DNA of 64,000 bases from Chloroflexota bacterium. GTDB taxonomy: Bacteria; Chloroflexota; Anaerolineae; Anaerolineales; E44-bin32. The notes under the pieces are model-generated. The model worked only from the letters and a program-made list of their open reading frames with translations. It searched no databases and was not told the DNA's origin. Below are positions 1 through 64,000 of the stretch, piece by piece. The position numbers and the translations under genes were made by a program. Position 1 is the stretch's first letter, and every line of letters starts with the position of its first letter. The stretch is from contig JADFRG010000008.1 in the NCBI GenBank assembly GCA_022561385.1, positions 1-64,000 of the forward strand. The letters are read 5' to 3'.

Positions 1-12
1 GAAGAACAAACT

Positions 13-1455
13 GTGAAGGCGCTTTCGTGGCAGATGATCTACGGAAACTATCGTTCCAAGCTGGGCGCGGAGGGATGGGAACGTCTGGAACAGAAAGTCG
101 GGGCGCCGGATTTCAAGAAGATGGACTCCGACGAAGATACACCTATGGGGCCTTTCAACGAGGCGGTTTCATTCATCGACCAAGAGCTTGGGGATGGGGA
201 TGGCTCGATGGTGCAGGAGATCACAGTGGCCTCCGTCGACCGCTGGGCCAGCATCTTTCGCAATTTAGTGAAGCAACTGCAGGGCCGGCCGCAGAAGATG
301 ATGGAGATTTTCTGCACCGAGGTGCATCCATACTTCCTGAGCGATGCGGGGGCCACTGAGATCGTAGAATCTGCGCCCGATCACTTTGTCCTGAAGATGG
401 AGAATGGGCTCCTGGAAGGATTCAAGATCGGGCTGATCGAGGGATTCTGCGATATCGTGGGGGCCGATGTAGAGATCGAACGTCGAAACGGTGATTATCA
501 CGTCAGCTGGGTCATACAGGAAGAAACTCCAGCGCCCTCGCGGTGGGCGCTGTTCGTCAATGCCACAAGGCTGCCTTTCCTGACCGCAACTCTGGTTCCA
601 GTATTGCTGGGAGCGGTAATCGCCTGGGACGACGGATTCGTCTTCAATTTAGGGCTATTTCTGCTGACGTTGCTCGGGGCCTCGCTTTTCCATCTCGGCA
701 CCAATGTCATGAATGATTATTTCGATCACACCAGCGGAGTGGACGAAGCCAATCTCACGCCTACCCCTTTCTCAGGCGGATCGAGGCTGGTCCAGCGTGG
801 CCTGGTCGAACCCAGGAGTCTCCGTAATCTGGCCTGGGGTTTCTATGCTGGCGGGACGCTTGTCGGGTTACTCCTGCTGGCACTGACCGGTCCAGGGTTG
901 CTGATATTTGGCCTGGCAGGATTCCTGCTCGGTTTCCTGTACACGGCGCCGCCCATACGCTTGATCCATCGGGGGCTGGGCGAGATCGCCGTGGGGTTAG
1001 GCTTTGGCCCGGTCATGTTGCTGGGCGCCTATTGGGTGCAGACGCAGGAGTTGAGCGCCGCGGCCTGGTATGTCTCGATTCCGGTTGGGATCTTGATCGC
1101 AGCCGTGCTCTACATCAATGAGATTCCGGACCGAATGTGGGACGAAAAGGCCGGCAAACGAACGCTGGTCACGCGCGTATCACCTGAAGTTTCGATCATT
1201 GGATATGCGACCTTGATCGGCGCGGCTTACCTGTCCATTCTGGTGGGGGTCGCGCTGGGCGTGATGCCGGTCGCAACCCTGCTGGGGCTGCTGACGATCC
1301 CTATGGTCTGGAGGGCGTACAAGGCTTTACGCCGGCATCACGCCTACGCCTACCGCCTGATCCCGGCCAATGCCACCACCGTCTTTGCGCACCTATACAC
1401 CGGCCTGCTGCTGACTGCGGGTTACGTAGTCACCGGAGTGATTGCCAGGCTCTAA
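13..1455 (+). CDS. UbiA-family prenyltransferase with extra ~170-aa soluble N-terminal domain
   Basis: C-terminal half has multi-TM UbiA signature (NVMNDYFDHTSGVDEAN, NEIPDRMWDEKAGKRTLV). Frame is open to the window edge, so the true start may lie upstream. Confidence 0.85.
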   Translation: MKALSWQMIYGNYRSKLGAEGWERLEQKVGAPDFKKMDSDEDTPMGPFNEAVSFIDQELGDGDGSMVQEITVASVDRWASIFRNLVKQLQGRPQKMMEIFCTEVHPYFLSDAGATEIVESAPDHFVLKMENGLLEGFKIGLIEGFCDIVGADVEIERRNGDYHVSWVIQEETPAPSRWALFVNATRLPFLTATLVPVLLGAVIAWDDGFVFNLGLFLLTLLGASLFHLGTNVMNDYFDHTSGVDEANLTPTPFSGGSRLVQRGLVEPRSLRNLAWGFYAGGTLVGLLLLALTGPGLLIFGLAGFLLGFLYTAPPIRLIHRGLGEIAVGLGFGPVMLLGAYWVQTQELSAAAWYVSIPVGILIAAVLYINEIPDRMWDEKAGKRTLVTRVSPEVSIIGYATLIGAAYLSILVGVALGVMPVATLLGLLTIPMVWRAYKALRRHHAYAYRLIPANATTVFAHLYTGLLLTAGYVVTGVIARL

Positions 1456-1476
1456 GCAGACCACCTCATCCATAAA

Positions 1477-1511
1477 CCCAAAGTGGCGGCCATCGGGCCG
1501 CCACTTTGGGT
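1477..1511. terminator. Bidirectional hairpin between convergent genes
   Basis: cccaaagtggcggccatcgggccgccactttggg, near-perfect inverted repeat. Confidence 0.75.
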
Positions 1512-1528
1512 TGTGCCGAGGCGATGTT

Positions 1529-2677
1529 CTAAAGGGAGTTAAGCGCTTGCTCAATATCCTGGATTAGATCCTCCGGGTCTTCGATTCCGATTGAGAACCT
1601 CAAGAGATTGGGCGCAACCTTGCTTTGCGGACCCTCAACCGAAGCACGATGTTCGACCAGACTCTCCACTCCCCCCAGTGAGGTGGCGCGAATGATCAGC
1701 TCGAGGCCGGTGGCTACGGTGAGGGCCTCCTGCGTGCCTCCCTGAACCAAAATCGAGAGCATTCCTCCGAACCCATTCGTCATCTGCCGCCGCGCGATTT
1801 CGTGTCCGGGGTGACTATCGAGGCCCGGATAAAGCACGGCCTCAATCGCGGGATGGTGTTCGAAGTGGCGCGCGATGCGGAGCGCCGATTCGGAACATCG
1901 CTCATAACGAATAGCCAACGTGCGTAAGCCGCGCAACAGGAGCCAGGACTCGAAAGCTCCCAGCACACCTCCCGCGTGTTCTCGAATGTAGCGAATATCC
2001 TTCCATCGATCGTCGATTCGGTTGGTGACCAGAACACCCCCGGTCAGATCCGAATGCCCATTCAAGTATTTGGTAGCCGAGTGGGCAACGATATCTGCTC
2101 CAAGGGCGAGTGGCCGGGTCGTAACCGGCGGAGCAACCGTCGAATCTACTGCAAGGATGGCTCCGGCCTCGTGAACAACATCGGCCGCGGCCTGGATGTC
2201 GATCACATCCCAGGTAGGATTCACGGGGGTCTCGATCCACACGATGTCCAGCTTTCCGGGAATAATGGCCCTGGGCAACGAATCGGGCTCCCCGGGATCG
2301 TACGAGCCGAGCTCGATGCCCCGCCTTTCGGAAATCCTTCGCAGCCAACTGAGAGTCCCGTAATAGATGACTTCCGGGACCAAGATCTGCTTGCCGGCCT
2401 CCACCGTTTCGAATAACGCGGCCGCGGCGGCCAGCCCGGAGGCAAACAGCAAGGCTTCTCCGCCGCCTTCGAGCTCAGTCAGCAGCTTCTCAACTTCGTT
2501 CCCCGTTGGATTTTGCGTGCGGCTATAGATGAAATCGCCGATCAGCTCGTAATTTTTGTCGCGCGCGAACGTGGCCGCTGAATGAAGCGGAGGGACGATA
2601 GCCCCTGTGGCCGGGTCGATATAGTGGCCGGCCTGCGCAAGCTTCGTACTGACGGCGTGCGGTTTTGGTGCACTCAT
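1529..2677 (-). CDS. Cys/Met metabolism PLP-dependent enzyme (cystathionine gamma-synthase/lyase family)
   Basis: HSATKYLNGHSD PLP-lysine motif, SLGGVESLVEHRAS; full-length ORF. Confidence 0.9.
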   Translation of the reverse strand: MSAPKPHAVSTKLAQAGHYIDPATGAIVPPLHSAATFARDKNYELIGDFIYSRTQNPTGNEVEKLLTELEGGGEALLFASGLAAAAALFETVEAGKQILVPEVIYYGTLSWLRRISERRGIELGSYDPGEPDSLPRAIIPGKLDIVWIETPVNPTWDVIDIQAAADVVHEAGAILAVDSTVAPPVTTRPLALGADIVAHSATKYLNGHSDLTGGVLVTNRIDDRWKDIRYIREHAGGVLGAFESWLLLRGLRTLAIRYERCSESALRIARHFEHHPAIEAVLYPGLDSHPGHEIARRQMTNGFGGMLSILVQGGTQEALTVATGLELIIRATSLGGVESLVEHRASVEGPQSKVAPNLLRFSIGIEDPEDLIQDIEQALNSL

Positions 2678-2688
2678 CCGTGGCTCCT

Positions 2689-3432
2689 TCAGGTTTTCTC
2701 TAAGACCCAGAAATGCGATAGGCCAAATACGCGCAGGGGAGTACCCTCCAGGAACTGAAGAAAGGACCTTAACCCCCGGCCAAGGCGCGGCCAGCGCGCG
2801 ATCACATTGTCATAACCGCCGAAGATCACCGTCTGGTGAACGACTCGGACGGGCAACCCCTCGAGGAGCTGCCCCAGTTGATGCCCGGAGTAAACCCGGA
2901 CGTGGGGAACGATACGCTTGCGTATGGCCGTGGGCAGGTAGTTTACGAAAGGGAAATTGCCGTAGTGGTAGCTGCCGCGCAAATACACCCCATGGGTCTC
3001 GAAGGGATAGCCGCGATTGGGTGCAAACAACATAAGGCGCCCGCCCGGGGCGTCTCCGGAGGGCGGTCGCAGTGCCCGGACCATTTCGGCCAGAGCGGCT
3101 CGATCGTCGTCCACATGTTCGATGACTTCGTGCGAAAGGATCAGGTCGAGGCTGCCGTCCGGAAATGGTAGGTGTTCTGCGCGGCCGGACAAAATGGCCG
3201 GGAGACGAGCCTTCGCCACCCGCGCTCGTTCCCGATCGAACTCAAGGCCTACGGCAAATTTTGCCAGCGGCTTGAGGCGCTCCAGGTATACGCCCACCCC
3301 GCAGCCGTTGTCGAGCACACGGCCTCGCTCCCGGCCGCCGGCCATTGCCAGGATCATCCGCAGCCGGCGTTCCTGACCCGCCCTCCACACAAGCGAGGGC
3401 TGACCGAGAGCGGCCGCCTTTTCAAGGTCCAT
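2689..3432 (-). CDS. Class I SAM-dependent methyltransferase
   Basis: VLDNGCGVGVYLERL motif I, LSHEVIEHVDDD. Confidence 0.85.
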   Translation of the reverse strand: MDLEKAAALGQPSLVWRAGQERRLRMILAMAGGRERGRVLDNGCGVGVYLERLKPLAKFAVGLEFDRERARVAKARLPAILSGRAEHLPFPDGSLDLILSHEVIEHVDDDRAALAEMVRALRPPSGDAPGGRLMLFAPNRGYPFETHGVYLRGSYHYGNFPFVNYLPTAIRKRIVPHVRVYSGHQLGQLLEGLPVRVVHQTVIFGGYDNVIARWPRLGRGLRSFLQFLEGTPLRVFGLSHFWVLEKT

Positions 3433-3456
3433 CAGGTTCGAATGTGGAGTGGCTAA

Positions 3457-4266
3457 CTACGGGACCCAGGGTGGGCCGGTCCATCCATTGAACCAGTAAA
3501 AGAGCTGGGCGAGTCCTTCTCGAACGGCGGCGCGACTGGCCTGCAGGGCCGCCGGGTGTGGAATCAGGTTTCCTTGCTCCACGATGTGGCCCTCCGAGTG
3601 CTGGCTCGATGGAGACGGAACAGGATCAAGGCCCTGCGCGCGCATGACGGCCAGCGCGCGCCGCATGTGGATGGGAGAGGTGACCAGGATGAAGTCCTCG
3701 ATCTTGTTCGCTTCGAGCAGCCTGCTGAGCAGCTCTGCCTGTTCGAGAGTGCTGCCGGAAACAGATTCCATCTTGATCCGATCCGATGCCACCCCCAGGC
3801 CGAGCAGCTCCTGCTGCATAGGAATGCTTTCAGGGGTGAGCGCGTTTATCAGCTCGTCTGACCCGCCCGACACGATCATCGTCGGCTGATCGAGCAATTT
3901 GTACAGGCGCGCTCCTTCCAGCACACGCAGCGCAGTAGCACCGCTGAGTTCGTTGATCTCATTGCCTCCGGCGCGGAAGGTGGCACTTCCCCCTCCCAAC
4001 ACGACAATGGCCTGCGCACCGCTGGCCGCCTCGACGGTACGTACAGGCTGCGATCCGTCGCGCAGTGCGCGCTCGAGAGTGCGGGCGGTCAGAGGCAGGC
4101 TGAGCAAGAAATAAAGCACCGCCAGGAAGCCCAGCAAGCTGCTGCCCCAGCCCCGCGTGTCGCGATGCGCGAACAGCAGCAGCACCCCCAGGAAGAAGCC
4201 AATCAGCAGAAATTCGAGAGAGCCCGGGATCAAGTAGGCTTTAGATAATTCGTAGATGGCGTCCAT
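3457..4266 (-). CDS. YdcF/ElyC/SanA (DUF218)-like membrane protein
   Basis: N-terminal TMs, AIVVLGGGSATF, VSGGSDE, LVTSPIHMRRA. Confidence 0.8.
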   Translation of the reverse strand: MDAIYELSKAYLIPGSLEFLLIGFFLGVLLLFAHRDTRGWGSSLLGFLAVLYFLLSLPLTARTLERALRDGSQPVRTVEAASGAQAIVVLGGGSATFRAGGNEINELSGATALRVLEGARLYKLLDQPTMIVSGGSDELINALTPESIPMQQELLGLGVASDRIKMESVSGSTLEQAELLSRLLEANKIEDFILVTSPIHMRRALAVMRAQGLDPVPSPSSQHSEGHIVEQGNLIPHPAALQASRAAVREGLAQLFYWFNGWTGPPWVP

Positions 4267-4312
4267 GGTGGCTAAGGGTACGCGTTATGTCCGCGCAGGG
4301 TCCTGACCCGAT

Positions 4313-4804
4313 TCAACCGAGTGGAATGGTCAGCCGTGGAATATACGGCGCGGTAAGGTCTTCAGGCGACCCGACGTACATACGAATCGAGTCGACCGAA
4401 AACGTAAACGAAGGCGGGTCGGGGAGCGGGATCTGGGAGGGGTCCTTGGCCCTTCCGAGGGTGAGATGCGGGTGGTAATCGGCCCGCGCGTAGTCAGGGT
4501 AGGTCTCCGCCAGCGACTGGTAAAGCGCAATCAGCGGTTCGGGATCGGTGGGCTCGAGAAAAACCGCGTCTTCGAAATATCCGTATCGCTCGAGGACCAC
4601 ATCAAACGGCGAGTTTTGGGCACAAATGGGGCCAAGTACTTCGGCCGTCTCATCGGACAGATCGGCAGAAGCAAACGGGAAGAAGATCGTGAAATGTGCA
4701 GGTACCTTGGCGAACGAATCGGGGTCGTATTCCTCCCGTAAAGGATAGGCAAAGGCCTGTACCGGCTTTGGGGGGACGATGAGAAGCGCGGTCTCGAGTT
4801 GCAC
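4313..4804 (-). CDS. 2'-5' RNA ligase-like (2H phosphoesterase) protein
   Basis: Two HxT/S-type motifs (HFTIFFPF, HPHLTLGR). Confidence 0.8.
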   Translation of the reverse strand: MQLETALLIVPPKPVQAFAYPLREEYDPDSFAKVPAHFTIFFPFASADLSDETAEVLGPICAQNSPFDVVLERYGYFEDAVFLEPTDPEPLIALYQSLAETYPDYARADYHPHLTLGRAKDPSQIPLPDPPSFTFSVDSIRMYVGSPEDLTAPYIPRLTIPLG

Positions 4805-4881
4805 AGCGGGCTGAGTTTAACATGTTTCCCTTCTGGACTGCCCAGATGCTGGATGGTACCCGAGAGTTATAATGCGCAATT

Positions 4882-5526
4882 ATGAAAAGTTGCCAGTGCA
4901 TCGGAATCGAACGCGAGTTCAACGCGGAAGACGCGGAAAATGAGCTCGCAGCCTACCGTGAGCAGGGACCGAGCAAGACCACCCAGATCTTGATCGATGC
5001 GCTCACCGAGCAAGGAGTGGAGGGACGCACCTTGCTCGATATCGGCGGCGGAGTGGGAGCTATTCAACACGCCTTGTTAGGTGCTGGAGCGGCGACCGCG
5101 ACCGCGGTTGAGGCCTCCACGGCATTTGCCAGGGCGGCCGAAGATCAGGCCCGGGAATTAGGCCGGAGCGAGCAGGTAGAGGTCAGACACGGCGACTTCG
5201 TTGAGTTGGCCGATACCGTTCCGCAGCACGATATCGTCACCCTCGATCGCGTGATCTGCTGTTACGACGATATGAAATCGCTGGTGGGTCTTTCGGCCAC
5301 CCGCGCCCGCAAACTGTATGGTGTGGTGTATCCGCGAGACGATTGGTGGGCCAAACTCGTCGCCCGCTTGGGCAACTTCTTCTTTTGGATCACTCGCAAC
5401 CCATTTCGGGTTTTCGTCCACCCTGAGGCTGCGGTACAGCGGATACTGGATCAGGCTGGGCTGGAGAGGGTTTTCTACAAGAGGACTTTCATCTGGCGAG
5501 TTGCGGTTTATGCGCGGAAAAGCTAA
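4882..5526 (+). CDS. SAM-dependent methyltransferase
   Basis: LLDIGGGVGAIQHALL, DIVTLDRVICCYDD. Confidence 0.8.
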   Translation: MKSCQCIGIEREFNAEDAENELAAYREQGPSKTTQILIDALTEQGVEGRTLLDIGGGVGAIQHALLGAGAATATAVEASTAFARAAEDQARELGRSEQVEVRHGDFVELADTVPQHDIVTLDRVICCYDDMKSLVGLSATRARKLYGVVYPRDDWWAKLVARLGNFFFWITRNPFRVFVHPEAAVQRILDQAGLERVFYKRTFIWRVAVYARKS

Positions 5527-5586
5527 CCGAATCGAATGTTCTCAGGCCGGCGGCCGTCTCTAATACGCGCCAGGTATGGAGATAGA

Positions 5587-7260
5587 TTATGCGGTGGCGG
5601 ATACTTCGTGGAGGCCGGTGGCGCCGTCGGGCCGCACAGGATTTGACTCGATGACTTGTGGTTTGCCTGACCGATCAAAGGCCCGTACCTTGAAGAGGTG
5701 CCTCCCGGACTCGCGCGGCCAATCGTAGCGCCACTGCAGCCAGGTGAGCGGACCCAACGCCGGCGCCCGCAGCTCGGCTTCGACCCACTGCCCCTCGTCC
5801 ACCTGCACTTCAACCCTGCTGATTCCATTCGCGCCCGCATGGGCGATTCCGCCCACGGGGACCGTCTGCATTTCCTCGTCCGCCGCATCGGTGGCCACGG
5901 TATCGATTACGGATGTCATTCGAACATAGGCCTCCTCGCTCCAACCCCGCTCGACCCAGTATCCTCGCCCCTCACGGTCCAGCAATTCCATATTCACAAT
6001 CCATTTGGGCTGCTTCATGCCGTAACGATTTGGAATGATGATGCGCAGTGGAAAGCCATGGTCCACCGGAAGGGGTGCGCCGTTCATCTCATAGGCGAAT
6101 ATCGTGCGATCGCCCATTAGGTCCGACATCGAAACGCTCTCATAAAAGCCGTCGGCGGCCTCGATGAAGAGTTCCTCCGCCGTGGTGCGCATGCCCGCGG
6201 TTTCAAGCACGTCCCGCACTAGTACACCCGTCCACCGGGTGGTGCTGATCAAATCTCCGCCGACACGATTCGAAATGCACGAAAGCGTATGGTGATAACT
6301 CAAGGACGGCATCGCCCGGATTTCTTCCAGTGTGAGACTCAGGGGTCGATCCACCACCCCGGTCAACTCCAGCCGCCAGGTCTCCGCCGCCAAGCGCGGC
6401 CTGCGGGTGCTGATATCGATACGGTAAAAGTCGGCGTTAGGCGTGATCTCAAGCCGTGTGCCGGGCGCGACGTTGATGCGGGCCGCCAGGGCCTCCGCGG
6501 TCGGAGAGTCGACCAGCGCACTGGTATCCAGGATCTCAACTTGAACCGGCGCAGGCGGGGAACCCTTTCCAAACAGCGAGGCGCCGACCCAGGAACCAAT
6601 TGAAATCGTTGCCACGCTGCCGCCCAACAGCGTAACGAAATCCCGCCGCGACAAGCTGGAATTGGGATCCTCGGCCAGGGCCGGCCCTGCACGCTGGATC
6701 AACCATCCTAAGCTCCAACCCCAGGACACATAAAGCAGCGCAAACCACAATCCTACCCACCAGACCGAGGTTTGAGAGAATCCGACCGCGACCGAAACCA
6801 GCCAGAAGGAACCCGCTAGCAACGCGCCCGTCCTCACTCCGTGTCCCGACAACTGGCGTGGATCATCCCTTCCAAGCCACTGCAGCACGATCCCGAAGGC
6901 CGCGCCGATGGCAACAAACATAACCAGGGCCATGCTCCGCTCAGCTATTTTGGCAACTTCCGAGGTGGGGCCTACATTCAGCGCGGTGATCACCGACACA
7001 AGCGAGTCGATACCGAAGGTGAGAATATCGCCGGGAAGAACGCGGGCTAACCCGTCGAATAGATCGAATGGAGTGAACGTAAGCCCTGCGATGCCCTCCG
7101 CCAGCGAGCCCAGCGCCATGACCGGAATGCTTGTGAGCGCACCCAGACCACCCGCCCTAATGTAAGAGATGCGGGTGTATTTCATCTCGCCTGCGTTAGG
7201 ATTCTGCGCGCTCATTCCGCTCGATTCCGCATCTGCTGGCTCAAGATTAGATTCGCTCAT
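5587..7260 (-). CDS. Molybdopterin-dependent sulfite-oxidase-like oxidoreductase with N-terminal membrane domain
   Basis: LTLEEIRAMPSLSYHHTLSCISN, FPLRIIIPNRYGMKQPKWI; N-terminal TM helices. Confidence 0.85.
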   Translation of the reverse strand: MSESNLEPADAESSGMSAQNPNAGEMKYTRISYIRAGGLGALTSIPVMALGSLAEGIAGLTFTPFDLFDGLARVLPGDILTFGIDSLVSVITALNVGPTSEVAKIAERSMALVMFVAIGAAFGIVLQWLGRDDPRQLSGHGVRTGALLAGSFWLVSVAVGFSQTSVWWVGLWFALLYVSWGWSLGWLIQRAGPALAEDPNSSLSRRDFVTLLGGSVATISIGSWVGASLFGKGSPPAPVQVEILDTSALVDSPTAEALAARINVAPGTRLEITPNADFYRIDISTRRPRLAAETWRLELTGVVDRPLSLTLEEIRAMPSLSYHHTLSCISNRVGGDLISTTRWTGVLVRDVLETAGMRTTAEELFIEAADGFYESVSMSDLMGDRTIFAYEMNGAPLPVDHGFPLRIIIPNRYGMKQPKWIVNMELLDREGRGYWVERGWSEEAYVRMTSVIDTVATDAADEEMQTVPVGGIAHAGANGISRVEVQVDEGQWVEAELRAPALGPLTWLQWRYDWPRESGRHLFKVRAFDRSGKPQVIESNPVRPDGATGLHEVSATA

Positions 7261-7322
7261 TTCCCTGGTTTCCCCTCAAATTGCTCCGGGCAATCTTAAT
7301 ACGCAAGCCTTAAGAGAGCATT

Positions 7323-8618
7323 ATGACTTTGGCCCCACCTTGTTATAATCGCCACCCCGTGAAAAGCAGCCGGCCCATCTCAACAGTGTTGTGGTTCTCG
7401 GTCGGGGCGCTTGCGGCGTCGGTTATCTTGCTGATAGCCTACCAGATTCCCCCCGTGAAATTTCGACTCGAATGGCGCCTGGATGCTTTTTCAGGGATCG
7501 TTCGAGGCTGGATCCGGCCGCAGGAGACGCTGCCCGCCCCCGCAAACGTCTCCCCGGGTTCATTTCGACCCATCGTGCCGCCGACCCGGGCCGCGAGCTC
7601 GCTCGAACCGGGGGGTACCCAGCTTGCTCCTTCCCCGACACCCATCCCAACCGCATTGCCGGCCCGCGTCACCCTGCCCGCGCCGGCGTGGGAGGGACAG
7701 GACTGGAATAACTGCGGGCCAGCCACGCTGGCGCTGGGATTGCGCTTCTATGGCTGGGAAGGAGATCAATTCACGATCTCAAGACTTCTCAAGCCCGACC
7801 GAGGCGACAAAAACGTCAATATTGATGAGCTGGTTTTCTATCTCCGCACTCAAGCCGGCTGGCTGAATACCGATTTCCGCGTGGGCGGCACCATAACGCG
7901 GCTCAAGAGTTTGCTCGCGGCCGGATTCCCGGTGATCGTGGAGAAGGGGTTCATTTTGGGCGAGGGGGATGGCGGGGGCGGCTGGGCCGGACACTATTTA
8001 CTGTTGACAGGCTACGATGATGCGACACAGAGCTTCATAGCTCAGGACACGAATCCGGGCACCGGTGGGCCGGACCGCACAGTCTCCTACGAGGATTTAG
8101 ATGTTGGCTGGCGTCAATTCAACCGGGTATATATGTATATCTACTTGCCCCAGGATGAAGCCCGGATTCAGGCCATCCTCGGCGAAGACGCGGATTTCGA
8201 TCGAAATCGCACCGTGGCACTCGAGATGGCTCAGGATGAGATCGAATCAGATCCGCAAGATCCGTACGGCTGGTTCAATTTGGGGACAAACCTGGTGTAC
8301 TTCGAGCGGTACGGCGAGGCCTCCCGCGCATTCGACAATGCCCTATCGCTCGGTTTACCGTGGCGATTCACCCGCTACCAATTCGGGCCTTACATCGCTT
8401 ATTTCAATCAGGGCCGATTTCAAGATGTAGTAGATCTGGCCGAGGCGACCCTGTTCAGGACCTACAAAGCCGAGGAATCCCTGCTCTGGCGAGGTTGGGC
8501 ACAATTCCGGCTTGGCGATCTCAATAGTGCCGTATTGAATTGGCGCGAGGCCCTGAAATACAACCCGTTTTATCAGGACGCGCAGTACGCGCTCGAGTAC
8601 GTCGGGTCCACGCCCTAA
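7323..8618 (+). CDS. C39-like peptidase domain protein with C-terminal TPR
   Basis: WNNCGPATLALGLRFYGW, GHYLLLTGYDD, TPR-like C-terminus; start may be a GTG at about 7360. Confidence 0.8.
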   Translation: MTLAPPCYNRHPVKSSRPISTVLWFSVGALAASVILLIAYQIPPVKFRLEWRLDAFSGIVRGWIRPQETLPAPANVSPGSFRPIVPPTRAASSLEPGGTQLAPSPTPIPTALPARVTLPAPAWEGQDWNNCGPATLALGLRFYGWEGDQFTISRLLKPDRGDKNVNIDELVFYLRTQAGWLNTDFRVGGTITRLKSLLAAGFPVIVEKGFILGEGDGGGGWAGHYLLLTGYDDATQSFIAQDTNPGTGGPDRTVSYEDLDVGWRQFNRVYMYIYLPQDEARIQAILGEDADFDRNRTVALEMAQDEIESDPQDPYGWFNLGTNLVYFERYGEASRAFDNALSLGLPWRFTRYQFGPYIAYFNQGRFQDVVDLAEATLFRTYKAEESLLWRGWAQFRLGDLNSAVLNWREALKYNPFYQDAQYALEYVGSTP

Positions 8619-8694
8619 TTCCTCGGCTGGAAACTCCGCGGGCTGAAGCCTGCGGTATGATTTACGACATCCATTAGAAAAGAGGCAGGCTCCA

Positions 8695-9186
8695 ATGCTT
8701 ATTAGCGACAAATTGACAAAAGGAATGAACGATCAGGTGGGAAGAGAGCTTGGCGCGTCGAGTCAGTACTTACAGCTGGCCTCCTACTTCGCACGAGACA
8801 ACTTACGGGAGCTGGCGGCTTTCTTCTTCCGCCAGGCGGACGAAGAGCGCGAACATGCGGTGAAGTTTGTCCACTACCTGGTGGATACGGGCGGGAAGGT
8901 CGCCATTCCGCAGGTGATGGCTGCGCAGGATGTGGCCTCGGCCGAAGCCGGGGTTCAGGCGGCTCTCGACGGCGAGCTGAAAGTTACAGAACAAATCAAC
9001 GATCTCTCGGCGATCGCCGCGGAAGATCAGGATTACGCCGCGCTCCGTTTTCTAGGATGGTTTTCAGAGGAGCAGGTTGAAGAAATCTCCACCATGACTG
9101 AACTGCTGAGTGTTGTCAGGCGCGCAGGAGACCAGCTGCTCCTGGTCGAGGAATACCTTTCTCGCCGCGGGGAACCTCACGCGTAA
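8695..9186 (+). CDS. Ferritin
   Basis: ASSQYLQLASYFARDNL, EEREHAVKFVHYL, FLGWFSEEQVEEIS. Confidence 0.9.
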   Translation: MLISDKLTKGMNDQVGRELGASSQYLQLASYFARDNLRELAAFFFRQADEEREHAVKFVHYLVDTGGKVAIPQVMAAQDVASAEAGVQAALDGELKVTEQINDLSAIAAEDQDYAALRFLGWFSEEQVEEISTMTELLSVVRRAGDQLLLVEEYLSRRGEPHA

Positions 9187-9213
9187 CTCTGACGGATCGG
9201 CTGTTTGCATCCT

Positions 9214-9249
9214 GCCCGCCCACGTTCACCGTCGGGCGGGTTTTTTTTA
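9214..9249 (+). terminator. Rho-independent terminator after ferritin
   Basis: gcccgcccacgttcaccgtcgggcgggtttttttt. Confidence 0.85.
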
Positions 9250-9276
9250 CGGCCGGTGGTAAGAAAGACTTAAGCT

Positions 9277-10806
9277 TTGCAAGTGAAACTAGTGCCGGTG
9301 ATCCTTATGAATCGCAAGGCATGGTTAGCCGCTCCATTGTTATTTGCGCTCGCGGCCTGCACCGCGGGCTCCGCCACTCAGACGACCCTGACAGCCCAAC
9401 TTGCAACGCGGACTACACAGACGAGCGATTCCTCTCAAATCCTGCCTGATGAGGCTGCAACGGCTTACATGTACGATCTATCCACCCGCGATCGTGGAGC
9501 AGCGGCCTTGGAGGCCGTGCTTGAGGCGCAGGACGAACGCTTCATTTCCGTGCTGATCGAGGTCATGCGGGGCTCCGAGATAGGCATTGTCCAGGGTACG
9601 GATTACCAATCCACCATCGCGGCTCTAGAGACGCTGAGCGGCGAATCCTATGGCGCGGACTGGCCGGCCTGGGTCGAATGGTACGGAACCACCGAACTGT
9701 CACCCCCTCCGGGCTTCACCGGATGGAAGGGAGAGATGCTGAGCTCAATCGACCCGCGCTTCGGAGATTTCCTCCGGGACGATGCGCCTTCTGCACTCCG
9801 GGTGGAGGAAATTCAATGGGGAGGCGTGACCGTGGATGGGATTCCGGCGCTGGACAATTCCCCGATGATTCCTGCAGCGGAGGCCGACTATTTGCTCCCC
9901 GAGGAACCCGTGTTTGGAGTGGCCATCAACGGCGATGCGCGCGCATACCCTTTGCGGATCATGGACTGGCATGAGATGGCCAACGACGTCGTGGGCGGGG
10001 TCCCGATGTCCCTGGCCTACTGCACATTATGCGGGGCGGGCATCGCGTTTGACGGCCGGGCTTCCAATGAAGAGATTTATGATTTTGGATCCTCCGGCTT
10101 TCTCTACCGAAGCAACAAACTCATGTACGACCGCCAAACCAGAACGCTGTGGAACCAGCTAACCGGGGAGCCGGTGCTCGGAGAATTGGTGGGGCAGAAC
10201 GTTGAACTCTCGCTTCTGCCGGTGGTGCTTACTTCGTGGGGAGATTGGCTGGCCCAGCACCCCGATACTCAGGTACTGGATTTAGATACCGGATACCAGC
10301 GCTTCTATCGTCCGGGGGCCGCGTACGGAGGTTATTTTTCATCCTCCTCGACCATGTTTCCGGTCTGGCAGCGAAGCGGACTGCTCGATACCAAAGATCG
10401 CATTTACGCACTGCGGATAGACGGGACCCCCAAGGCGTATCCGCTTGACAGGCTTGTCCTTGAGGGAGTGGTCAACGATCAAATCGGCGGCACCAACATA
10501 GTGCTGGTGGCGAATCGCGGCCGCGTGACGGTGAGCGGCGAAAGCCTGCGCCAGGGCAAGGTGACTTATGATGCAGGCGGTGAGGTGCGCGCATTCGACC
10601 GGGGCGACGAGTTGTTCTCAGCTGGAGATGATCCCGGCGTAGTTATCGACGCTCGCGGCGCGGAGTGGAAGGTCACCGAAGGTGGCCTGCTGGGACCGAA
10701 GGGCGAAATCGCGCCGCGCGTCAATGGCCACCTTGCATACTGGTTTGGTTGGTTTGCGTTTTTTCCTAACACACTCGTTTACGGGAACGAACCAGGGGAG
10801 GGGTAG
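9277..10806 (+). CDS. DUF3179 domain-containing lipoprotein
   Basis: Lipobox LAAC; PVFGVAINGDARAYPLRIMDWHEMANDVVGGVPMSLAYCTLCGAGIAFD. Confidence 0.85.
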   Translation: MQVKLVPVILMNRKAWLAAPLLFALAACTAGSATQTTLTAQLATRTTQTSDSSQILPDEAATAYMYDLSTRDRGAAALEAVLEAQDERFISVLIEVMRGSEIGIVQGTDYQSTIAALETLSGESYGADWPAWVEWYGTTELSPPPGFTGWKGEMLSSIDPRFGDFLRDDAPSALRVEEIQWGGVTVDGIPALDNSPMIPAAEADYLLPEEPVFGVAINGDARAYPLRIMDWHEMANDVVGGVPMSLAYCTLCGAGIAFDGRASNEEIYDFGSSGFLYRSNKLMYDRQTRTLWNQLTGEPVLGELVGQNVELSLLPVVLTSWGDWLAQHPDTQVLDLDTGYQRFYRPGAAYGGYFSSSSTMFPVWQRSGLLDTKDRIYALRIDGTPKAYPLDRLVLEGVVNDQIGGTNIVLVANRGRVTVSGESLRQGKVTYDAGGEVRAFDRGDELFSAGDDPGVVIDARGAEWKVTEGGLLGPKGEIAPRVNGHLAYWFGWFAFFPNTLVYGNEPGEG

Positions 10807-10809
10807 TTT

Positions 10810-11367
10810 ATGGGTCGCAGGACAGCGATTGTCATCGGTGTACTGGCTCTGCTCGCGCTTCCGGTAGCCTGGTACCTGATCTCTCCGATCTTCATTGATC
10901 GAGAGGTCGACGAGGCTTTTCCCACGCTTTCTCCACAGGCCACCGCAACGATGTCCGCCGCGGCGGCCCAGCCCGACGTGGAGATGGAAGAAGCGATGCC
11001 CGAGGGTGCCATGGAGGACATGCAGGTCCTGGCACGTGGAGAGTTTTATGATTTAGGGGGACACTCAGGGATGGGCACTGCCACGGTTTACGAGTTGGCG
11101 GACGGCTCCCGCCTGCTGCGCCTCGAGAACTTTCAAGTAATCAACGGCCCACAGCTGCATGTCTGGATGGTTCCCCCGGATCCGGTGCCGGACACCGTTG
11201 GACGCGAGATTCCAGGCTACATTGACCTGGGGCCGCTGAAGGGCAATATCGGCGACCAGAACTACGAACTTCCGGTCGATCTCGATCTGGGTAGCTATGG
11301 ATCGGTTGTAATATGGTGTGTCCCGTTTAGAGTGCCTTTCAATGCTGCGCCGCTCAGCGCTCCGTAA
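10810..11367 (+). CDS. DM13-domain protein, membrane anchored
   Basis: N-terminal TM; GGHSGMGTATVYELADGSRLLRLENFQVINGPQLHVWM, VIWCVPFRVPFNAAPL. Confidence 0.8.
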   Translation: MGRRTAIVIGVLALLALPVAWYLISPIFIDREVDEAFPTLSPQATATMSAAAAQPDVEMEEAMPEGAMEDMQVLARGEFYDLGGHSGMGTATVYELADGSRLLRLENFQVINGPQLHVWMVPPDPVPDTVGREIPGYIDLGPLKGNIGDQNYELPVDLDLGSYGSVVIWCVPFRVPFNAAPLSAP

Positions 11368-11388
11368 CAACTAAAAAAGTAGAAGGAT

Positions 11389-12069
11389 ATGGCACTGCAG
11401 AAGGATATCCTGGTCGTCGAAGACGAAGACAACATTCGGGAAGTTGTCGGTCGATACCTCAAGCGCGAAGGCTTCAGCGTCCGCGAGGCGGCGGACGGTT
11501 ATGCCGCGTTGGATGCCATTGAGGAGCGGCCGCCGGATCTCATTGTTATGGACCTCATGCTGCCCGGCATCGACGGGCTCACTCTCACGCGGCAGGTGCA
11601 GCAGAAGTCTGCCATTCCCATCATTATTCTCACCGCTCGGGGGGACACCAGCGACCGCATCCGGGGCCTCGATTGGGGAGCGGACGATTATCTTCCCAAA
11701 CCCTTTAGCCCCCGCGAGCTCGTATCCAGAATCCATGCGGTGCTCAGGCGGGTGGGCGAAACATCCGCCACCGAGCTTGCGTTTGGAGCGGTGACGGTAT
11801 CCTACGATTCGCGACAGGTCCGGGTGGGCGGCGAAACGGTACCGCTGACCGCCCGCGAATTCGACCTGCTCTGGTTCATGGCCAGCCACGCCGGACAGGT
11901 TTTCAGTCGGGAGAGCCTGCTCGACAATGTGTGGGGCCCAGATTTTTCCGGAGATCCTTCCACAGTGACGGTGCACATGCGCCATCTGCGGAAGAAGCTT
12001 GAGCCAGATCCCTCTTCGCCGCAGCACCTGATCACCGTTTGGGGGGTGGGTTATCGTTTCGAAAAGTGA
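11389..12069 (+). CDS. OmpR-family response regulator
   Basis: Receiver domain (VVEDEDNIREVV, LPKPFSPRELVSRI) plus winged-helix output. Confidence 0.93.
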   Translation: MALQKDILVVEDEDNIREVVGRYLKREGFSVREAADGYAALDAIEERPPDLIVMDLMLPGIDGLTLTRQVQQKSAIPIIILTARGDTSDRIRGLDWGADDYLPKPFSPRELVSRIHAVLRRVGETSATELAFGAVTVSYDSRQVRVGGETVPLTAREFDLLWFMASHAGQVFSRESLLDNVWGPDFSGDPSTVTVHMRHLRKKLEPDPSSPQHLITVWGVGYRFEK

Positions 12070-13298
12070 ATAGGCAAAGGCTGACCTTTCTCGCCACTCT
12101 CGGGCTCACGCTGGGCGCAACGCTGGGTCTGGCGGCGCTGATCATGCGGCCGACCCGGCCAGAATTTTTCGATCTGGCACTCCTCTTCGCGATCTCGGGG
12201 GTAGGAGCTTTATTTGTAGGATTCCTATCGGTCCAGGTGGGCTGGTGGCGCCGCGCAACGAGCCTGACTCAGACACTGACCGTGGGCCACGTCCTGGCGG
12301 CCCTGTTCGGCCTGGTGATCGTGCTGCTCCTGGCCAGGCTGATGTTCATCAGCGAACATGATCTTGCGCTGGCGGCAGTGTTGTTATTTTTTGCAAGCAG
12401 CGTGTCGGTGTCGTTCGGATACTTCTTTTCGACCTCCATCACACAAAGGCTCAAGGAGCTCGATCGTGGCGCCAGGCGCTTGAGCGAGGGTCAATTTTCG
12501 GTGCGGGTTGATGTGGCTGGCCGGGACGAGGTGGCGGCGCTGGGCCGGGCCTTTAACGCCATGGCGGAACACCTCGAGAATGCCGAACACGAAGCCGAAA
12601 GATTGGAGAAGGCGCGGCAGGAATTCATTGCGGGTGCCTCGCACGACCTCCGGACGCCGCTGGCCTCTCTGCGCGCCATGCTGGAGGCGATCGCGGACGG
12701 AGTGGTGGAGGATCCCACGGACTACATTCGCCGCAGCCAGCGCGTGATCACTCAAATGAGCAACCTGACGGATGACCTGGTCGAATTGGCGGCGCTGGAC
12801 AGTGGGGCAGCACCCATGGAGCGAACGCCGGGGCCCATCGAGGAAGTTATCGAAACCGCATTGGAGGGTGCCGCGCTGAAGGCGGAATCAAAGGGGGTGG
12901 AGCTTACCGGCCCGACCCACAGCGACCTGCCCTTGATCCCGATGGCGGCCGACAAGATCGGGCGCGTCCTTCAAAATCTGCTCGACAACGCCATCGACCA
13001 CACCGAGCCGGGTGGGAAGGTAAACATTTCGGCCGTAGAACGGAACGGCGCCGTGGAGGTGACAGTGGGGGACAGCGGGATCGGAATTCGCCCGGAGAGT
13101 TTGCCTTACATCTTCGAGCGATTCTATCGCGGTGAGGAGAGCCGGCCGAGGGCGGATAATGACGCCGGCGGCTTGGGACTCGGGCTGGCGATCGCCAGAG
13201 AGCTGATTGAAGCTCACGGGGGGACTATATGGGCCGAGAGCGACATGCAAAGCGGAACCAACATCACCTTTTCGCTGCCCCAGGAGCGGCCCGAGTGA
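12066..13298 (+). CDS. HAMP-containing sensor histidine kinase
   Basis: [20 protein letters not shown] boxes; GTG start overlaps response-regulator stop. Confidence 0.92.
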
Positions 13299-13861
13299 AG
13301 TATTGGTTCCTGCTCTTGATAGGCCTGGCGGCATGTGTTCCTCAAAACGCGCCGGCTGGACCCTCTCCCGCCGTGACCGAACCCCCGACCAAGGTTGAGG
13401 CGCCGGCGCTGCCGGACTTGGGCCCCGCCCCCGAGCTTCAGAATGAAATCTGGCTCAATGTGGATCGCCCCCTGCGCCTGTCTGAGCTCCGTGGCAAGGT
13501 GGTGTTGCTCGAAATGTGGACCTTTGGCTGAATTAACTGTCAAAGGGTTATCCCGAGCCTCCGTGAGTGGCACCATCGATTGGCGGACCAGGGGCTGGTG
13601 GTTATCGGAAATCACTATCCAGAGTTCGGCTACGAGCGTGATCTGGCAAACCTCGAGCAGGCCCTCGTGCGGCTGGAGGTCAACTACCCGGTGGCTCAGG
13701 ACAACGATCGAGAGACCTGGAGCGCGTATGGGACGCGCTTCTGGCCGACGCTCTACTTGATCGACAAACGAGGCCGGCTGCGTTATCAGCACATCGGGGA
13801 AGGGCGATACGAGGAAACTGAAGCAGCAATCCAATCGCTGCTGGCGGAACAATATCCTTAG
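13295..13861 (+). CDS. Putative selenocysteine-containing thioredoxin/TlpA-like lipoprotein (UxxC); in-frame TGA at 13529-13531
   Basis: GTG at 13295 overlaps kinase stop. Signal peptide and lipobox LLLIGLAAC. The segments before and after the TGA share one frame and form one thioredoxin fold: [27 protein letters not shown]...[29 protein letters not shown]. Supplied track splits it into 13229-13531 and 13580-13861. Confidence 0.75.
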
Positions 13862-13961
13862 TTCCAGGTAAGGCCGACTTCGCCGGGGTGGTCATCGACA
13901 CCCCAAATTAGGCGATATTCGCGCAGAATCCCCCCATAAACAGGCCTCGTAGCGTCACAGG

Positions 13962-14210
13962 GTGGTTGTGCTATACTGCCGCGCTGTGGATGCTGGAGGA
14001 AAGACCACGCAACGTGCCGTGGTCTGGCTACGCCATCGCGGTTTGGATTCGTGGGTGGCGGACATCCTGGAGGCCGCTGGCCCCTTTACAACGATCTTAG
14101 CGCAGCTCAGCTATATGGCCGTACCGTTCCTTGGGGACGGCCTGGATGACATTGCACGCTCGCTGGAGCAGCCGGAGGGGCTTATTCAAGAGTTAAGGGA
14201 AGGCTCATGA
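13962..14210 (+). CDS. Small conserved hypothetical protein
   Basis: ORF abuts the next gene (stop overlaps its start); start uncertain, possibly a GTG or ATG at about 13985. Confidence 0.45.
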   Translation: MVVLYCRAVDAGGKTTQRAVVWLRHRGLDSWVADILEAAGPFTTILAQLSYMAVPFLGDGLDDIARSLEQPEGLIQELREGS

Positions 14211-14956
14211 CGGCCGTCGATCTGCAAGGCTTGCTGCTGCTTTTTGCATTCCTGGGGCTGATGCTGGGATCAGCCGCAACCAGCCGACGCTGGCCGGCTA
14301 CCTTTCGGCCGATCGCCGCCTTCGAAGCGCTTGGAAAGGCAATCGAACGTGCGGTCGAGGCGGGTGAACGGGTGCACGTATCCCTGGGCACCGGCTCTGT
14401 AATTGGTCCGGAGAGCGCGCCCGCATTTGCGGGCCTGGCTGCACTTTCCCGTATCGCACGCGCAACTTCCATGAGCGATCGTCCGGCCGTGGTTACCGCC
14501 GGCGACGGCGCCATGGCGATTCTTGCCCGCGACACGCTCCGCAGCTCCTACGGCGAGAGCGGATCGCCTGACCTTTACGATCCCACCTCCGGCCGCCTTC
14601 TCGGGCCTACTCCTTTCTCCTATGTCGCGGGTCTGCCCAGCGTACTCACCAACGAGGGTGTATCGGTGCATATGTTAAGCGGCTTCTACGGATTCGAAGC
14701 CGGTTTGGCAGCTGAATTCGGCGAGCGCGCGCGGGCCTTTGTTATCGGAGGGACCAGCGAGGTTCAGTCGCAAGCGTTGCTCTATGCGGTCGCGCGGAAT
14801 CCCCTGCTGGGCGAAGAAGTTTTCGCCAGCGGTGCCTATTTAGGCGCGGGCGAGCTCCACAAAGCCAGCCTCCGCACGCAGGACATCATTCGAATCGGGC
14901 TTATCGTGCTGATATTGCTGGGCGTACTAATGGCCACTTTCGAAGACCTGATATGA
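14207..14956 (+). CDS. DUF6754-like membrane protein
   Basis: TM at both termini; ERVHVSLGTGSVIGPESAPAFAGLAALSRIARATSMSDRPAVVTAGDGAMAILA; family name from recall. Confidence 0.6.
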   Translation: MTAVDLQGLLLLFAFLGLMLGSAATSRRWPATFRPIAAFEALGKAIERAVEAGERVHVSLGTGSVIGPESAPAFAGLAALSRIARATSMSDRPAVVTAGDGAMAILARDTLRSSYGESGSPDLYDPTSGRLLGPTPFSYVAGLPSVLTNEGVSVHMLSGFYGFEAGLAAEFGERARAFVIGGTSEVQSQALLYAVARNPLLGEEVFASGAYLGAGELHKASLRTQDIIRIGLIVLILLGVLMATFEDLI

Positions 14957-15582
14957 GGCTTTTCAGGGTCTCATCGCTCTGGGCGGCGGTGGCAGCCGCC
15001 ATTGGCGCCTTTGTGCTGCTGGGTTATTTCCTGGATTTCGAATTTATCCAAAATATCCGCTTGCTGTTCATGCGGTGGGCGGCACTCCTGGCCGCGGCCG
15101 CCCTGCTGGTGGGGCTGGCGAACCTGGTACAGGTGCATTGGCGCAAGTTGAGCCTGACGGACGAAGGCTGGATCTACAGCGCGGTGTTGATCCTGGCGTT
15201 GCTGGCCACGCTCATCCTGGCCCTGCTCCTTGGGCCGGACGACGAAGTGGCGCTGTTTATCGTTGAGAATTTCCAACTTCCGCTCGAAGCGGGACTCATG
15301 GCTCTGCTCTCGGTGACGCTGCTTGTCGCCGGGTTTCGCCTAGCGGCACGGCGCCGGGACGCGTTCAGTGTGTTGTTCCTGGCCACCGCCCTGCTGGTTT
15401 TGCTCGGTACAGGGCCCGTGCTGGGCGGCGCCGAAGGTCAAGTCATGCGCGATCTGCGAGCCTGGATTGCGCAGGTATGGTCTGCCGGGGGGGCGCGCGG
15501 TATCGCTCTGGGAGTCGCCCTCGGGGCAACAACCACTGGATTACGTGTACTGCTGGGGGCGGATAGGCCCTATGGATCTTAA
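14953..15582 (+). CDS. Multi-TM membrane protein of unknown function
   Basis: Repeated hydrophobic segments; start overlaps preceding stop. Confidence 0.6.
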   Translation: MRLFRVSSLWAAVAAAIGAFVLLGYFLDFEFIQNIRLLFMRWAALLAAAALLVGLANLVQVHWRKLSLTDEGWIYSAVLILALLATLILALLLGPDDEVALFIVENFQLPLEAGLMALLSVTLLVAGFRLAARRRDAFSVLFLATALLVLLGTGPVLGGAEGQVMRDLRAWIAQVWSAGGARGIALGVALGATTTGLRVLLGADRPYGS

Positions 15583-15585
15583 TTA

Positions 15586-17448
15586 GTGGAAAAAATTAAT
15601 TGTCCCATGTGCGGCAAGCCCAATCCCGGGGAGGCCGAAGAATGCGAACATTGCGGGGCGCGCCTGAAGCCACTCGAAGTGGGGGGCAGCTCCGAGGATT
15701 CGGAAAAATGGTTAGACCGCATGCGGGAAGATGTGGGGGAAGCTCCCACTTCTTCGGAAATGGGTGGGGAGGCCGTGAACGAGCCCGACGACACATCCTC
15801 CGAGGGACCCGATGATTTAGATTTCGATAAATTGAGGGCCGAGCAGACGGAGGAGAAGTTGCCGCAGGAGGCTGAGCCGGCCAAGGAAGACGTGCCGGAG
15901 TGGCTGCAGCGTATTCGAGAGAAGAAAGCCGAAGAACCGAAGGACCTTGTGGAATCGAACGAACCTGCACCCGAGCAGGCCCTGCGAGCAGCCGCCCCTC
16001 CAGCGGATGAAGTTGGATCAGAGACGGCAGGACCGGCGCCCGAAGAGGAGCTCCGGCCCGGGAGTGAAGCGGAGCCCGAACCGGAGTCTCCGGACTGGCT
16101 CGAGGAGGCAGAGGACAAGGGCGCCCTGGCTGAGGAGGAGAAGGATGCCGAGCCCGAGGCGGCCCTGCCACACGTCCCGGCCCTGATCGCAGGGGCGGAA
16201 AAACCACCGGAAGCCGAGCTCGGCGACCTGGGTCTTCCCGATTGGCTGGGGGAGATCGAGCCACTCGAAGACGAGGAACCCGAGGGGTCCGCCCCGGACC
16301 TGGCTCGCGCTACCCTCCCCAACTGGCTGGAAGCCATGCGTCCGGTGGACACCTTTCGCTCCGTAGTCGAAATCGCATCGGAAGACGATCAGGCGGTCGA
16401 ATCGGTGGGTCCGCTTGCCGGGCTGAGCGGCGTACTGCTCGCGGAGCCGATCGTGGCCATGCCGCGTACCTCGAGCGTCGGCTCCATGCAGCTCGACGTT
16501 TCGGAGCGCCAATACGATCAGGCAGAGCTGCTTCAGCGGCTGGTCGAGGAAGAAGAGCAAGAAGCGCCCGCCAAGCCCAAACGCAGGGCTCGTCTGGCAA
16601 TCTACCGCTGGGCGATTGCGGCCGTGATCCTGTTGGCCGTATCGCTCCCGATTGTTACCGGTGAGCCCAGCTTCGCCCTTCCCAGTCTTGAGCCGCGAGA
16701 ACTCGGGGCCTTGTTCAACCTGGTGGAGCAATTGCCGGCGGAGCGGCCGGTGCTGGTGGTCTTCGAATACGAGCCGGGGAATGCGGGCGAGCTCGAGGCG
16801 GTTTCGGGGGCGTTGCTGGATCAGATGATGGCCAGGGGGCTACTCCTGGCGAGCCTGTCGACCCGTCCGACAGGGCCCGCCTTAGCCAAACGCGCCATGG
16901 ATCCTTACGCGGAACGCCACGGCTACCAAGACGGTTTAGGCATCGTGCATCTCGGGTATTTGTCCGGCGGTCCGACCGCGGTACAGCTATTTGCCGCCAG
17001 CCCCCGCGATGCGGTGCTCAAGGGTTTTGCGCTGCCTGAGCAGGTACGGGAGTCGGGTCTAACGGCCTGGGATACCGTGGTGCTGGAGCGGGTTCAAGCG
17101 CTCTCAGACTTTGGAATGGTGGCTGTCATCACCGCCGACAGCGAGTCTGCACGCGTCTGGACCGAGCAGGCCCGTCCCTACATGGGGGACACACCGTTAG
17201 TGGTCGTATTATCCGCCGGTGCGGAACCGCTCATTCGACCCTATTTCGAAAGTGACGATCCAAAAATAAGTGGAATACTCTCCGGACTGCCGGCGGCGGC
17301 GGCCTACGAGCTACGCAACGGCCGCCTCGGACTTGCGCAGGCACGCTGGGACGCATTTGGCACCGGGATGTTGGCGGCGGAAATTGTGCTGCTGGCGGGC
17401 ATAGGTTATGGACTTCTCAATCTGTGGAGAGGCCGAAGCTTGGCCTAG
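15586..17448 (+). CDS. Zinc-ribbon protein with long acidic linker, one TM and C-terminal domain
   Basis: CPMCGKPNPGEAEECEHCG; Glu/Pro-rich linker; TM IYRWAIAAVILLAVSLPIV. Confidence 0.65.
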   Translation: MEKINCPMCGKPNPGEAEECEHCGARLKPLEVGGSSEDSEKWLDRMREDVGEAPTSSEMGGEAVNEPDDTSSEGPDDLDFDKLRAEQTEEKLPQEAEPAKEDVPEWLQRIREKKAEEPKDLVESNEPAPEQALRAAAPPADEVGSETAGPAPEEELRPGSEAEPEPESPDWLEEAEDKGALAEEEKDAEPEAALPHVPALIAGAEKPPEAELGDLGLPDWLGEIEPLEDEEPEGSAPDLARATLPNWLEAMRPVDTFRSVVEIASEDDQAVESVGPLAGLSGVLLAEPIVAMPRTSSVGSMQLDVSERQYDQAELLQRLVEEEEQEAPAKPKRRARLAIYRWAIAAVILLAVSLPIVTGEPSFALPSLEPRELGALFNLVEQLPAERPVLVVFEYEPGNAGELEAVSGALLDQMMARGLLLASLSTRPTGPALAKRAMDPYAERHGYQDGLGIVHLGYLSGGPTAVQLFAASPRDAVLKGFALPEQVRESGLTAWDTVVLERVQALSDFGMVAVITADSESARVWTEQARPYMGDTPLVVVLSAGAEPLIRPYFESDDPKISGILSGLPAAAAYELRNGRLGLAQARWDAFGTGMLAAEIVLLAGIGYGLLNLWRGRSLA

Positions 17449-17462
17449 GATGGCCTAGAGCC

Positions 17463-18197
17463 ATGGATACTGCAGACCTGATCGCAGGTTTCGTGGCCTC
17501 GGTCCTGACCATCATGGTGCTCAGCTACCTTATCGGCGACAATCCGCTATTCAAACTCGCCATGCACTTACTGATCGGAGTGGCCGCAGGATACGCAGGT
17601 GCGGTCGCAGTGCAGGGAGTGCTGATCCCAGGACTGGTCGAACCGATCCTGGAAGCGGGCCTGACTGGCCTGGGGAACCCCCAATTGATCGTCACCGGGA
17701 TCGTTCCACTCGCGCTGGTGTTATTGCTCTTCTTGAAAGTTGCGCCCTCGACGGCTCGATACGGCACGATCTCCATGGTGCTGCTGGTGGGGGTGGGGGC
17801 GGCGGTGGTCGTGGGGGGCGCCATAACCGGAAGCCTCCTGCCGCTGACGCTGGGTTCGATGGAATCCTTGAATCCCAACATCGTCAATCAACTCACCGGG
17901 GAATCGGGCTTGGAGCGTATGCTCAACGTCGGCATCGTGCTGATTGGCACGCTTACCACGCTCTTTTACTTTCAATTCACTATCCGGAAAGGCGAGGGCG
18001 AGGCACCGTTCGCGATTGTCGCCGGGGTGAACATTCCAGGTCCGCTGACCATCCTGCGGGGAATCGGGAAGGGATTCATTGCGGTGACCTTTGGCGTGAT
18101 GTATGCGGGAGCCGTAGCGGCCACGCTGATTGTTCTGGCCGAACGCGTGCAATTCATCTGGGACACGGTCACGGGCGTGGTGGAGAGCATCGGATGA
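17463..18197 (+). CDS. Multi-TM membrane protein of unknown function
   Basis: ATG 17463 in the 17424 frame; several TM helices. Confidence 0.6.
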   Translation: MDTADLIAGFVASVLTIMVLSYLIGDNPLFKLAMHLLIGVAAGYAGAVAVQGVLIPGLVEPILEAGLTGLGNPQLIVTGIVPLALVLLLFLKVAPSTARYGTISMVLLVGVGAAVVVGGAITGSLLPLTLGSMESLNPNIVNQLTGESGLERMLNVGIVLIGTLTTLFYFQFTIRKGEGEAPFAIVAGVNIPGPLTILRGIGKGFIAVTFGVMYAGAVAATLIVLAERVQFIWDTVTGVVESIG

Positions 18198-18201
18198 AGG
18201 G

Positions 18202-19959
18202 ATGAGCACGATGCACGAGGCGGATACCCTGTTGGCCGTGGATGTGGGAACGGTGAATACGCGAGCCAGCCTGTTTGATGTGGTGGATGGGCGTTACCGC
18301 ATGGTGGCCACGGGTCGCGCCTCTTCGACGGCTGGAGCCCCGTTGTTTGATGTTCGAGAGGGCATGCAGGTGGCTCTGGGCGAAGTGAGCGAGATCACCG
18401 GAAGGCCCTTTTTCGACGAATCAGAAGCGTTACTAATTCCCACTACCGGCGGCGGAGCCGGAGTGGATGCGTTTGTCTCGACTGCCTCCGCGGGCCCCCA
18501 CGTTCGGACGGTGCTGGTCGGGCTTATGCCGGGCGTTTCGATAGAAAGTGCCCGCCGCCTAGCCGGCTCGACCTACCTGGATGTTATCGATGAGATTGGC
18601 CTGACGGATCGAAGAGGAGAAGAGGCGCAAATCGATGTGATTCTTGCCGCGCGGCCGGACCTCATTTTCATGGTGGGCGGCACGGATGGCGGCGCCACGG
18701 CCAGCGTAATTCGACAGATCGAGACGGTAAGTTTGGCCACGAGCCTTCTTCCCACCGATCAGCGCCCGGCGCTTGTATTCGCAGGGAACACCAACCTTGG
18801 CGCGGCGGTTATGGAGCGTTTTCAGAACGGTGCGGCGGTAGCGCTGGTGCCGAATATCCGTCCCAGCCTGGAGCAAGAGGAACTCGAACCGGCGCGCCTC
18901 AAACTGGCGGAGATCATTGGTCAATTTCGCTCACAACGTATCGCTGGATTCGAAGACCTCAACGCATGGTCTGGCGGATATACGATGCTTACCGCGGACG
19001 CCTTCAGTCGCGTCGTGCGCTACTTGAGCCGGGTATATGACCCCGATAAAGGCGTGCTTGGGATTGACGTCGGTGCGGCTCACGTGACTGTAGCGGCGGC
19101 TTTCGACGGAAAGTTGAGCCGCAAGGTGCACTCAGACCTGGGTCTAGGGACCTCTCTGCCCGGCCTGCTTCGGCACACATCCGTATCCAACGTTTCGCGC
19201 TGGCTCCCCATGGAGGTCACAGAGGCCGAAGTACGCGATTACATCTTCAACAAGGCGCTTTACCCGGGCACGATTCCGGCTGAGCTGTCCGATCTCCATA
19301 TCGAATATGCGCTCCTGAGAGAGCTGATTCGAGCCGGCATCTCGCGCTCTAGAGGCGATTGGGCAGAGGGAGCCTCCTCCGAGCTGATGCCTCCCATGGA
19401 ACCCATTATCGCCAGTGGCGGGGCGATCGCGCGTGCGCCTCGTCCCGGATACGCCGCGCTGGCGCTGCTGGACGCGGTGCAGCCGCGCGGTATCACCACC
19501 TTGGTGCTGGATCCCTACAACCTGGTGCCCGCGGTGGGCGCGGCGGCAAAATTGCTGCCGATGATCACGGTGCAAGTGCTGGAGTCTGGCAGCTTCGTCA
19601 GCTTGGGAACGGTTGTATCGCCGGTTGGTCGGGGCCATGAGGGCCGACCCGTATTGCGTATCCGCATCGATCCCGAAAGTGGCGGAGAGCCGATTGAAGG
19701 CATCATCCGCTACGGTCAACTTGTTTTGCTTCCGCTTCGCCAAGGTGAACATGCTCGAATGACTCTGAGGCCGGAAAGAGGGTTTGACGTGGGGTTCGGT
19801 GGACCGGGCAAGGCGGGGGCGCTGCGAGTTTCGGGAGGGGCGTTAGGAGTGATCATCGACGCTCGCGGCCGGCCGATCGAATTGTCCAAAAATCCCGAAC
19901 GTCGAAGAGCGCTCAATCAAAAGTGGCTTTACGAGATTGGAGCCATGCTCGAGAGCTGA
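18202..19959 (+). CDS. Glutamate mutase L (MutL/GlmL)-like ASKHA-fold ATPase
   Basis: Phosphate-loop-like motifs LLAVDVGTVNTRASLFD and VLGIDVGAAHVTVAAAFDG; ATG 18202. Confidence 0.7.
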   Translation: MSTMHEADTLLAVDVGTVNTRASLFDVVDGRYRMVATGRASSTAGAPLFDVREGMQVALGEVSEITGRPFFDESEALLIPTTGGGAGVDAFVSTASAGPHVRTVLVGLMPGVSIESARRLAGSTYLDVIDEIGLTDRRGEEAQIDVILAARPDLIFMVGGTDGGATASVIRQIETVSLATSLLPTDQRPALVFAGNTNLGAAVMERFQNGAAVALVPNIRPSLEQEELEPARLKLAEIIGQFRSQRIAGFEDLNAWSGGYTMLTADAFSRVVRYLSRVYDPDKGVLGIDVGAAHVTVAAAFDGKLSRKVHSDLGLGTSLPGLLRHTSVSNVSRWLPMEVTEAEVRDYIFNKALYPGTIPAELSDLHIEYALLRELIRAGISRSRGDWAEGASSELMPPMEPIIASGGAIARAPRPGYAALALLDAVQPRGITTLVLDPYNLVPAVGAAAKLLPMITVQVLESGSFVSLGTVVSPVGRGHEGRPVLRIRIDPESGGEPIEGIIRYGQLVLLPLRQGEHARMTLRPERGFDVGFGGPGKAGALRVSGGALGVIIDARGRPIELSKNPERRRALNQKWLYEIGAMLES

Positions 19960-19962
19960 ATC

Positions 19963-21030
19963 ATGATCGCCAATCACATGCCGCGCGTCAGACACATCCT
20001 TCCCATGACCCGGGTGCTGCGCGAGCGGAAGCTCGAAGGAAACGCCATCTTGACCGTCAGAGTAAAGGAAAAGGTGCAGTCGACGGATGTGATCGCCGAA
20101 GTGCAGCCGCAGCCGCGACATCACTTTCTTGATTTAGCCTCCGCGCTCGGTGTGTCAGATGCGGAGGCGGCGCGCCTGCTGCGAGTGGATCTGGGAACCG
20201 AAGTGGAGGCCGGACAGGTGTTGGCCGGCCCGGCCGGGATAGCTCGGCGCACAGTTCGAGCCCCGGCCAACGGTAAGGTGCTTTCCCTCTCGAGGGGCCG
20301 CTTGCTCTTTGAGGCTCGCGAAGAGGCCCGCGTGGTTCACGCCGGTGTGCCGGGGGAAATCGTTGCCTCAGATGGATCGAACTCGATCACGATCTCGGTG
20401 GTCGGGGCGCTCGTTCAAGGAGCCTGGGGTAACGGCCGCCGGGGGTGGGGCGTGTTGCGCGATGTAGGCGGTAGCCGCAGCGCACGTTTGGAGCCGAGCG
20501 AACTGGACATGATTCTTCGCGGCGCGGTGGTACTCGTCGGAGTGGTAGATAATCCGAAAACTCTTCATCAAGGTACCGAAATTCCTATCCGTGGCCTGGT
20601 ATGTGGAAGTATGGCCTCTGAACTCATTCCCGTGGCGCTGCGTATGTCGTATCCGATTCTGCTGACCGAGGGGTTCGGCGCGACCCCAATGAACTCCCCC
20701 ACCTACGACCTGCTGAGCACAAACGCGGGAAGGGAGGCGAGCGTGGAAGCGTCACTGTTGGAACCTTATGGGACACAACAACCCGAGATTCTGGTACCGC
20801 TCCCTGCCACGCAAGACCTGACAAAAGTGGAACGAATCGTGCAACTGCAGCCGGGAGCGCGTGTACGGGCCTTGCGCGCGCCTCATGTCGGGGCAGTAGG
20901 TAATCTGCTGCATTTGATGCCAGGGGTCGAATCCTTTCCCAGCGGCATCCTGGCCCGCAGCGCGATGGTCGAATTGGAGGGGATTGGCTCGGCGCCCATC
21001 CCGCTTAGTAATTTGGAAGTAATCGCTTGA
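19963..21030 (+). CDS. Conserved hypothetical protein with lipoyl/barrel-like segment
   Basis: LGTEVEAGQVLAGPAGIARRTVRAPANGKVLSLSRGRLLFEA; follows MutL-like gene directly. Confidence 0.55.
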   Translation: MIANHMPRVRHILPMTRVLRERKLEGNAILTVRVKEKVQSTDVIAEVQPQPRHHFLDLASALGVSDAEAARLLRVDLGTEVEAGQVLAGPAGIARRTVRAPANGKVLSLSRGRLLFEAREEARVVHAGVPGEIVASDGSNSITISVVGALVQGAWGNGRRGWGVLRDVGGSRSARLEPSELDMILRGAVVLVGVVDNPKTLHQGTEIPIRGLVCGSMASELIPVALRMSYPILLTEGFGATPMNSPTYDLLSTNAGREASVEASLLEPYGTQQPEILVPLPATQDLTKVERIVQLQPGARVRALRAPHVGAVGNLLHLMPGVESFPSGILARSAMVELEGIGSAPIPLSNLEVIA

Positions 21031-21122
21031 TGAAAACTGGTTTGAATCTTGCAGCCGGTAAGGTACCCGATCGCGTTGCTACGCGTCCACGCACGTCTTA
21101 TTGGGCGTAAGGGGAGGAAATT

Positions 21123-21719
21123 ATGGCAGAAGACTTCGAAGTTACCGAGGGACTGCCCGAGGAGGGTGCGAATCGCACTTTTGTGATTGCGGCTGCGGGA
21201 CTCGGAGGCTTGATCGTGTTGAGCCTCATATGTCTGGGGGTATACGCCTTGATCCTTCAGCCGCGGCAGCGACAAGCTGCACTGCAGGAACCAACCAATA
21301 TCGTAATGACAAATACGGCCGTCGCCTTCAGTCTGACGCAGACTGCCGAGGCGGCAGATTTCACGCCTGTGCCTACGGAGCCGGCTCCAACCTCCACACC
21401 CTCACCCACCGACACCAACACCCCCGTGCCGACGCAGGTAGTCGTGTTGCCAACCGATACACCCACCACTACACCCACGCCTTTCACTACCTTGGCCACG
21501 GTGGCACCGCTGACGGCCACTGCCGCGGCTCAGATGACGCAAACCGCGCTGGCGATCGCAGGCGGCGGGGGATCCCCGACGCCCGCCCCAACGGCGCTGC
21601 CCGCGACCGGCCTGGGCGAGGATATCGGGCTACCTGGGTTGGCGGGATTGGCGGCATTATTCTTGGTGGCAATTTTCTTTAGCAGAAGGCTGCGCTCGAG
21701 AGCGACGCCGACAAACTAA
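21123..21719 (+). CDS. Pro/Thr-rich anchored protein with LPXTG-like C-terminal signal
   Basis: N-terminal TM; TPTP-rich stalk; C-terminus LPATGLGEDIGLPGLAGLAALFLVAIFFSRRLRSR. Confidence 0.65.
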   Translation: MAEDFEVTEGLPEEGANRTFVIAAAGLGGLIVLSLICLGVYALILQPRQRQAALQEPTNIVMTNTAVAFSLTQTAEAADFTPVPTEPAPTSTPSPTDTNTPVPTQVVVLPTDTPTTTPTPFTTLATVAPLTATAAAQMTQTALAIAGGGGSPTPAPTALPATGLGEDIGLPGLAGLAALFLVAIFFSRRLRSRATPTN

Positions 21720-21738
21720 TCTCACAAGGAAGTACATA

Positions 21739-21776
21739 AAAAGGGGGCCGCGCATTCAAGCGCGGCCCCCTTTTTA
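21739..21776. terminator. Bidirectional Rho-independent terminator
   Basis: aaaaagggggccgcgcattcaagcgcggccccctttttat. Confidence 0.9.
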
Positions 21777-21795
21777 TATGGATTTCAACGCCGAT

Positions 21796-22299
21796 CTAAA
21801 CTTGCAGGCTTAGCTTGGCTAATGTCTCGAACAGCTGCGCGACGCCGGATCCGTCCAGTGCGCTGGTCTCCAGGTATTGGGCCCGAAGTTCGTCGGCAAA
21901 TTCCTGTGCTTGCTGGGGCTGCTGTGTGCGCTCCAGATCGATCTTGTTTCCCACTACAACAAACGACTGCTGCTCGACGGCCTCGAGAATCTCGTCCCTC
22001 CAGCGTGCGAGGTTGGCGAAGGACTCAGGATCTGTCACGTCATATACCAGGGCCGACGCCCGGCTCCCGCGATAGAAGCCGGCGCGAATGAACTGAAAGC
22101 GATCCTGCCCCGCCATGTCCCAGATCGACAGCTTAACGGTCTTCTCCGGAAGGTCGACAGTCTGTGTTTGAAAATCGACCCCAATTGTGGCCACGCGAGT
22201 TTGTTCAAACTTTCCCTCGCAGAATTGCCGAATAAGCGACGTCTTACCGACGTTGCCATTGCCTGCAATGACTACCTTCAGGACGGGGACGCTGCTCAA
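21796..22299 (-). CDS. Rab/Ras-like small GTPase
   Basis: G1 GNGNVGKTS, G3 WDMAGQDRF, G4 VGNKIDLE, G5 ETSALDGSG. Confidence 0.9.
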   Translation of the reverse strand: MSSVPVLKVVIAGNGNVGKTSLIRQFCEGKFEQTRVATIGVDFQTQTVDLPEKTVKLSIWDMAGQDRFQFIRAGFYRGSRASALVYDVTDPESFANLARWRDEILEAVEQQSFVVVGNKIDLERTQQPQQAQEFADELRAQYLETSALDGSGVAQLFETLAKLSLQV

Positions 22300-22302
22300 G
22301 GG

Positions 22303-23034
22303 TTACTGGTGGCGACCGAGGAAGTATTTATGAGGAAATACGAGCTCATCCGGATCAATGGGTTGTTTGCTGAGCAAGGTTCGGTTGGCTCGCTCAAAAA
22401 GCAGATGTAGTTCCTCGAGCGATTCCAGCTGTTCGCTGGCGGGGTCGGTTGAAAACAAGGTCATAAGAGTCGTGAATTCGCCCGGCATGTACGCCAGCCA
22501 GCGCCCGCCCTCAATCTGAGTGGATTGTGTACCGGCGCCGAAAATTTCTTTGGTGGCAGCCCGATAGGAAGAAAGCATCGGAACGGCCAAATCCGCGTCG
22601 ACCTCGAATTCCCCGATCGTATTGAGCGGCATACCGGACAGGTTGTCATACACGGCGTACCCTTGTACTTTCGCCACGTTTTTCTGGCGAATGACCAGAC
22701 TCTTGCCTTCCGTTGTCGCCGCTTTCCATTCCTCTGAATCCGGCGACATTTCGACGTAGCGCCTGACGGTCTGTTGCTCACGGCGATAGTGTTCGTACAG
22801 TTCTTGAAACTGGGAACGGTTGATCACCCCCGAGGCGAATTCCTCCGCCAGCTTGTTGATCTTGCCCTGAACGCGCTCCAGGTACGCTTCGGGATTCTCA
22901 AGCGGGGACGGATCGCCGTCCGTGTTAGTTTGCGGGATAGTCGATACAGCGGCCCCTTGCCGAGGTTCCGCGGGGGCCGCCGATGACTGGGGCTGAGTAC
23001 CGCCCAATATGAAGTCGCGCAGGCGTTTTAACAT
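22303..23034 (-). CDS. Conserved hypothetical protein, probable partner of adjacent GTPase
   Basis: 4-nt spacing to GTPase, same strand; no recognised domain. Confidence 0.55.
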   Translation of the reverse strand: MLKRLRDFILGGTQPQSSAAPAEPRQGAAVSTIPQTNTDGDPSPLENPEAYLERVQGKINKLAEEFASGVINRSQFQELYEHYRREQQTVRRYVEMSPDSEEWKAATTEGKSLVIRQKNVAKVQGYAVYDNLSGMPLNTIGEFEVDADLAVPMLSSYRAATKEIFGAGTQSTQIEGGRWLAYMPGEFTTLMTLFSTDPASEQLESLEELHLLFERANRTLLSKQPIDPDELVFPHKYFLGRHQ

Positions 23035-23097
23035 GACGTTTGCCCGATCGCGGGCATTATATCATGGGGGTTTTTAGGGGATAAATGGGAAGAGAGT

Positions 23098-24555
23098 CTA
23101 GTCTGCCCCGGCCACCTGACGGCCGTATTCAAGCAACGACTCAAGGTTTTCCGGGGTGGCAGCCTCTGCGTAGACACGGAGCAGGGGCTCTGTTCCGGAG
23201 GGTCGCACCAGGAGCCAGGAGTCGTCGCTCATATGGAACTTCACTCCATCCTGGTCGCTCACCCGCTCTACCTTCAGCTCCCCGATGGCCTTTGGGGCTC
23301 CGCTAATGAGCCGCGAGGAGAGCTGTTCTCTGGGAACCGGTCGCGTCAGTCGTAAGTCCAGTCGCCCATAATGTGAGGGCCCCACATCCTTCAGGAGCTC
23401 GTCGACTAATTCTTCCAACGTAGATCCGGTTGCGGCGACCATTTCCAATATCAGCAGGCCGATAAGAACCCCATCGCCCTCGGGGATATGGCCCTTAAAA
23501 GAAATACCGCCCGACTCCTCGCCCCCAATAATTACATCCTCGCGCAGCATCCAGTCGGCGATGTGGTCGAATCCGACTGGGGTCTCTATAACCTCCAGGC
23601 CATATTTTTTACCCAGCCGATTGATCATCTGCGTGGTGGACACAGTTTTGACGATTTTTCCGCTCCACCCCCGCTGCTCCACCAGGTATTTCAACGCCAA
23701 AGACATCAGCCGGTGGGGATTGACGAACTCTCCCCTGCCATCCATGGCACCGATCCGATCCGCATCTCCATCCGTAGCCAGGCCGAGCTGACCGTGGCCG
23801 GCCGCGATGGATCCGGCCAACGCTCCCAGATAGCGCGCGATCGGCTCGGGATGAATCCCTCCGAAGCCCGGATTCATCTCCCCGCGCACCTCCGTTACCT
23901 CGCATCCGGTCCCCTGGAGGATGCCCTTGATCTGACCGCGGCCCGATCCGTACATCGAGTCCACCGCTACATGCTGCGGATTCTCGGCAATAACATCGAA
24001 ATCGATCAGAGTGCGCAGGTGATCGTGGTAGCTTGGGGTGGGATTGAAGCGTTCGATCAATCCCGCCTCTCTGGATTGGTCGTAGTCCATAAGGTTCGGG
24101 CCTCGACCGCGCGATTCGTTGTCGTTGAAGTAGAACTCGACCCTGCGACACTGCTCCCTCGAAGCGGCGCCTCCGTAGGAGGCCTTGAGCTTGAGCCCGT
24201 TGTAGCGTGGTGCATTGTGCGAGGCGGTGATCATGATGCCCGCGATCGCGCCCAGCTCCCGCACCGCAAACGAAACGCAGGGGGTCGGAACGTCGGCACT
24301 GGTCAGGAACACCTTGATGCCATTCCCGGCCAACACGCGGGCCGCCTCGACTGCGAACCGATCGGAGAGGAAACGGGTGTCGAATCCGACAACCACCCGC
24401 CGTGAATCCGGATTATCTGCCTGACTGGAACCGTTGAGCAATTCGTCCGCGGCCACGGCGTCCGCAATCGCCTGGCTCACCAGACGTACGTTGTAGAAGG
24501 TAAAGGTATCCGACATGACTCCCCGCCAGCCATCGGTTCCAAACGTTATAGGCAT
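23098..24555 (-). CDS. Phosphoglucomutase/phosphomannomutase family protein
   Basis: FGTDGWRG, ITASHNAPRYNGLK, DGDADRIG, RPSGTEPLLRVYAEA. Confidence 0.92.
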   Translation of the reverse strand: MPITFGTDGWRGVMSDTFTFYNVRLVSQAIADAVAADELLNGSSQADNPDSRRVVVGFDTRFLSDRFAVEAARVLAGNGIKVFLTSADVPTPCVSFAVRELGAIAGIMITASHNAPRYNGLKLKASYGGAASREQCRRVEFYFNDNESRGRGPNLMDYDQSREAGLIERFNPTPSYHDHLRTLIDFDVIAENPQHVAVDSMYGSGRGQIKGILQGTGCEVTEVRGEMNPGFGGIHPEPIARYLGALAGSIAAGHGQLGLATDGDADRIGAMDGRGEFVNPHRLMSLALKYLVEQRGWSGKIVKTVSTTQMINRLGKKYGLEVIETPVGFDHIADWMLREDVIIGGEESGGISFKGHIPEGDGVLIGLLILEMVAATGSTLEELVDELLKDVGPSHYGRLDLRLTRPVPREQLSSRLISGAPKAIGELKVERVSDQDGVKFHMSDDSWLLVRPSGTEPLLRVYAEAATPENLESLLEYGRQVAGAD

Positions 24556-24577
24556 ATAGGTCCTCTGGGTCGGGATT

Positions 24578-25906
24578 CTAACCGCGGTATTTCAGTCCGA
24601 GCACGATATCGTTCAAGTTCGTGCCCGTCGGTCCGGTCTTGATTAACGCTCCGACCGCCTCGAGCAGTGGATAGGCGTCGTTCCGCGCCAGGGCCGCGTC
24701 CGGGTGAAATCCTAGCTTCTTCGCGCGTCGCATGCTGTTGTTATCGATTCTGGCTCCCGCCGCATCCGTCGGACCGTCGATGCCGTCGGTGGCCAGCGAC
24801 ATCACCGCGAATTTGCCCGCGCCCTCCATAGCGGCGGCCGCTCCGAGAGCTAGTTCTTGATTTCGGCCCCCCAGGCCATCCCCACGGATCCTGACCGTGG
24901 TTTCCCCACCCATAATCAGGCAGTCGCCGGGATCGGCATCCCTCAGGTGAGCCGCCAGGCGCCAGCCGGCAACTCGTGCTTCCCCATGCAGGTTGCTTGT
25001 CAGGATTTTGGGCTGGAAACCGAGCTCCCCGGCCTTCTCCGCCACGGCGTCAAGGACCATTCGATTGTTGCCTATCAGGAGGTTGATCGGCCGCCGCGCG
25101 GGAGACGGCTTTGGACGGGGTTGTCCAAGCGACTTCCGGATCGAAGTCGGTACCGCTTCCCAAATTCCGTATTTGTGCAGGATTCTTGCCGCTCGCTCCG
25201 GGCGGACCGATCGAACCACGGTGGGTCCGGAAGCTATCGAACCCAGCCGATCACCAACCACGTCAGAGAGAATCAGGGAGATCACCCGCGCGGGAGCCGC
25301 GAGTCGGGCCAGCCCGCCCGACTTGAGCTGCGAAAGCGCGCCACGCACCCGATTGATTTCACCGATAGGCGCACCTGAGGCTAAGAGCAGTTGGTTCATC
25401 GCGCTCAGGTCTTCCATGCTAATACCTCGAAGGGGCAGCTCGATCATGGCCGAAGCGCCGCCCGAGACTAGAACCAGCACAAGGTCCTCAGGGCCGGCCT
25501 CTGCCAGCATGGCGGCCACGCTCACCCCCGCGTCCAGACTGCCCGGGCCAGGGAATGGGTGCTCCGTCTCAACCGAATGAAAAGACCGGGACAGCTTGAC
25601 CGCAGGGTTGCTACGATTCGCCCCCGGGTAGCGGGGTAAGGTGACCAAACCTTCCTGCACTCTCCTTCCCAGCAGGGAGGAAGTCGCGGAAGCCATTGCC
25701 GGTGCGGCCTTCCCAATTGCAATGACGTAAAGCTTCCCGTGTGGCTGAAGGTCCACACGGTGATCTCCGGCCTGGAGGGTCTGACCTTCCAGGCGGAGAT
25801 GCCGCCGTACGATCGCCGCAGCGTCGGCCGCCGATAAGGCGGCTTTCTTGAGCGCGGTCAGGTGGCTTTTGCGTCTAGCGTATTCGGTCAACGGAGCGAC
25901 CCCCAA
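24578..25906 (-). CDS. Glycerate 2-kinase (DUF4147/MOFRL)
   Basis: VLVLVSGGASAMIELP, GGETTVRIRGDGLGGRNQELALGAA, SLATDGIDGPTDAAGA. Confidence 0.88.
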   Translation of the reverse strand: MGVAPLTEYARRKSHLTALKKAALSAADAAAIVRRHLRLEGQTLQAGDHRVDLQPHGKLYVIAIGKAAPAMASATSSLLGRRVQEGLVTLPRYPGANRSNPAVKLSRSFHSVETEHPFPGPGSLDAGVSVAAMLAEAGPEDLVLVLVSGGASAMIELPLRGISMEDLSAMNQLLLASGAPIGEINRVRGALSQLKSGGLARLAAPARVISLILSDVVGDRLGSIASGPTVVRSVRPERAARILHKYGIWEAVPTSIRKSLGQPRPKPSPARRPINLLIGNNRMVLDAVAEKAGELGFQPKILTSNLHGEARVAGWRLAAHLRDADPGDCLIMGGETTVRIRGDGLGGRNQELALGAAAAMEGAGKFAVMSLATDGIDGPTDAAGARIDNNSMRRAKKLGFHPDAALARNDAYPLLEAVGALIKTGPTGTNLNDIVLGLKYRG

Positions 25907-26326
25907 GTGGGTAATCGATCAGTGCTCAGAATTATCTGTATCGGCCACCGCCGAAGCGGCCGTTACGGTATCCGATCCGACCGGTCAGTGCTACCGGCGC
26001 CGCGGCATCCAATCGACCGGTCCGCACCGCCGACGCCGTCTGGTCAAAACCTTCCCATCCGACGACTTATCGTCGATGAACCTTCCTCCCGGTGATAGGT
26101 TCGCGCAATGAGAAATATGGCCTCGGGCGCGGCCCAAAGAGCGAGTTCCGCCGGCACATTGGCCGTCGAAGGGGGGCCTTTTTGTGTCGGGTTGGAAGCC
26201 GGTGGGAAGGTGGAAACCGGGAGAATCCTCGAAAATGAGCAGCCCGCAAACGGGAAAATTCCCAGCAGCAGGGCCGCGCCTGGGGGACGTAGCGATACAT
26301 AGGCGCCATGCTACAATCGCGCCAAG

Positions 26327-28174
26327 ATGCCCCAAGTAATGCTTGAGGGGATCCCCGCCAAGCCCGGCTGCTATCTCATGAAGGACAAAGCAGGCCGGGT
26401 GATCTATGTTGGCAAGGCGGTGAATCTCCGCAGCCGCGTTCGCTCCTACTATCACGCTTCAGCCGCCCATGATCGGAAGACAGTGGAGCTGGTCGCGCGC
26501 ATCGCGGACATAGAATGGATCGTCGTCGATTCCGAGCTCGAGGCATTGATTCTCGAGATGAATCTGATCAAGCGGCACAAGCCGAAATACAACGTGCGGC
26601 TCAAAGACGACAAACGATATCCATATATCCGGGTTCACTGGGCGGACCCCTTTCCGAAGGTCACTATGACCCGTCGCATGGTCAACGACGGCAGCCGTTA
26701 TTACGGACCCTATACAAGTGTATGGGCCGTGCACCAGACCCTGGATGTCTTGCGGAAGATCTTCCCCTATCTGACATGCGACCGAACGATTACCGGTGAG
26801 GATCTGCGAGCCTGTCTGTACCACGATATCAAGCTGTGCCTGGCCCCGTGTATCGGGGTCGTTAACCAGGCGACCTATCGCTCGATGATTGAAGATATAT
26901 GCAGATTTCTCGAGGGGCATACGGAGCCGATCCTCGAGCGGCTTGAGAACGAGATGGAGCGCGCTTCCGCCGAAATGGAGTACGAACGGGCGGCGGCCTT
27001 CCGCGATCAACTGACTGCGATCGAAAAGGTGGTGGAAGGCCAGAAGGTGGTTTCAAAAGACAAGCTGGATTCAGACGTAATTGCCTTCGCCAGGGACGAT
27101 CGAAATGCCTGCGTCCAGGTCTTCTTCATTCGCCGTGGAAAGATGATCGGACGAGAGTACTTCGTTTTGGAGGGAACGAGCCAGGCCGAGGACGAAGAGG
27201 TGGTGCGCGCCTTTGTTAAGCAATTCTACGCAAATTCGGCGACCCTCCCGCAGCGGGTGCTGCTCCCGTTGGAAATTGAGGAGGCATCCATCATCGAAAG
27301 CTGGTTGAATCGTCGAAGTGGGCATCGCAAGGTCAAGATCACTGTGCCGCAGCGAGGCATAAAGAAGGAGCTGGTCGCCATGGCGGCCGAAAATGCAGCC
27401 GAGACCCTAAACATGCTCAGGGCCCAATGGGAGGCCGATCGCAGCAAACACGTCCAGGCTTTGTCTGAACTACAAGAAGCGCTGGGCCTCGCAGATCCGC
27501 CCAACCGGATCGAAGGCTACGATATCTCAAACCTGCAGGGCACGGCCGCGGCCGGGTCTATGGTTATTTTTGAGCAGGGGTCACCGAACAAATCACTCTA
27601 TCGCAAGTTCACCATCAAGTCCGTACAGGGTCAGGATGATTTTGCGAGTATGGAAGAGCTGCTCAAACGCAGGTTCAGTCGTTGGGAGCTCTCACAGGAG
27701 ACCGCGAAAGGGCCAGGCGCCAAACTCGATCGCGCGTTTGGCGTGCTGCCAGAGTTGATACTCATCGATGGGGGGAAGGGTCAGCTCGGGAGGGCGGCCG
27801 ATGTGTTGAAGTCCTTCGGCCTGGAAGGTAAAGTCCCCATCGTGGGTCTGGCGAAGCGTCACGAAGAAATATTTCGACTGAACCGCGCCGACCCACTCAT
27901 CCTGCCCAGGAACTCTCAAGCGCTGTTCCTGGTGCAGAGAGTGCGGGATGAAGCCCATCGCTTTGCGCTCAGTCACCATCGAACGCAGAGAAGACGGAGC
28001 GGGCTCACCTCACGGCTCGATACGATTCAAGGCATCGGTCCTGCTCGCCGCAAGGCGCTCCTGCAGGCCTTCGGCGATCTGGAGGGTTTGCGTTCTGCGG
28101 GAGTAGGAGAGATCGAAGGCATACGTGGTATCAATCGTGAGTTGGCGGAACGCGTTAAGACCGAGATCGCTTAG
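26327..28174 (+). CDS. uvrC: Excinuclease ABC subunit C
   Basis: IPAKPGCYLMKDKAGRVIYVGKAVNLRSRVRSYY, IEGYDISNLQG, LILIDGGKGQL, C-terminal HhH. Confidence 0.97.
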   Translation: MPQVMLEGIPAKPGCYLMKDKAGRVIYVGKAVNLRSRVRSYYHASAAHDRKTVELVARIADIEWIVVDSELEALILEMNLIKRHKPKYNVRLKDDKRYPYIRVHWADPFPKVTMTRRMVNDGSRYYGPYTSVWAVHQTLDVLRKIFPYLTCDRTITGEDLRACLYHDIKLCLAPCIGVVNQATYRSMIEDICRFLEGHTEPILERLENEMERASAEMEYERAAAFRDQLTAIEKVVEGQKVVSKDKLDSDVIAFARDDRNACVQVFFIRRGKMIGREYFVLEGTSQAEDEEVVRAFVKQFYANSATLPQRVLLPLEIEEASIIESWLNRRSGHRKVKITVPQRGIKKELVAMAAENAAETLNMLRAQWEADRSKHVQALSELQEALGLADPPNRIEGYDISNLQGTAAAGSMVIFEQGSPNKSLYRKFTIKSVQGQDDFASMEELLKRRFSRWELSQETAKGPGAKLDRAFGVLPELILIDGGKGQLGRAADVLKSFGLEGKVPIVGLAKRHEEIFRLNRADPLILPRNSQALFLVQRVRDEAHRFALSHHRTQRRRSGLTSRLDTIQGIGPARRKALLQAFGDLEGLRSAGVGEIEGIRGINRELAERVKTEIA

Positions 28175-28210
28175 TCGGTTTTTGTTCGGGGGAAACGAAT
28201 ACCACATCCG

Positions 28211-28618
28211 ATGAGACAAGCCTGGATCATTGACGACGACGACGAGATGAACCACGCCGTGCGGTTGATGCTCGAGCTGCTCGACTTCGAAGTGTTGACC
28301 TATCGGGCGGCCCGCCCAGCGGCCAAGATGCTGCTTGATGGCCGGCGGCCCGATCTGATCGTACTGGACATCAACATGCCGGAGGTGACCGGCATGGATT
28401 TCCTGGAGTTTCTCGGCATGCGGGCCGAATTGAAGGGTCTGCCGGTGATCATGTTATCCACCGAAGCCTCAGATGTGCGCGTGAATGAGGCCATGAAATT
28501 AGGGGCCAGCGGCTTCGTATCAAAACCAGTTACCATTGAGGAATTGGAGACGGTGATCGCCAAAGCACTCCCAGAACAGCGAAAACGCAAACCAAGAGGA
28601 GGTTCAAATGTTAGTTAG
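28211..28618 (+). CDS. Single-domain response regulator
   Basis: IIDDDDEMNHAV, LIVLDINMPEVTG, FVSKPVTIEEL. Confidence 0.88.
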   Translation: MRQAWIIDDDDEMNHAVRLMLELLDFEVLTYRAARPAAKMLLDGRRPDLIVLDINMPEVTGMDFLEFLGMRAELKGLPVIMLSTEASDVRVNEAMKLGASGFVSKPVTIEELETVIAKALPEQRKRKPRGGSNVS

Positions 28619-29027
28619 ACGAGCATCAGCCACATGGCACGGCAGCATTGGGGAGGGCCATGGGCATATGGAATTCGGAGATTTCGAAGGATCGTATTCG
28701 GTCGCCTCGCGCTTTGAAGATGGTGAAGGTACCAATCCGGAGGAGTTGCTCGGCGCGGCCCATGCCGGATGTTTTTCTATGGCGCTGTCTTCAAACTTGA
28801 GCGCCGCGGGCCATCCACCAAAATCCGTGGAAACGTCCGCGCAAGTGCACATCGACAAGCTGGAAGCGGGTTGGACTGTGACGCGTGTGCATCTCGTAAC
28901 GAAGGCAGAAGTTGCCGGCCTCGAGGCCGAGGCTTTCCAAGAATTCGCGGAAGATGCCAAGGCGAACTGCCCTATTTCACGCGCCCTGGCGGGAGTCGAG
29001 ATCACGCTGGAGGCCAGCCTGTCCTGA
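28608..29027 (+). CDS. OsmC/Ohr family protein
   Basis: GTNPEELLGAAHAGCFSMALSSNL, ANCPISRAL. Confidence 0.9.
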   Translation: MLVRRASATWHGSIGEGHGHMEFGDFEGSYSVASRFEDGEGTNPEELLGAAHAGCFSMALSSNLSAAGHPPKSVETSAQVHIDKLEAGWTVTRVHLVTKAEVAGLEAEAFQEFAEDAKANCPISRALAGVEITLEASLS

Positions 29028-29214
29028 CGGCCTCGTAAGGCCTGTCGGGATAGGCTCCCAGAGAGCCGATCCCGACACCATGCTCTGCACCTACCCAACG
29101 CAGTCTGCGCCTTGTAGCCGCCTTGCAGCCTGAGCTCAGCCTGTGCCCGGCGGGCATCAAATGGCCAGGGTAAACGTTACGGCTCAACTCGCGAGCCGCG
29201 CTGCCCATTCCGAG

Positions 29215-30816
29215 CTATTCCAGACCCTGCTCCTGGGATTCCGGGGGCGCGCCGATCAGCAAACCCAGCCGAAGGGCAGCCTCCTGCAGCCGGTGCCAGT
29301 GAAGAGGGTCCACAACGGCGTCATCGGATCCTAGCCGCCTCCCCAGGTAACGACGAGTGGTAGGGTCTTTCAATAACGTGTCGAGCACCTCGGGATCTTC
29401 CACATGAAGGATGGTCTGGCGTTCAACTTTGGCCTCCATCCCGGCCTGCTCCCATCGATGCAGGGCCTTGAGAACGCCTTCCGGAGCGGCCATCTCAACC
29501 AGAATCTTGCGGGCATGGGTGGCGGTGAGCCCGCGATCGCCTGCAGAACTTAACGATTGGGCCGTCAGCCGGAAATAATAAGCCCCGCGGTCTATCCGGT
29601 CCCATGAACAAAGCCGAGCAAGTTGATAACGCAGCGTCCGATCCGCGTCGCGCGCGATCCGAATACGTCCGTCTGGCCACATCACCACCTTACCGCCGTC
29701 TGACGGGCTTCGGCGAGTGGCTGGGTCCGCGGTCTTCACGAGGCGGAAAGCGGAGCGATCACGGCTGAGATCGACGAATCCCAGCCAGAACATCGGACCC
29801 GCGATCAAGTGTTTCAAGTACTGGCCCTCGAGCTTGTGCCAGGCGCCGAAGCCATGCAAACTGCTGCCGTCCTCGTCGTCTTGCAGGTACCAGCTCTCGA
29901 ATCCTCCGGGCGGGCGCATGAATCCCGGATCGGTGTCATACACCGCGTCGACCAGGCTGGATAGCGACCACCAGGTGTGGGTCGGTACCGTCTGAATCAA
30001 GTCGAGCGCAGCGTGCCTGCCTGCCAGCGGATCGTTCGGCCACTCGCCGGTTGGGCTCATCACGCCGGGCGTTTGGGAGAGGTCGTTCCATGCCGTGGAA
30101 GATTGCCAGGCCTCGCGAAGAAGCTTGGATGCTTGATCACGGGGCATTTGCAGGAAATCGCGTGTCCGTTCCGGGAAACCCTCAACACCTGCTTCCTGTA
30201 ACAGAACCTCGATCAGAGCCAGCGAATCCGGCTGCCGCAGGAACTGCAGCAACCAGGTGCGGCCCGCCTCCCCGGCGCGTCGGTGTGCGGCCAAAACTGT
30301 GGTCGCATCGTCCACCGCATCGGTATTCGATTGGATACTTTGCTTCACGGGTGAGGCGGGTTCCCCTAACGGGTGAGGTTCGAGGCGGCTGACCTCCGGC
30401 ATTTTTTCCAATAGATCGTCTGGGACGAACCCGTATTCTTGAGGTCCGGCGTCAAAGTCCGCGAACGCCCTGGCCATCAGGCCTCGATACCAGAGAATTT
30501 CCAGCGCAGAAGCCGGCTCTTGCCACGGTTCCAGGCGGTCTCTTTTGCCCGGGCCCATTTCCCTGAGCGGACCAAATTTGCGAACGAGGGCCTCCATCGG
30601 CAGTCGTCCGCCGCCCTGCAGCAGGAATTCGAGGGCATGTCTTGCGCCTCCAGGCAGCGCCTCCACGATCTCCGGCGCCCGGTCCAGCATGGCGCGGGAC
30701 AGACCCTGAACCGTTGCGGTATGTGGATCATTGAGGAGTTCCAATCCCCAGAGTTGGGCGATGATTTTCAGGTGGCCCCGGTCGTGATCCTGGAGGGTTT
30801 GGGCGAGCGACTGCAC
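29215..30816 (-). CDS. Large hypothetical protein resembling helicase-associated winged-helix/XPB-type C-terminal region
   Basis: Intact 533-aa ORF; resemblance to Helicase_C_3-type proteins from recall only. Confidence 0.5.
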   Translation of the reverse strand: MQSLAQTLQDHDRGHLKIIAQLWGLELLNDPHTATVQGLSRAMLDRAPEIVEALPGGARHALEFLLQGGGRLPMEALVRKFGPLREMGPGKRDRLEPWQEPASALEILWYRGLMARAFADFDAGPQEYGFVPDDLLEKMPEVSRLEPHPLGEPASPVKQSIQSNTDAVDDATTVLAAHRRAGEAGRTWLLQFLRQPDSLALIEVLLQEAGVEGFPERTRDFLQMPRDQASKLLREAWQSSTAWNDLSQTPGVMSPTGEWPNDPLAGRHAALDLIQTVPTHTWWSLSSLVDAVYDTDPGFMRPPGGFESWYLQDDEDGSSLHGFGAWHKLEGQYLKHLIAGPMFWLGFVDLSRDRSAFRLVKTADPATRRSPSDGGKVVMWPDGRIRIARDADRTLRYQLARLCSWDRIDRGAYYFRLTAQSLSSAGDRGLTATHARKILVEMAAPEGVLKALHRWEQAGMEAKVERQTILHVEDPEVLDTLLKDPTTRRYLGRRLGSDDAVVDPLHWHRLQEAALRLGLLIGAPPESQEQGLE

Positions 30817-30827
30817 GGCCGGTGCGG

Positions 30828-31742
30828 TCAGACGAGGAGACGGATAGCTTTGGGGAGCACCTGTACGCTGAGCTTCTGGACGTTGCTCGTGGAGTTGGCG
30901 AAGATTTCCCCGTCGGTGTGGATGAGCAGCGGCCGATCTGCCTCGAGCTCAAGCTCCCGAAATCGACCCAGATGGACTTCTTTGAAACGTCCATGCGTGC
31001 CGCGCATGAACTCTGGGATCAGTCGAAACATCTTGAGGCGGGATACCCATTCCACCATTGCGTAATCGAGCACGCCGTCATCCGGCCGGGCCTCGGGTGC
31101 GAGGATAAAACCGCCACCCTCGCGCTGTCCGTTACAGAAAGTAATCATCAGAAATTCATTATCGATCTCTTCCGAGTCCGTGCGGATTTTGAAATGGGGA
31201 GCATGATGATCGCGAATGATGGTTTTCACTGCGGCCACAAAGTACATGGGAGTGCCCTGAAGACGAGTGATGGCCTGAGAGTGGATGACCGCGGCTGCGT
31301 CAAAACCGATACCCAGAGAGTTGTCCCAGTACTCGGTGCGACCGGAAGCGTCTGTCACCATTCCGATATCCAGGCCTTTGGGTTCTCCGGAAAAAGCGCG
31401 TTGGATCGCCGCCGAAGGATCAGGTTCGATCCCGACATTGGCACAAAAATCGTTTCCATTTCCAATCGGCACCGCGGCCAGCATGGGGCGGCGCTCAGAA
31501 TCGACCTGCATCAATCCGTTGATGACCTCATGCACCGTCCCATCGCCACCGATGGCTACCACCACCTCAAAGCCATCGTTCGCGGCTTCTAAGGCTAAGT
31601 CCGTGGCATGCGTGGGGTGCTCGGTGCTGGTCCATTCAGCACCTCCCATTTGTTCGATCGTCGCCTGCAGCGCAGAGGCCACGCGCCATCCACGGCCGTT
31701 GTCCGCGTGAGGGTTAAAGATCAGCTTGATTCGGCGATCCAC
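30828..31742 (-). CDS. Diacylglycerol/lipid kinase family (YegS/DgkB-like)
   Basis: IKLIFNPHADNGRGW, VVAIGGDGTVHEVINGLM, AAVPIGNGNDFC. Confidence 0.92.
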   Translation of the reverse strand: MDRRIKLIFNPHADNGRGWRVASALQATIEQMGGAEWTSTEHPTHATDLALEAANDGFEVVVAIGGDGTVHEVINGLMQVDSERRPMLAAVPIGNGNDFCANVGIEPDPSAAIQRAFSGEPKGLDIGMVTDASGRTEYWDNSLGIGFDAAAVIHSQAITRLQGTPMYFVAAVKTIIRDHHAPHFKIRTDSEEIDNEFLMITFCNGQREGGGFILAPEARPDDGVLDYAMVEWVSRLKMFRLIPEFMRGTHGRFKEVHLGRFRELELEADRPLLIHTDGEIFANSTSNVQKLSVQVLPKAIRLLV

Positions 31743-32227
31743 CTACCAATTTGTCCTTTGAGCTTGAAACGGGGATGACAAGGGCGATTATAGTCGAGAT
31801 GTGTACCCCGCATCGAATTCCCGCATAACACCTTATCGATACTGCGTGAGCGACCGACTAGTACTTTTTTTAAGCGAAAAAAGGATTGACTCTTGAGCCG
31901 AGTCTGCGTAGAGTCGGGTCAGTAGGAGCCTCAGGCCACCAAGGACAGCTACTCCCCCGTCGGCCGTGGCGCTACTCTGACCAAGCAGCCCAAGCCATTC
32001 AGTGGGTGGCGAAGGGAAAGTAGTACGCCGGTCGGTCGGAGTTCCGCCCTTCCCTGCGGTGAACAGATGTGGGGCCTTCCGGCAAGAGCGGCAGTGCCGG
32101 CCGTCCAGCGGATTGGCAGGAGGCTCTGCTTCTTTTGCACGAACTCTCTTGTATGAACCGTAATGTATGGCCCCCTCATACTCACTCAACCCCCTAGCTT
32201 CAAGATAGATTCGAGCAAATCAGAGCT

Positions 32228-33991
32228 TTAAGGACGGCTGTCGAGCCGCGCGGGTGGGGGCCGCAGATCGGCGGTACGTCCCAGCACCCGGTAGGCGGTG
32301 GTACCTTCATCCAGTTCTTCGGGCTCGAAGGTAAATTGGTGGTGGGCAGGCGCCAGATATTCACGGGTGCGATCGCTGATCCATAGTTCTCCATTTTCAG
32401 CACGGGTTTGAAGCTTGCGTGCGGTGGTCACCGGATCTCCATCGGAAGGGTGGCCCTCGCGGTTATTTGTGCCCTCATCCGGTTCGCCATCGGGGATAAA
32501 AGGCGCCTCGACCACCGTACCGGTATCGATTCCAACCGCCAGCCCAGAATCGCCTCGCTCTTTATAGGCCGTTCGAACGTGCTCGAGCAGCGAAAGCGCG
32601 GCGTGGGTGGCCAGTAGCGCGCTCACTTGAGGCGGCGCGCGATTAGGCGAGATCCCAAAGGTGGCGGTCAGGGCCGAGTCTTCTCCGAGACCTGCGGTTC
32701 CGCCATGTTGTTCAATAATCCGTACACTCTCAGAGAAGAGGGCGGCGTCCTCCAATGACGACAATCTCGCGTGGAGTATCGAAACTTTTTCGGCATAACC
32801 GAGGGTCGGAGGTAGAACGGCCTCGCCGGCATACGGCTGTCGTTTGGATGGCCCAGGCAAACGCAGCTTAAACCAGGCTGGCAGGATTAAAAGCGAGCCA
32901 ATGGCTACCGAGATCAAGAACGGATAACGAGGCCCAATAAGCTCCCAAATCTGGCTGCCAATCCAGGGGCCCGGGAGAGAGAATATGCCGATCGAAGTCG
33001 CGAACAGGCCGTAAGCCACACCCCGCAGGTGTCGGGGAACAACTTTCGAAATGAGCGAACTCCCTGAAGGGGCAAACAGTCCGAAGCCGATTCCCTGCAG
33101 GGCGAAGGACAGCGTGAACCCCAGGTCGCCGGCCGAGAGCGCAAGGACCAGTCTCGAACCGACGCCGGAGATTAGAGCCAGCGCGATGACGGCCCGTTCG
33201 CTGGTCCGGTCCACCAGCCACCCCGCCGGATAAAGCGTGAGCAGCAGAGCCAGCCCGTAAACGCCTTCCATGAATCCAATGCTCTCCAGGCTGATCCCCT
33301 GGATATCGGTCAGGTAAACAGGGATTAGATCGAACGACAGCCTCATGGCGATATCGCGAATTCCATCGATGATCAAAATCCAGGCGATAACGCCGCCCGC
33401 AATAAACAGGGACCACATTTGAGCGAAGGAGCTCCTTAGCGATTTCCACGACACCTGCTGATCGGAAGGAACCGACGAGGGAGTTGTACGCAGGAGGAAG
33501 AAGAAGATGACGGCTGCGAATGTGAAGGCAAATGCCGCGACGCCGAACATCAACTGGAAGCCTAGAGCGGCGGCCAGGAGACCACCGATTACTGGCGCGA
33601 TCACGCCCGACGCGCGGTAGACCGTCTGCGAAATTCCGAACATCCTCCCCCGGGAGGGCTCCGGCGTGATGTCGGCGATAAAGGCGGCGTAAGCTGGAAT
33701 GGTGAGCGAGGCGGTTATGGCCATCAGGGCCGGGGCAAGCAGCGCGGCCTCCCAGGTTGGGGCGAGCGCGTAGACGGTGAAGGTCAGCACACCGGTCACG
33801 CTCCCGATGAGGATTACTTGCAGGCGACCGACGACATCCGATAGCCAGCCGCCGAGCAGCTTGACCAGAATGGGGAAAATCATGGAAATGGTGAAGAACA
33901 GCCCTAACTGGGTGATGCTGGCGCCCAACTCGCGGATGTAGATCGGAATCAGCACCAGCGGCATGGTGATGGCGAAGTTCGTCAGCGCCAT
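32228..33991 (-). CDS. MFS transporter fused to C-terminal class III nucleotidyl-cyclase-like domain
   Basis: 12-TM MFS region then LAVGIDTGTVVEAPF...DPVTTARKLQTRAENGELWISDRTREYLAP. Confidence 0.8.
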   Translation of the reverse strand: MALTNFAITMPLVLIPIYIRELGASITQLGLFFTISMIFPILVKLLGGWLSDVVGRLQVILIGSVTGVLTFTVYALAPTWEAALLAPALMAITASLTIPAYAAFIADITPEPSRGRMFGISQTVYRASGVIAPVIGGLLAAALGFQLMFGVAAFAFTFAAVIFFFLLRTTPSSVPSDQQVSWKSLRSSFAQMWSLFIAGGVIAWILIIDGIRDIAMRLSFDLIPVYLTDIQGISLESIGFMEGVYGLALLLTLYPAGWLVDRTSERAVIALALISGVGSRLVLALSAGDLGFTLSFALQGIGFGLFAPSGSSLISKVVPRHLRGVAYGLFATSIGIFSLPGPWIGSQIWELIGPRYPFLISVAIGSLLILPAWFKLRLPGPSKRQPYAGEAVLPPTLGYAEKVSILHARLSSLEDAALFSESVRIIEQHGGTAGLGEDSALTATFGISPNRAPPQVSALLATHAALSLLEHVRTAYKERGDSGLAVGIDTGTVVEAPFIPDGEPDEGTNNREGHPSDGDPVTTARKLQTRAENGELWISDRTREYLAPAHHQFTFEPEELDEGTTAYRVLGRTADLRPPPARLDSRP

Positions 33992-34127
33992 GCCGATGAG
34001 AAAAATGAGCGTGCGTCGGTCGATTGTCAGCCGGTCTGGGATATCCCCACCCCCTGATAGGAATTAAATGGGGTCGCCGATCTCAGCAAACTTGTGCACC
34101 CGCTATGGGGTGCAAGAATGTGGCCGT

Positions 34128-34739
34128 TCAGCCAGTGACGAGCTGATCCACCTCCGCGATCGCTTGAACGCGGCTGCGGAATAGAATTGCGTGCATTCCT
34201 AGTTCCCGGGCTGCGGCGATGTTGCTTTCAAAGTCATCAACAAAAACTGCACAGTCTGCCGGCACCTTCAACCTCTCGAGCGCGAGTTCGTATATGGCGG
34301 GATCCGGTTTCGCGAGACCGACCTCGGCCGAGATAACCAGGTCATCAAAGGCGTCATCGACGTGAAAATGATGTACCAGCAGCTCTCGAAGCTCGAGCCA
34401 GGCGTTCGATATGAGTCCGGTTTGAAATTGGGGTCTCAATTCTCGGATGTAGCTTACCAATTTTTGGTCGAGGTCATCGCCCTGCCAGAAGTCCCGGGTC
34501 AGCTGTTGCCCTTCCTCTCGACTCAGATCTAGCTCCTGGCGGACCCATTCCCAAACCTGTTCCGCGTTGACTTCCCCCAAGGCCGCCTTGTGACCCATTT
34601 CTCCAGCGAAGATAAACCGATCGAGCTGCCGGGGCTCCATACCCAAGCGTTGCTCCCAATGTTCGCGCCTGGTTCTATCTTCCGTCCGCACGATCACGCC
34701 GCCCAGGTCCCAGAAGATGGCTTGAATCTCAGGCATCAA
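34128..34739 (-). CDS. HAD-superfamily hydrolase
   Basis: FWDLGGVIVRTED, LISNAW, KPDPAIYELALERL, VFVDDFESNIAAARELG. Confidence 0.9.
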   Translation of the reverse strand: MMPEIQAIFWDLGGVIVRTEDRTRREHWEQRLGMEPRQLDRFIFAGEMGHKAALGEVNAEQVWEWVRQELDLSREEGQQLTRDFWQGDDLDQKLVSYIRELRPQFQTGLISNAWLELRELLVHHFHVDDAFDDLVISAEVGLAKPDPAIYELALERLKVPADCAVFVDDFESNIAAARELGMHAILFRSRVQAIAEVDQLVTG

Positions 34740-34802
34740 TCTCGCTCGGTTGAAGTGTATCCGAGGGGACTAAAACACAACTAATGTTTGTGAGCAGGGG
34801 GC

Positions 34803-35828
34803 TCATTTGGGGTCTGAGAGGGTCATCCATTCTTTGCCCGGCCTGAGCTCCTTTGCGTAAATATCATAGCGAAGGGTTATTTTCATACCAGCCTTCTCGT
34901 ATAGTCGGATGGCGCCGGTGGGATTCCGTCCATCGACCCCCAAGCCAACTTTGAGCGTGCCGCGTCGCCGGAATTCCGCTAACGCATGCAGCAGAAGTGC
35001 CTGGGCGAGCCCCTGCCGGCGCCACGGCCGGCGAACGCTGAGGGTGCGGATCCAACCCATTTCGAGATCATGGTCGGCTTGCGGCCGGGCGCGCGCGAGG
35101 CCTGCGATCTGATCACCGTCCCAGGCGATAAACCACAACCCGGGATCGTATGCAGTACCGTGAAAACTGGAGTGCGACCAGCGCTTAAACCCCACTTCGA
35201 ATGACTCTGGCACGTGCCCCCAGTGATCCTCGAACGCCTCATCCTCGGCACGGTAGACCGCCTCCGCGTCCCGCCGGCGATCAAACGGCCTGAGTTGGAT
35301 TCCATCCGGCCATTTGGGGGAGTCGGTCGGCTCCTGAAAATCGATCGTCATACGCCAAAAAAAACGGTCCGCCCGATAACCTCGATCGGTGAGCAAATGC
35401 TCGGACGGTTTGTGGCCGTGAAATACCCCCACCCGCATGACAACCCGTGCCTCGGGAGGAACGCGGGGGATGACCTGCGCGGCGCGCCGCTCGGCCCACG
35501 CCACCAAATAACTGCCGATGCCGAGCCCTTCATGGTCAGGATCGACCTGGCCGACCACCCAGGGATCCACTGGAATCTCGGAGGTATCCCAAACCTCACT
35601 CGTTCCGACGAGATCGCCCCGCGCGTCCTCGACCAGTCGGACGCTCAAACGGGGATCGAAACCCGGCTCCTCCCACTTGGCGCGGGCTCGGTCGAGATTC
35701 GTCTCATCGCTGCCAATCACCGAGTTGGCAAAGGCATTCGCGAACTCGACCACCCGCTCCAGATCGGTGATGGTCGCCAATCGCGATGAAAATCCATCTG
35801 GCAAATTGTCTACGGGAGCCACGATCAT
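34803..35828 (-). CDS. Tandem-domain GNAT acetyltransferase
   Basis: Two GNAT-like halves; VRRPWRRQGLAQALLLHALAEFRRRG. Confidence 0.82.
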   Translation of the reverse strand: MIVAPVDNLPDGFSSRLATITDLERVVEFANAFANSVIGSDETNLDRARAKWEEPGFDPRLSVRLVEDARGDLVGTSEVWDTSEIPVDPWVVGQVDPDHEGLGIGSYLVAWAERRAAQVIPRVPPEARVVMRVGVFHGHKPSEHLLTDRGYRADRFFWRMTIDFQEPTDSPKWPDGIQLRPFDRRRDAEAVYRAEDEAFEDHWGHVPESFEVGFKRWSHSSFHGTAYDPGLWFIAWDGDQIAGLARARPQADHDLEMGWIRTLSVRRPWRRQGLAQALLLHALAEFRRRGTLKVGLGVDGRNPTGAIRLYEKAGMKITLRYDIYAKELRPGKEWMTLSDPK

Positions 35829-35941
35829 GCTTCAAGTGCACACAATAGTTGGTCTATCGTTCGAAATTGTGGAAACGAGACCGTCATAGAGCGGAATATC
35901 CGTGTTGACGGATCCACGAGAGAATTTATGGGCTCCGTCGG

Positions 35942-36973
35942 TTATCCCGGTCTCACTGCGTTGAGCAAGTCGGCCAGCATGCCATAGGCCGTCGTGGACG
36001 GACCCGGATCCGCGCCCACAATCGTGAGGTCGCCGAGAACATCGCTCGTGAACGTGATCGAGGACGAGGTCCCTCGCAGCTGATAAAGCGGGTCCTCAGG
36101 TCCGACGCGTTCGGGACGCACTCTTCCTCGCACCTTGCCATTCTCGCGCCAGCCGCTGCAGACCAGCTTCCAGCGCTGCCCGTCTCGAGCGGCCTCTATA
36201 ATCTGTTCCGCATCCAACTTGCCGATTCCCTCGCGTTCCACATCCTGGATATCCAGCGGATCGTCCATCAGCACGGTGGCTAATGCGGCCACTTTGATAG
36301 CCGCGTCCCACCCGTCGATGTCCCCTGAGGGATCGGTCTCAGCTATGCCGATGGCTTGCGCTTTCTTCAAGGCAACCTCGAACGAATTCCCGGCCTCCAT
36401 TTCAGACAGTAGGAAGTTTGTAGTCGAATTAAGCACCCCCCGAAAGGAAGTCAGCTGGGCACCCGGCATACACTCGCGCCAGGTCGAAAATATCGGTGCG
36501 CCATCCATCACCGTAGCTTCAAAAAGAAAGCGGCTGCCGTTAACTCGAGCGAGCTCAGACAGCGCCCGGTATCCGTGCACGACGGGACCCTTATTGGATG
36601 TGATCGCGTGTATGCCGCGTCGCAGCACGGTCTCAAGGTATCCGATCGCGGGTTGGCCGTTCTGGTAGTCGACTGGAATGCTTTCAAGGACCGCCTCGGC
36701 CTCAATGCCCTCCAGCAGCCGCAGGATGTCGCTGGTGGCTGCGCCCTCGGTCAGCTCGGCCAGGTTTCCCCCCTCCTCCTGAATCTTGAGCGCAAGCGTG
36801 AGATCTAATCCCCTATCGTCCTTGGCCACTCCATGCCGGCCGGTGGCTATTGCGACGACGCTCAGATCCAGCCCGTAACGTTCTTCAACCTCTGCGTGTT
36901 TTGCGCCGATCAGGCGCGCAAGCGCGCGGCCCACGTTTCCAAATCCAAGCAGAACCAACCGCACTGTCATCAC
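35942..36973 (-). CDS. hom: Homoserine dehydrogenase
   Basis: LLGFGNVGRALARLIG, ITSNKGPVVHGYRAL, GVLNSTTNFLLSEME, ETDPSGDIDGWDAAIKVAALATVLM. Confidence 0.93.
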   Translation of the reverse strand: MMTVRLVLLGFGNVGRALARLIGAKHAEVEERYGLDLSVVAIATGRHGVAKDDRGLDLTLALKIQEEGGNLAELTEGAATSDILRLLEGIEAEAVLESIPVDYQNGQPAIGYLETVLRRGIHAITSNKGPVVHGYRALSELARVNGSRFLFEATVMDGAPIFSTWRECMPGAQLTSFRGVLNSTTNFLLSEMEAGNSFEVALKKAQAIGIAETDPSGDIDGWDAAIKVAALATVLMDDPLDIQDVEREGIGKLDAEQIIEAARDGQRWKLVCSGWRENGKVRGRVRPERVGPEDPLYQLRGTSSSITFTSDVLGDLTIVGADPGPSTTAYGMLADLLNAVRPG

Positions 36974-37088
36974 TGAAGTTTAGCCCCCGCCACGCGGGTA
37001 TAACGAACGGCGAATGCTCTCTCCTCTCAGGCGTTCAATCCTGCGCTAGCGCGCACGCGTCCGCGATGGGTGGGTGACCCAGTGGACA

Positions 37089-37811
37089 TCAAACCAGCGG
37101 CCACGGGTAATTTTGCCGCGGCCCCGGCTCGGGAAACTGCCTATCGCTGAGAAGGTTGAATATCCGATCCCTCAGGGCCTTGATTTCGGTGGATGAGAGC
37201 AACCGCGCAAGATCCGGTCGCAAGGACGACCCTCGATCTTCGAGCTTGGGCGCGAGACGCTCTAGGTCCTCGAGCAAGGCGGTCGGAATGGCTTCGCCGG
37301 CAAAATCCCAGATCACCGTCCGAAGTTTGTACTGCTCATGAAAACAGATGCCGTGATCGATCAATTGAATGCGACCATCGGGCATAAGAATCACATGCCC
37401 GGCCTTACGATCGGCATTATTAATCAGCAGGTCATAAAGTGCAGCCGGCCGCAACAGCTGTTTCTCATCTTCCGAGAGGGTGAAGTAACTGCTCGCCGGA
37501 TCCAAATTTAAGTAAAGCTGGAGCGATCCGCCCCCGGCCGGGCCGTCCTCGCGGGAGACTGTGGGGGGAACCAGGTCCCAACCCAGGGCCTGGCTGGTCA
37601 AAAAGGCCGCCACCTCACGAAGCGCAAGCGTGTCGCTTGGAAAGTCCCACAGCGGCCGCACACCTTTAGAAGGTTTGTACACGGCCAACAGCGGCCCGTT
37701 GGCGGTCACTACGTCGACCAGGAATGTGTGGTTGGATCCCCAGTCAAACTGCCCTCGGAGACTGATCTCACCTGTGTTGAGGGAATGCAAAACGGAAGGG
37801 ATGGAACCCAT
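37089..37811 (-). CDS. SCO1664-family (PI3/4-kinase-like fold) protein
   Basis: LAVYKPSKGVRPLWDFPSDTLALREVAAFLTSQALGWDLVPPTV, YDLLINNADRKAGHVIL, LIDHGICFH; ATG at 37811. Confidence 0.8.
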   Translation of the reverse strand: MGSIPSVLHSLNTGEISLRGQFDWGSNHTFLVDVVTANGPLLAVYKPSKGVRPLWDFPSDTLALREVAAFLTSQALGWDLVPPTVSREDGPAGGGSLQLYLNLDPASSYFTLSEDEKQLLRPAALYDLLINNADRKAGHVILMPDGRIQLIDHGICFHEQYKLRTVIWDFAGEAIPTALLEDLERLAPKLEDRGSSLRPDLARLLSSTEIKALRDRIFNLLSDRQFPEPGPRQNYPWPLV

Positions 37812-37824
37812 ATCGGAAGGGAAA

Positions 37825-38334
37825 TTAAATCTTGTGCCCGTTGCTCTTGGGGCAGAAGTGACCTTCGGGATCCTTTGGCTCGCCGCAATTGCCGCAGATC
37901 GGCCGACCTTGACTTGCGACTTCAATTCCCCATAAACACATGGCTCGCAGCTGTGATCGTGTACACCAAAAGCGCACAACTTCCGAACCCTGGCCTTCCG
38001 AATCGAGCTGACGCGCCACGAGCACCAGCCGGTCACTCTCCTCATCGTAACTCAAACCGATCTGACCGACCCGAAAAATCGGATCCAGAGGCTGCTCCAG
38101 CTCCATCTCGTCCTGGTTGTAGTCGGCAGAGGCTTCCGGTAGATCCGGCAATCGATCACTGAGTTCGTCAAGGAATTCCTCCAGCCCAACTGCGAGCGAT
38201 TGCACCTGATGCTTTTCAATGATAAGGGTCACAAGCTCGCGATCTTTGCGGGCCTGAAGGTAAAAGACGCGCTTTCCGGGAGGGCCGACGGCCCCGGTTG
38301 TGATGCGACTGACTGGATTTAGCTCTAATTCCAT
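37825..38334 (-). CDS. DUF3090 family protein
   Basis: RVFYLQARKDRELVTLIIEKHQVQSLAVGLEEFLDEL...CGNCGEPKDPEGHFCPKSNGH. Confidence 0.82.
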   Translation of the reverse strand: MELELNPVSRITTGAVGPPGKRVFYLQARKDRELVTLIIEKHQVQSLAVGLEEFLDELSDRLPDLPEASADYNQDEMELEQPLDPIFRVGQIGLSYDEESDRLVLVARQLDSEGQGSEVVRFWCTRSQLRAMCLWGIEVASQGRPICGNCGEPKDPEGHFCPKSNGHKI

Positions 38335-38352
38335 GCTGAGGTTTGAACCGTG

Positions 38353-38958
38353 CTACGGGGGCGATAATTGAAGTATAACATTCAGCTGAATGAGCCTGGC
38401 AAACCCGTCTTCTATCGACAATTCAGAGATCGAGGCCGGTTCAACATGGAGCCGCTGAAACAAATCTAAGGGTAAGCCGATGTAATATCCGATGGCCAAC
38501 TTGATCGGATCGGCGTGAGAGACGCAGGCGATGGCACCGGAGTGTTCCGAACGGAGGCCCTCCAGGGTCTCGACGATTCGTGACTGCGCCTCCAGAAACG
38601 ATTCACCATCCGGAAAACGTGCCAGAGAGGGTGCGCGTTGGATAATTGGCCACAGCTTCCGCCGGCGCGCGGCTCGCAAACTCAAGCCCTCCCAGCGGCC
38701 GATCCTCAACTCGCCCAGACCACTCAGGATGCGGACATCTAATCCCTGGAGGGAGGCGATCTCTTCGGCGGTTTCAGTAGCTCGCTCTAAGGGGCTCGAG
38801 TAAACCGCTTGAAGCTTTACCCGCCGAAGCATTTCGGCCGTCCTAACTGCTTGCTCTCTTCCCGCCGCGTTCAGGTGTACGCCCGGCAGCCATCCTGCCA
38901 ACTTTCCCTGCTCGACGTAATCATTCAGGCCATGTCTGACGAGGTATATGGCGGTCAT
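38353..38958 (-). CDS. Histidine phosphatase (phosphoglycerate mutase-like, MSMEG_4193-type)
   Basis: IYLVRHGLNDYVE, VYSSPLERATETAEEI, CVSHADPIKLAIGYYIGLPLD. Confidence 0.88.
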   Translation of the reverse strand: MTAIYLVRHGLNDYVEQGKLAGWLPGVHLNAAGREQAVRTAEMLRRVKLQAVYSSPLERATETAEEIASLQGLDVRILSGLGELRIGRWEGLSLRAARRRKLWPIIQRAPSLARFPDGESFLEAQSRIVETLEGLRSEHSGAIACVSHADPIKLAIGYYIGLPLDLFQRLHVEPASISELSIEDGFARLIQLNVILQLSPP

Positions 38959-40406
38959 GCAGTATCGCGAGCCAGCGTGTGGCGCCGTTTGAGGCTTTGA
39001 ATCTCGGCTTCAGGGAGATCAGGGACCTCAATGAAGTCCTCCAGCTCAAGCGCCTGGCGTTGGGCGCGCCTCCACCGATCGAGCCGATCGGCCACCTCCC
39101 GCTCGTACCCTAGACCGGAGGGGTTATAAAAATAAGTCCCGAGCAGTTTATCGGGTAAGTAGCCCTGGCCGACAAAGTGTTCGGCATGGTCGTGGGGATA
39201 GTTGTACTCGCTCCCGTGGCCCAAAGCAGCCGCATCCCGGTTTGGGTCCTTCAGATGTTCGGGAACTTCAACCGCCCCCTGTTCTTCAATCGACTTATAG
39301 GCCTTGAAGTAGGCGCCCGCGGAGTTGGATTTTGGTGCGGTAGACAAATAAAGCGTGGCCTCCACAAGCGGGTAGATCCCTTCGGGCAGGCCGACGAATT
39401 GGAAGGCCTGCATGGCGGCAGAGGCCACCACCAGGCCCATGGGATCCGCAAGTCCAATGTCTTCCGAGGCCAGGATCAACAACCTTCTGAGGATGAAGCG
39501 CGGATCCTCCCCGGCGTAGATCATTTTGGCGAGCCAAAACAAGGCCGCGTCTGGATCCGAACCCCTTATCGACTTGATGTAGGCTGAGACGGTGTCGTAG
39601 TGTGCGTCACCATCTTTGTCATAAAGCACGGCCCGCCGCTGAATCGATTCCTGGGCGATTTCGAGCGTGATGTGGATCTTGTCCCCCTCGTTCGCCGGCG
39701 TGGAATCAACCGCCAACTCCAGCGCATTGAGCGCATTTCGGGCGTCCCCGCCAGCCACACGTACCAGGTGAGCCAGGGCCTCCGGCTCGATAAACACACT
39801 CCTTGTGCCGTAGCCGCGCTGTTCATCCGTCAGGGCCGACCGAATAATGCGAATGACCTCCTCGTCCTGTAACGGTCGCAGCTGAAACACGCGGGAACGC
39901 GAAACCAGCGCGCCGATGACCTCGAAATAGGGATTCTCCGTCGTGGCCCCGATGAGAGTGATCAGGCCTTGTTCGACGTGGGGAAGAAGGGCGTCCTGCT
40001 GGGCCTTGTTCCACCGGTGCACCTCGTCCACGAAAAGAATCGTCCTTTGGCCGTGGTACTTGCGGCGCTCCCGGGCCGCGTCGATGACCTTACGGAGCTC
40101 GGGCTTTCCCGCCAGTACGGCGGACATGCTCTCGAATGCCGAGGTTGTGGTGTTGGCAACAATCATTGCCAGGGTTGTCTTACCCGTACCTGGAGGTCCC
40201 CACAAAATGATGGAGGAGAACAACCGGTCGCTCTCGATCGCTCTGCGGAGCAACCGACCTTCGCCGACGATGTGCTCCTGGCCCTCGAACTCGTCCAGGG
40301 TATTAGGCCGCATGCGGGCCGCAAGAGGCGCCTCCGACGTAAAACGCTCGTTTAAGGCATGGTCAAACAGGTCCGGGGAGCGCATGTCGCGCATTGTACC
40401 AGTCAC
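38955..40406 (-). CDS. rarA: Replication-associated recombination protein A (RarA/MgsA AAA+ ATPase)
   Basis: WGPPGTGKTTLAMIVA, LFVDEVHRWNKAQQDALLPHVE; ATG at 40385 is also possible. Confidence 0.94.
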   Translation of the reverse strand: MTGTMRDMRSPDLFDHALNERFTSEAPLAARMRPNTLDEFEGQEHIVGEGRLLRRAIESDRLFSSIILWGPPGTGKTTLAMIVANTTTSAFESMSAVLAGKPELRKVIDAARERRKYHGQRTILFVDEVHRWNKAQQDALLPHVEQGLITLIGATTENPYFEVIGALVSRSRVFQLRPLQDEEVIRIIRSALTDEQRGYGTRSVFIEPEALAHLVRVAGGDARNALNALELAVDSTPANEGDKIHITLEIAQESIQRRAVLYDKDGDAHYDTVSAYIKSIRGSDPDAALFWLAKMIYAGEDPRFILRRLLILASEDIGLADPMGLVVASAAMQAFQFVGLPEGIYPLVEATLYLSTAPKSNSAGAYFKAYKSIEEQGAVEVPEHLKDPNRDAAALGHGSEYNYPHDHAEHFVGQGYLPDKLLGTYFYNPSGLGYEREVADRLDRWRRAQRQALELEDFIEVPDLPEAEIQSLKRRHTLARDTA

Positions 40407-40426
40407 TATGATAAGATGGCCGCGTT

Positions 40427-41077
40427 TTGCAGGAAGACGGAATTTTATTGGCCTCTGCTTCGCCGCGCAGGCTGGAACTGATCGCGCTCATGGGCTGGAG
40501 GGTGAGAGTATCCGCTGCGGAGGTAGATGAGAGCCGGCGTCCGGGAGAGGGTCCGCGGGCCATGACCCGGCGGCTAGCCTTAGCCAAGGCGGTGGCGGCG
40601 GGCGGCATTTCGGGCCTGATTCTCGGAGCGGATACCGTCGTGGTTGACGGAGACCGGCTGCTCGGTAAGCCTGAAAACCTGGAGGATGCCAGGCGGATGC
40701 TTGAGGACCTGAGGGGTCGAAGCCATCGGGTGGTCACCAGCATCGCGCTGCTCGATCTGGATGCGGGCACGCAAGTCGTCGATACCTGCGAAAGCCGCGT
40801 CCCGATGAGGGAATTTGACGACGCCGATCTTGAGAACTACCTGGCCAGCGGCAATCCGCTTGACAAGGCGGGGTCCTATGCCATTCAGGATAGGGATTTT
40901 ATGCCGGTTGATGTCGGTGGAATGCAAGAATGTTTCGCGAACGTAATGGGGTTGCCACTTTGCCACGTCGTGAGAAATCTGCCCGAGGCGCCCCCGGTCG
41001 ACGTACCGGCCGCGTGCCAGGCGCATACTGGCTATCAATGTCCGATTTACCGGGAAGTTCTCGAGGGAAAATGGTGA
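40427..41077 (+). CDS. maf: Maf family nucleotide pyrophosphatase
   Basis: LLASASPRRLELIALMGW, GADTVV. Confidence 0.92.
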   Translation: MQEDGILLASASPRRLELIALMGWRVRVSAAEVDESRRPGEGPRAMTRRLALAKAVAAGGISGLILGADTVVVDGDRLLGKPENLEDARRMLEDLRGRSHRVVTSIALLDLDAGTQVVDTCESRVPMREFDDADLENYLASGNPLDKAGSYAIQDRDFMPVDVGGMQECFANVMGLPLCHVVRNLPEAPPVDVPAACQAHTGYQCPIYREVLEGKW

Positions 41078-43308
41078 AGCTGATCCAGCTCGCAACCTGG
41101 GCATTCATTCTGGCGGCCTGCGGGACGTCTACAACGGCCGCACCTGCCCCGCCCAGCGAACTGCCCGATCCCCTGGTGCTCACCGATTCAGCCCCAGATC
41201 CCGAGGCCGCCGCGCGCAATTTCATGAATGCCTGGAAGGCGCGCGACTATTCCACGATGTACGACATGCTCAGCCCGCTCACGCAAGACAGCATCACAAA
41301 GGAAGCATTCGCACAGCGATACGAAGACATATCGCGCAGCGCTGCCCTGACCGGCCTTGACTACGAGATCGTGTCCTCTTTCATCGTGAACCCACGACAG
41401 TCTCAAGTCCGCCTGCAGACCGCGCTACACAGCCTGGTGGCCGGCGATATCAATCGAGATTTGAAAATGGAATTGACCTTGGTGGACGAGGCTTGGAGAG
41501 TGGCCTGGAGCGATGGATTGATCCTTCCGGAATTGGAGAACGGCAGGAACTTGTTCCTGGATGTCGTCACTCCCACGCGGGCCAACATTTATGACCGGAA
41601 CGGATTGGCTCTCGCCGCGAATTTGGGGGCGGTCGCGCTCTGGATCGTGCCCAATCAGATTGGTGACGAAGAGGCAGAGCTCGAGATGCTCAGCACCCTC
41701 CGTCGATTGATGGATTACCCCTCGAACGACTCCATCCAAATTCTCTACCATCAAATACGGGACACAGATTTCCGGGTAAACCTGGGGGAGGTCCCACTGG
41801 AGGCGTTCCAACAGGTACAAGGCATACTGTCGGGCGTAGGCGGCGTGCAGTGGGGCAACTATGATACGCGTCTCTACTTCGACGGAGGCCTGGCGCCGCA
41901 CGCGGTTGGGTACATAAGCTGGATCCCGGAAGAGGATTTGCAGGACTACCTTTCGCAGGGATACCAGGGCGACGAGTTTGTTGGACAGATCGGCCTGGAG
42001 TACTGGTACGAGGAGGCCCTCCGGGGTCGGCCCGGCGGTACGCTTTATACAACCGACGCTGCGGGTCGACCGGACACGGTCATCGCTTCGCAAGAATCGG
42101 AACCCCCCTTCGCGGTGTATACGACGTTCGATCGCGAACTGCAGCGTCATGTACAGCAGGCATTGGAGGATAGCGGCCTGACCGGATCAGTCATCGTTCT
42201 GGAGCGAGATACCGGCGCGGTGCTGGCGATGGCTTCTACGCCTGATTTCGATCCCAATATTTTCGACACGAACAATCCCAACAGCGCCTCCGGACTCACC
42301 GAACTCCTTCAGGTAGCGAAAAATCCTCTTCTCAACCGCGCCACGGTGGGTGCATACCCCATGGGGTCGGTCTTCAAGACCATCACCATGGCGGCCGCCC
42401 TCGAATCGGGCTTTTACGACGCAGACACGATCTACAATTGCGGGCTCGAGTTCAGGGAGCTGCCTGGCATCACACTTTATGACTGGCGCTTCGAAAAAGA
42501 GTTGCCTGCTTCAGGAGAAATTACGTTGCAGCAGGCACTGGTGCGGTCGTGCAACCCTTATTTCTTCCACATCGGCCTGGATTTGTTCAATCGGGGGCTG
42601 GAAACGGCTATCCCGGATATGGCGAAGGCCTTTGGGCTGGGCATGCCAACCGGAATAGAAATTGGTGAGCAGGGGGGGCTGGTACCGGATCCTGAGACCA
42701 AGCTGAAATTGTTTGACGACGAGTGGGCGCCCAGGGATTCGGTGCAGTTAGCGATCGGACAAAGCTTCTTGCAAGCCACTCCGATCCAGGTCGCCCGCAT
42801 GGTCGCCGCCATCGGAAACGGCGGCACGCTTTATCAACCACAGATCATAAACCGAGTTGAGAGCGCGGAAGGCGAAATCCTTTCCCAATTTAAACCTATC
42901 GTGCAGGGGACGCTGCCGGTCAGCTCTGAAAACTTGGAGGTCATTCAGCAGGCCATGGTCGGGGTGATCCGCGATCCGCGGGGCACCGCCCGAAAGGTGT
43001 TCCTGGGCCTCAATGTGGACATGGCCGGTAAGACGGGCACCGCGCAGACCGGCGATCTTACGGACCCACACGCCTGGTTCGTGGCCTACACTTTCGAGGG
43101 GCGTGAGGATATCCCCGATATTGCCGTGGTTGTGGCCCTGGAATTTCAAGGCGAGGGATCGGAATGGGCCGCGCCGGTCGCCCGACGAATCATCGAATCC
43201 TACTTTTTTGGACGACCGATTAAGCTGTATCCTTGGGAAGCACGCATTCGTATCCCAGCAACTCCCGAGCCGGAATCCGAAGAGGGCGAAGGCGGGCAAG
43301 AGGGCTGA
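41071..43308 (+). CDS. Penicillin-binding protein (transpeptidase with NTF2-like N-domain)
   Basis: Lipobox LAAC; YPMGSVFKTITMAAALE (SxxK), VRSCNPYF (SxN), KTGTAQT; ATG 41071 in frame. Confidence 0.92.
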   Translation: MVKLIQLATWAFILAACGTSTTAAPAPPSELPDPLVLTDSAPDPEAAARNFMNAWKARDYSTMYDMLSPLTQDSITKEAFAQRYEDISRSAALTGLDYEIVSSFIVNPRQSQVRLQTALHSLVAGDINRDLKMELTLVDEAWRVAWSDGLILPELENGRNLFLDVVTPTRANIYDRNGLALAANLGAVALWIVPNQIGDEEAELEMLSTLRRLMDYPSNDSIQILYHQIRDTDFRVNLGEVPLEAFQQVQGILSGVGGVQWGNYDTRLYFDGGLAPHAVGYISWIPEEDLQDYLSQGYQGDEFVGQIGLEYWYEEALRGRPGGTLYTTDAAGRPDTVIASQESEPPFAVYTTFDRELQRHVQQALEDSGLTGSVIVLERDTGAVLAMASTPDFDPNIFDTNNPNSASGLTELLQVAKNPLLNRATVGAYPMGSVFKTITMAAALESGFYDADTIYNCGLEFRELPGITLYDWRFEKELPASGEITLQQALVRSCNPYFFHIGLDLFNRGLETAIPDMAKAFGLGMPTGIEIGEQGGLVPDPETKLKLFDDEWAPRDSVQLAIGQSFLQATPIQVARMVAAIGNGGTLYQPQIINRVESAEGEILSQFKPIVQGTLPVSSENLEVIQQAMVGVIRDPRGTARKVFLGLNVDMAGKTGTAQTGDLTDPHAWFVAYTFEGREDIPDIAVVVALEFQGEGSEWAAPVARRIIESYFFGRPIKLYPWEARIRIPATPEPESEEGEGGQEG

Positions 43309-43370
43309 ATGGGCCGACGGATCGCCTGTCTCCAAATTTTCCACCGCAACCCATCCAACCGCATAGTTGC

Positions 43371-44270
43371 ATGGACTTAGGCGAGTCTTCAATCGGGCTC
43401 GTTCTTCGCGCGCGCTCGGGTTTCTATGACGTGGAAACCGAGGCCGGTATGGTTCAAGCGCAGTTAAGAGGGCGCGTGCGAAAGGACAGCCACGCGATCG
43501 CGATCGGCGACCGGGTGCAGGTTCGCGGAACGGAAGGCGGCAAGGTAATGATTGAGTCCGTGCAGCCGCGAGAACGAGTGCTCTCCCGGCGCGACCCCGG
43601 TCGGGAGGCGGAGCAGGTGCTGATTGCCAATCCAGATCAGGCGGTGTTCGTTTTCGCCTGCGCCGACCCGGATCCAAACTTCCGAATGATGGATCGATTG
43701 CTTGTGATGGCAGAGAGCGAAGCGATTCCTTCGATAATTTGCGCCAATAAGATCGACCTGGTGAAACCAAATAGCGCCAGGGAGGAATTCGGCGAGTACA
43801 GCGACATCGGTTACCCGGTGTTTTACACCTCCGCTACAAATGGCAAAGGGGTCAAGGCGCTGCGCAAGCAGCTGAAAGATAAGATCTCTGTGTTTGCCGG
43901 CCCCTCTGGAGCGGGGAAATCCACGCTGCTAAATGCACTTCAGCCGGGGCTGGGTCTGCATACCCAGGAGGTCAGCGAGGTCGGGTTAGGCGCACACACC
44001 ACGGTTGTTCGAGAACTGCTGCCTCTCATCGGAGGAGGTTACGTGGCCGACACCCCTGGTTTGAGAGCATTCGCACTCTGGGACATCGAGCCGGAGGAAT
44101 TGGACGGGTACATGCCCGACCTGGCAGCGCTGGTTGACCGCTGTGAATTCAACGATTGCACACACATTCACGAGCCGGGTTGTGCCATTTTGGCGGCGGT
44201 GGAGGCCGGTCAGATTAGCCCGGAGCGATACTATTCATACTTGCGGATGCGCGAGGGCGACGTCAACTGA
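43371..44270 (+). CDS. rsgA: Ribosome small subunit-dependent GTPase A
   Basis: GPSGAGKSTLLNAL, VADTPGLRAFALWD, CEFNDCTHIHEPGCAI; ATG 43371 preferred over 43233. Confidence 0.94.
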   Translation: MDLGESSIGLVLRARSGFYDVETEAGMVQAQLRGRVRKDSHAIAIGDRVQVRGTEGGKVMIESVQPRERVLSRRDPGREAEQVLIANPDQAVFVFACADPDPNFRMMDRLLVMAESEAIPSIICANKIDLVKPNSAREEFGEYSDIGYPVFYTSATNGKGVKALRKQLKDKISVFAGPSGAGKSTLLNALQPGLGLHTQEVSEVGLGAHTTVVRELLPLIGGGYVADTPGLRAFALWDIEPEELDGYMPDLAALVDRCEFNDCTHIHEPGCAILAAVEAGQISPERYYSYLRMREGDVN

Positions 44271-44413
44271 GCGTGGGTGCATGGGCGCTGGGGTGCTGGG
44301 GAGCGCTCTCGCATACTCGCTCGCCGACAAATGCATACATTCAACCGCCGCGTGCTCCCGTACTCCCCAGCTCCCGCGCACGTCGGCTCCCCTGCTCAGG
44401 AGCGCCCCTGCAC
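44271..44413. repeat. G+C-rich imperfect palindromic intergenic element, copy A
   Basis: ggtgcatgggcgc...gcgcccctgcacc arms; ctggggagc / actccccag. Confidence 0.65.
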
Positions 44414-44477
44414 CTTTGCTAAAATCGATCGCCGACCCTCGAGCTCTCGAGATAAGCGCGCGCTCGGGACCGGAATC

Positions 44478-44507
44478 AAAAAGGGCCACTGGGGCCCTTT
44501 TCATTTT
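44478..44507. terminator. Hairpin terminator between convergent rsgA and coaE-like gene
   Basis: aaaaagggccactggggcccttttcatttt. Confidence 0.75.
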
Positions 44508-44522
44508 CCGAGGATCGGAGGC

Positions 44523-45656
44523 CTAGAGCGGTCGCAGGACCCGGTTTTCCTTTAAGCGCTTAAACCAGAGGGACGATCCGCGCGGCATCGACTCCATAGC
44601 CGCCTCTTGCCAGGCTCGAACGCCGAGGCCCTGCACGGTTTGGGGCCGGTAACCGACGCTTCGCCAGGCGGAGGCGTGCTGCGCCAGGTAAGGCGGGAGA
44701 AACAGCAATGATGCCTCGCTCTGAAGTTCGTTGGAGGCCGTTTCCACCTGATTCATCAAGGCAGGAATGGCTTCATCCAGGGGAAGGTTCGGCGCAAAAT
44801 ACAGCTCGTCGATGCGAGTCACCAAATTCTCGACTTGCCAGCCTGCGATGCCGGCCGTGTGGTTGTCGCGCTCAATCAAAAGGAAGGCCTTCTCTCCGAA
44901 GGCCGCCATCACGTCTTCGCGGTTCATGGTCTTCTTTCCATGTGTGACTTGTGTAATAAATCGAGCGATTTCGTCGGCATCCTGCGGCAGACCACGCCGG
45001 ACCACTAACTCCCCGGGTCGCGCCTGCGGTGGCTGCTCCAACAGGGGTTCCTTGGGTTTCGGCAGCTCGGCCCACGCAGCCTGAACCTGCTCCCAGGTGT
45101 TTTCAAAGGAGCCCTCGTTGCGGATCACCACCGAGGCCGCGCGCAGCTTACTCGTCTGCGGGGATTGGGCCGAAATGCGCTGCTTGGAAGCGGCTTCGGA
45201 AAGCTGCCGTTTGTGCATCAGGCGCGAAACTTGAAGCTCTTCCGCGGCGGATACGACCCATACCGCGTCACAACCTGCGGCCAGATCGGATTCCAATAAT
45301 TTGATGGCTTCGATCACTACCACGCTGTGTTTGGCCCGGCGGATGAGTAGATCAATGGCGTGGGTCACCAGCGGATGAACGATTTTCTCGAGTTTATCGA
45401 GCGCCCCTTGATCCGAGAAGACGATCTTCGCCAGTCGGGCGCGGTCAATCTGGCCTTCGTCGTCGACGATCCACTCGCCAAAAGATTTCAATACCAGCGG
45501 AAATCCGGGCGCACCTTTGGCCATGGCGCGATGTGCGAGAGCATCGGCGTCGATGCCGTAGCCCCCAAGATGTTCCAGCATCTTGCGCACGACGCTCTTG
45601 CCTGTGGCAATATTTCCGGTAAGACCAATGACGTACTTGCCCGGCCAGCGACTCAA
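44523..45656 (-). CDS. coaE: Dephospho-CoA kinase fused to C-terminal GNAT-like domain
   Basis: IGLTGNIATGKSVVRKMLEHLGGYGIDADALAHRAM, then LVVRRGLPQDADEIARFITQVTHGKK. Confidence 0.85.
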   Translation of the reverse strand: MSRWPGKYVIGLTGNIATGKSVVRKMLEHLGGYGIDADALAHRAMAKGAPGFPLVLKSFGEWIVDDEGQIDRARLAKIVFSDQGALDKLEKIVHPLVTHAIDLLIRRAKHSVVVIEAIKLLESDLAAGCDAVWVVSAAEELQVSRLMHKRQLSEAASKQRISAQSPQTSKLRAASVVIRNEGSFENTWEQVQAAWAELPKPKEPLLEQPPQARPGELVVRRGLPQDADEIARFITQVTHGKKTMNREDVMAAFGEKAFLLIERDNHTAGIAGWQVENLVTRIDELYFAPNLPLDEAIPALMNQVETASNELQSEASLLFLPPYLAQHASAWRSVGYRPQTVQGLGVRAWQEAAMESMPRGSSLWFKRLKENRVLRPL

Positions 45657-45719
45657 ATCACGAATCCTTAAGGGAACCTTTGATTGTAACTTTCAGGATC
45701 GGGGTTGTCAAAGATCGGC

Positions 45720-48110
45720 TCAGCGGCCGAGTTGAGCGAAATAAATCTGATCCCCTGCGGCCACAAAGAGGTCGTTCGGAGGTGCCCCGGTGATGGCGCT
45801 CACCTGAGCTTCGAACGTGGTGGGGTACTGAGCCTGGTATACGAGGCGCATGCTGTAATGGAAGACCGTACCCTCGATCCCGTCCAGGAAAAATAGCGAA
45901 GGTTCCGGAGGCGGGGAGTATACAAAACGTAGCGGATCGGCACCCGGAATCGTGGCCCGAGGACCGAATCCGGCTCGTTCGTCCTGAAACTGCGGCTCCG
46001 ATTCGCATTCGACTCGAATACGAAGGTTGCCTTCGAGCGTGTTTTCTATCGTCCTGCGACATCGATCAATTCTGCCATCTGCGTATAAGATAATAAGCTC
46101 GTCCTGGGCAAGTGCCAAGTCAATCGCCGTTCCTAATTCTCGCACCTCCTCCACGAAGTAAAGGGCAGGCGAACCGCTAAACAAGCCGTCGGCCGCGTCG
46201 TAGATCCAAACCGCGTTTTTTACAGGGTCCAAGACGTAAAGTTTATTTCCGAACACTTCGATGGATTGGATCGTTCCCCATCCCAGATCGGGGGCGGCCA
46301 GCTGGCCGGTAAGCGGCTCAGCCCCGGGTGCGCAATATAGAAGGGAGCCGTTTCCATCGATCGCCACCACTCCCTCCGTGCCCAGGGCTCCGGGCTCGCG
46401 CTGGATCACCATGCTGATCGGACGGCCGAAGGCCGGAATGTTGTCCGCGCCGGCCAGGCATTCAAACTGGCTATCAATTTCATATCCGCGCCCCGTGGCC
46501 CAGGCATGCCAGATTGTCCCTGTCCCTTCGTCGTAGGCATAGAGATCGGTTGCGGTGGCCGCAACAAAGGTCAGGTTGGCTTTCGGGCCGAAGCCCCCAC
46601 TCACGGCGGGCACAAAATCCAATCGGATGACCTGATCGAGCTCGTCGAATGCCAGCTGGATCTGGCTGCCAAGGCGGAGGGACTCTTGAGACGTCCGATA
46701 ACTTTCCGCCAGGTCGAGCCATTGGGAAGCCAGAAGCCAATCTGGGCGCGAATCCTCACCCGGTGCCTGGATTTGAGCGGAGATTACGGCCGATTGCGCC
46801 TGCGCGAGGTAACTTTCAAATTGCTCCACACGGCCGTGTTTGAAGTAGATCAAGCTGGATAGACCGACCACCAGGATCGGCACCGCCGCGGCAGTGAAAG
46901 CCAGCAAATTCGGCGAGAATTCGTCGAACTGCTGGGGGTCCAGCGTTCCCGGGATAAGTCGGACAATCACCTCAACTGCCATGCGCGAGACTCGCTTCGT
47001 GGCCGCTCTAAGCCGAAAGGCGATTCGGCGCATGCCAAACCCGGGAATGTTCCTCGAGAAGTCATCGGGGTCGTGCCCCGGATCCTCTAATTCCTCGGCA
47101 ACGGTCCGCCGCCCGGGCCCTTCCACATCGGAGGTGGAGGCCCGCGCCGGCGCGTCGGATGGACGCCCGCTCGAGTGCTCGCTCCCGGCAGGGTGCTCCT
47201 GCCCGACGGGGTGCTCGTGCCCTACAGTGTGCTCGCCCTCGGCAATCGGGGGATCTGGCGAAGATTGACTGGAACCATCGCCCGTTTCCAAAGCTGTGAG
47301 GCCTACACCGGGTCCCGAGTTCGCGTCAGGCGCCGATCTGGGTGAGCCATCCGAACCCGACAGGATTTCTGTGGATCGATCACTCGCGTCGAGGGCGGAT
47401 CGCGCGGGGGCATCCAAGCCCGTGAGTCCCGCCGGGGAAGGCGCGCTGAGGTCGGGGGCGGATCTTGGCGAGGCAACTGAGGCTGTGGCTGGAACCTGGA
47501 TCACCAGGCCGGTGATGTCGCGATCGGTAGCCTCCACCAGGCGATCGGAGACCTGTTCCAGCGCAAGCCCGGTGAGTCCGGCGAGAGAAAGATCAGACCA
47601 CGGGACGTCGTCGGCCGCGGTGAGAATGATGAGATCTGACGGCCGCACTTCGAGGTGCTGGAATTGGATCATGGGGGCCAGCGAGCTGCCGAGGGGCCGC
47701 TTAGACCCGTACATCCGACTCACGACTCCGAATCGGACCAGAATAATCTCCCCGGCTCCGCACTCGGAGAAATAGAGGTTTTGGCCGCGGAGTGCACCTA
47801 CCACCAGGCCTGCTTCAAGGCCGCTGTCTACCAGCTCTTGATTAACAGCCATGGCTGCCTGGCGAAGGGCCGCCGTTACGGATCCGGGCGTGCCAAAGAA
47901 GGCTTGTGCGGCCGACTGCGCAAGCCTGGACGTACGACCTTCGCCGGCGGTGCCGAGCAGCTTGAGGCTGACAAAAAGGTAATCGTGAGCACGCCCTCGC
48001 GCCGCCTTGCGTGGAGGCGAAAGCGCAAGCGTGCCAGGTGGCGGGGAATTCTGTTCTTCCCCCCCTGCCACATGTAACAGGTCGATGTTCGCTTTTAGGA
48101 GTTCAGTCAC
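45720..48110 (-). CDS. Degenerate PP2C-like domain, low-complexity linker, TM, large C-terminal (possibly beta-propeller) domain
   Basis: N-terminal PP2C-like arrangement lacking DG motifs; TM LLAFTAAAVPILVVGLSSLIYF; C-terminal repeats such as LYAYDEGTGTIWHAWATG, VWIYDAADGLF. Confidence 0.6.
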   Translation of the reverse strand: MTELLKANIDLLHVAGGEEQNSPPPGTLALSPPRKAARGRAHDYLFVSLKLLGTAGEGRTSRLAQSAAQAFFGTPGSVTAALRQAAMAVNQELVDSGLEAGLVVGALRGQNLYFSECGAGEIILVRFGVVSRMYGSKRPLGSSLAPMIQFQHLEVRPSDLIILTAADDVPWSDLSLAGLTGLALEQVSDRLVEATDRDITGLVIQVPATASVASPRSAPDLSAPSPAGLTGLDAPARSALDASDRSTEILSGSDGSPRSAPDANSGPGVGLTALETGDGSSQSSPDPPIAEGEHTVGHEHPVGQEHPAGSEHSSGRPSDAPARASTSDVEGPGRRTVAEELEDPGHDPDDFSRNIPGFGMRRIAFRLRAATKRVSRMAVEVIVRLIPGTLDPQQFDEFSPNLLAFTAAAVPILVVGLSSLIYFKHGRVEQFESYLAQAQSAVISAQIQAPGEDSRPDWLLASQWLDLAESYRTSQESLRLGSQIQLAFDELDQVIRLDFVPAVSGGFGPKANLTFVAATATDLYAYDEGTGTIWHAWATGRGYEIDSQFECLAGADNIPAFGRPISMVIQREPGALGTEGVVAIDGNGSLLYCAPGAEPLTGQLAAPDLGWGTIQSIEVFGNKLYVLDPVKNAVWIYDAADGLFSGSPALYFVEEVRELGTAIDLALAQDELIILYADGRIDRCRRTIENTLEGNLRIRVECESEPQFQDERAGFGPRATIPGADPLRFVYSPPPEPSLFFLDGIEGTVFHYSMRLVYQAQYPTTFEAQVSAITGAPPNDLFVAAGDQIYFAQLGR

Positions 48111-48208
48111 GGCCGGTTATTTTACAGGTACGACCTGCGGTCAGCAATCGAGTTGCAAGAACCAGACCCGTGTAATTGTCTTGCCAGGTGGTGGTTATTG
48201 ATAGTGGG

Positions 48209-49141
48209 TTACCAGGGCCAGAAGCCGAGCCATAAGCTGAAGCCCGTTCCGATGGCTACCAGGACCAAAAGTCCTAGGGCCGCGGTCACCAGAACCAGGC
48301 CCGAACGCAACCGTCCGCGAGGACGCGCCGCTTCTTTATCTGGAACTTCGACAATAATCAGAGTGATATTGTCGTGTCCGCCACGCGCTCTGGCCATATC
48401 TACCAGGATGCTCGCGGCTCGTTCCGGTGAATTCTCCGACAGCACTTCTAAAAGCTCCTGATCTTCCACCAGATCGGTCAGTCCGTCGGAACAAAGCAGC
48501 ATTTGGTCGTGCGCGGCCAGCTTCAGACCCTGATTGGCTTCGGAGGCTTTATCGCTTTCATCGGCAGAAAGTCGCAGGCGAAGGTCCGGTATGGGGTCCC
48601 TTTCGCCGCCCAGGTGCCGATGAAGCACGTGGGCGTTGGGATGGTCTTGAGCCTCCTCCGGTGTCAGGATGCCGTGTTTGATGGCTTCTTGGATCCAGGT
48701 GTGATCAATTGAGATCTGCTGGATCGTGCCGGACCGCACGAGATAGGTCCGGCTATCGCCAACCGAGATGGTATACAAGCGGCGACCCACTACCATCGCG
48801 GTCGCAATAGTGGAGCCCATGCCTTCGAGCGCCTTGTCCTTGTTTGAGGATTCGGAAATTGATCGACCCGCGCCGATGATGGCTTCCGAGAGTTCCGCCA
48901 CGGGATCGTCGCCGCTCGATTTGGCGATGGCGCTGGGGACCTGATCTGCGGCGATCTGTGAGGCTACTTCGCCCGCTTGATGGCCGCCGATCCCGTCGGC
49001 TACGAGGGCCAGCATAACCGGAGCCTTGTCCGACTCCCGCGAATAAGAGGTAACAGAATAGCGGTCCTCGTTGATCTCCCGGGTCTCACCCGGGTGCGAC
49101 AACGCGGCGACTGTCAGATGGGAGCGATCGGTGGGGATCAT
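48209..49141 (-). CDS. PP2C-family Ser/Thr phosphatase with C-terminal TM
   Basis: LVADGIGGHQAGEVAS, SVGDSRTYLVRSG, LLCSDGLTDLV, GGHDNITLI. Confidence 0.92.
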   Translation of the reverse strand: MIPTDRSHLTVAALSHPGETREINEDRYSVTSYSRESDKAPVMLALVADGIGGHQAGEVASQIAADQVPSAIAKSSGDDPVAELSEAIIGAGRSISESSNKDKALEGMGSTIATAMVVGRRLYTISVGDSRTYLVRSGTIQQISIDHTWIQEAIKHGILTPEEAQDHPNAHVLHRHLGGERDPIPDLRLRLSADESDKASEANQGLKLAAHDQMLLCSDGLTDLVEDQELLEVLSENSPERAASILVDMARARGGHDNITLIIVEVPDKEAARPRGRLRSGLVLVTAALGLLVLVAIGTGFSLWLGFWPW

Positions 49142-50970
49142 GCGGCGGGTGGTCCCTCGTCTGGGGAAATCCGGATCTCCCGAGGGGGACGATCACCAGG
49201 TAGCTGAAAGCGGAATTCTACACGGCCCAGTTGAATATGATCGCCATGTTGCAGCCGGCGGCCAGATTTTGGCACAAGCTCGTAATTGATCCAACTCCCG
49301 GCGACACTGCCTTGGTCCCGCAGCAGATAATCGCCATCCGCCTGACGGATCAGCCGCGCATGCATCCGCTCGACAGATGGATCGTCCAAAACGATGGCGG
49401 CCAGAGATGCGTCTCTCCCGAGCACAACATCTACCCCGGTCAGCGGAATCGGGTCACCCGCCGGCCGCAGCGGGATTAACAGCGCCTCCGGTGGGGCAGC
49501 GCTTCGAAGCCGGGTGCGCTTGATCGGATTTAACCGGACTACGGCCGCCGGCTCCGGGAGCGCCGCCCGCCGAACAAGCGTCGTGAGACCAATCACAAGC
49601 ACCATGCCGGCCACAATAACGGCCAGAACCGCCACCACCGAATCAAGTGCCGGGCGAAGGGCGGAGAACCCTTGCTCCGGCCTGGAAATCACTAGCTGGA
49701 CCGGATGTTTGATCGTTTCCGCTTGCAGGCCGAGGGAATCCTCTACAAGGACGCGCAGGATATGGGGGCCGCTTTGACGGTACTCCGTAAGGTCCCATTC
49801 AAATCGATCGAACGGCGCTTCTCGCCGCACGTCAACAACTTCCTCGTCGACCAACAATGAACTCCGCCGGATGCTGCGAACATGCCCATCCGGGAATGTG
49901 GTCAAGATCTGGAGATCGAAAGAGGTTGGGGAAATCGCCTCCAGCTCTATCTCCGGGTCATCCGTCTGTCGAATGATCTCGTTCGGCGGCTGGATAAATG
50001 CCACTTCGGGAGCTTGTACGTTGATTTCATAACGTACCGAAGATGAACTCGATTCAAACTCGTCGTTGCTGACCTGGATCTGCAGCAAGTGGATCCCCGA
50101 CGTATCTGCCCGGGAAGAGAACGTGACCTCGTATTGATACCGTTGATTCAAGATGCGATCCGCGATGGCCTCTATGCCGCCATCAGGATCGAAAGCCAAA
50201 AACTGGCCGCCGGTGGAAGCCGCCAATTCTTTTAGCGTCTCAACTTCGGGAAGATCCAGGCCCTCCGGGCTGGAGAATAAGACCGGATAAATGGCGGTAG
50301 CAGAATCGCTGGCACGGGAGATCGCGTTCGCAAGGGGTAGATCCCGTGGGGTCTCGATGAGGGGAGTCATGAATACCAGCGAGCTCGGAAGCGCTTCGGC
50401 CTCCAGAGGGTCATCGGAGAAATCGAGCGCTAACAACAGCAAATCGAAACCGGATATGCTCCCTTCAAAGGTGGGCTCCATTTGGTCCAGGACGGCCGCC
50501 AGCTCGGCGGCCGAACTGGAATGCTGGATGAGCAGACCGTCTGCGGTCAGCAGGCTGAGGTCGTCTACACCGATCAGGCTGTTATCCGGGTCGCGCCAAT
50601 AATCGAGCAGTTCATCCTTGGCGTAGTCGAAGCGGGTTCGACCATGGGAGTCGCGCACTCCCAGGCCAGGCGCAGTGTTGATGACGTAAACTTGTCGGGT
50701 TCCGACCAACACCTCTTCGACCACCAGGTCGTCCACCGGCCGGTCATCTTCAAGAATTCGAAAATTCTCGGCGCGAAGGCCGGGGATGCGCCGGCCCGCC
50801 TCATCTGAAACCCCTATCCGCAGGCTTATGGTCGGAAAGGCCTGCGTATTCGGCTCGGATACGCTGAGAGAAGGTTGAAGCTGCACGGCGGGGCGGAGCG
50901 TTAGTACAAGGAGAAGGCCAAAATTCCCCCACCGGCGCCGGCTCAAAAATCGGCGCGCGGCTACTCCCAT
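49138..50970 (-). CDS. VWA-like and FHA domain membrane protein
   Basis: VWA-like N-half; TM; FHA: LGRDASLAAIVLDDPSVERMHARLIRQADGDYLLRDQGSVAGSWIN. Confidence 0.82.
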   Translation of the reverse strand: MGVAARRFLSRRRWGNFGLLLVLTLRPAVQLQPSLSVSEPNTQAFPTISLRIGVSDEAGRRIPGLRAENFRILEDDRPVDDLVVEEVLVGTRQVYVINTAPGLGVRDSHGRTRFDYAKDELLDYWRDPDNSLIGVDDLSLLTADGLLIQHSSSAAELAAVLDQMEPTFEGSISGFDLLLLALDFSDDPLEAEALPSSLVFMTPLIETPRDLPLANAISRASDSATAIYPVLFSSPEGLDLPEVETLKELAASTGGQFLAFDPDGGIEAIADRILNQRYQYEVTFSSRADTSGIHLLQIQVSNDEFESSSSSVRYEINVQAPEVAFIQPPNEIIRQTDDPEIELEAISPTSFDLQILTTFPDGHVRSIRRSSLLVDEEVVDVRREAPFDRFEWDLTEYRQSGPHILRVLVEDSLGLQAETIKHPVQLVISRPEQGFSALRPALDSVVAVLAVIVAGMVLVIGLTTLVRRAALPEPAAVVRLNPIKRTRLRSAAPPEALLIPLRPAGDPIPLTGVDVVLGRDASLAAIVLDDPSVERMHARLIRQADGDYLLRDQGSVAGSWINYELVPKSGRRLQHGDHIQLGRVEFRFQLPGDRPPREIRISPDEGPPAA

Positions 50971-52484
50971 TCGATGGTCGCGGGCGGCTTGCTCGTGATG
51001 TCGTAAACCACGCGATTGACTCCGGTGACCTCATTAACGATCCGACTGCTGATCCCTGCAAGCAGATCGTGCGGTAGTCGTGCCCAGTCCGCGGTCATGA
51101 AGTCCTCCGTTGTAACCACTCGCAGCGCGATCGTCTCGCCATAGGCTCGCCGGTCTCCCATCACACCCACCGAACGCACAGGCAACAGGACGGCAAATGC
51201 CTGGGCGGAGGTTTGTTGATGCGATTTCAATTCGTCCGTGAGAATTCGGTCCGCGGCACGTAGGGCCGCGAGTCGAGCCGACGTGACCTCGCCCAAGCAC
51301 CTTATTGCGAGGCCCGGGCCGGGGAACGGCTGGCGCTCAAGAACCTCCGCTGGCAAGTCAAGACCGCGGCCCAGCTCGCGGACTTCATCTTTGAAGAGCA
51401 ACCGCAGGGGTTCAACGAGCGCGAAGTCCATGTCTGCGGGTAGACCGCCGACGTTGTGATGGGTCTTGATCCGAGCCGAAACTTCACGATCCTTGCCGCT
51501 GGATTCGACGATATCCGGGTAGATTGTGCCTTGCACGAGAAATCGCGGAGGTTTTAGAGGCGCAGCCGCCTCTTCAAACAATCGAATGAAAAGTTCGCCG
51601 ATGATTCGACGTTTCTGCTCGGGATCGGTAACACCTTCGAGGCTGGCCAGAAATTTATCCGCGGCGTCAATTACCTGTAGCTGGTCATTTAGCAGCGGAC
51701 CGAGGCTCGCCGAAACCATGGCCGATTCGCCGCTTCGGAGCAGTCCGGTGTCCACGAACACACACTTCAGTCGTTCTCCCAGGGCCCGATAGGCCAACAC
51801 GGACGCTACCGCGGAATCGACCCCTCCGCTTACCGCCGCGATTGCGCTTCCCTCGCCCACCTGCTCCTGAATGTCCCGGATGGCTCTGGGAATATTAGAT
51901 GAAGGAGACCAATCGGCCTTGGCCCCGCAAATGTCCACCGCGAATCGCCGCAATATTTCACCGCCACCCGGCGTGTGTTCTACCTCGGGGTGGAATTGCA
52001 GGCCATAAATCCGGGCAGTTGGATCCCCCATCGCCGCGTAGGGTGAATTATTCGAGCTAGCAATGACTTGAAATCCGCTGGGCAAAACCTCCACGCGGTC
52101 ACCGTGCGACATCCAGACCGGCTGCGATCCAAGCTCAAGCAGGCCGTCTCCGTCCTCGACGTGGATTTCCGCCACCCCATACTCGCGCGATTGGGCGGGA
52201 GCCACCTGGCCTCCCAGGGCCTCCGCCAGAGCCTGCATTCCGTAGCAGATTCCCAAGATCGGTTGCCCCGATTCAAGAACGAATTCAGGAATCTTAGGCG
52301 CGTTTTCTTCATAGATTGAGGCCGGTCCGCCGGACAGGATGTAGCCTGAAGGGTTGATGGACAGGACGTCTTCGGCGGGCGTGTCGTACGCAAAGAGTTC
52401 GCAGTAAACCCGAGCCTCGCGCACCCGGCGTGTGATCAGCTGTGAGGTTTGGGAGCCAAAGTCGATGACCGCAATGGTGTCCAT
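50961..52484 (-). CDS. guaA: GMP synthase (glutamine-hydrolysing)
   Basis: GICYGMQALAEALGG, GLQFHPEVEHT, AVSGGVDSAVAS, RQPFPGPGLAIRCLGEVT. Confidence 0.97.
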   Translation of the reverse strand: MDTIAVIDFGSQTSQLITRRVREARVYCELFAYDTPAEDVLSINPSGYILSGGPASIYEENAPKIPEFVLESGQPILGICYGMQALAEALGGQVAPAQSREYGVAEIHVEDGDGLLELGSQPVWMSHGDRVEVLPSGFQVIASSNNSPYAAMGDPTARIYGLQFHPEVEHTPGGGEILRRFAVDICGAKADWSPSSNIPRAIRDIQEQVGEGSAIAAVSGGVDSAVASVLAYRALGERLKCVFVDTGLLRSGESAMVSASLGPLLNDQLQVIDAADKFLASLEGVTDPEQKRRIIGELFIRLFEEAAAPLKPPRFLVQGTIYPDIVESSGKDREVSARIKTHHNVGGLPADMDFALVEPLRLLFKDEVRELGRGLDLPAEVLERQPFPGPGLAIRCLGEVTSARLAALRAADRILTDELKSHQQTSAQAFAVLLPVRSVGVMGDRRAYGETIALRVVTTEDFMTADWARLPHDLLAGISSRIVNEVTGVNRVVYDITSKPPATIEWE

Positions 52485-52493
52485 CAGGGGCGT

Positions 52494-53069
52494 TTATCTA
52501 CCCTCGAAAACGATCTTGCCGTCGGTCATGTCGGTGATCACGGCCAGGGCTTCGATCGGTACCTCCAGCCGGCTCAGCAGGTCGCGCCCTCCCTCAAATC
52601 GCTTTTCTATCAAGGTGCCAATCCCCACCACCGTGGCTCCGGCTGCACTGGCCAACCGCACCAGTCCCATGATGGTCTGGCCCGAGGCAAGGAAGTCGTC
52701 GATGATCAACACCCTTTCCTCGCGGCCTAAATACTCGGGCGAGACGATGAGTTCGACCGTACGACCCTTCGTGTGCGAGGGTGCCAGCGTCATAAGGATC
52801 TGATCCGGCATCGTGATGGGTTTGGACTTCCGCGCGTAAACTACGGGCAATTCGAGTTCGGCTGCGGTGGTCAGGGCCGGTGCGATGCCTGAAATTTCGG
52901 CCGTCAGCACCTTCGTGGCGGCCGCCTCGCGAAAACGATCCGCGAGCTCCTTCCCACACGCGACCATAAGGTGAGGATCGACCTGATGATTGATGAAGCC
53001 GTCGACCTTGAGGATGCCTCCGCCGAGGTTGACACCGTCTTTCAGGATTCGTTGTTCAAGGAGTTTCAC
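52494..53069 (-). CDS. xpt: Xanthine phosphoribosyltransferase
   Basis: LLEQRILKDGVNLGGGILKVDGFINHQVDP, VLIIDDFLASGQTIMGLVRL; GTG start at 53069. Confidence 0.9.
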   Translation of the reverse strand: MKLLEQRILKDGVNLGGGILKVDGFINHQVDPHLMVACGKELADRFREAAATKVLTAEISGIAPALTTAAELELPVVYARKSKPITMPDQILMTLAPSHTKGRTVELIVSPEYLGREERVLIIDDFLASGQTIMGLVRLASAAGATVVGIGTLIEKRFEGGRDLLSRLEVPIEALAVITDMTDGKIVFEGR

Positions 53070-53165
53070 GTTATTTATCGCGGTGGGAACGCTCGATTTT
53101 ACAACCGGCGGGGGGCTCCGCCAAGCCCGGTGCAGAATCCGACGGTGCGCGGACCGCTTGACATA

Positions 53166-53177
53166 GAACGGATGTTC
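53166..53177. promoter_or_regulatory. LexA (SOS) box
   Basis: GAACGGATGTTC = GAAC-N4-GTTC with RNRY centre, 57 bp upstream of lexA start. Confidence 0.75.
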
Positions 53178-53233
53178 CGCTAGAATAAGAACAAGCGTGC
53201 GCAATTCCGCGCGAATCGCGCAAGGAGGTTGGA

Positions 53234-53884
53234 ATGGCTCGCGGCAAGCTTTCAGATCGCCAACGCAAGATTCTCGATTTCATTCGGATGTTCGGTCTTC
53301 AGAGTGGGTATCCACCATCGATTCGCGAGATCGGAAAGGCGGTGGGTATCTCCTCGACATCGGTTGTGAATTACAACTTGAACCGGCTGGTCGAACAGGG
53401 GCATTTGGATCGAGACCAAAATGTCTCGCGCGGCCTTCGGTTGACAGAGAAAATCTCTTCGCAGGTGAACGCTATCATACGCATACCCCTGGTGGGTCGG
53501 ATCTTTGCGAGTGAGCCGGTGCCAGTTCCGGGGACCGATTCTCCGATGTTTGGGTCGGATGAAGCCATAGAGATCACGGAGGGTTTGCTCAGCTCCACGG
53601 AAGACCTCTTCGCCCTTGAGGTGAAAGGGGACTCGATGATCGATGCCATGATCAGCGAGGGCGATATAGTGGTTATGCAGCGGAGGTCGGAATGGTCCAA
53701 TGGGGACTTGGTGGCGGTGTGGCTGAAAGACAAGGAAGAGACCACGCTAAAACATATCTATCGCGAAGGTGACACCGTGCGACTGCAACCTGCCAATCCC
53801 ACCATGGAGCCGATCATCATCAAGGACCCGGAGAACCTCGAGGTTCAGGGCAAAGTAATGCTGGTCGTGCGGCAGCTGAGCTAA
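53234..53884 (+). CDS. lexA: LexA repressor
   Basis: LSDRQRKILDFI, GYPPSIREIGKAVGISSTSVVNYNL, VKGDSMIDAMISEGDIVVM. Confidence 0.96.
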   Translation: MARGKLSDRQRKILDFIRMFGLQSGYPPSIREIGKAVGISSTSVVNYNLNRLVEQGHLDRDQNVSRGLRLTEKISSQVNAIIRIPLVGRIFASEPVPVPGTDSPMFGSDEAIEITEGLLSSTEDLFALEVKGDSMIDAMISEGDIVVMQRRSEWSNGDLVAVWLKDKEETTLKHIYREGDTVRLQPANPTMEPIIIKDPENLEVQGKVMLVVRQLS

Positions 53885-53918
53885 AATCAAGCGGCACCAG
53901 CCCAGTATGGTCACATTT

Positions 53919-53952
53919 TACCCGGCGACTACGAGTCGCCGGGTATCTTTTT
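53919..53952 (+). terminator. Rho-independent terminator after lexA
   Basis: acccggcgactacgagtcgccgggtatcttttt. Confidence 0.85.
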
Positions 53953-54024
53953 CGGAAGGATCCCATCCAAGGAATGGGTGCCTGGAATTGAATACCAGGG
54001 TCCGTCTGCGGTCCGGTGCAGTAG

Positions 54025-54813
54025 TCAGGTATTGGAGGCCAGTTCGGCCTGTGTCCGGGCGATGTCTAGCTCGAGCTCCCTGGCAATCTGACCCAGCAGG
54101 TCCTGGCCAGATTGTCGAGCCATGCTCACCTCGAGCTGAAGTCGAGCCAGAGCTGAATTAACAAGTTCATCCAGCTGCCGAGTGAGTTTCTGAATAACTT
54201 GGTCGAGCCTCAGAACCTCACTCGATAATTGCGCCAAGGTCTCCGCTCGAGACTGGACCATCGCCCGGACCGGACGATCTGGCTTTTGCTGCAGCTCGAG
54301 AAGAGCCTCGAGGTCATGTTTCTGGTACGCCGCGTTGACTGCGGCCATCATCGACTCGCGCCACTCTTTTTCCTGTGAATCCGTGGTTAAATCCGGATGA
54401 AAGCGCTTGGCTAGCTCCCGGTACAGCGTCTTGAGCTCAGAGTCATCCGGCCGGGGGCTTGTACGGGGCGGTGCAATCGGCGACTCGCTGCGTGTCCAAG
54501 CTCGCTCAAATTGACGGACAACATCGGGCGCTTCCTCCAGATTTTTTCCCCACTGCGCGCGCCGCTCGGAAGCGTGTCGCGATTCGCTGAGCTGGGCACG
54601 AAGGCCGGTCAGCTGCCGTTCGAGCGGCCGGATACGCCTTCCGAGCTCCCTCTCAAATTGTTCTAACGATACGCGCAGGTCGAAGAGTTCGAGCTCCAGA
54701 TCGGCTACCGCCTCCTGTCGCTCGGAGATATTGGCCCGCAGAGTTCTAAGCTCGGGATCTCTAGCATCTCGGATCGTACTAGAAAGCGAGGAGCGATTGC
54801 GGCGGCCGAACAT
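54025..54813 (-). CDS. J-domain (DnaJ-like) coiled-coil protein
   Basis: ELKTLYRELAKRFHPDLTTDSQEKEWRESMMAAVNAAYQKHD with HPD motif; flanking coiled coils. Confidence 0.75.
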   Translation of the reverse strand: MFGRRNRSSLSSTIRDARDPELRTLRANISERQEAVADLELELFDLRVSLEQFERELGRRIRPLERQLTGLRAQLSESRHASERRAQWGKNLEEAPDVVRQFERAWTRSESPIAPPRTSPRPDDSELKTLYRELAKRFHPDLTTDSQEKEWRESMMAAVNAAYQKHDLEALLELQQKPDRPVRAMVQSRAETLAQLSSEVLRLDQVIQKLTRQLDELVNSALARLQLEVSMARQSGQDLLGQIARELELDIARTQAELASNT

Positions 54814-54962
54814 CGGTTGGATTGTACACGAAGCGTTTGCCCACGATCGTTGGCGAGATTTGCGTCAGGCGATCTGCCTCAACGCCGCGGAAGGCCTCTC
54901 GAATTGGATGCGGGCCGTTGCCTGAAGGCTCTCCTGGACCCGCTCTGGTATACTCGTCGCCG

Positions 54963-55038
54963 CCGGGGTGTGGCGCAGTCGGAAGCGCGCCGCGTTTGGG
55001 ACGCGGAGGTCGGCGGTTCAAGTCCGCCCACCCCGACC
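54963..55038 (+). tRNA. tRNA-Pro (TGG)
   Basis: cggggtgtggcgcag...gtttgggac...ggttcaagtcc...caccccgacca; CCA encoded. Confidence 0.95.
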
Positions 55039-55099
55039 AGCTCAGCAACCCTCCGATACAACCTACTTATCTGCCATCTACCTATTACGATAGGGTGTA

Positions 55100-55423
55100 A
55101 TGCGCGGCAAACGGACGAATATCTCGAAGGCCAAAGTCGATCTAGTGCTGGTCGATGCCCGTTATGAGCGGGATACTGGAAGACTGGTGTTTGCTCGCGG
55201 TTACGCACGGACCGGGCAGGTGTGGACGGACATCAAGCTGTTTGACCGCGCAAGCCTCGTCGCGGACCTGGAGAAAGGCCAGAAAGTTGTGACGGGTCGG
55301 AACTCGGAACTGTCCGGTGACTTCGAAGACCTGTCTCCGGTCTATTTCGGCCCAGAACAGCAGCTCCTCGCCGGAGGTGAGAGCGAGCACGACGGTGACG
55401 ATCTGAAGCTTCCGATCCTTTGA
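55100..55423 (+). CDS. Hypothetical protein
   Basis: 107-aa ORF between tRNAs; no recognised domain. Confidence 0.5.
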   Translation: MRGKRTNISKAKVDLVLVDARYERDTGRLVFARGYARTGQVWTDIKLFDRASLVADLEKGQKVVTGRNSELSGDFEDLSPVYFGPEQQLLAGGESEHDGDDLKLPIL

Positions 55424-55517
55424 AGAGTGATCGCAGCCGGGCTCACGGGTCCAGTTGCCGAGCAAAATCCGTGGATCGGGCCCCGTGGTAGAATGCCCGC
55501 GCAACTTCCCCCTCCAA

Positions 55518-55592
55518 GCGGGCATAGCTCAGGTGGTAGAGCGCGGGCCTTCCAAGCCCGATGCACGGGTTCGAACCCCGTTGCCCGCTCCA
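55518..55592 (+). tRNA. tRNA-Gly (TCC)
   Basis: gcgggcatagctcaggtggtagagcgcgggccttccaagccc...tgcccgctcca. Confidence 0.95.
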
Positions 55593-55603
55593 TTCAATGG
55601 AAA

Positions 55604-55679
55604 GGGCCCGTAGCTCAGTGGTTAGAGCGGCCGGCTCATAACCGGTTGGTCGCAGGTTCGATCCCTGCCGGGCCCACCA
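55604..55679 (+). tRNA. tRNA-Met (CAT), elongator or Ile2
   Basis: gggcccgtagctcag...ccggctcataaccgg...cgggcccacca; lacks the initiator GGG/CCC anticodon stem. Confidence 0.93.
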
Positions 55680-55681
55680 AA

Positions 55682-55707
55682 TACCCGCCTGCTGGCGGGC
55701 GTTTTAT
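55682..55707 (+). terminator. Terminator after tRNA pair
   Basis: acccgcctgctggcgggcgtttta. Confidence 0.6.
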
Positions 55708-55813
55708 TCCCCATTCGCGCCGTTAAGAAATTTGCTCGCCCATAGGAGTCAAGGGGACTTGGAAATTCGGCACCAAGTATGCGAATATAATCGAACATTC
55801 GTAAAATCAGCGC

Positions 55814-56737
55814 ATGGATGAAGAGAAAGAAGGCATGGGTTTGTTCGAGCGCCTGGCCAGGTGGATTAAAGGCTCGAAAGCGGAACCGGGGCCGAATGCC
55901 GATCTGGCCGATACTGCGCCGCTGACTTTGGGTAATCCGGATCAGATCCCGACTGGAAAGATCCGGGAGAGCCTTGAAGCCGGAAGCGCCCAGTCAGTGG
56001 GTCTCGAGCGTGAGAACAACGAGGATTCAGTTTTCACGATGTATGGGGCTTCATATGGTGAGGATGCGCTCCCGGAATTTGGTCTCTTTTGCGTGGCGGA
56101 TGGAGCGGGGGGACTGGGATATGGGGAGCTGGCAAGCTCGATTGCGTTGCGGGCGGTGATCAGCAGCTTGATGGAGAACGCGGTGCTTAGCGCGCTGCAA
56201 CTCGAAGATACCGATCCACAACCGAGTATTGAGGACATTGCACGACAGGCCATCGAACATGCCAATCGGGAGGTCATTAACTCTGCCAACGGTGGAGTAA
56301 CAACCCTGACCGTGGCGATGATCCTCAACGGGCAGATGGTTATCGGCCACGTGGGCGACAGCCGAGCGTACCTGGTTGAAAATGGCAAGCCGCGGCTGCT
56401 GACCCGTGACCACTCCTACTCATGGCGTCTGGTCGAGATTGGGCAGATTACTGTTGAAGAAGCAATGGAGCATCCGAAGCGAAACCAACTGTGGAACGCG
56501 GTGGGGCAGGGCAATAACTTGGCGATCGAAGTGGATGTGTATCCGGAGCCGCACGGCGGTTTCCTGCTGCTGTGCTCGGATGGCCTCTGGGGAGAGGTGC
56601 CCGAAAGCGAGCTGAGTTCGGTGATAACCTCGTTCGACGAGCCGAACGAAGCCTGCGAGGAACTCGTGCGGGTGGCCAACGCCGCCGGTGGGCCGGACAA
56701 CATCACCGCCTTGCTGGTGGCCTTCCCCGGAATTTGA
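55814..56737 (+). CDS. PP2C-family protein phosphatase
   Basis: FCVADGAGGLGYGELASS, GHVGDSRAYLVENG, LLLCSDGLWGEV, GGPDNITALLV. Confidence 0.92.
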   Translation: MDEEKEGMGLFERLARWIKGSKAEPGPNADLADTAPLTLGNPDQIPTGKIRESLEAGSAQSVGLERENNEDSVFTMYGASYGEDALPEFGLFCVADGAGGLGYGELASSIALRAVISSLMENAVLSALQLEDTDPQPSIEDIARQAIEHANREVINSANGGVTTLTVAMILNGQMVIGHVGDSRAYLVENGKPRLLTRDHSYSWRLVEIGQITVEEAMEHPKRNQLWNAVGQGNNLAIEVDVYPEPHGGFLLLCSDGLWGEVPESELSSVITSFDEPNEACEELVRVANAAGGPDNITALLVAFPGI

Positions 56738-56852
56738 GGTCAGCCCCCGAGGACACGGCATACGAGCCGGATCGGAATCTCACCGGTCTCGGGCTGAATG
56801 ACGAAGTATTAGCGGAACCCCCCCCATTTTTTATTTGAGCCTTTAACAGCGA

Positions 56853-57040
56853 ACCGCCGAATGTGGGGGGTGCATTCGGCGGTCCAAATCACTTCGGGGC
56901 CCTACCGCCCGTGCAGGGGGAACACGCGTTTGGTAGACATTATCCCCTGAGACAAGCCCCTTAACTTTCGATCGGAGCCGTCCTGCGAGGATCTTATCAT
57001 ACGCGCAGGACGAGTTGGATTAAGGGGATGTAAGCGCCCC
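56853..57040. ncRNA. Candidate structured non-coding RNA, strand undetermined
   Basis: Perfect pairings: accgccgaatg/cattcggcggt; GGGGC 56896/GCCCC 57036; CAGGGG 56914/CCCCTG 56944; CCCCTTAA 56957/TTAAGGGG 57020; GTCCTGCG 56980/CGCAGGAC 57004. Confidence 0.5.
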
Positions 57041-57065
57041 CTCCGATACCGTTACGGGCTGGGCT

Positions 57066-57821
57066 ATGCTATTATCCGCCGCCGTGGGAAGCGTGCGTCG
57101 ACCGACGTGGCGGCAGTTCTTACCATTCTTGCTCCTGAATGTGGTAGTTTCGGCCGCGGTGGTGCTTTTGGTCCTCTTCGTCTTCGATCGCGGAGATGTG
57201 CTGCCATCTTCTGTTCCGACCCCGACCTTCGACGTAGCGCGTCGATTGGAGAGCGCGAAACCCACGCCTGCCCCAACGGTTCCACCCTCCCCCACTCCGG
57301 TGACCTACACCGTCCAGCCAGGCGATACGCTGGGAGCAATATCCGCCAAACTTGATATCCCAATTGAAAATCTCATGGCTGCCAACGGGCTAGCCAACCC
57401 GGATGCGCTGTCGGCCGGCCAGGTGTTGACTCTTCCCTCGTCGGACGATCCTCCCCCTCCAACCCCTCAACCGCCGGGAGTGATTATCACTGCCACACCG
57501 GAAGGACTTCCTCAAGTTATCATCCGTGGTGCCTATGAGCGCGAGGATCTTGAGCAAGAATTTGTCTATCTCGAAAACATCGGAGGGGTGGCGGTCATGG
57601 CCGGCTGGTCGCTCTACGATGGGGAGGGAAACACGTTCACGTTTCCCGGATTTACGTTGTATCGAGGTGGAGGAGTAAATGTTTATTCGCGGGCCGGAAA
57701 CAATTCCGTAATCAATCTCTATTGGGGGATGGACGAGCCCCTTTGGGTCCCAGGAAAGGTGATCACGTTGCTAGATAACACAGGCAAAGTTCACTCTACT
57801 TTCGGAGTCCCAGAAGGTTAA
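57066..57821 (+). CDS. LysM-domain membrane protein with C-terminal lamin-tail-like domain
   Basis: YTVQPGDTLGAISAKLDIPIENLMAANGLANPDALSAGQVLTLP; EFVYLENIGGVAVMAGWSLYDGEGNTFTFPGFTL. Confidence 0.82.
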   Translation: MLLSAAVGSVRRPTWRQFLPFLLLNVVVSAAVVLLVLFVFDRGDVLPSSVPTPTFDVARRLESAKPTPAPTVPPSPTPVTYTVQPGDTLGAISAKLDIPIENLMAANGLANPDALSAGQVLTLPSSDDPPPPTPQPPGVIITATPEGLPQVIIRGAYEREDLEQEFVYLENIGGVAVMAGWSLYDGEGNTFTFPGFTLYRGGGVNVYSRAGNNSVINLYWGMDEPLWVPGKVITLLDNTGKVHSTFGVPEG

Positions 57822-57838
57822 CGTTTCTCAGGTAGAAA

Positions 57839-57873
57839 TAAAAAAACCCCGGCGAGCAGACGCCGGGGTTTTG
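57839..57873. terminator. Bidirectional Rho-independent terminator
   Basis: aaaaaaaccccggcgagcagacgccggggttttg. Confidence 0.88.
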
Positions 57874-57892
57874 CATTTACAAGCGACCGAAC

Positions 57893-58081
57893 TCAGTCCT
57901 CCGCATCCTCGGAAGACTCTCCCTTTTCGGATGCGTTCGCATCATCGTCTCGAATGCCCCGGCGGAATTCTCGAATGCCTTTGCCTAGTTCGCCGCCCAG
58001 ACGGCCCAGCCGTCCAACACCAAAAAGCAACACGGCGATGAGCAGGATGATGATGAGCTCAGTAGGGCCCAAGTTTGGCAT
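57893..58081 (-). CDS. tatA: Sec-independent translocase TatA/E
   Basis: MPNLGPTELIIILLIAVLLFGVGRLGRLGGELGKGIREFRRGI. Confidence 0.92.
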   Translation of the reverse strand: MPNLGPTELIIILLIAVLLFGVGRLGRLGGELGKGIREFRRGIRDDDANASEKGESSEDAED

Positions 58082-58146
58082 TCTCGACTCCCGATCGTAA
58101 AGTCACGAAGATTATAGTCCGCTTCCACTCCCGGCGCGTAATCTAA

Positions 58147-58327
58147 GCAGGGGAGCGTGAGAGCAGGGGAGTCCCTGGGCAGGGGAGCGCTGGAGTTGCT
58201 GGGAATGGGTGCTTCCGGAAAAAAGAGCCACGGCAACTGGGCACTACAGCTGGCGTCTAGGCTCCCCCGCCCGCAGGCTCCCAGGCACCCCTGCTCTCAA
58301 GCTCCCTGCTCTCACGCTCCTCTGCTC
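58147..58327. repeat. G+C-rich imperfect palindromic intergenic element, copy B
   Basis: Termini gcaggggagcgtgagagcagggg / ccctgctctcacgctcctctgc. Confidence 0.75.
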
Positions 58328-58371
58328 AACAGTACAATAACTCACGAAATGAGAAGGAAAGGTTCGTGTAG

Positions 58372-60189
58372 ATGAGACAGGCACTGTACCGGGAGTGGCG
58401 ACCCCTGGCATGGGACGCGGTCGTGGGTCAGGAGCATGTCGTACGTACTCTCCACAATGCCGTCAAGGCCGAGCGGATCTCACATGCCTACCTGTTTTCA
58501 GGACCGCGCGGCACGGGGAAGACAAGCACCGCCCGAATTTTGGCCAAGGCGATCAATTGCCTCGAAGAATCTTTGGCGGACCGGCCCTGCAACAAGTGCC
58601 GGGCCTGCGTCGCGGTCAATGAGGGGCGTTATCTGGACCTCATAGAAATTGATGCGGCCTCCAACACCAGTGTGGAGGATGTCCGTGACCTGCGAGATCG
58701 TATCAATTTCGCGCCCAACGAAGGCCGTTACAAAGTTTATATCGTGGATGAAGTCCATATGTTGTCGACGGCCGCCTTCAATGCATTGTTGAAGACATTG
58801 GAGGAGCCGCCGCCCCACGCAATTTTTATCCTGGCTACCACCGAGATCCACAAGGTCCCGGCAACGGTGCTTTCCCGGTGCCAACGACATGAATTCAGGC
58901 GAATTCCAGTGGATGAGATAGTCAGCTACCTCGATAACAAGATTGAGGAAGGCGGCTACCAGGTCGAAACCGAAGCCATGAAACTCATCGCCCGGCAGGC
59001 TACGGGCAGTTTGCGTGACGCGATCTCGTTGCTGGATCAGCTGGTGTCGATGGGGGAGGCTGTAACTCTGGGGCAGGCCCAGGAAATATTGGGAACTGCG
59101 GTGGACGAGGCGGTGGGGGAGCTTGTGCAGGCGATCGCGGACGGGGAAATTGGATCAGGGCTCGAAATCATCAACCGAGCCATAGATGGCGGTATCGACC
59201 CCCGGCAGTTCGCAAGACAAGTCGTGGAATGGCTGAGGTCGCTATTGTTGATCTCCGCCGGCGATAAGGTCGACCTGCAGGATGAAAACAGAGTTAATCA
59301 AGCGCGCTCCATGCGGACCCAAGGTATCTTGCCCGCTATGCACGCATTCAGCCAGGCGACCCGCGGCGAACGCACGGCGTGGCAGCCGGGTCTAGCGCTG
59401 GAATTGGCATTCATGGACGCGGTCCTGAGCTCGCCTAAGTCGCAACCAGCACTGCAGGAATCCGAGCAAGTGACAAAATCGGAACATGAACCTGAGGCCG
59501 AGCGGAAAGTCGACGCCCGGCCCAATCGCGGTTCGCGCTCTGGAGCTGAGTCGGAGGTCGCAGAGGAAGCGCCTCCTAACTTTCAGGACCCGGACGCCGC
59601 GCATCCCGGCTCCCAATTCTCGGGGAATGAGCTCGAGCGGGAGCAGGAGCATGGTCCTTCGTCAGGTCGTGGAGCCCGCCTCGAGGCGGAGCCGGAGATT
59701 GCGGACGAGCCGAAGGTCGAGAACTCGGCAGCGGGCCGACCGGAAACTGAACCCGGAACCGATTTTCAGCGGGTGCTCGACGCGTGGCCGGATCTGCTGG
59801 CCGCGGCGTACGGACGTGACCCTCAGACGCAAGCTTTGCTGAATTCGTGTAAGCCGCTTGGGGTGGACGACCACACCCTCGTCTTGGGATTTCAAAGCGA
59901 CTTGCTTAGGGAAAAGATGGAAAAGGGCCACAACCGGAGAATCGTTAGCGAAGCGCTTGTAGCGGTGTTGGAGGCAGATCTGGATGTCCGCTGCGTGCTG
60001 TTGCAAGATTGGGGAAACGATCGATCCACAGCAACCTCGCCTCCATTGCCGGAAGGGGGCATGGTTGCGACTGCGTTGCGCGATCTCGGTGCCGAGGTCG
60101 TGGACTACGGGCCTGAGGTCGAGGCGGAGGGCGCCGGCGCAGATTTCAAGAAGAACAGCAAAAAAAATGGTGATGAGGAGGAGCGGTGA
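58372..60189 (+). CDS. dnaX: DNA polymerase III subunit gamma/tau
   Basis: YREWRPLAWDAVVGQEHVVRTL, FSGPRGTGKTSTARILAKAINC, YIVDEVHMLSTAAFNALLKTLEEPP. Confidence 0.97.
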   Translation: MRQALYREWRPLAWDAVVGQEHVVRTLHNAVKAERISHAYLFSGPRGTGKTSTARILAKAINCLEESLADRPCNKCRACVAVNEGRYLDLIEIDAASNTSVEDVRDLRDRINFAPNEGRYKVYIVDEVHMLSTAAFNALLKTLEEPPPHAIFILATTEIHKVPATVLSRCQRHEFRRIPVDEIVSYLDNKIEEGGYQVETEAMKLIARQATGSLRDAISLLDQLVSMGEAVTLGQAQEILGTAVDEAVGELVQAIADGEIGSGLEIINRAIDGGIDPRQFARQVVEWLRSLLLISAGDKVDLQDENRVNQARSMRTQGILPAMHAFSQATRGERTAWQPGLALELAFMDAVLSSPKSQPALQESEQVTKSEHEPEAERKVDARPNRGSRSGAESEVAEEAPPNFQDPDAAHPGSQFSGNELEREQEHGPSSGRGARLEAEPEIADEPKVENSAAGRPETEPGTDFQRVLDAWPDLLAAAYGRDPQTQALLNSCKPLGVDDHTLVLGFQSDLLREKMEKGHNRRIVSEALVAVLEADLDVRCVLLQDWGNDRSTATSPPLPEGGMVATALRDLGAEVVDYGPEVEAEGAGADFKKNSKKNGDEEER

Positions 60190-60491
60190 AAAGCGAGGAA
60201 GACGCAGGATCCGTGCGAAATCGAATGGACCAAGAGCTGCGCAAAGCACAATCTGAGCTCGCTAAATCCAGTGTGGAGGCTACGGCCGGACGAGGCGCAG
60301 TCAAGGTAACCATGTCGGGAACCCAAGAGTGCCTGAGCGTGGAGATTGTGGATGACATCCTCCAATCTGGTGACGTGCGTCATTTAGAGGGCCTGGTGCT
60401 GCTCGCGGTGAATCAGGCAATTCGAGACTCTCAATTGATGGCCGCCCGCCGGCTCAGTCCCTTCTCTGGGGATCTCGACCCCCAGCCATGA
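60186..60491 (+). CDS. YbaB/EbfC family nucleoid-associated protein
   Basis: GTG overlaps dnaX stop; AGRGAVKVTMSGTQECLSVEI. Confidence 0.88.
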   Translation: MKSEEDAGSVRNRMDQELRKAQSELAKSSVEATAGRGAVKVTMSGTQECLSVEIVDDILQSGDVRHLEGLVLLAVNQAIRDSQLMAARRLSPFSGDLDPQP

Positions 60492-60500
60492 GCAGAGCCA

Positions 60501-60718
60501 CTTGGGAGCAGGGGAGCTGGGGGGTGTGCGGAAGTTGCAGTGCTGCCGTCCTGGAGAGAACGTGAGCGCATCAGAGCAAATCGTGCGGGCGTGCCAAAAA
60601 CATCAGCCGGATTTCGCGCGAAATGCTCCCTCTCCTCTCGTTCAGGCGTTCCTAAGCTCTCCGAACCCCTGCTCCCGCGCTCCCCTGCCCCCGCGCACCC
60701 CGACCTCCGCGCCCCCCT
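60501..60718. repeat. G+C-rich imperfect palindromic intergenic element, copy C
   Basis: gggagcaggggagctggggggtgtgcgg ... ccctgctcccgcgctcccctgcccccgcgcaccccg. Confidence 0.6.
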
Positions 60719-60744
60719 TCGCTCGAGTCTCAGCCTTCGGCCCT

Positions 60745-61030
60745 TGGCTTGCCTATGAGCAGCGCCCTGCCACGCTCAGTCGAGCGGCTGCCTGCAGCCC
60801 ATCAGGTCGAACCCTGCCTCACGGAATCTTTGCCTATGAGCAGCGCCCTGCCACGCTCAGTCGAGCGGCTGCCTGCAGCCCATCGGTCGAACCCTGCCTC
60901 ACGGAATCTTTGCTTATGAGCAGCGCCCTGCCACGCTCAGTCGAGCGGCTGCCTGCAGCCCATCGGTCGAACCCTGCCTCACGGAATCTTTGCCTATGAG
61001 CAGCGCCCTGCCACGCTCAGTCGAGCGGCT
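60745..61030 (+). repeat. Tandem ~80-bp direct repeat: three full units plus a fourth partial unit that is the recR 5' end
   Basis: tgcc/ttatgagcagcgccctgccacgctcagtcgagcggctg with ATG at 60755, 60836, 60916, 60996. Confidence 0.95.
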
Positions 61031-61604
61031 GATCGAGGCCTTCGCGCGGCTCCCGGGGATAGGTCCTAAGACCGCCTCCCGGCTCACCTATCACCTTCTT
61101 CGTACCGGGGAGGGTGAGAGTCGAGAGTTGGCTAAAGCGCTGGTGGCCGTAAGGGAGGGCACGGTTTTCTGTTCGCGCTGCTTCAACATAACCTCGAAGG
61201 AGTCCGACCCGTGCGAGATCTGCGAAGATCCCGGACGGGAGGCGGGTGTGCTTTGCGTTGTGGAGGAACCGCTGGATGTGCTGGCGATCGAACGCACGCG
61301 AAACTATGCGGGCCGGTACCATGTATTACATGGTGCAATTTCGCCGGTAGAGGGGATCGGTCCTGACGATCTTCGGATCCGCGAGTTATTAGCTCGCGTG
61401 GACGCGGAAGAAATCAAAGAGCTTATCGTGGCCACTAATCCAACTCTCGAGGGTGAGGCTACGGCTATGTATCTCAAGGAGGCCGTCCACAATCCAGAAC
61501 TCCGGATGACGCGTCTTGCCCGCGGACTTCCTGCCGGCGGCGATCTGGAATACGCGGACGCTCGAACGCTTTCGGAGGCGCTGGAGGGGCGGCGAGAAGT
61601 CTAG
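60996..61604 (+). CDS. recR: Recombination protein RecR
   Basis: SVERLIEAFARLPGIGPKTASRLTYHLL, CSRCFNITSKESDPCEICEDPGRE, Toprim VATNPTLEGEATAMYL. Confidence 0.96.
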   Translation: MSSALPRSVERLIEAFARLPGIGPKTASRLTYHLLRTGEGESRELAKALVAVREGTVFCSRCFNITSKESDPCEICEDPGREAGVLCVVEEPLDVLAIERTRNYAGRYHVLHGAISPVEGIGPDDLRIRELLARVDAEEIKELIVATNPTLEGEATAMYLKEAVHNPELRMTRLARGLPAGGDLEYADARTLSEALEGRREV

Positions 61605-61618
61605 AGGCTGGGGACCTT

Positions 61619-61761
61619 CTGAGCGGGGGAGCGTGGGCGAATAGGAGCTTGGGAGCCAGCTTGTGCGTGCTGGGCCTGTGCGTTTGCTCCCTTGCCCCCT
61701 GCTCCGTCGCTGCCCCGCTCAGAAGCTCCTCTGCACCGCCGCTCCCCTGCCCCCCGCGCCC
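61619..61761. repeat. G+C-rich imperfect palindromic intergenic element, copy D
   Basis: ctgagcgggggagcg ... cgctgccccgctcag. Confidence 0.65.
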
Positions 61762-61791
61762 AAAAAAGCCCCCCGCGCCTACGGACAAACC

Positions 61792-61819
61792 TTGACTTCA
61801 GCCCCAGCCCCCTTATAAT
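61792..61819 (+). promoter_or_regulatory. rRNA operon promoter
   Basis: TTGACT - 16 bp - TATAAT about 245 bp upstream of 16S. Confidence 0.75.
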
Positions 61820-62064
61820 TGCGTAGCAAGTTACCCGCGGTCTCGTCCCTTCGGGGAAAGACATTGACAAATTAATGCGGTCAGAGACCTGGGTCTCTAA
61901 GGAGATCTGTTCGGTCTGCCAGGGATGCCGGTGTGTGAGTAAATCACATCGGCGTTTTATGTCTCGCGCGGGGTACCTTAACAATTGAATAGTGATAGGA
62001 AGCCAGTAATAAAGTTCGGGCTTTGTCTTTGAGATCTGAACCACATCTCTGATGTGGAGAAGAA

Positions 62065-63587
<1,523 letters not shown>

Positions 63588-63820
63588 GTCTTGAGCTAAA
63601 GCCTGTGGGCTGCGGCTCCAGCTCCAGCAACAAACCGGAAATCCGCCCTACCTCGGTGTATGGGCGTCTAACCCCGAATCAGGTTTCCTATCACTATTCA
63701 GTTGTTAAGGTGGAGGGGGCCATGCCCCCCAACCTCCCGCCGGCGGAGGTTAGCTGGAACGGAATGCGCGCGGTCCTCAGGGCCGAGCGTCCCGGCGGCG
63801 CCAGGGCACATTACTAACGC

Positions 63821-63894
63821 GGGCCTTTAGCTCAGTTGGTTAGAGCGTTCCTCTGATAAGGGAAAGGTCCCAGGTTCGAATCCTGGAAGGCCCA
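63821..63894 (+). tRNA. tRNA-Ile (GAT)
   Basis: gggcctttagctcagttggttagagcgttcctctgataaggga...ggttcgaatcc...aaggccca; in 16S-23S spacer. Confidence 0.95.
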
Positions 63895-63966
63895 CTCATA
63901 ACGGGTCAGTGGTGGCCTGACGTTGCGTGGGTAGATAGGTCCGCAGGAGAGCAGGCACCGACGCTC

Positions 63967-64000
63967 GGGGATGTAGCTCAGCTGGGAGAGCGCCGCCTTT
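63967..64000 (+). tRNA. tRNA-Ala, truncated by window edge
   Basis: ggggatgtagctcagctgggagagcgccgccttt in the usual Ile-Ala spacer position; anticodon not visible. Confidence 0.85.

Follow-up and report, generated by a model that had tools for sequence, protein, structure and literature searches.

A conserved Chloroflexota gene run places a MutL-type ASKHA ATPase among DUF6754 and other membrane proteins

What does a MutL-type ASKHA ATPase serve when its gene is surrounded not by glutamate mutase genes but by genes for uncharacterised membrane proteins? Such a case is found in a Chloroflexota bacterium, in a stretch of 64,000 nucleotides (assembly GCA_022561385.1, contig JADFRG010000008.1, positions 1 to 64,000; hereafter the window) that belongs to a contig of a 2.9-Mb genome, which is 92% complete. 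The features of the locus are as follows.

13962-21719, + strand: whole run g1-g8, eight genes, all open reading frames present at these positions
13962..14210, + strand: g1, 82-aa soluble protein without known family (open reading frame list; 4-bp overlap with g2)
14207..14956, + strand: g2, DUF6754 protein (Pfam PF20539, E 1.5e-29; AlphaFold2 model)
14953..15582, + strand: g3, multi-TM protein of about 5 helices without known family, between g2 and g4 in 21/21 loci with g2
15586..17448, + strand: g4, zinc ribbon, acidic linker and TM-outer domain-TM unit (Pfam, motif scan, topology)
15886..16355, + strand: region of g4 with four PxWL motifs (VPEWLQRIR, SPDWLEEAE, LPDWLGEIE, LPNWLEAMRPV)
17463..18197, + strand: g5, protein of about 6 TM helices without known family (ATG at 17463)
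18202..19959, + strand: g6, 585-aa MutL-like ASKHA ATPase with a C-terminal extension of ~120 aa (PF13941, E 5.9e-57)
19963..21030, + strand: g7, barrel-sandwich domain, alpha/beta domain (~188-263) and C-terminal KOW/SH3-like domain (~300-354) (AlphaFold2, pLDDT 92.4)
21123..21719, + strand: g8, acidic N terminus, TM helix, Thr/Pro-rich spacer, then LPATG, TM helix and RRLRSR tail (LPXTG_anchor match)
~21734-21779, no strand: strong bidirectional terminator hairpin 3' of g8 (-38.6 kcal/mol, long G+C stem, A/T tracts)

The first-pass annotation had described eight co-directional plus-strand genes with mostly overlapping or near-overlapping junctions and a strong terminator, and this layout was confirmed. 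When starts and junctions were checked, g1/g2 and g2/g3 were found to share ATGA overlaps of 4 bp, followed by spacings of +3 (g3/g4), +14 (g4/g5), +4 (g5/g6), +3 (g6/g7), and +92 bp (g7/g8), and the hairpin also terminates a convergent minus-strand gene. Four of its product labels were likewise borne out: a zinc-ribbon/acidic/TM protein (g4, in which all three parts were found), a two-motif ASKHA MutL-like ATPase (g6, with conserved phosphate motifs), a lipoyl/barrel-like protein (g7), and an LPXTG-like protein (g8). A Pfam search of g1, g3, g5, and g8 matched no family. Clustering placed homologues of g1 of equal size immediately 5' of g2 in 54 loci, and profile searches did so in 75.

Two neighbours of the run deserve a record of their own. 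A Ras/Rab-like small GTPase (21796-22299, minus strand; Pfam Ras, E 1.8e-48) is convergent with the operon, and the two closest relatives (L101 and L102) have a similar-sized gene at this position. Upstream, a thioredoxin/AhpC-TSA-like lipoprotein (13229-13861, plus strand) carries an in-frame TGA (13529-13531) in the very place of its first catalytic Cys (WTFG-U-INC) and is probably a selenoprotein; a tRNA-Sec gene (72 bits) is present in the same genome.

Conservation of the gene neighbourhood, proposed at first pass as a check, proved strong. With profiles made from the window proteins, the order g2-g3-g4-g5-g6 was found in 21 of 21 loci with g2, in 14 families across Chloroflexota, and g7 followed g6 immediately in 31 loci. 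In Anaerolineales, the full g1-g8 run is constant and the flanks vary (phosphoglucomutase, PFOR, MeaB/B12-binding, RecF, and others). This recurrence across the phylum puts the run far beyond chance. Profile searches of 251 Chloroflexota genomes detected DUF6754 in 56 and MutL in 135 (104 above the cut-off); 55 of the 56 DUF6754 genomes also had MutL, on the same contig and no more than ~7 kb away in 44 and on separate contigs in 11. In the six split genomes that were fetched (G012, G015, G052, G078, G206, and G214), the DUF6754 contig starts or ends shortly beyond DUF6754, as a repetitive g4 would cause. Among 120 loci, many of them cut by contig ends, profile counts were 75 (g1), 80 (g2), 82 (g3), 104 (g4), 97 (g5), 120 (g6), 109 (g7), and 82 (g8). 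DUF6754 was absent from 14 control genomes outside Chloroflexota. Contigs were scanned with the g6 alignment, since that of DUF6754 was too variable, and the matches listed comprised 80 loci, all in Chloroflexota; the named-genome ATPases closest to g6 among the matches listed came from Anaerolineales/Chloroflexota metagenome bins. A plasmid search with g6 returned only two canonical GlmL proteins, at 23% identity.

The ATPase itself belongs to the MutL superfamily (193.9 bits against PF13941, cut-off 27) and, over an ASKHA core of ~450 residues, has the phosphate and adenosine motifs of GlmL: phosphate-1 D13/G15/T19, phosphate-2 D288/G290, and adenosine G405. Across 119 operon-type sequences, that of the window among them, conservation at these positions is ~87-100%, and canonical GlmL has them too; g6 is therefore likely to be active as an ATPase. 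It falls far below the cut-off of the GlmL equivalog NF040745 of NCBIfam (76.2 bits against 475). Canonical GlmL proteins measure 461 to 483 aa, whereas g6 has an additional tail of ~120 residues with an [IV][IV]DARGRP signature (IIDARGRP in the window). Nearly all of the 118 operon-type proteins match this signature exactly or almost exactly, and a few have a degenerate version; canonical GlmL lacks it. In the tree, canonical GlmL (rows L034, L099, and L036; three wrong-ORF long-branch rows were left out) and operon g6 formed separate clades, with support of 100/100 for the canonical group. A further ORF of ~1050-1270 aa (L071/L036, G184:C45) apparently fuses a canonical-type MutL domain to another domain. 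A Pfam search that allowed E values of up to 1 matched g6 to MutL alone and not to the FtsA family, the g6 profile gave only chance matches among PDB sequences, and a genuine FtsA is encoded elsewhere in the window's genome, beside FtsZ.

That the ATPase has no glutamate mutase partner, as had been claimed, was upheld. Of 251 Chloroflexota genomes, 4 had GlmE (PF06368) above its cut-off and 104 had MutL above its own. A profile search found no GlmE in the window's genome, so that g6 lacks the GlmE partner that goes with the GlmL equivalog; it has no GlmS partner either. Among the four genomes with GlmE, three (G089, G176, and G178) also had strong canonical GlmL matches, and in G176 GlmE lies beside a canonical GlmL of 461 aa, with a separate operon-type MutL 0.49 Mb away. 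Given the rarity of GlmE and its absence from the window's genome, g6 is, as judged by profile searches, not a glutamate-mutase factor.

For g2, the label of a DUF6754-like TM protein held for the family (103.4 bits against a cut-off of 27, profile positions 17-249 of 257) and fell short for the architecture, which is more than that of a mere TM protein. In the AlphaFold2 model (pLDDT 94.8, pTM 0.88), a TM helix (3-25) is followed by a Rossmann-like domain (~37-212) and a long TM helix (216-248), so g2 is modelled as a membrane hairpin holding a large Rossmann-like domain, which the flanking positive charges place in the cytoplasm by the positive-inside rule. A fold search against the PDB gave no match below E 1e-3, the best being generic Rossmann proteins (TM-score ≤0.5), and we claim no enzymatic function from such matches. 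The g2 profile matched no PDB sequence, and no paper in the literature collection searched mentions DUF6754, an uncharacterised family for which a structure model and partners are described here. Homology of g2 with the g4 outer domain (hhalign probability, 9%) or with g7 (0.2%) was rejected.

The anatomy of g4 goes beyond its earlier description in having an outer domain and an array of repeated PxWL motifs. A zinc ribbon (~5-28; the Pfam match is near the cut-off, E 6.8e-5) is followed by an acidic disordered linker (84 D/E against 24 K/R at 30-330), a TM helix (~339-357), the outer domain (~360-590), and a second TM helix (~593-613). From the distribution of charges and the positive-inside rule, the folded domain is predicted to lie outside the membrane. 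The PxWL motifs of the linker are at P104, P169, P218, and P245. Motifs of the [DE][LVI]PDWL type number 4 in the window protein and up to 46 in relatives, compared with fewer than one PxWL motif per protein in shuffled linkers, and the last copy, LPxWLxAMRP, is nearly invariant across Anaerolineae. In all, 842 PxW[LMVI] motifs were counted in 97 proteins, with a median of 34 residues between them. Of the 1211 Trp residues in linkers, 822 are inside a motif, and PxW outnumbers PxF in linkers by 829 to 30. Repeats are expanded to 18-46 motifs in L080, L100, L076, and others, and several split drafts break near g4. A 1455-aa TPR protein of the window's genome (L190:5386-9750, G000:C48), unrelated to g4 and encoded between H+-pyrophosphatase and NDK genes, has 13 PxWL motifs in a disordered middle, which raises the possibility that a receptor of the array is shared and lies outside the operon.

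The last two products have recognisable parts. In a Foldseek search at the domain level, the g7 model matched NusG of Thermotoga (2xhc, E 1e-6), RnfC (8rbm, 2.6e-3), and the Spt5 KOW domain (4ytl, 1.6 A over 62 columns), and its sequence weakly matched the RnfC barrel-sandwich (Pfam) and the NusG KOW domain. At the level of domains, g7 shares barrel-sandwich and KOW folds with domain 2 of T. maritima NusG and with RnfC, but it has neither the NusG NTD nor the Rnf redox domains, and the whole-chain TM-score is low (0.17). The score of g8 exceeded the NCBIfam LPXTG_anchor cut-off (17.2 against 15.9 bits), and with LPXTG, a hydrophobic segment, a positive C terminus, and two sortases encoded in the window's genome, it has the pattern of a sortase substrate. 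LPxTG is present in 52 of 82 homologues, in which the acidic N terminus, TM helix, and Thr/Pro-rich spacer are conserved; unlike a typical signal, the N-terminal TM helix is preceded by an acidic segment. These features suggest that g8 is a wall anchor.

Lineages that have exchanged parts of the run indicate which parts belong together. Four families (f29, f45, f47, and f21) have no g2, g3, or g5, and their g6 is preceded by a gene for a soluble protein that combines zinc ribbon and PxWL array but has neither TM helices nor an outer domain; in f31, the protein encoded at this position has one TM helix and no outer domain. This joint loss implies that the outer domain and the membrane base go together. 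Lineages without g2, g3, and g5 keep the array protein paired with g6 and usually with g7, and the array thus mostly goes with g6/g7. The reverse is seen in f20 (L074 and L075), in which g2, g3, and g5 are present and the TM helices and outer domain of g4 are kept without the array; because g6 and g7 are retained there, the array cannot be essential for g6 everywhere. g7 is missing beside g6 in Chloroflexia-like lineages (L076-L080 and L100). This pattern suggests that a soluble core containing the ATPase docks onto a base in the membrane.

The first-pass annotation had proposed that the ATPase works for an as yet undescribed apparatus of the membrane or envelope. Neither the search for a glutamate mutase partner nor that for conserved synteny spoke against it, and with gene order conserved and GlmE rare, it stands, on gene association, as the best reading. 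We give an even chance to a more specific form of it, in which the operon encodes one ATP-dependent, envelope-spanning complex or assembly scaffold, with g6 cycling rather than pumping. Gene association, domain anatomy, and conserved ATP motifs support such a putative complex. g2, g3, and g5 would form the base within the membrane; g4 would span it, exposing its zinc ribbon and PxWL array to the cytoplasm and its folded domain to the outside; and g8 would link the outer side to the wall. Cytoplasmic g6, with its steady partner g7, would dock on the base, for which the multivalent PxWL array is the likeliest docking tail, although it may bind either g6/g7 or a shared client adaptor. Without pumping any substrate, g6 would then use ATP cycling to assemble the complex, gather it into clusters, or switch its state, much like FtsA at division platforms and PilM at pilus platforms. 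The output would most likely be organisation of the envelope or assembly at poles or septa.

FtsA-type ASKHA proteins bind the tail peptide of FtsZ ([DE]IPxFLR). Of 30 Chloroflexota FtsZ proteins, 26 end in [DE]IP[ATS]FLR or a similar tail, in the same register as [DE][LVI]P-x-W-L, a resemblance that we regard as a lead. The window's genome encodes two divergent FtsZ proteins (L185 and L186), both with intact tails of the IPAFLRRR/VPAFLRRR type. FtsA connects FtsZ filaments to transmembrane proteins (PMC9098913). The FtsA-FtsZ and PilM-PilN pairs and the operon would thus have in common a protein of actin-like fold that works with membrane proteins, hypothetical docking by short motifs, and a PxWL motif that resembles the FtsZ tail. 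They differ in that g6 is of the MutL family, has no detectable sequence relation to FtsA or PilM beyond the ASKHA superfamily, and is only predicted to bind, and in that the operon has no FtsZ, pilin, or secretin. It is possible, but on balance doubtful, that the MutL-type ATPase works like FtsA/PilM by docking on the PxWL tail and driving assembly of the DUF6754 base, which would make it a third, independently evolved platform of ASKHA protein and linear motif.

The resemblance to the FtsZ tail could also mean that the operon is a module for division or cell shape, with PxWL motifs that let it recruit FtsZ/FtsA or compete with them. FtsA, found in 248 of 251 genomes, would be at hand, and the register of the motif matches the tail of the phylum's FtsZ, but Trp in place of Phe (829 PxW to 30 PxF) and Asp at x are consistent differences, short motifs easily coincide, no gene linkage to ftsZ was seen, and FtsZ/FtsA are universal in Chloroflexota whereas the operon is not; we consider this unlikely. 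Equally improbable is a primary transporter or secretion system with a channel made of g3 and g5, cargo selection by g4 and g2, and g6 as its power source. The two polytopic proteins, together with the outer domain and an ATPase in the cytoplasm, would suit such a system, but the membrane subunits matched no transporter family in Pfam or NCBIfam, the g4-g6-g7 core survives without the membrane base, and no ASKHA ATPase is known to drive transport.

Two further explanations dispense with a machine around g6. The genes might be co-transcribed and jointly conserved by shared regulation only, without one complex, as would be compatible with evidence that consists of gene neighbourhood, but g2/g3/g5 and the outer part of g4 are lost together and the order is fixed over 14 families, both of which favour physical association and make this quite unlikely. 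Alternatively, g6 could be a GlmL-like reactivase of a coenzyme-B12 mutase, with glutamate or methylmalonyl-CoA mutase as client, that merely resides in a membrane operon. Its place in the Pfam MutL family fits this, as does a sub-clade of Anaerolineales in which MeaB and a B12-binding subunit are encoded immediately upstream, in opposite orientation; we rejected these neighbours as a functional link, as they are divergent and confined to that sub-clade, and other genes occupy the place elsewhere. Against a reactivase stand the scarcity of GlmE, the lack of methylmalonyl-CoA mutase in operon-bearing genomes G072, G176, and G033, the many families that have the mutase (f17, f30, etc.) but no full-length operon-type MutL match, and the C-terminal extension that canonical GlmL does not have, so that this explanation is very improbable.

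An envelope-spanning complex organised by g6 would bear on a poorly understood subject, since Chloroflexota envelopes are little characterised and this conserved candidate machine has no counterpart in the libraries searched. The analysis also sets DUF6754 in its genomic context and models its structure with confidence. The g6 family is filed with glutamate mutase, and the operon-type copies in the phylum are therefore liable to be misnamed. Should the PxWL array indeed dock on the ATPase, the operon would represent an independent case of an actin-fold ATPase that organises a membrane complex via a disordered tail.
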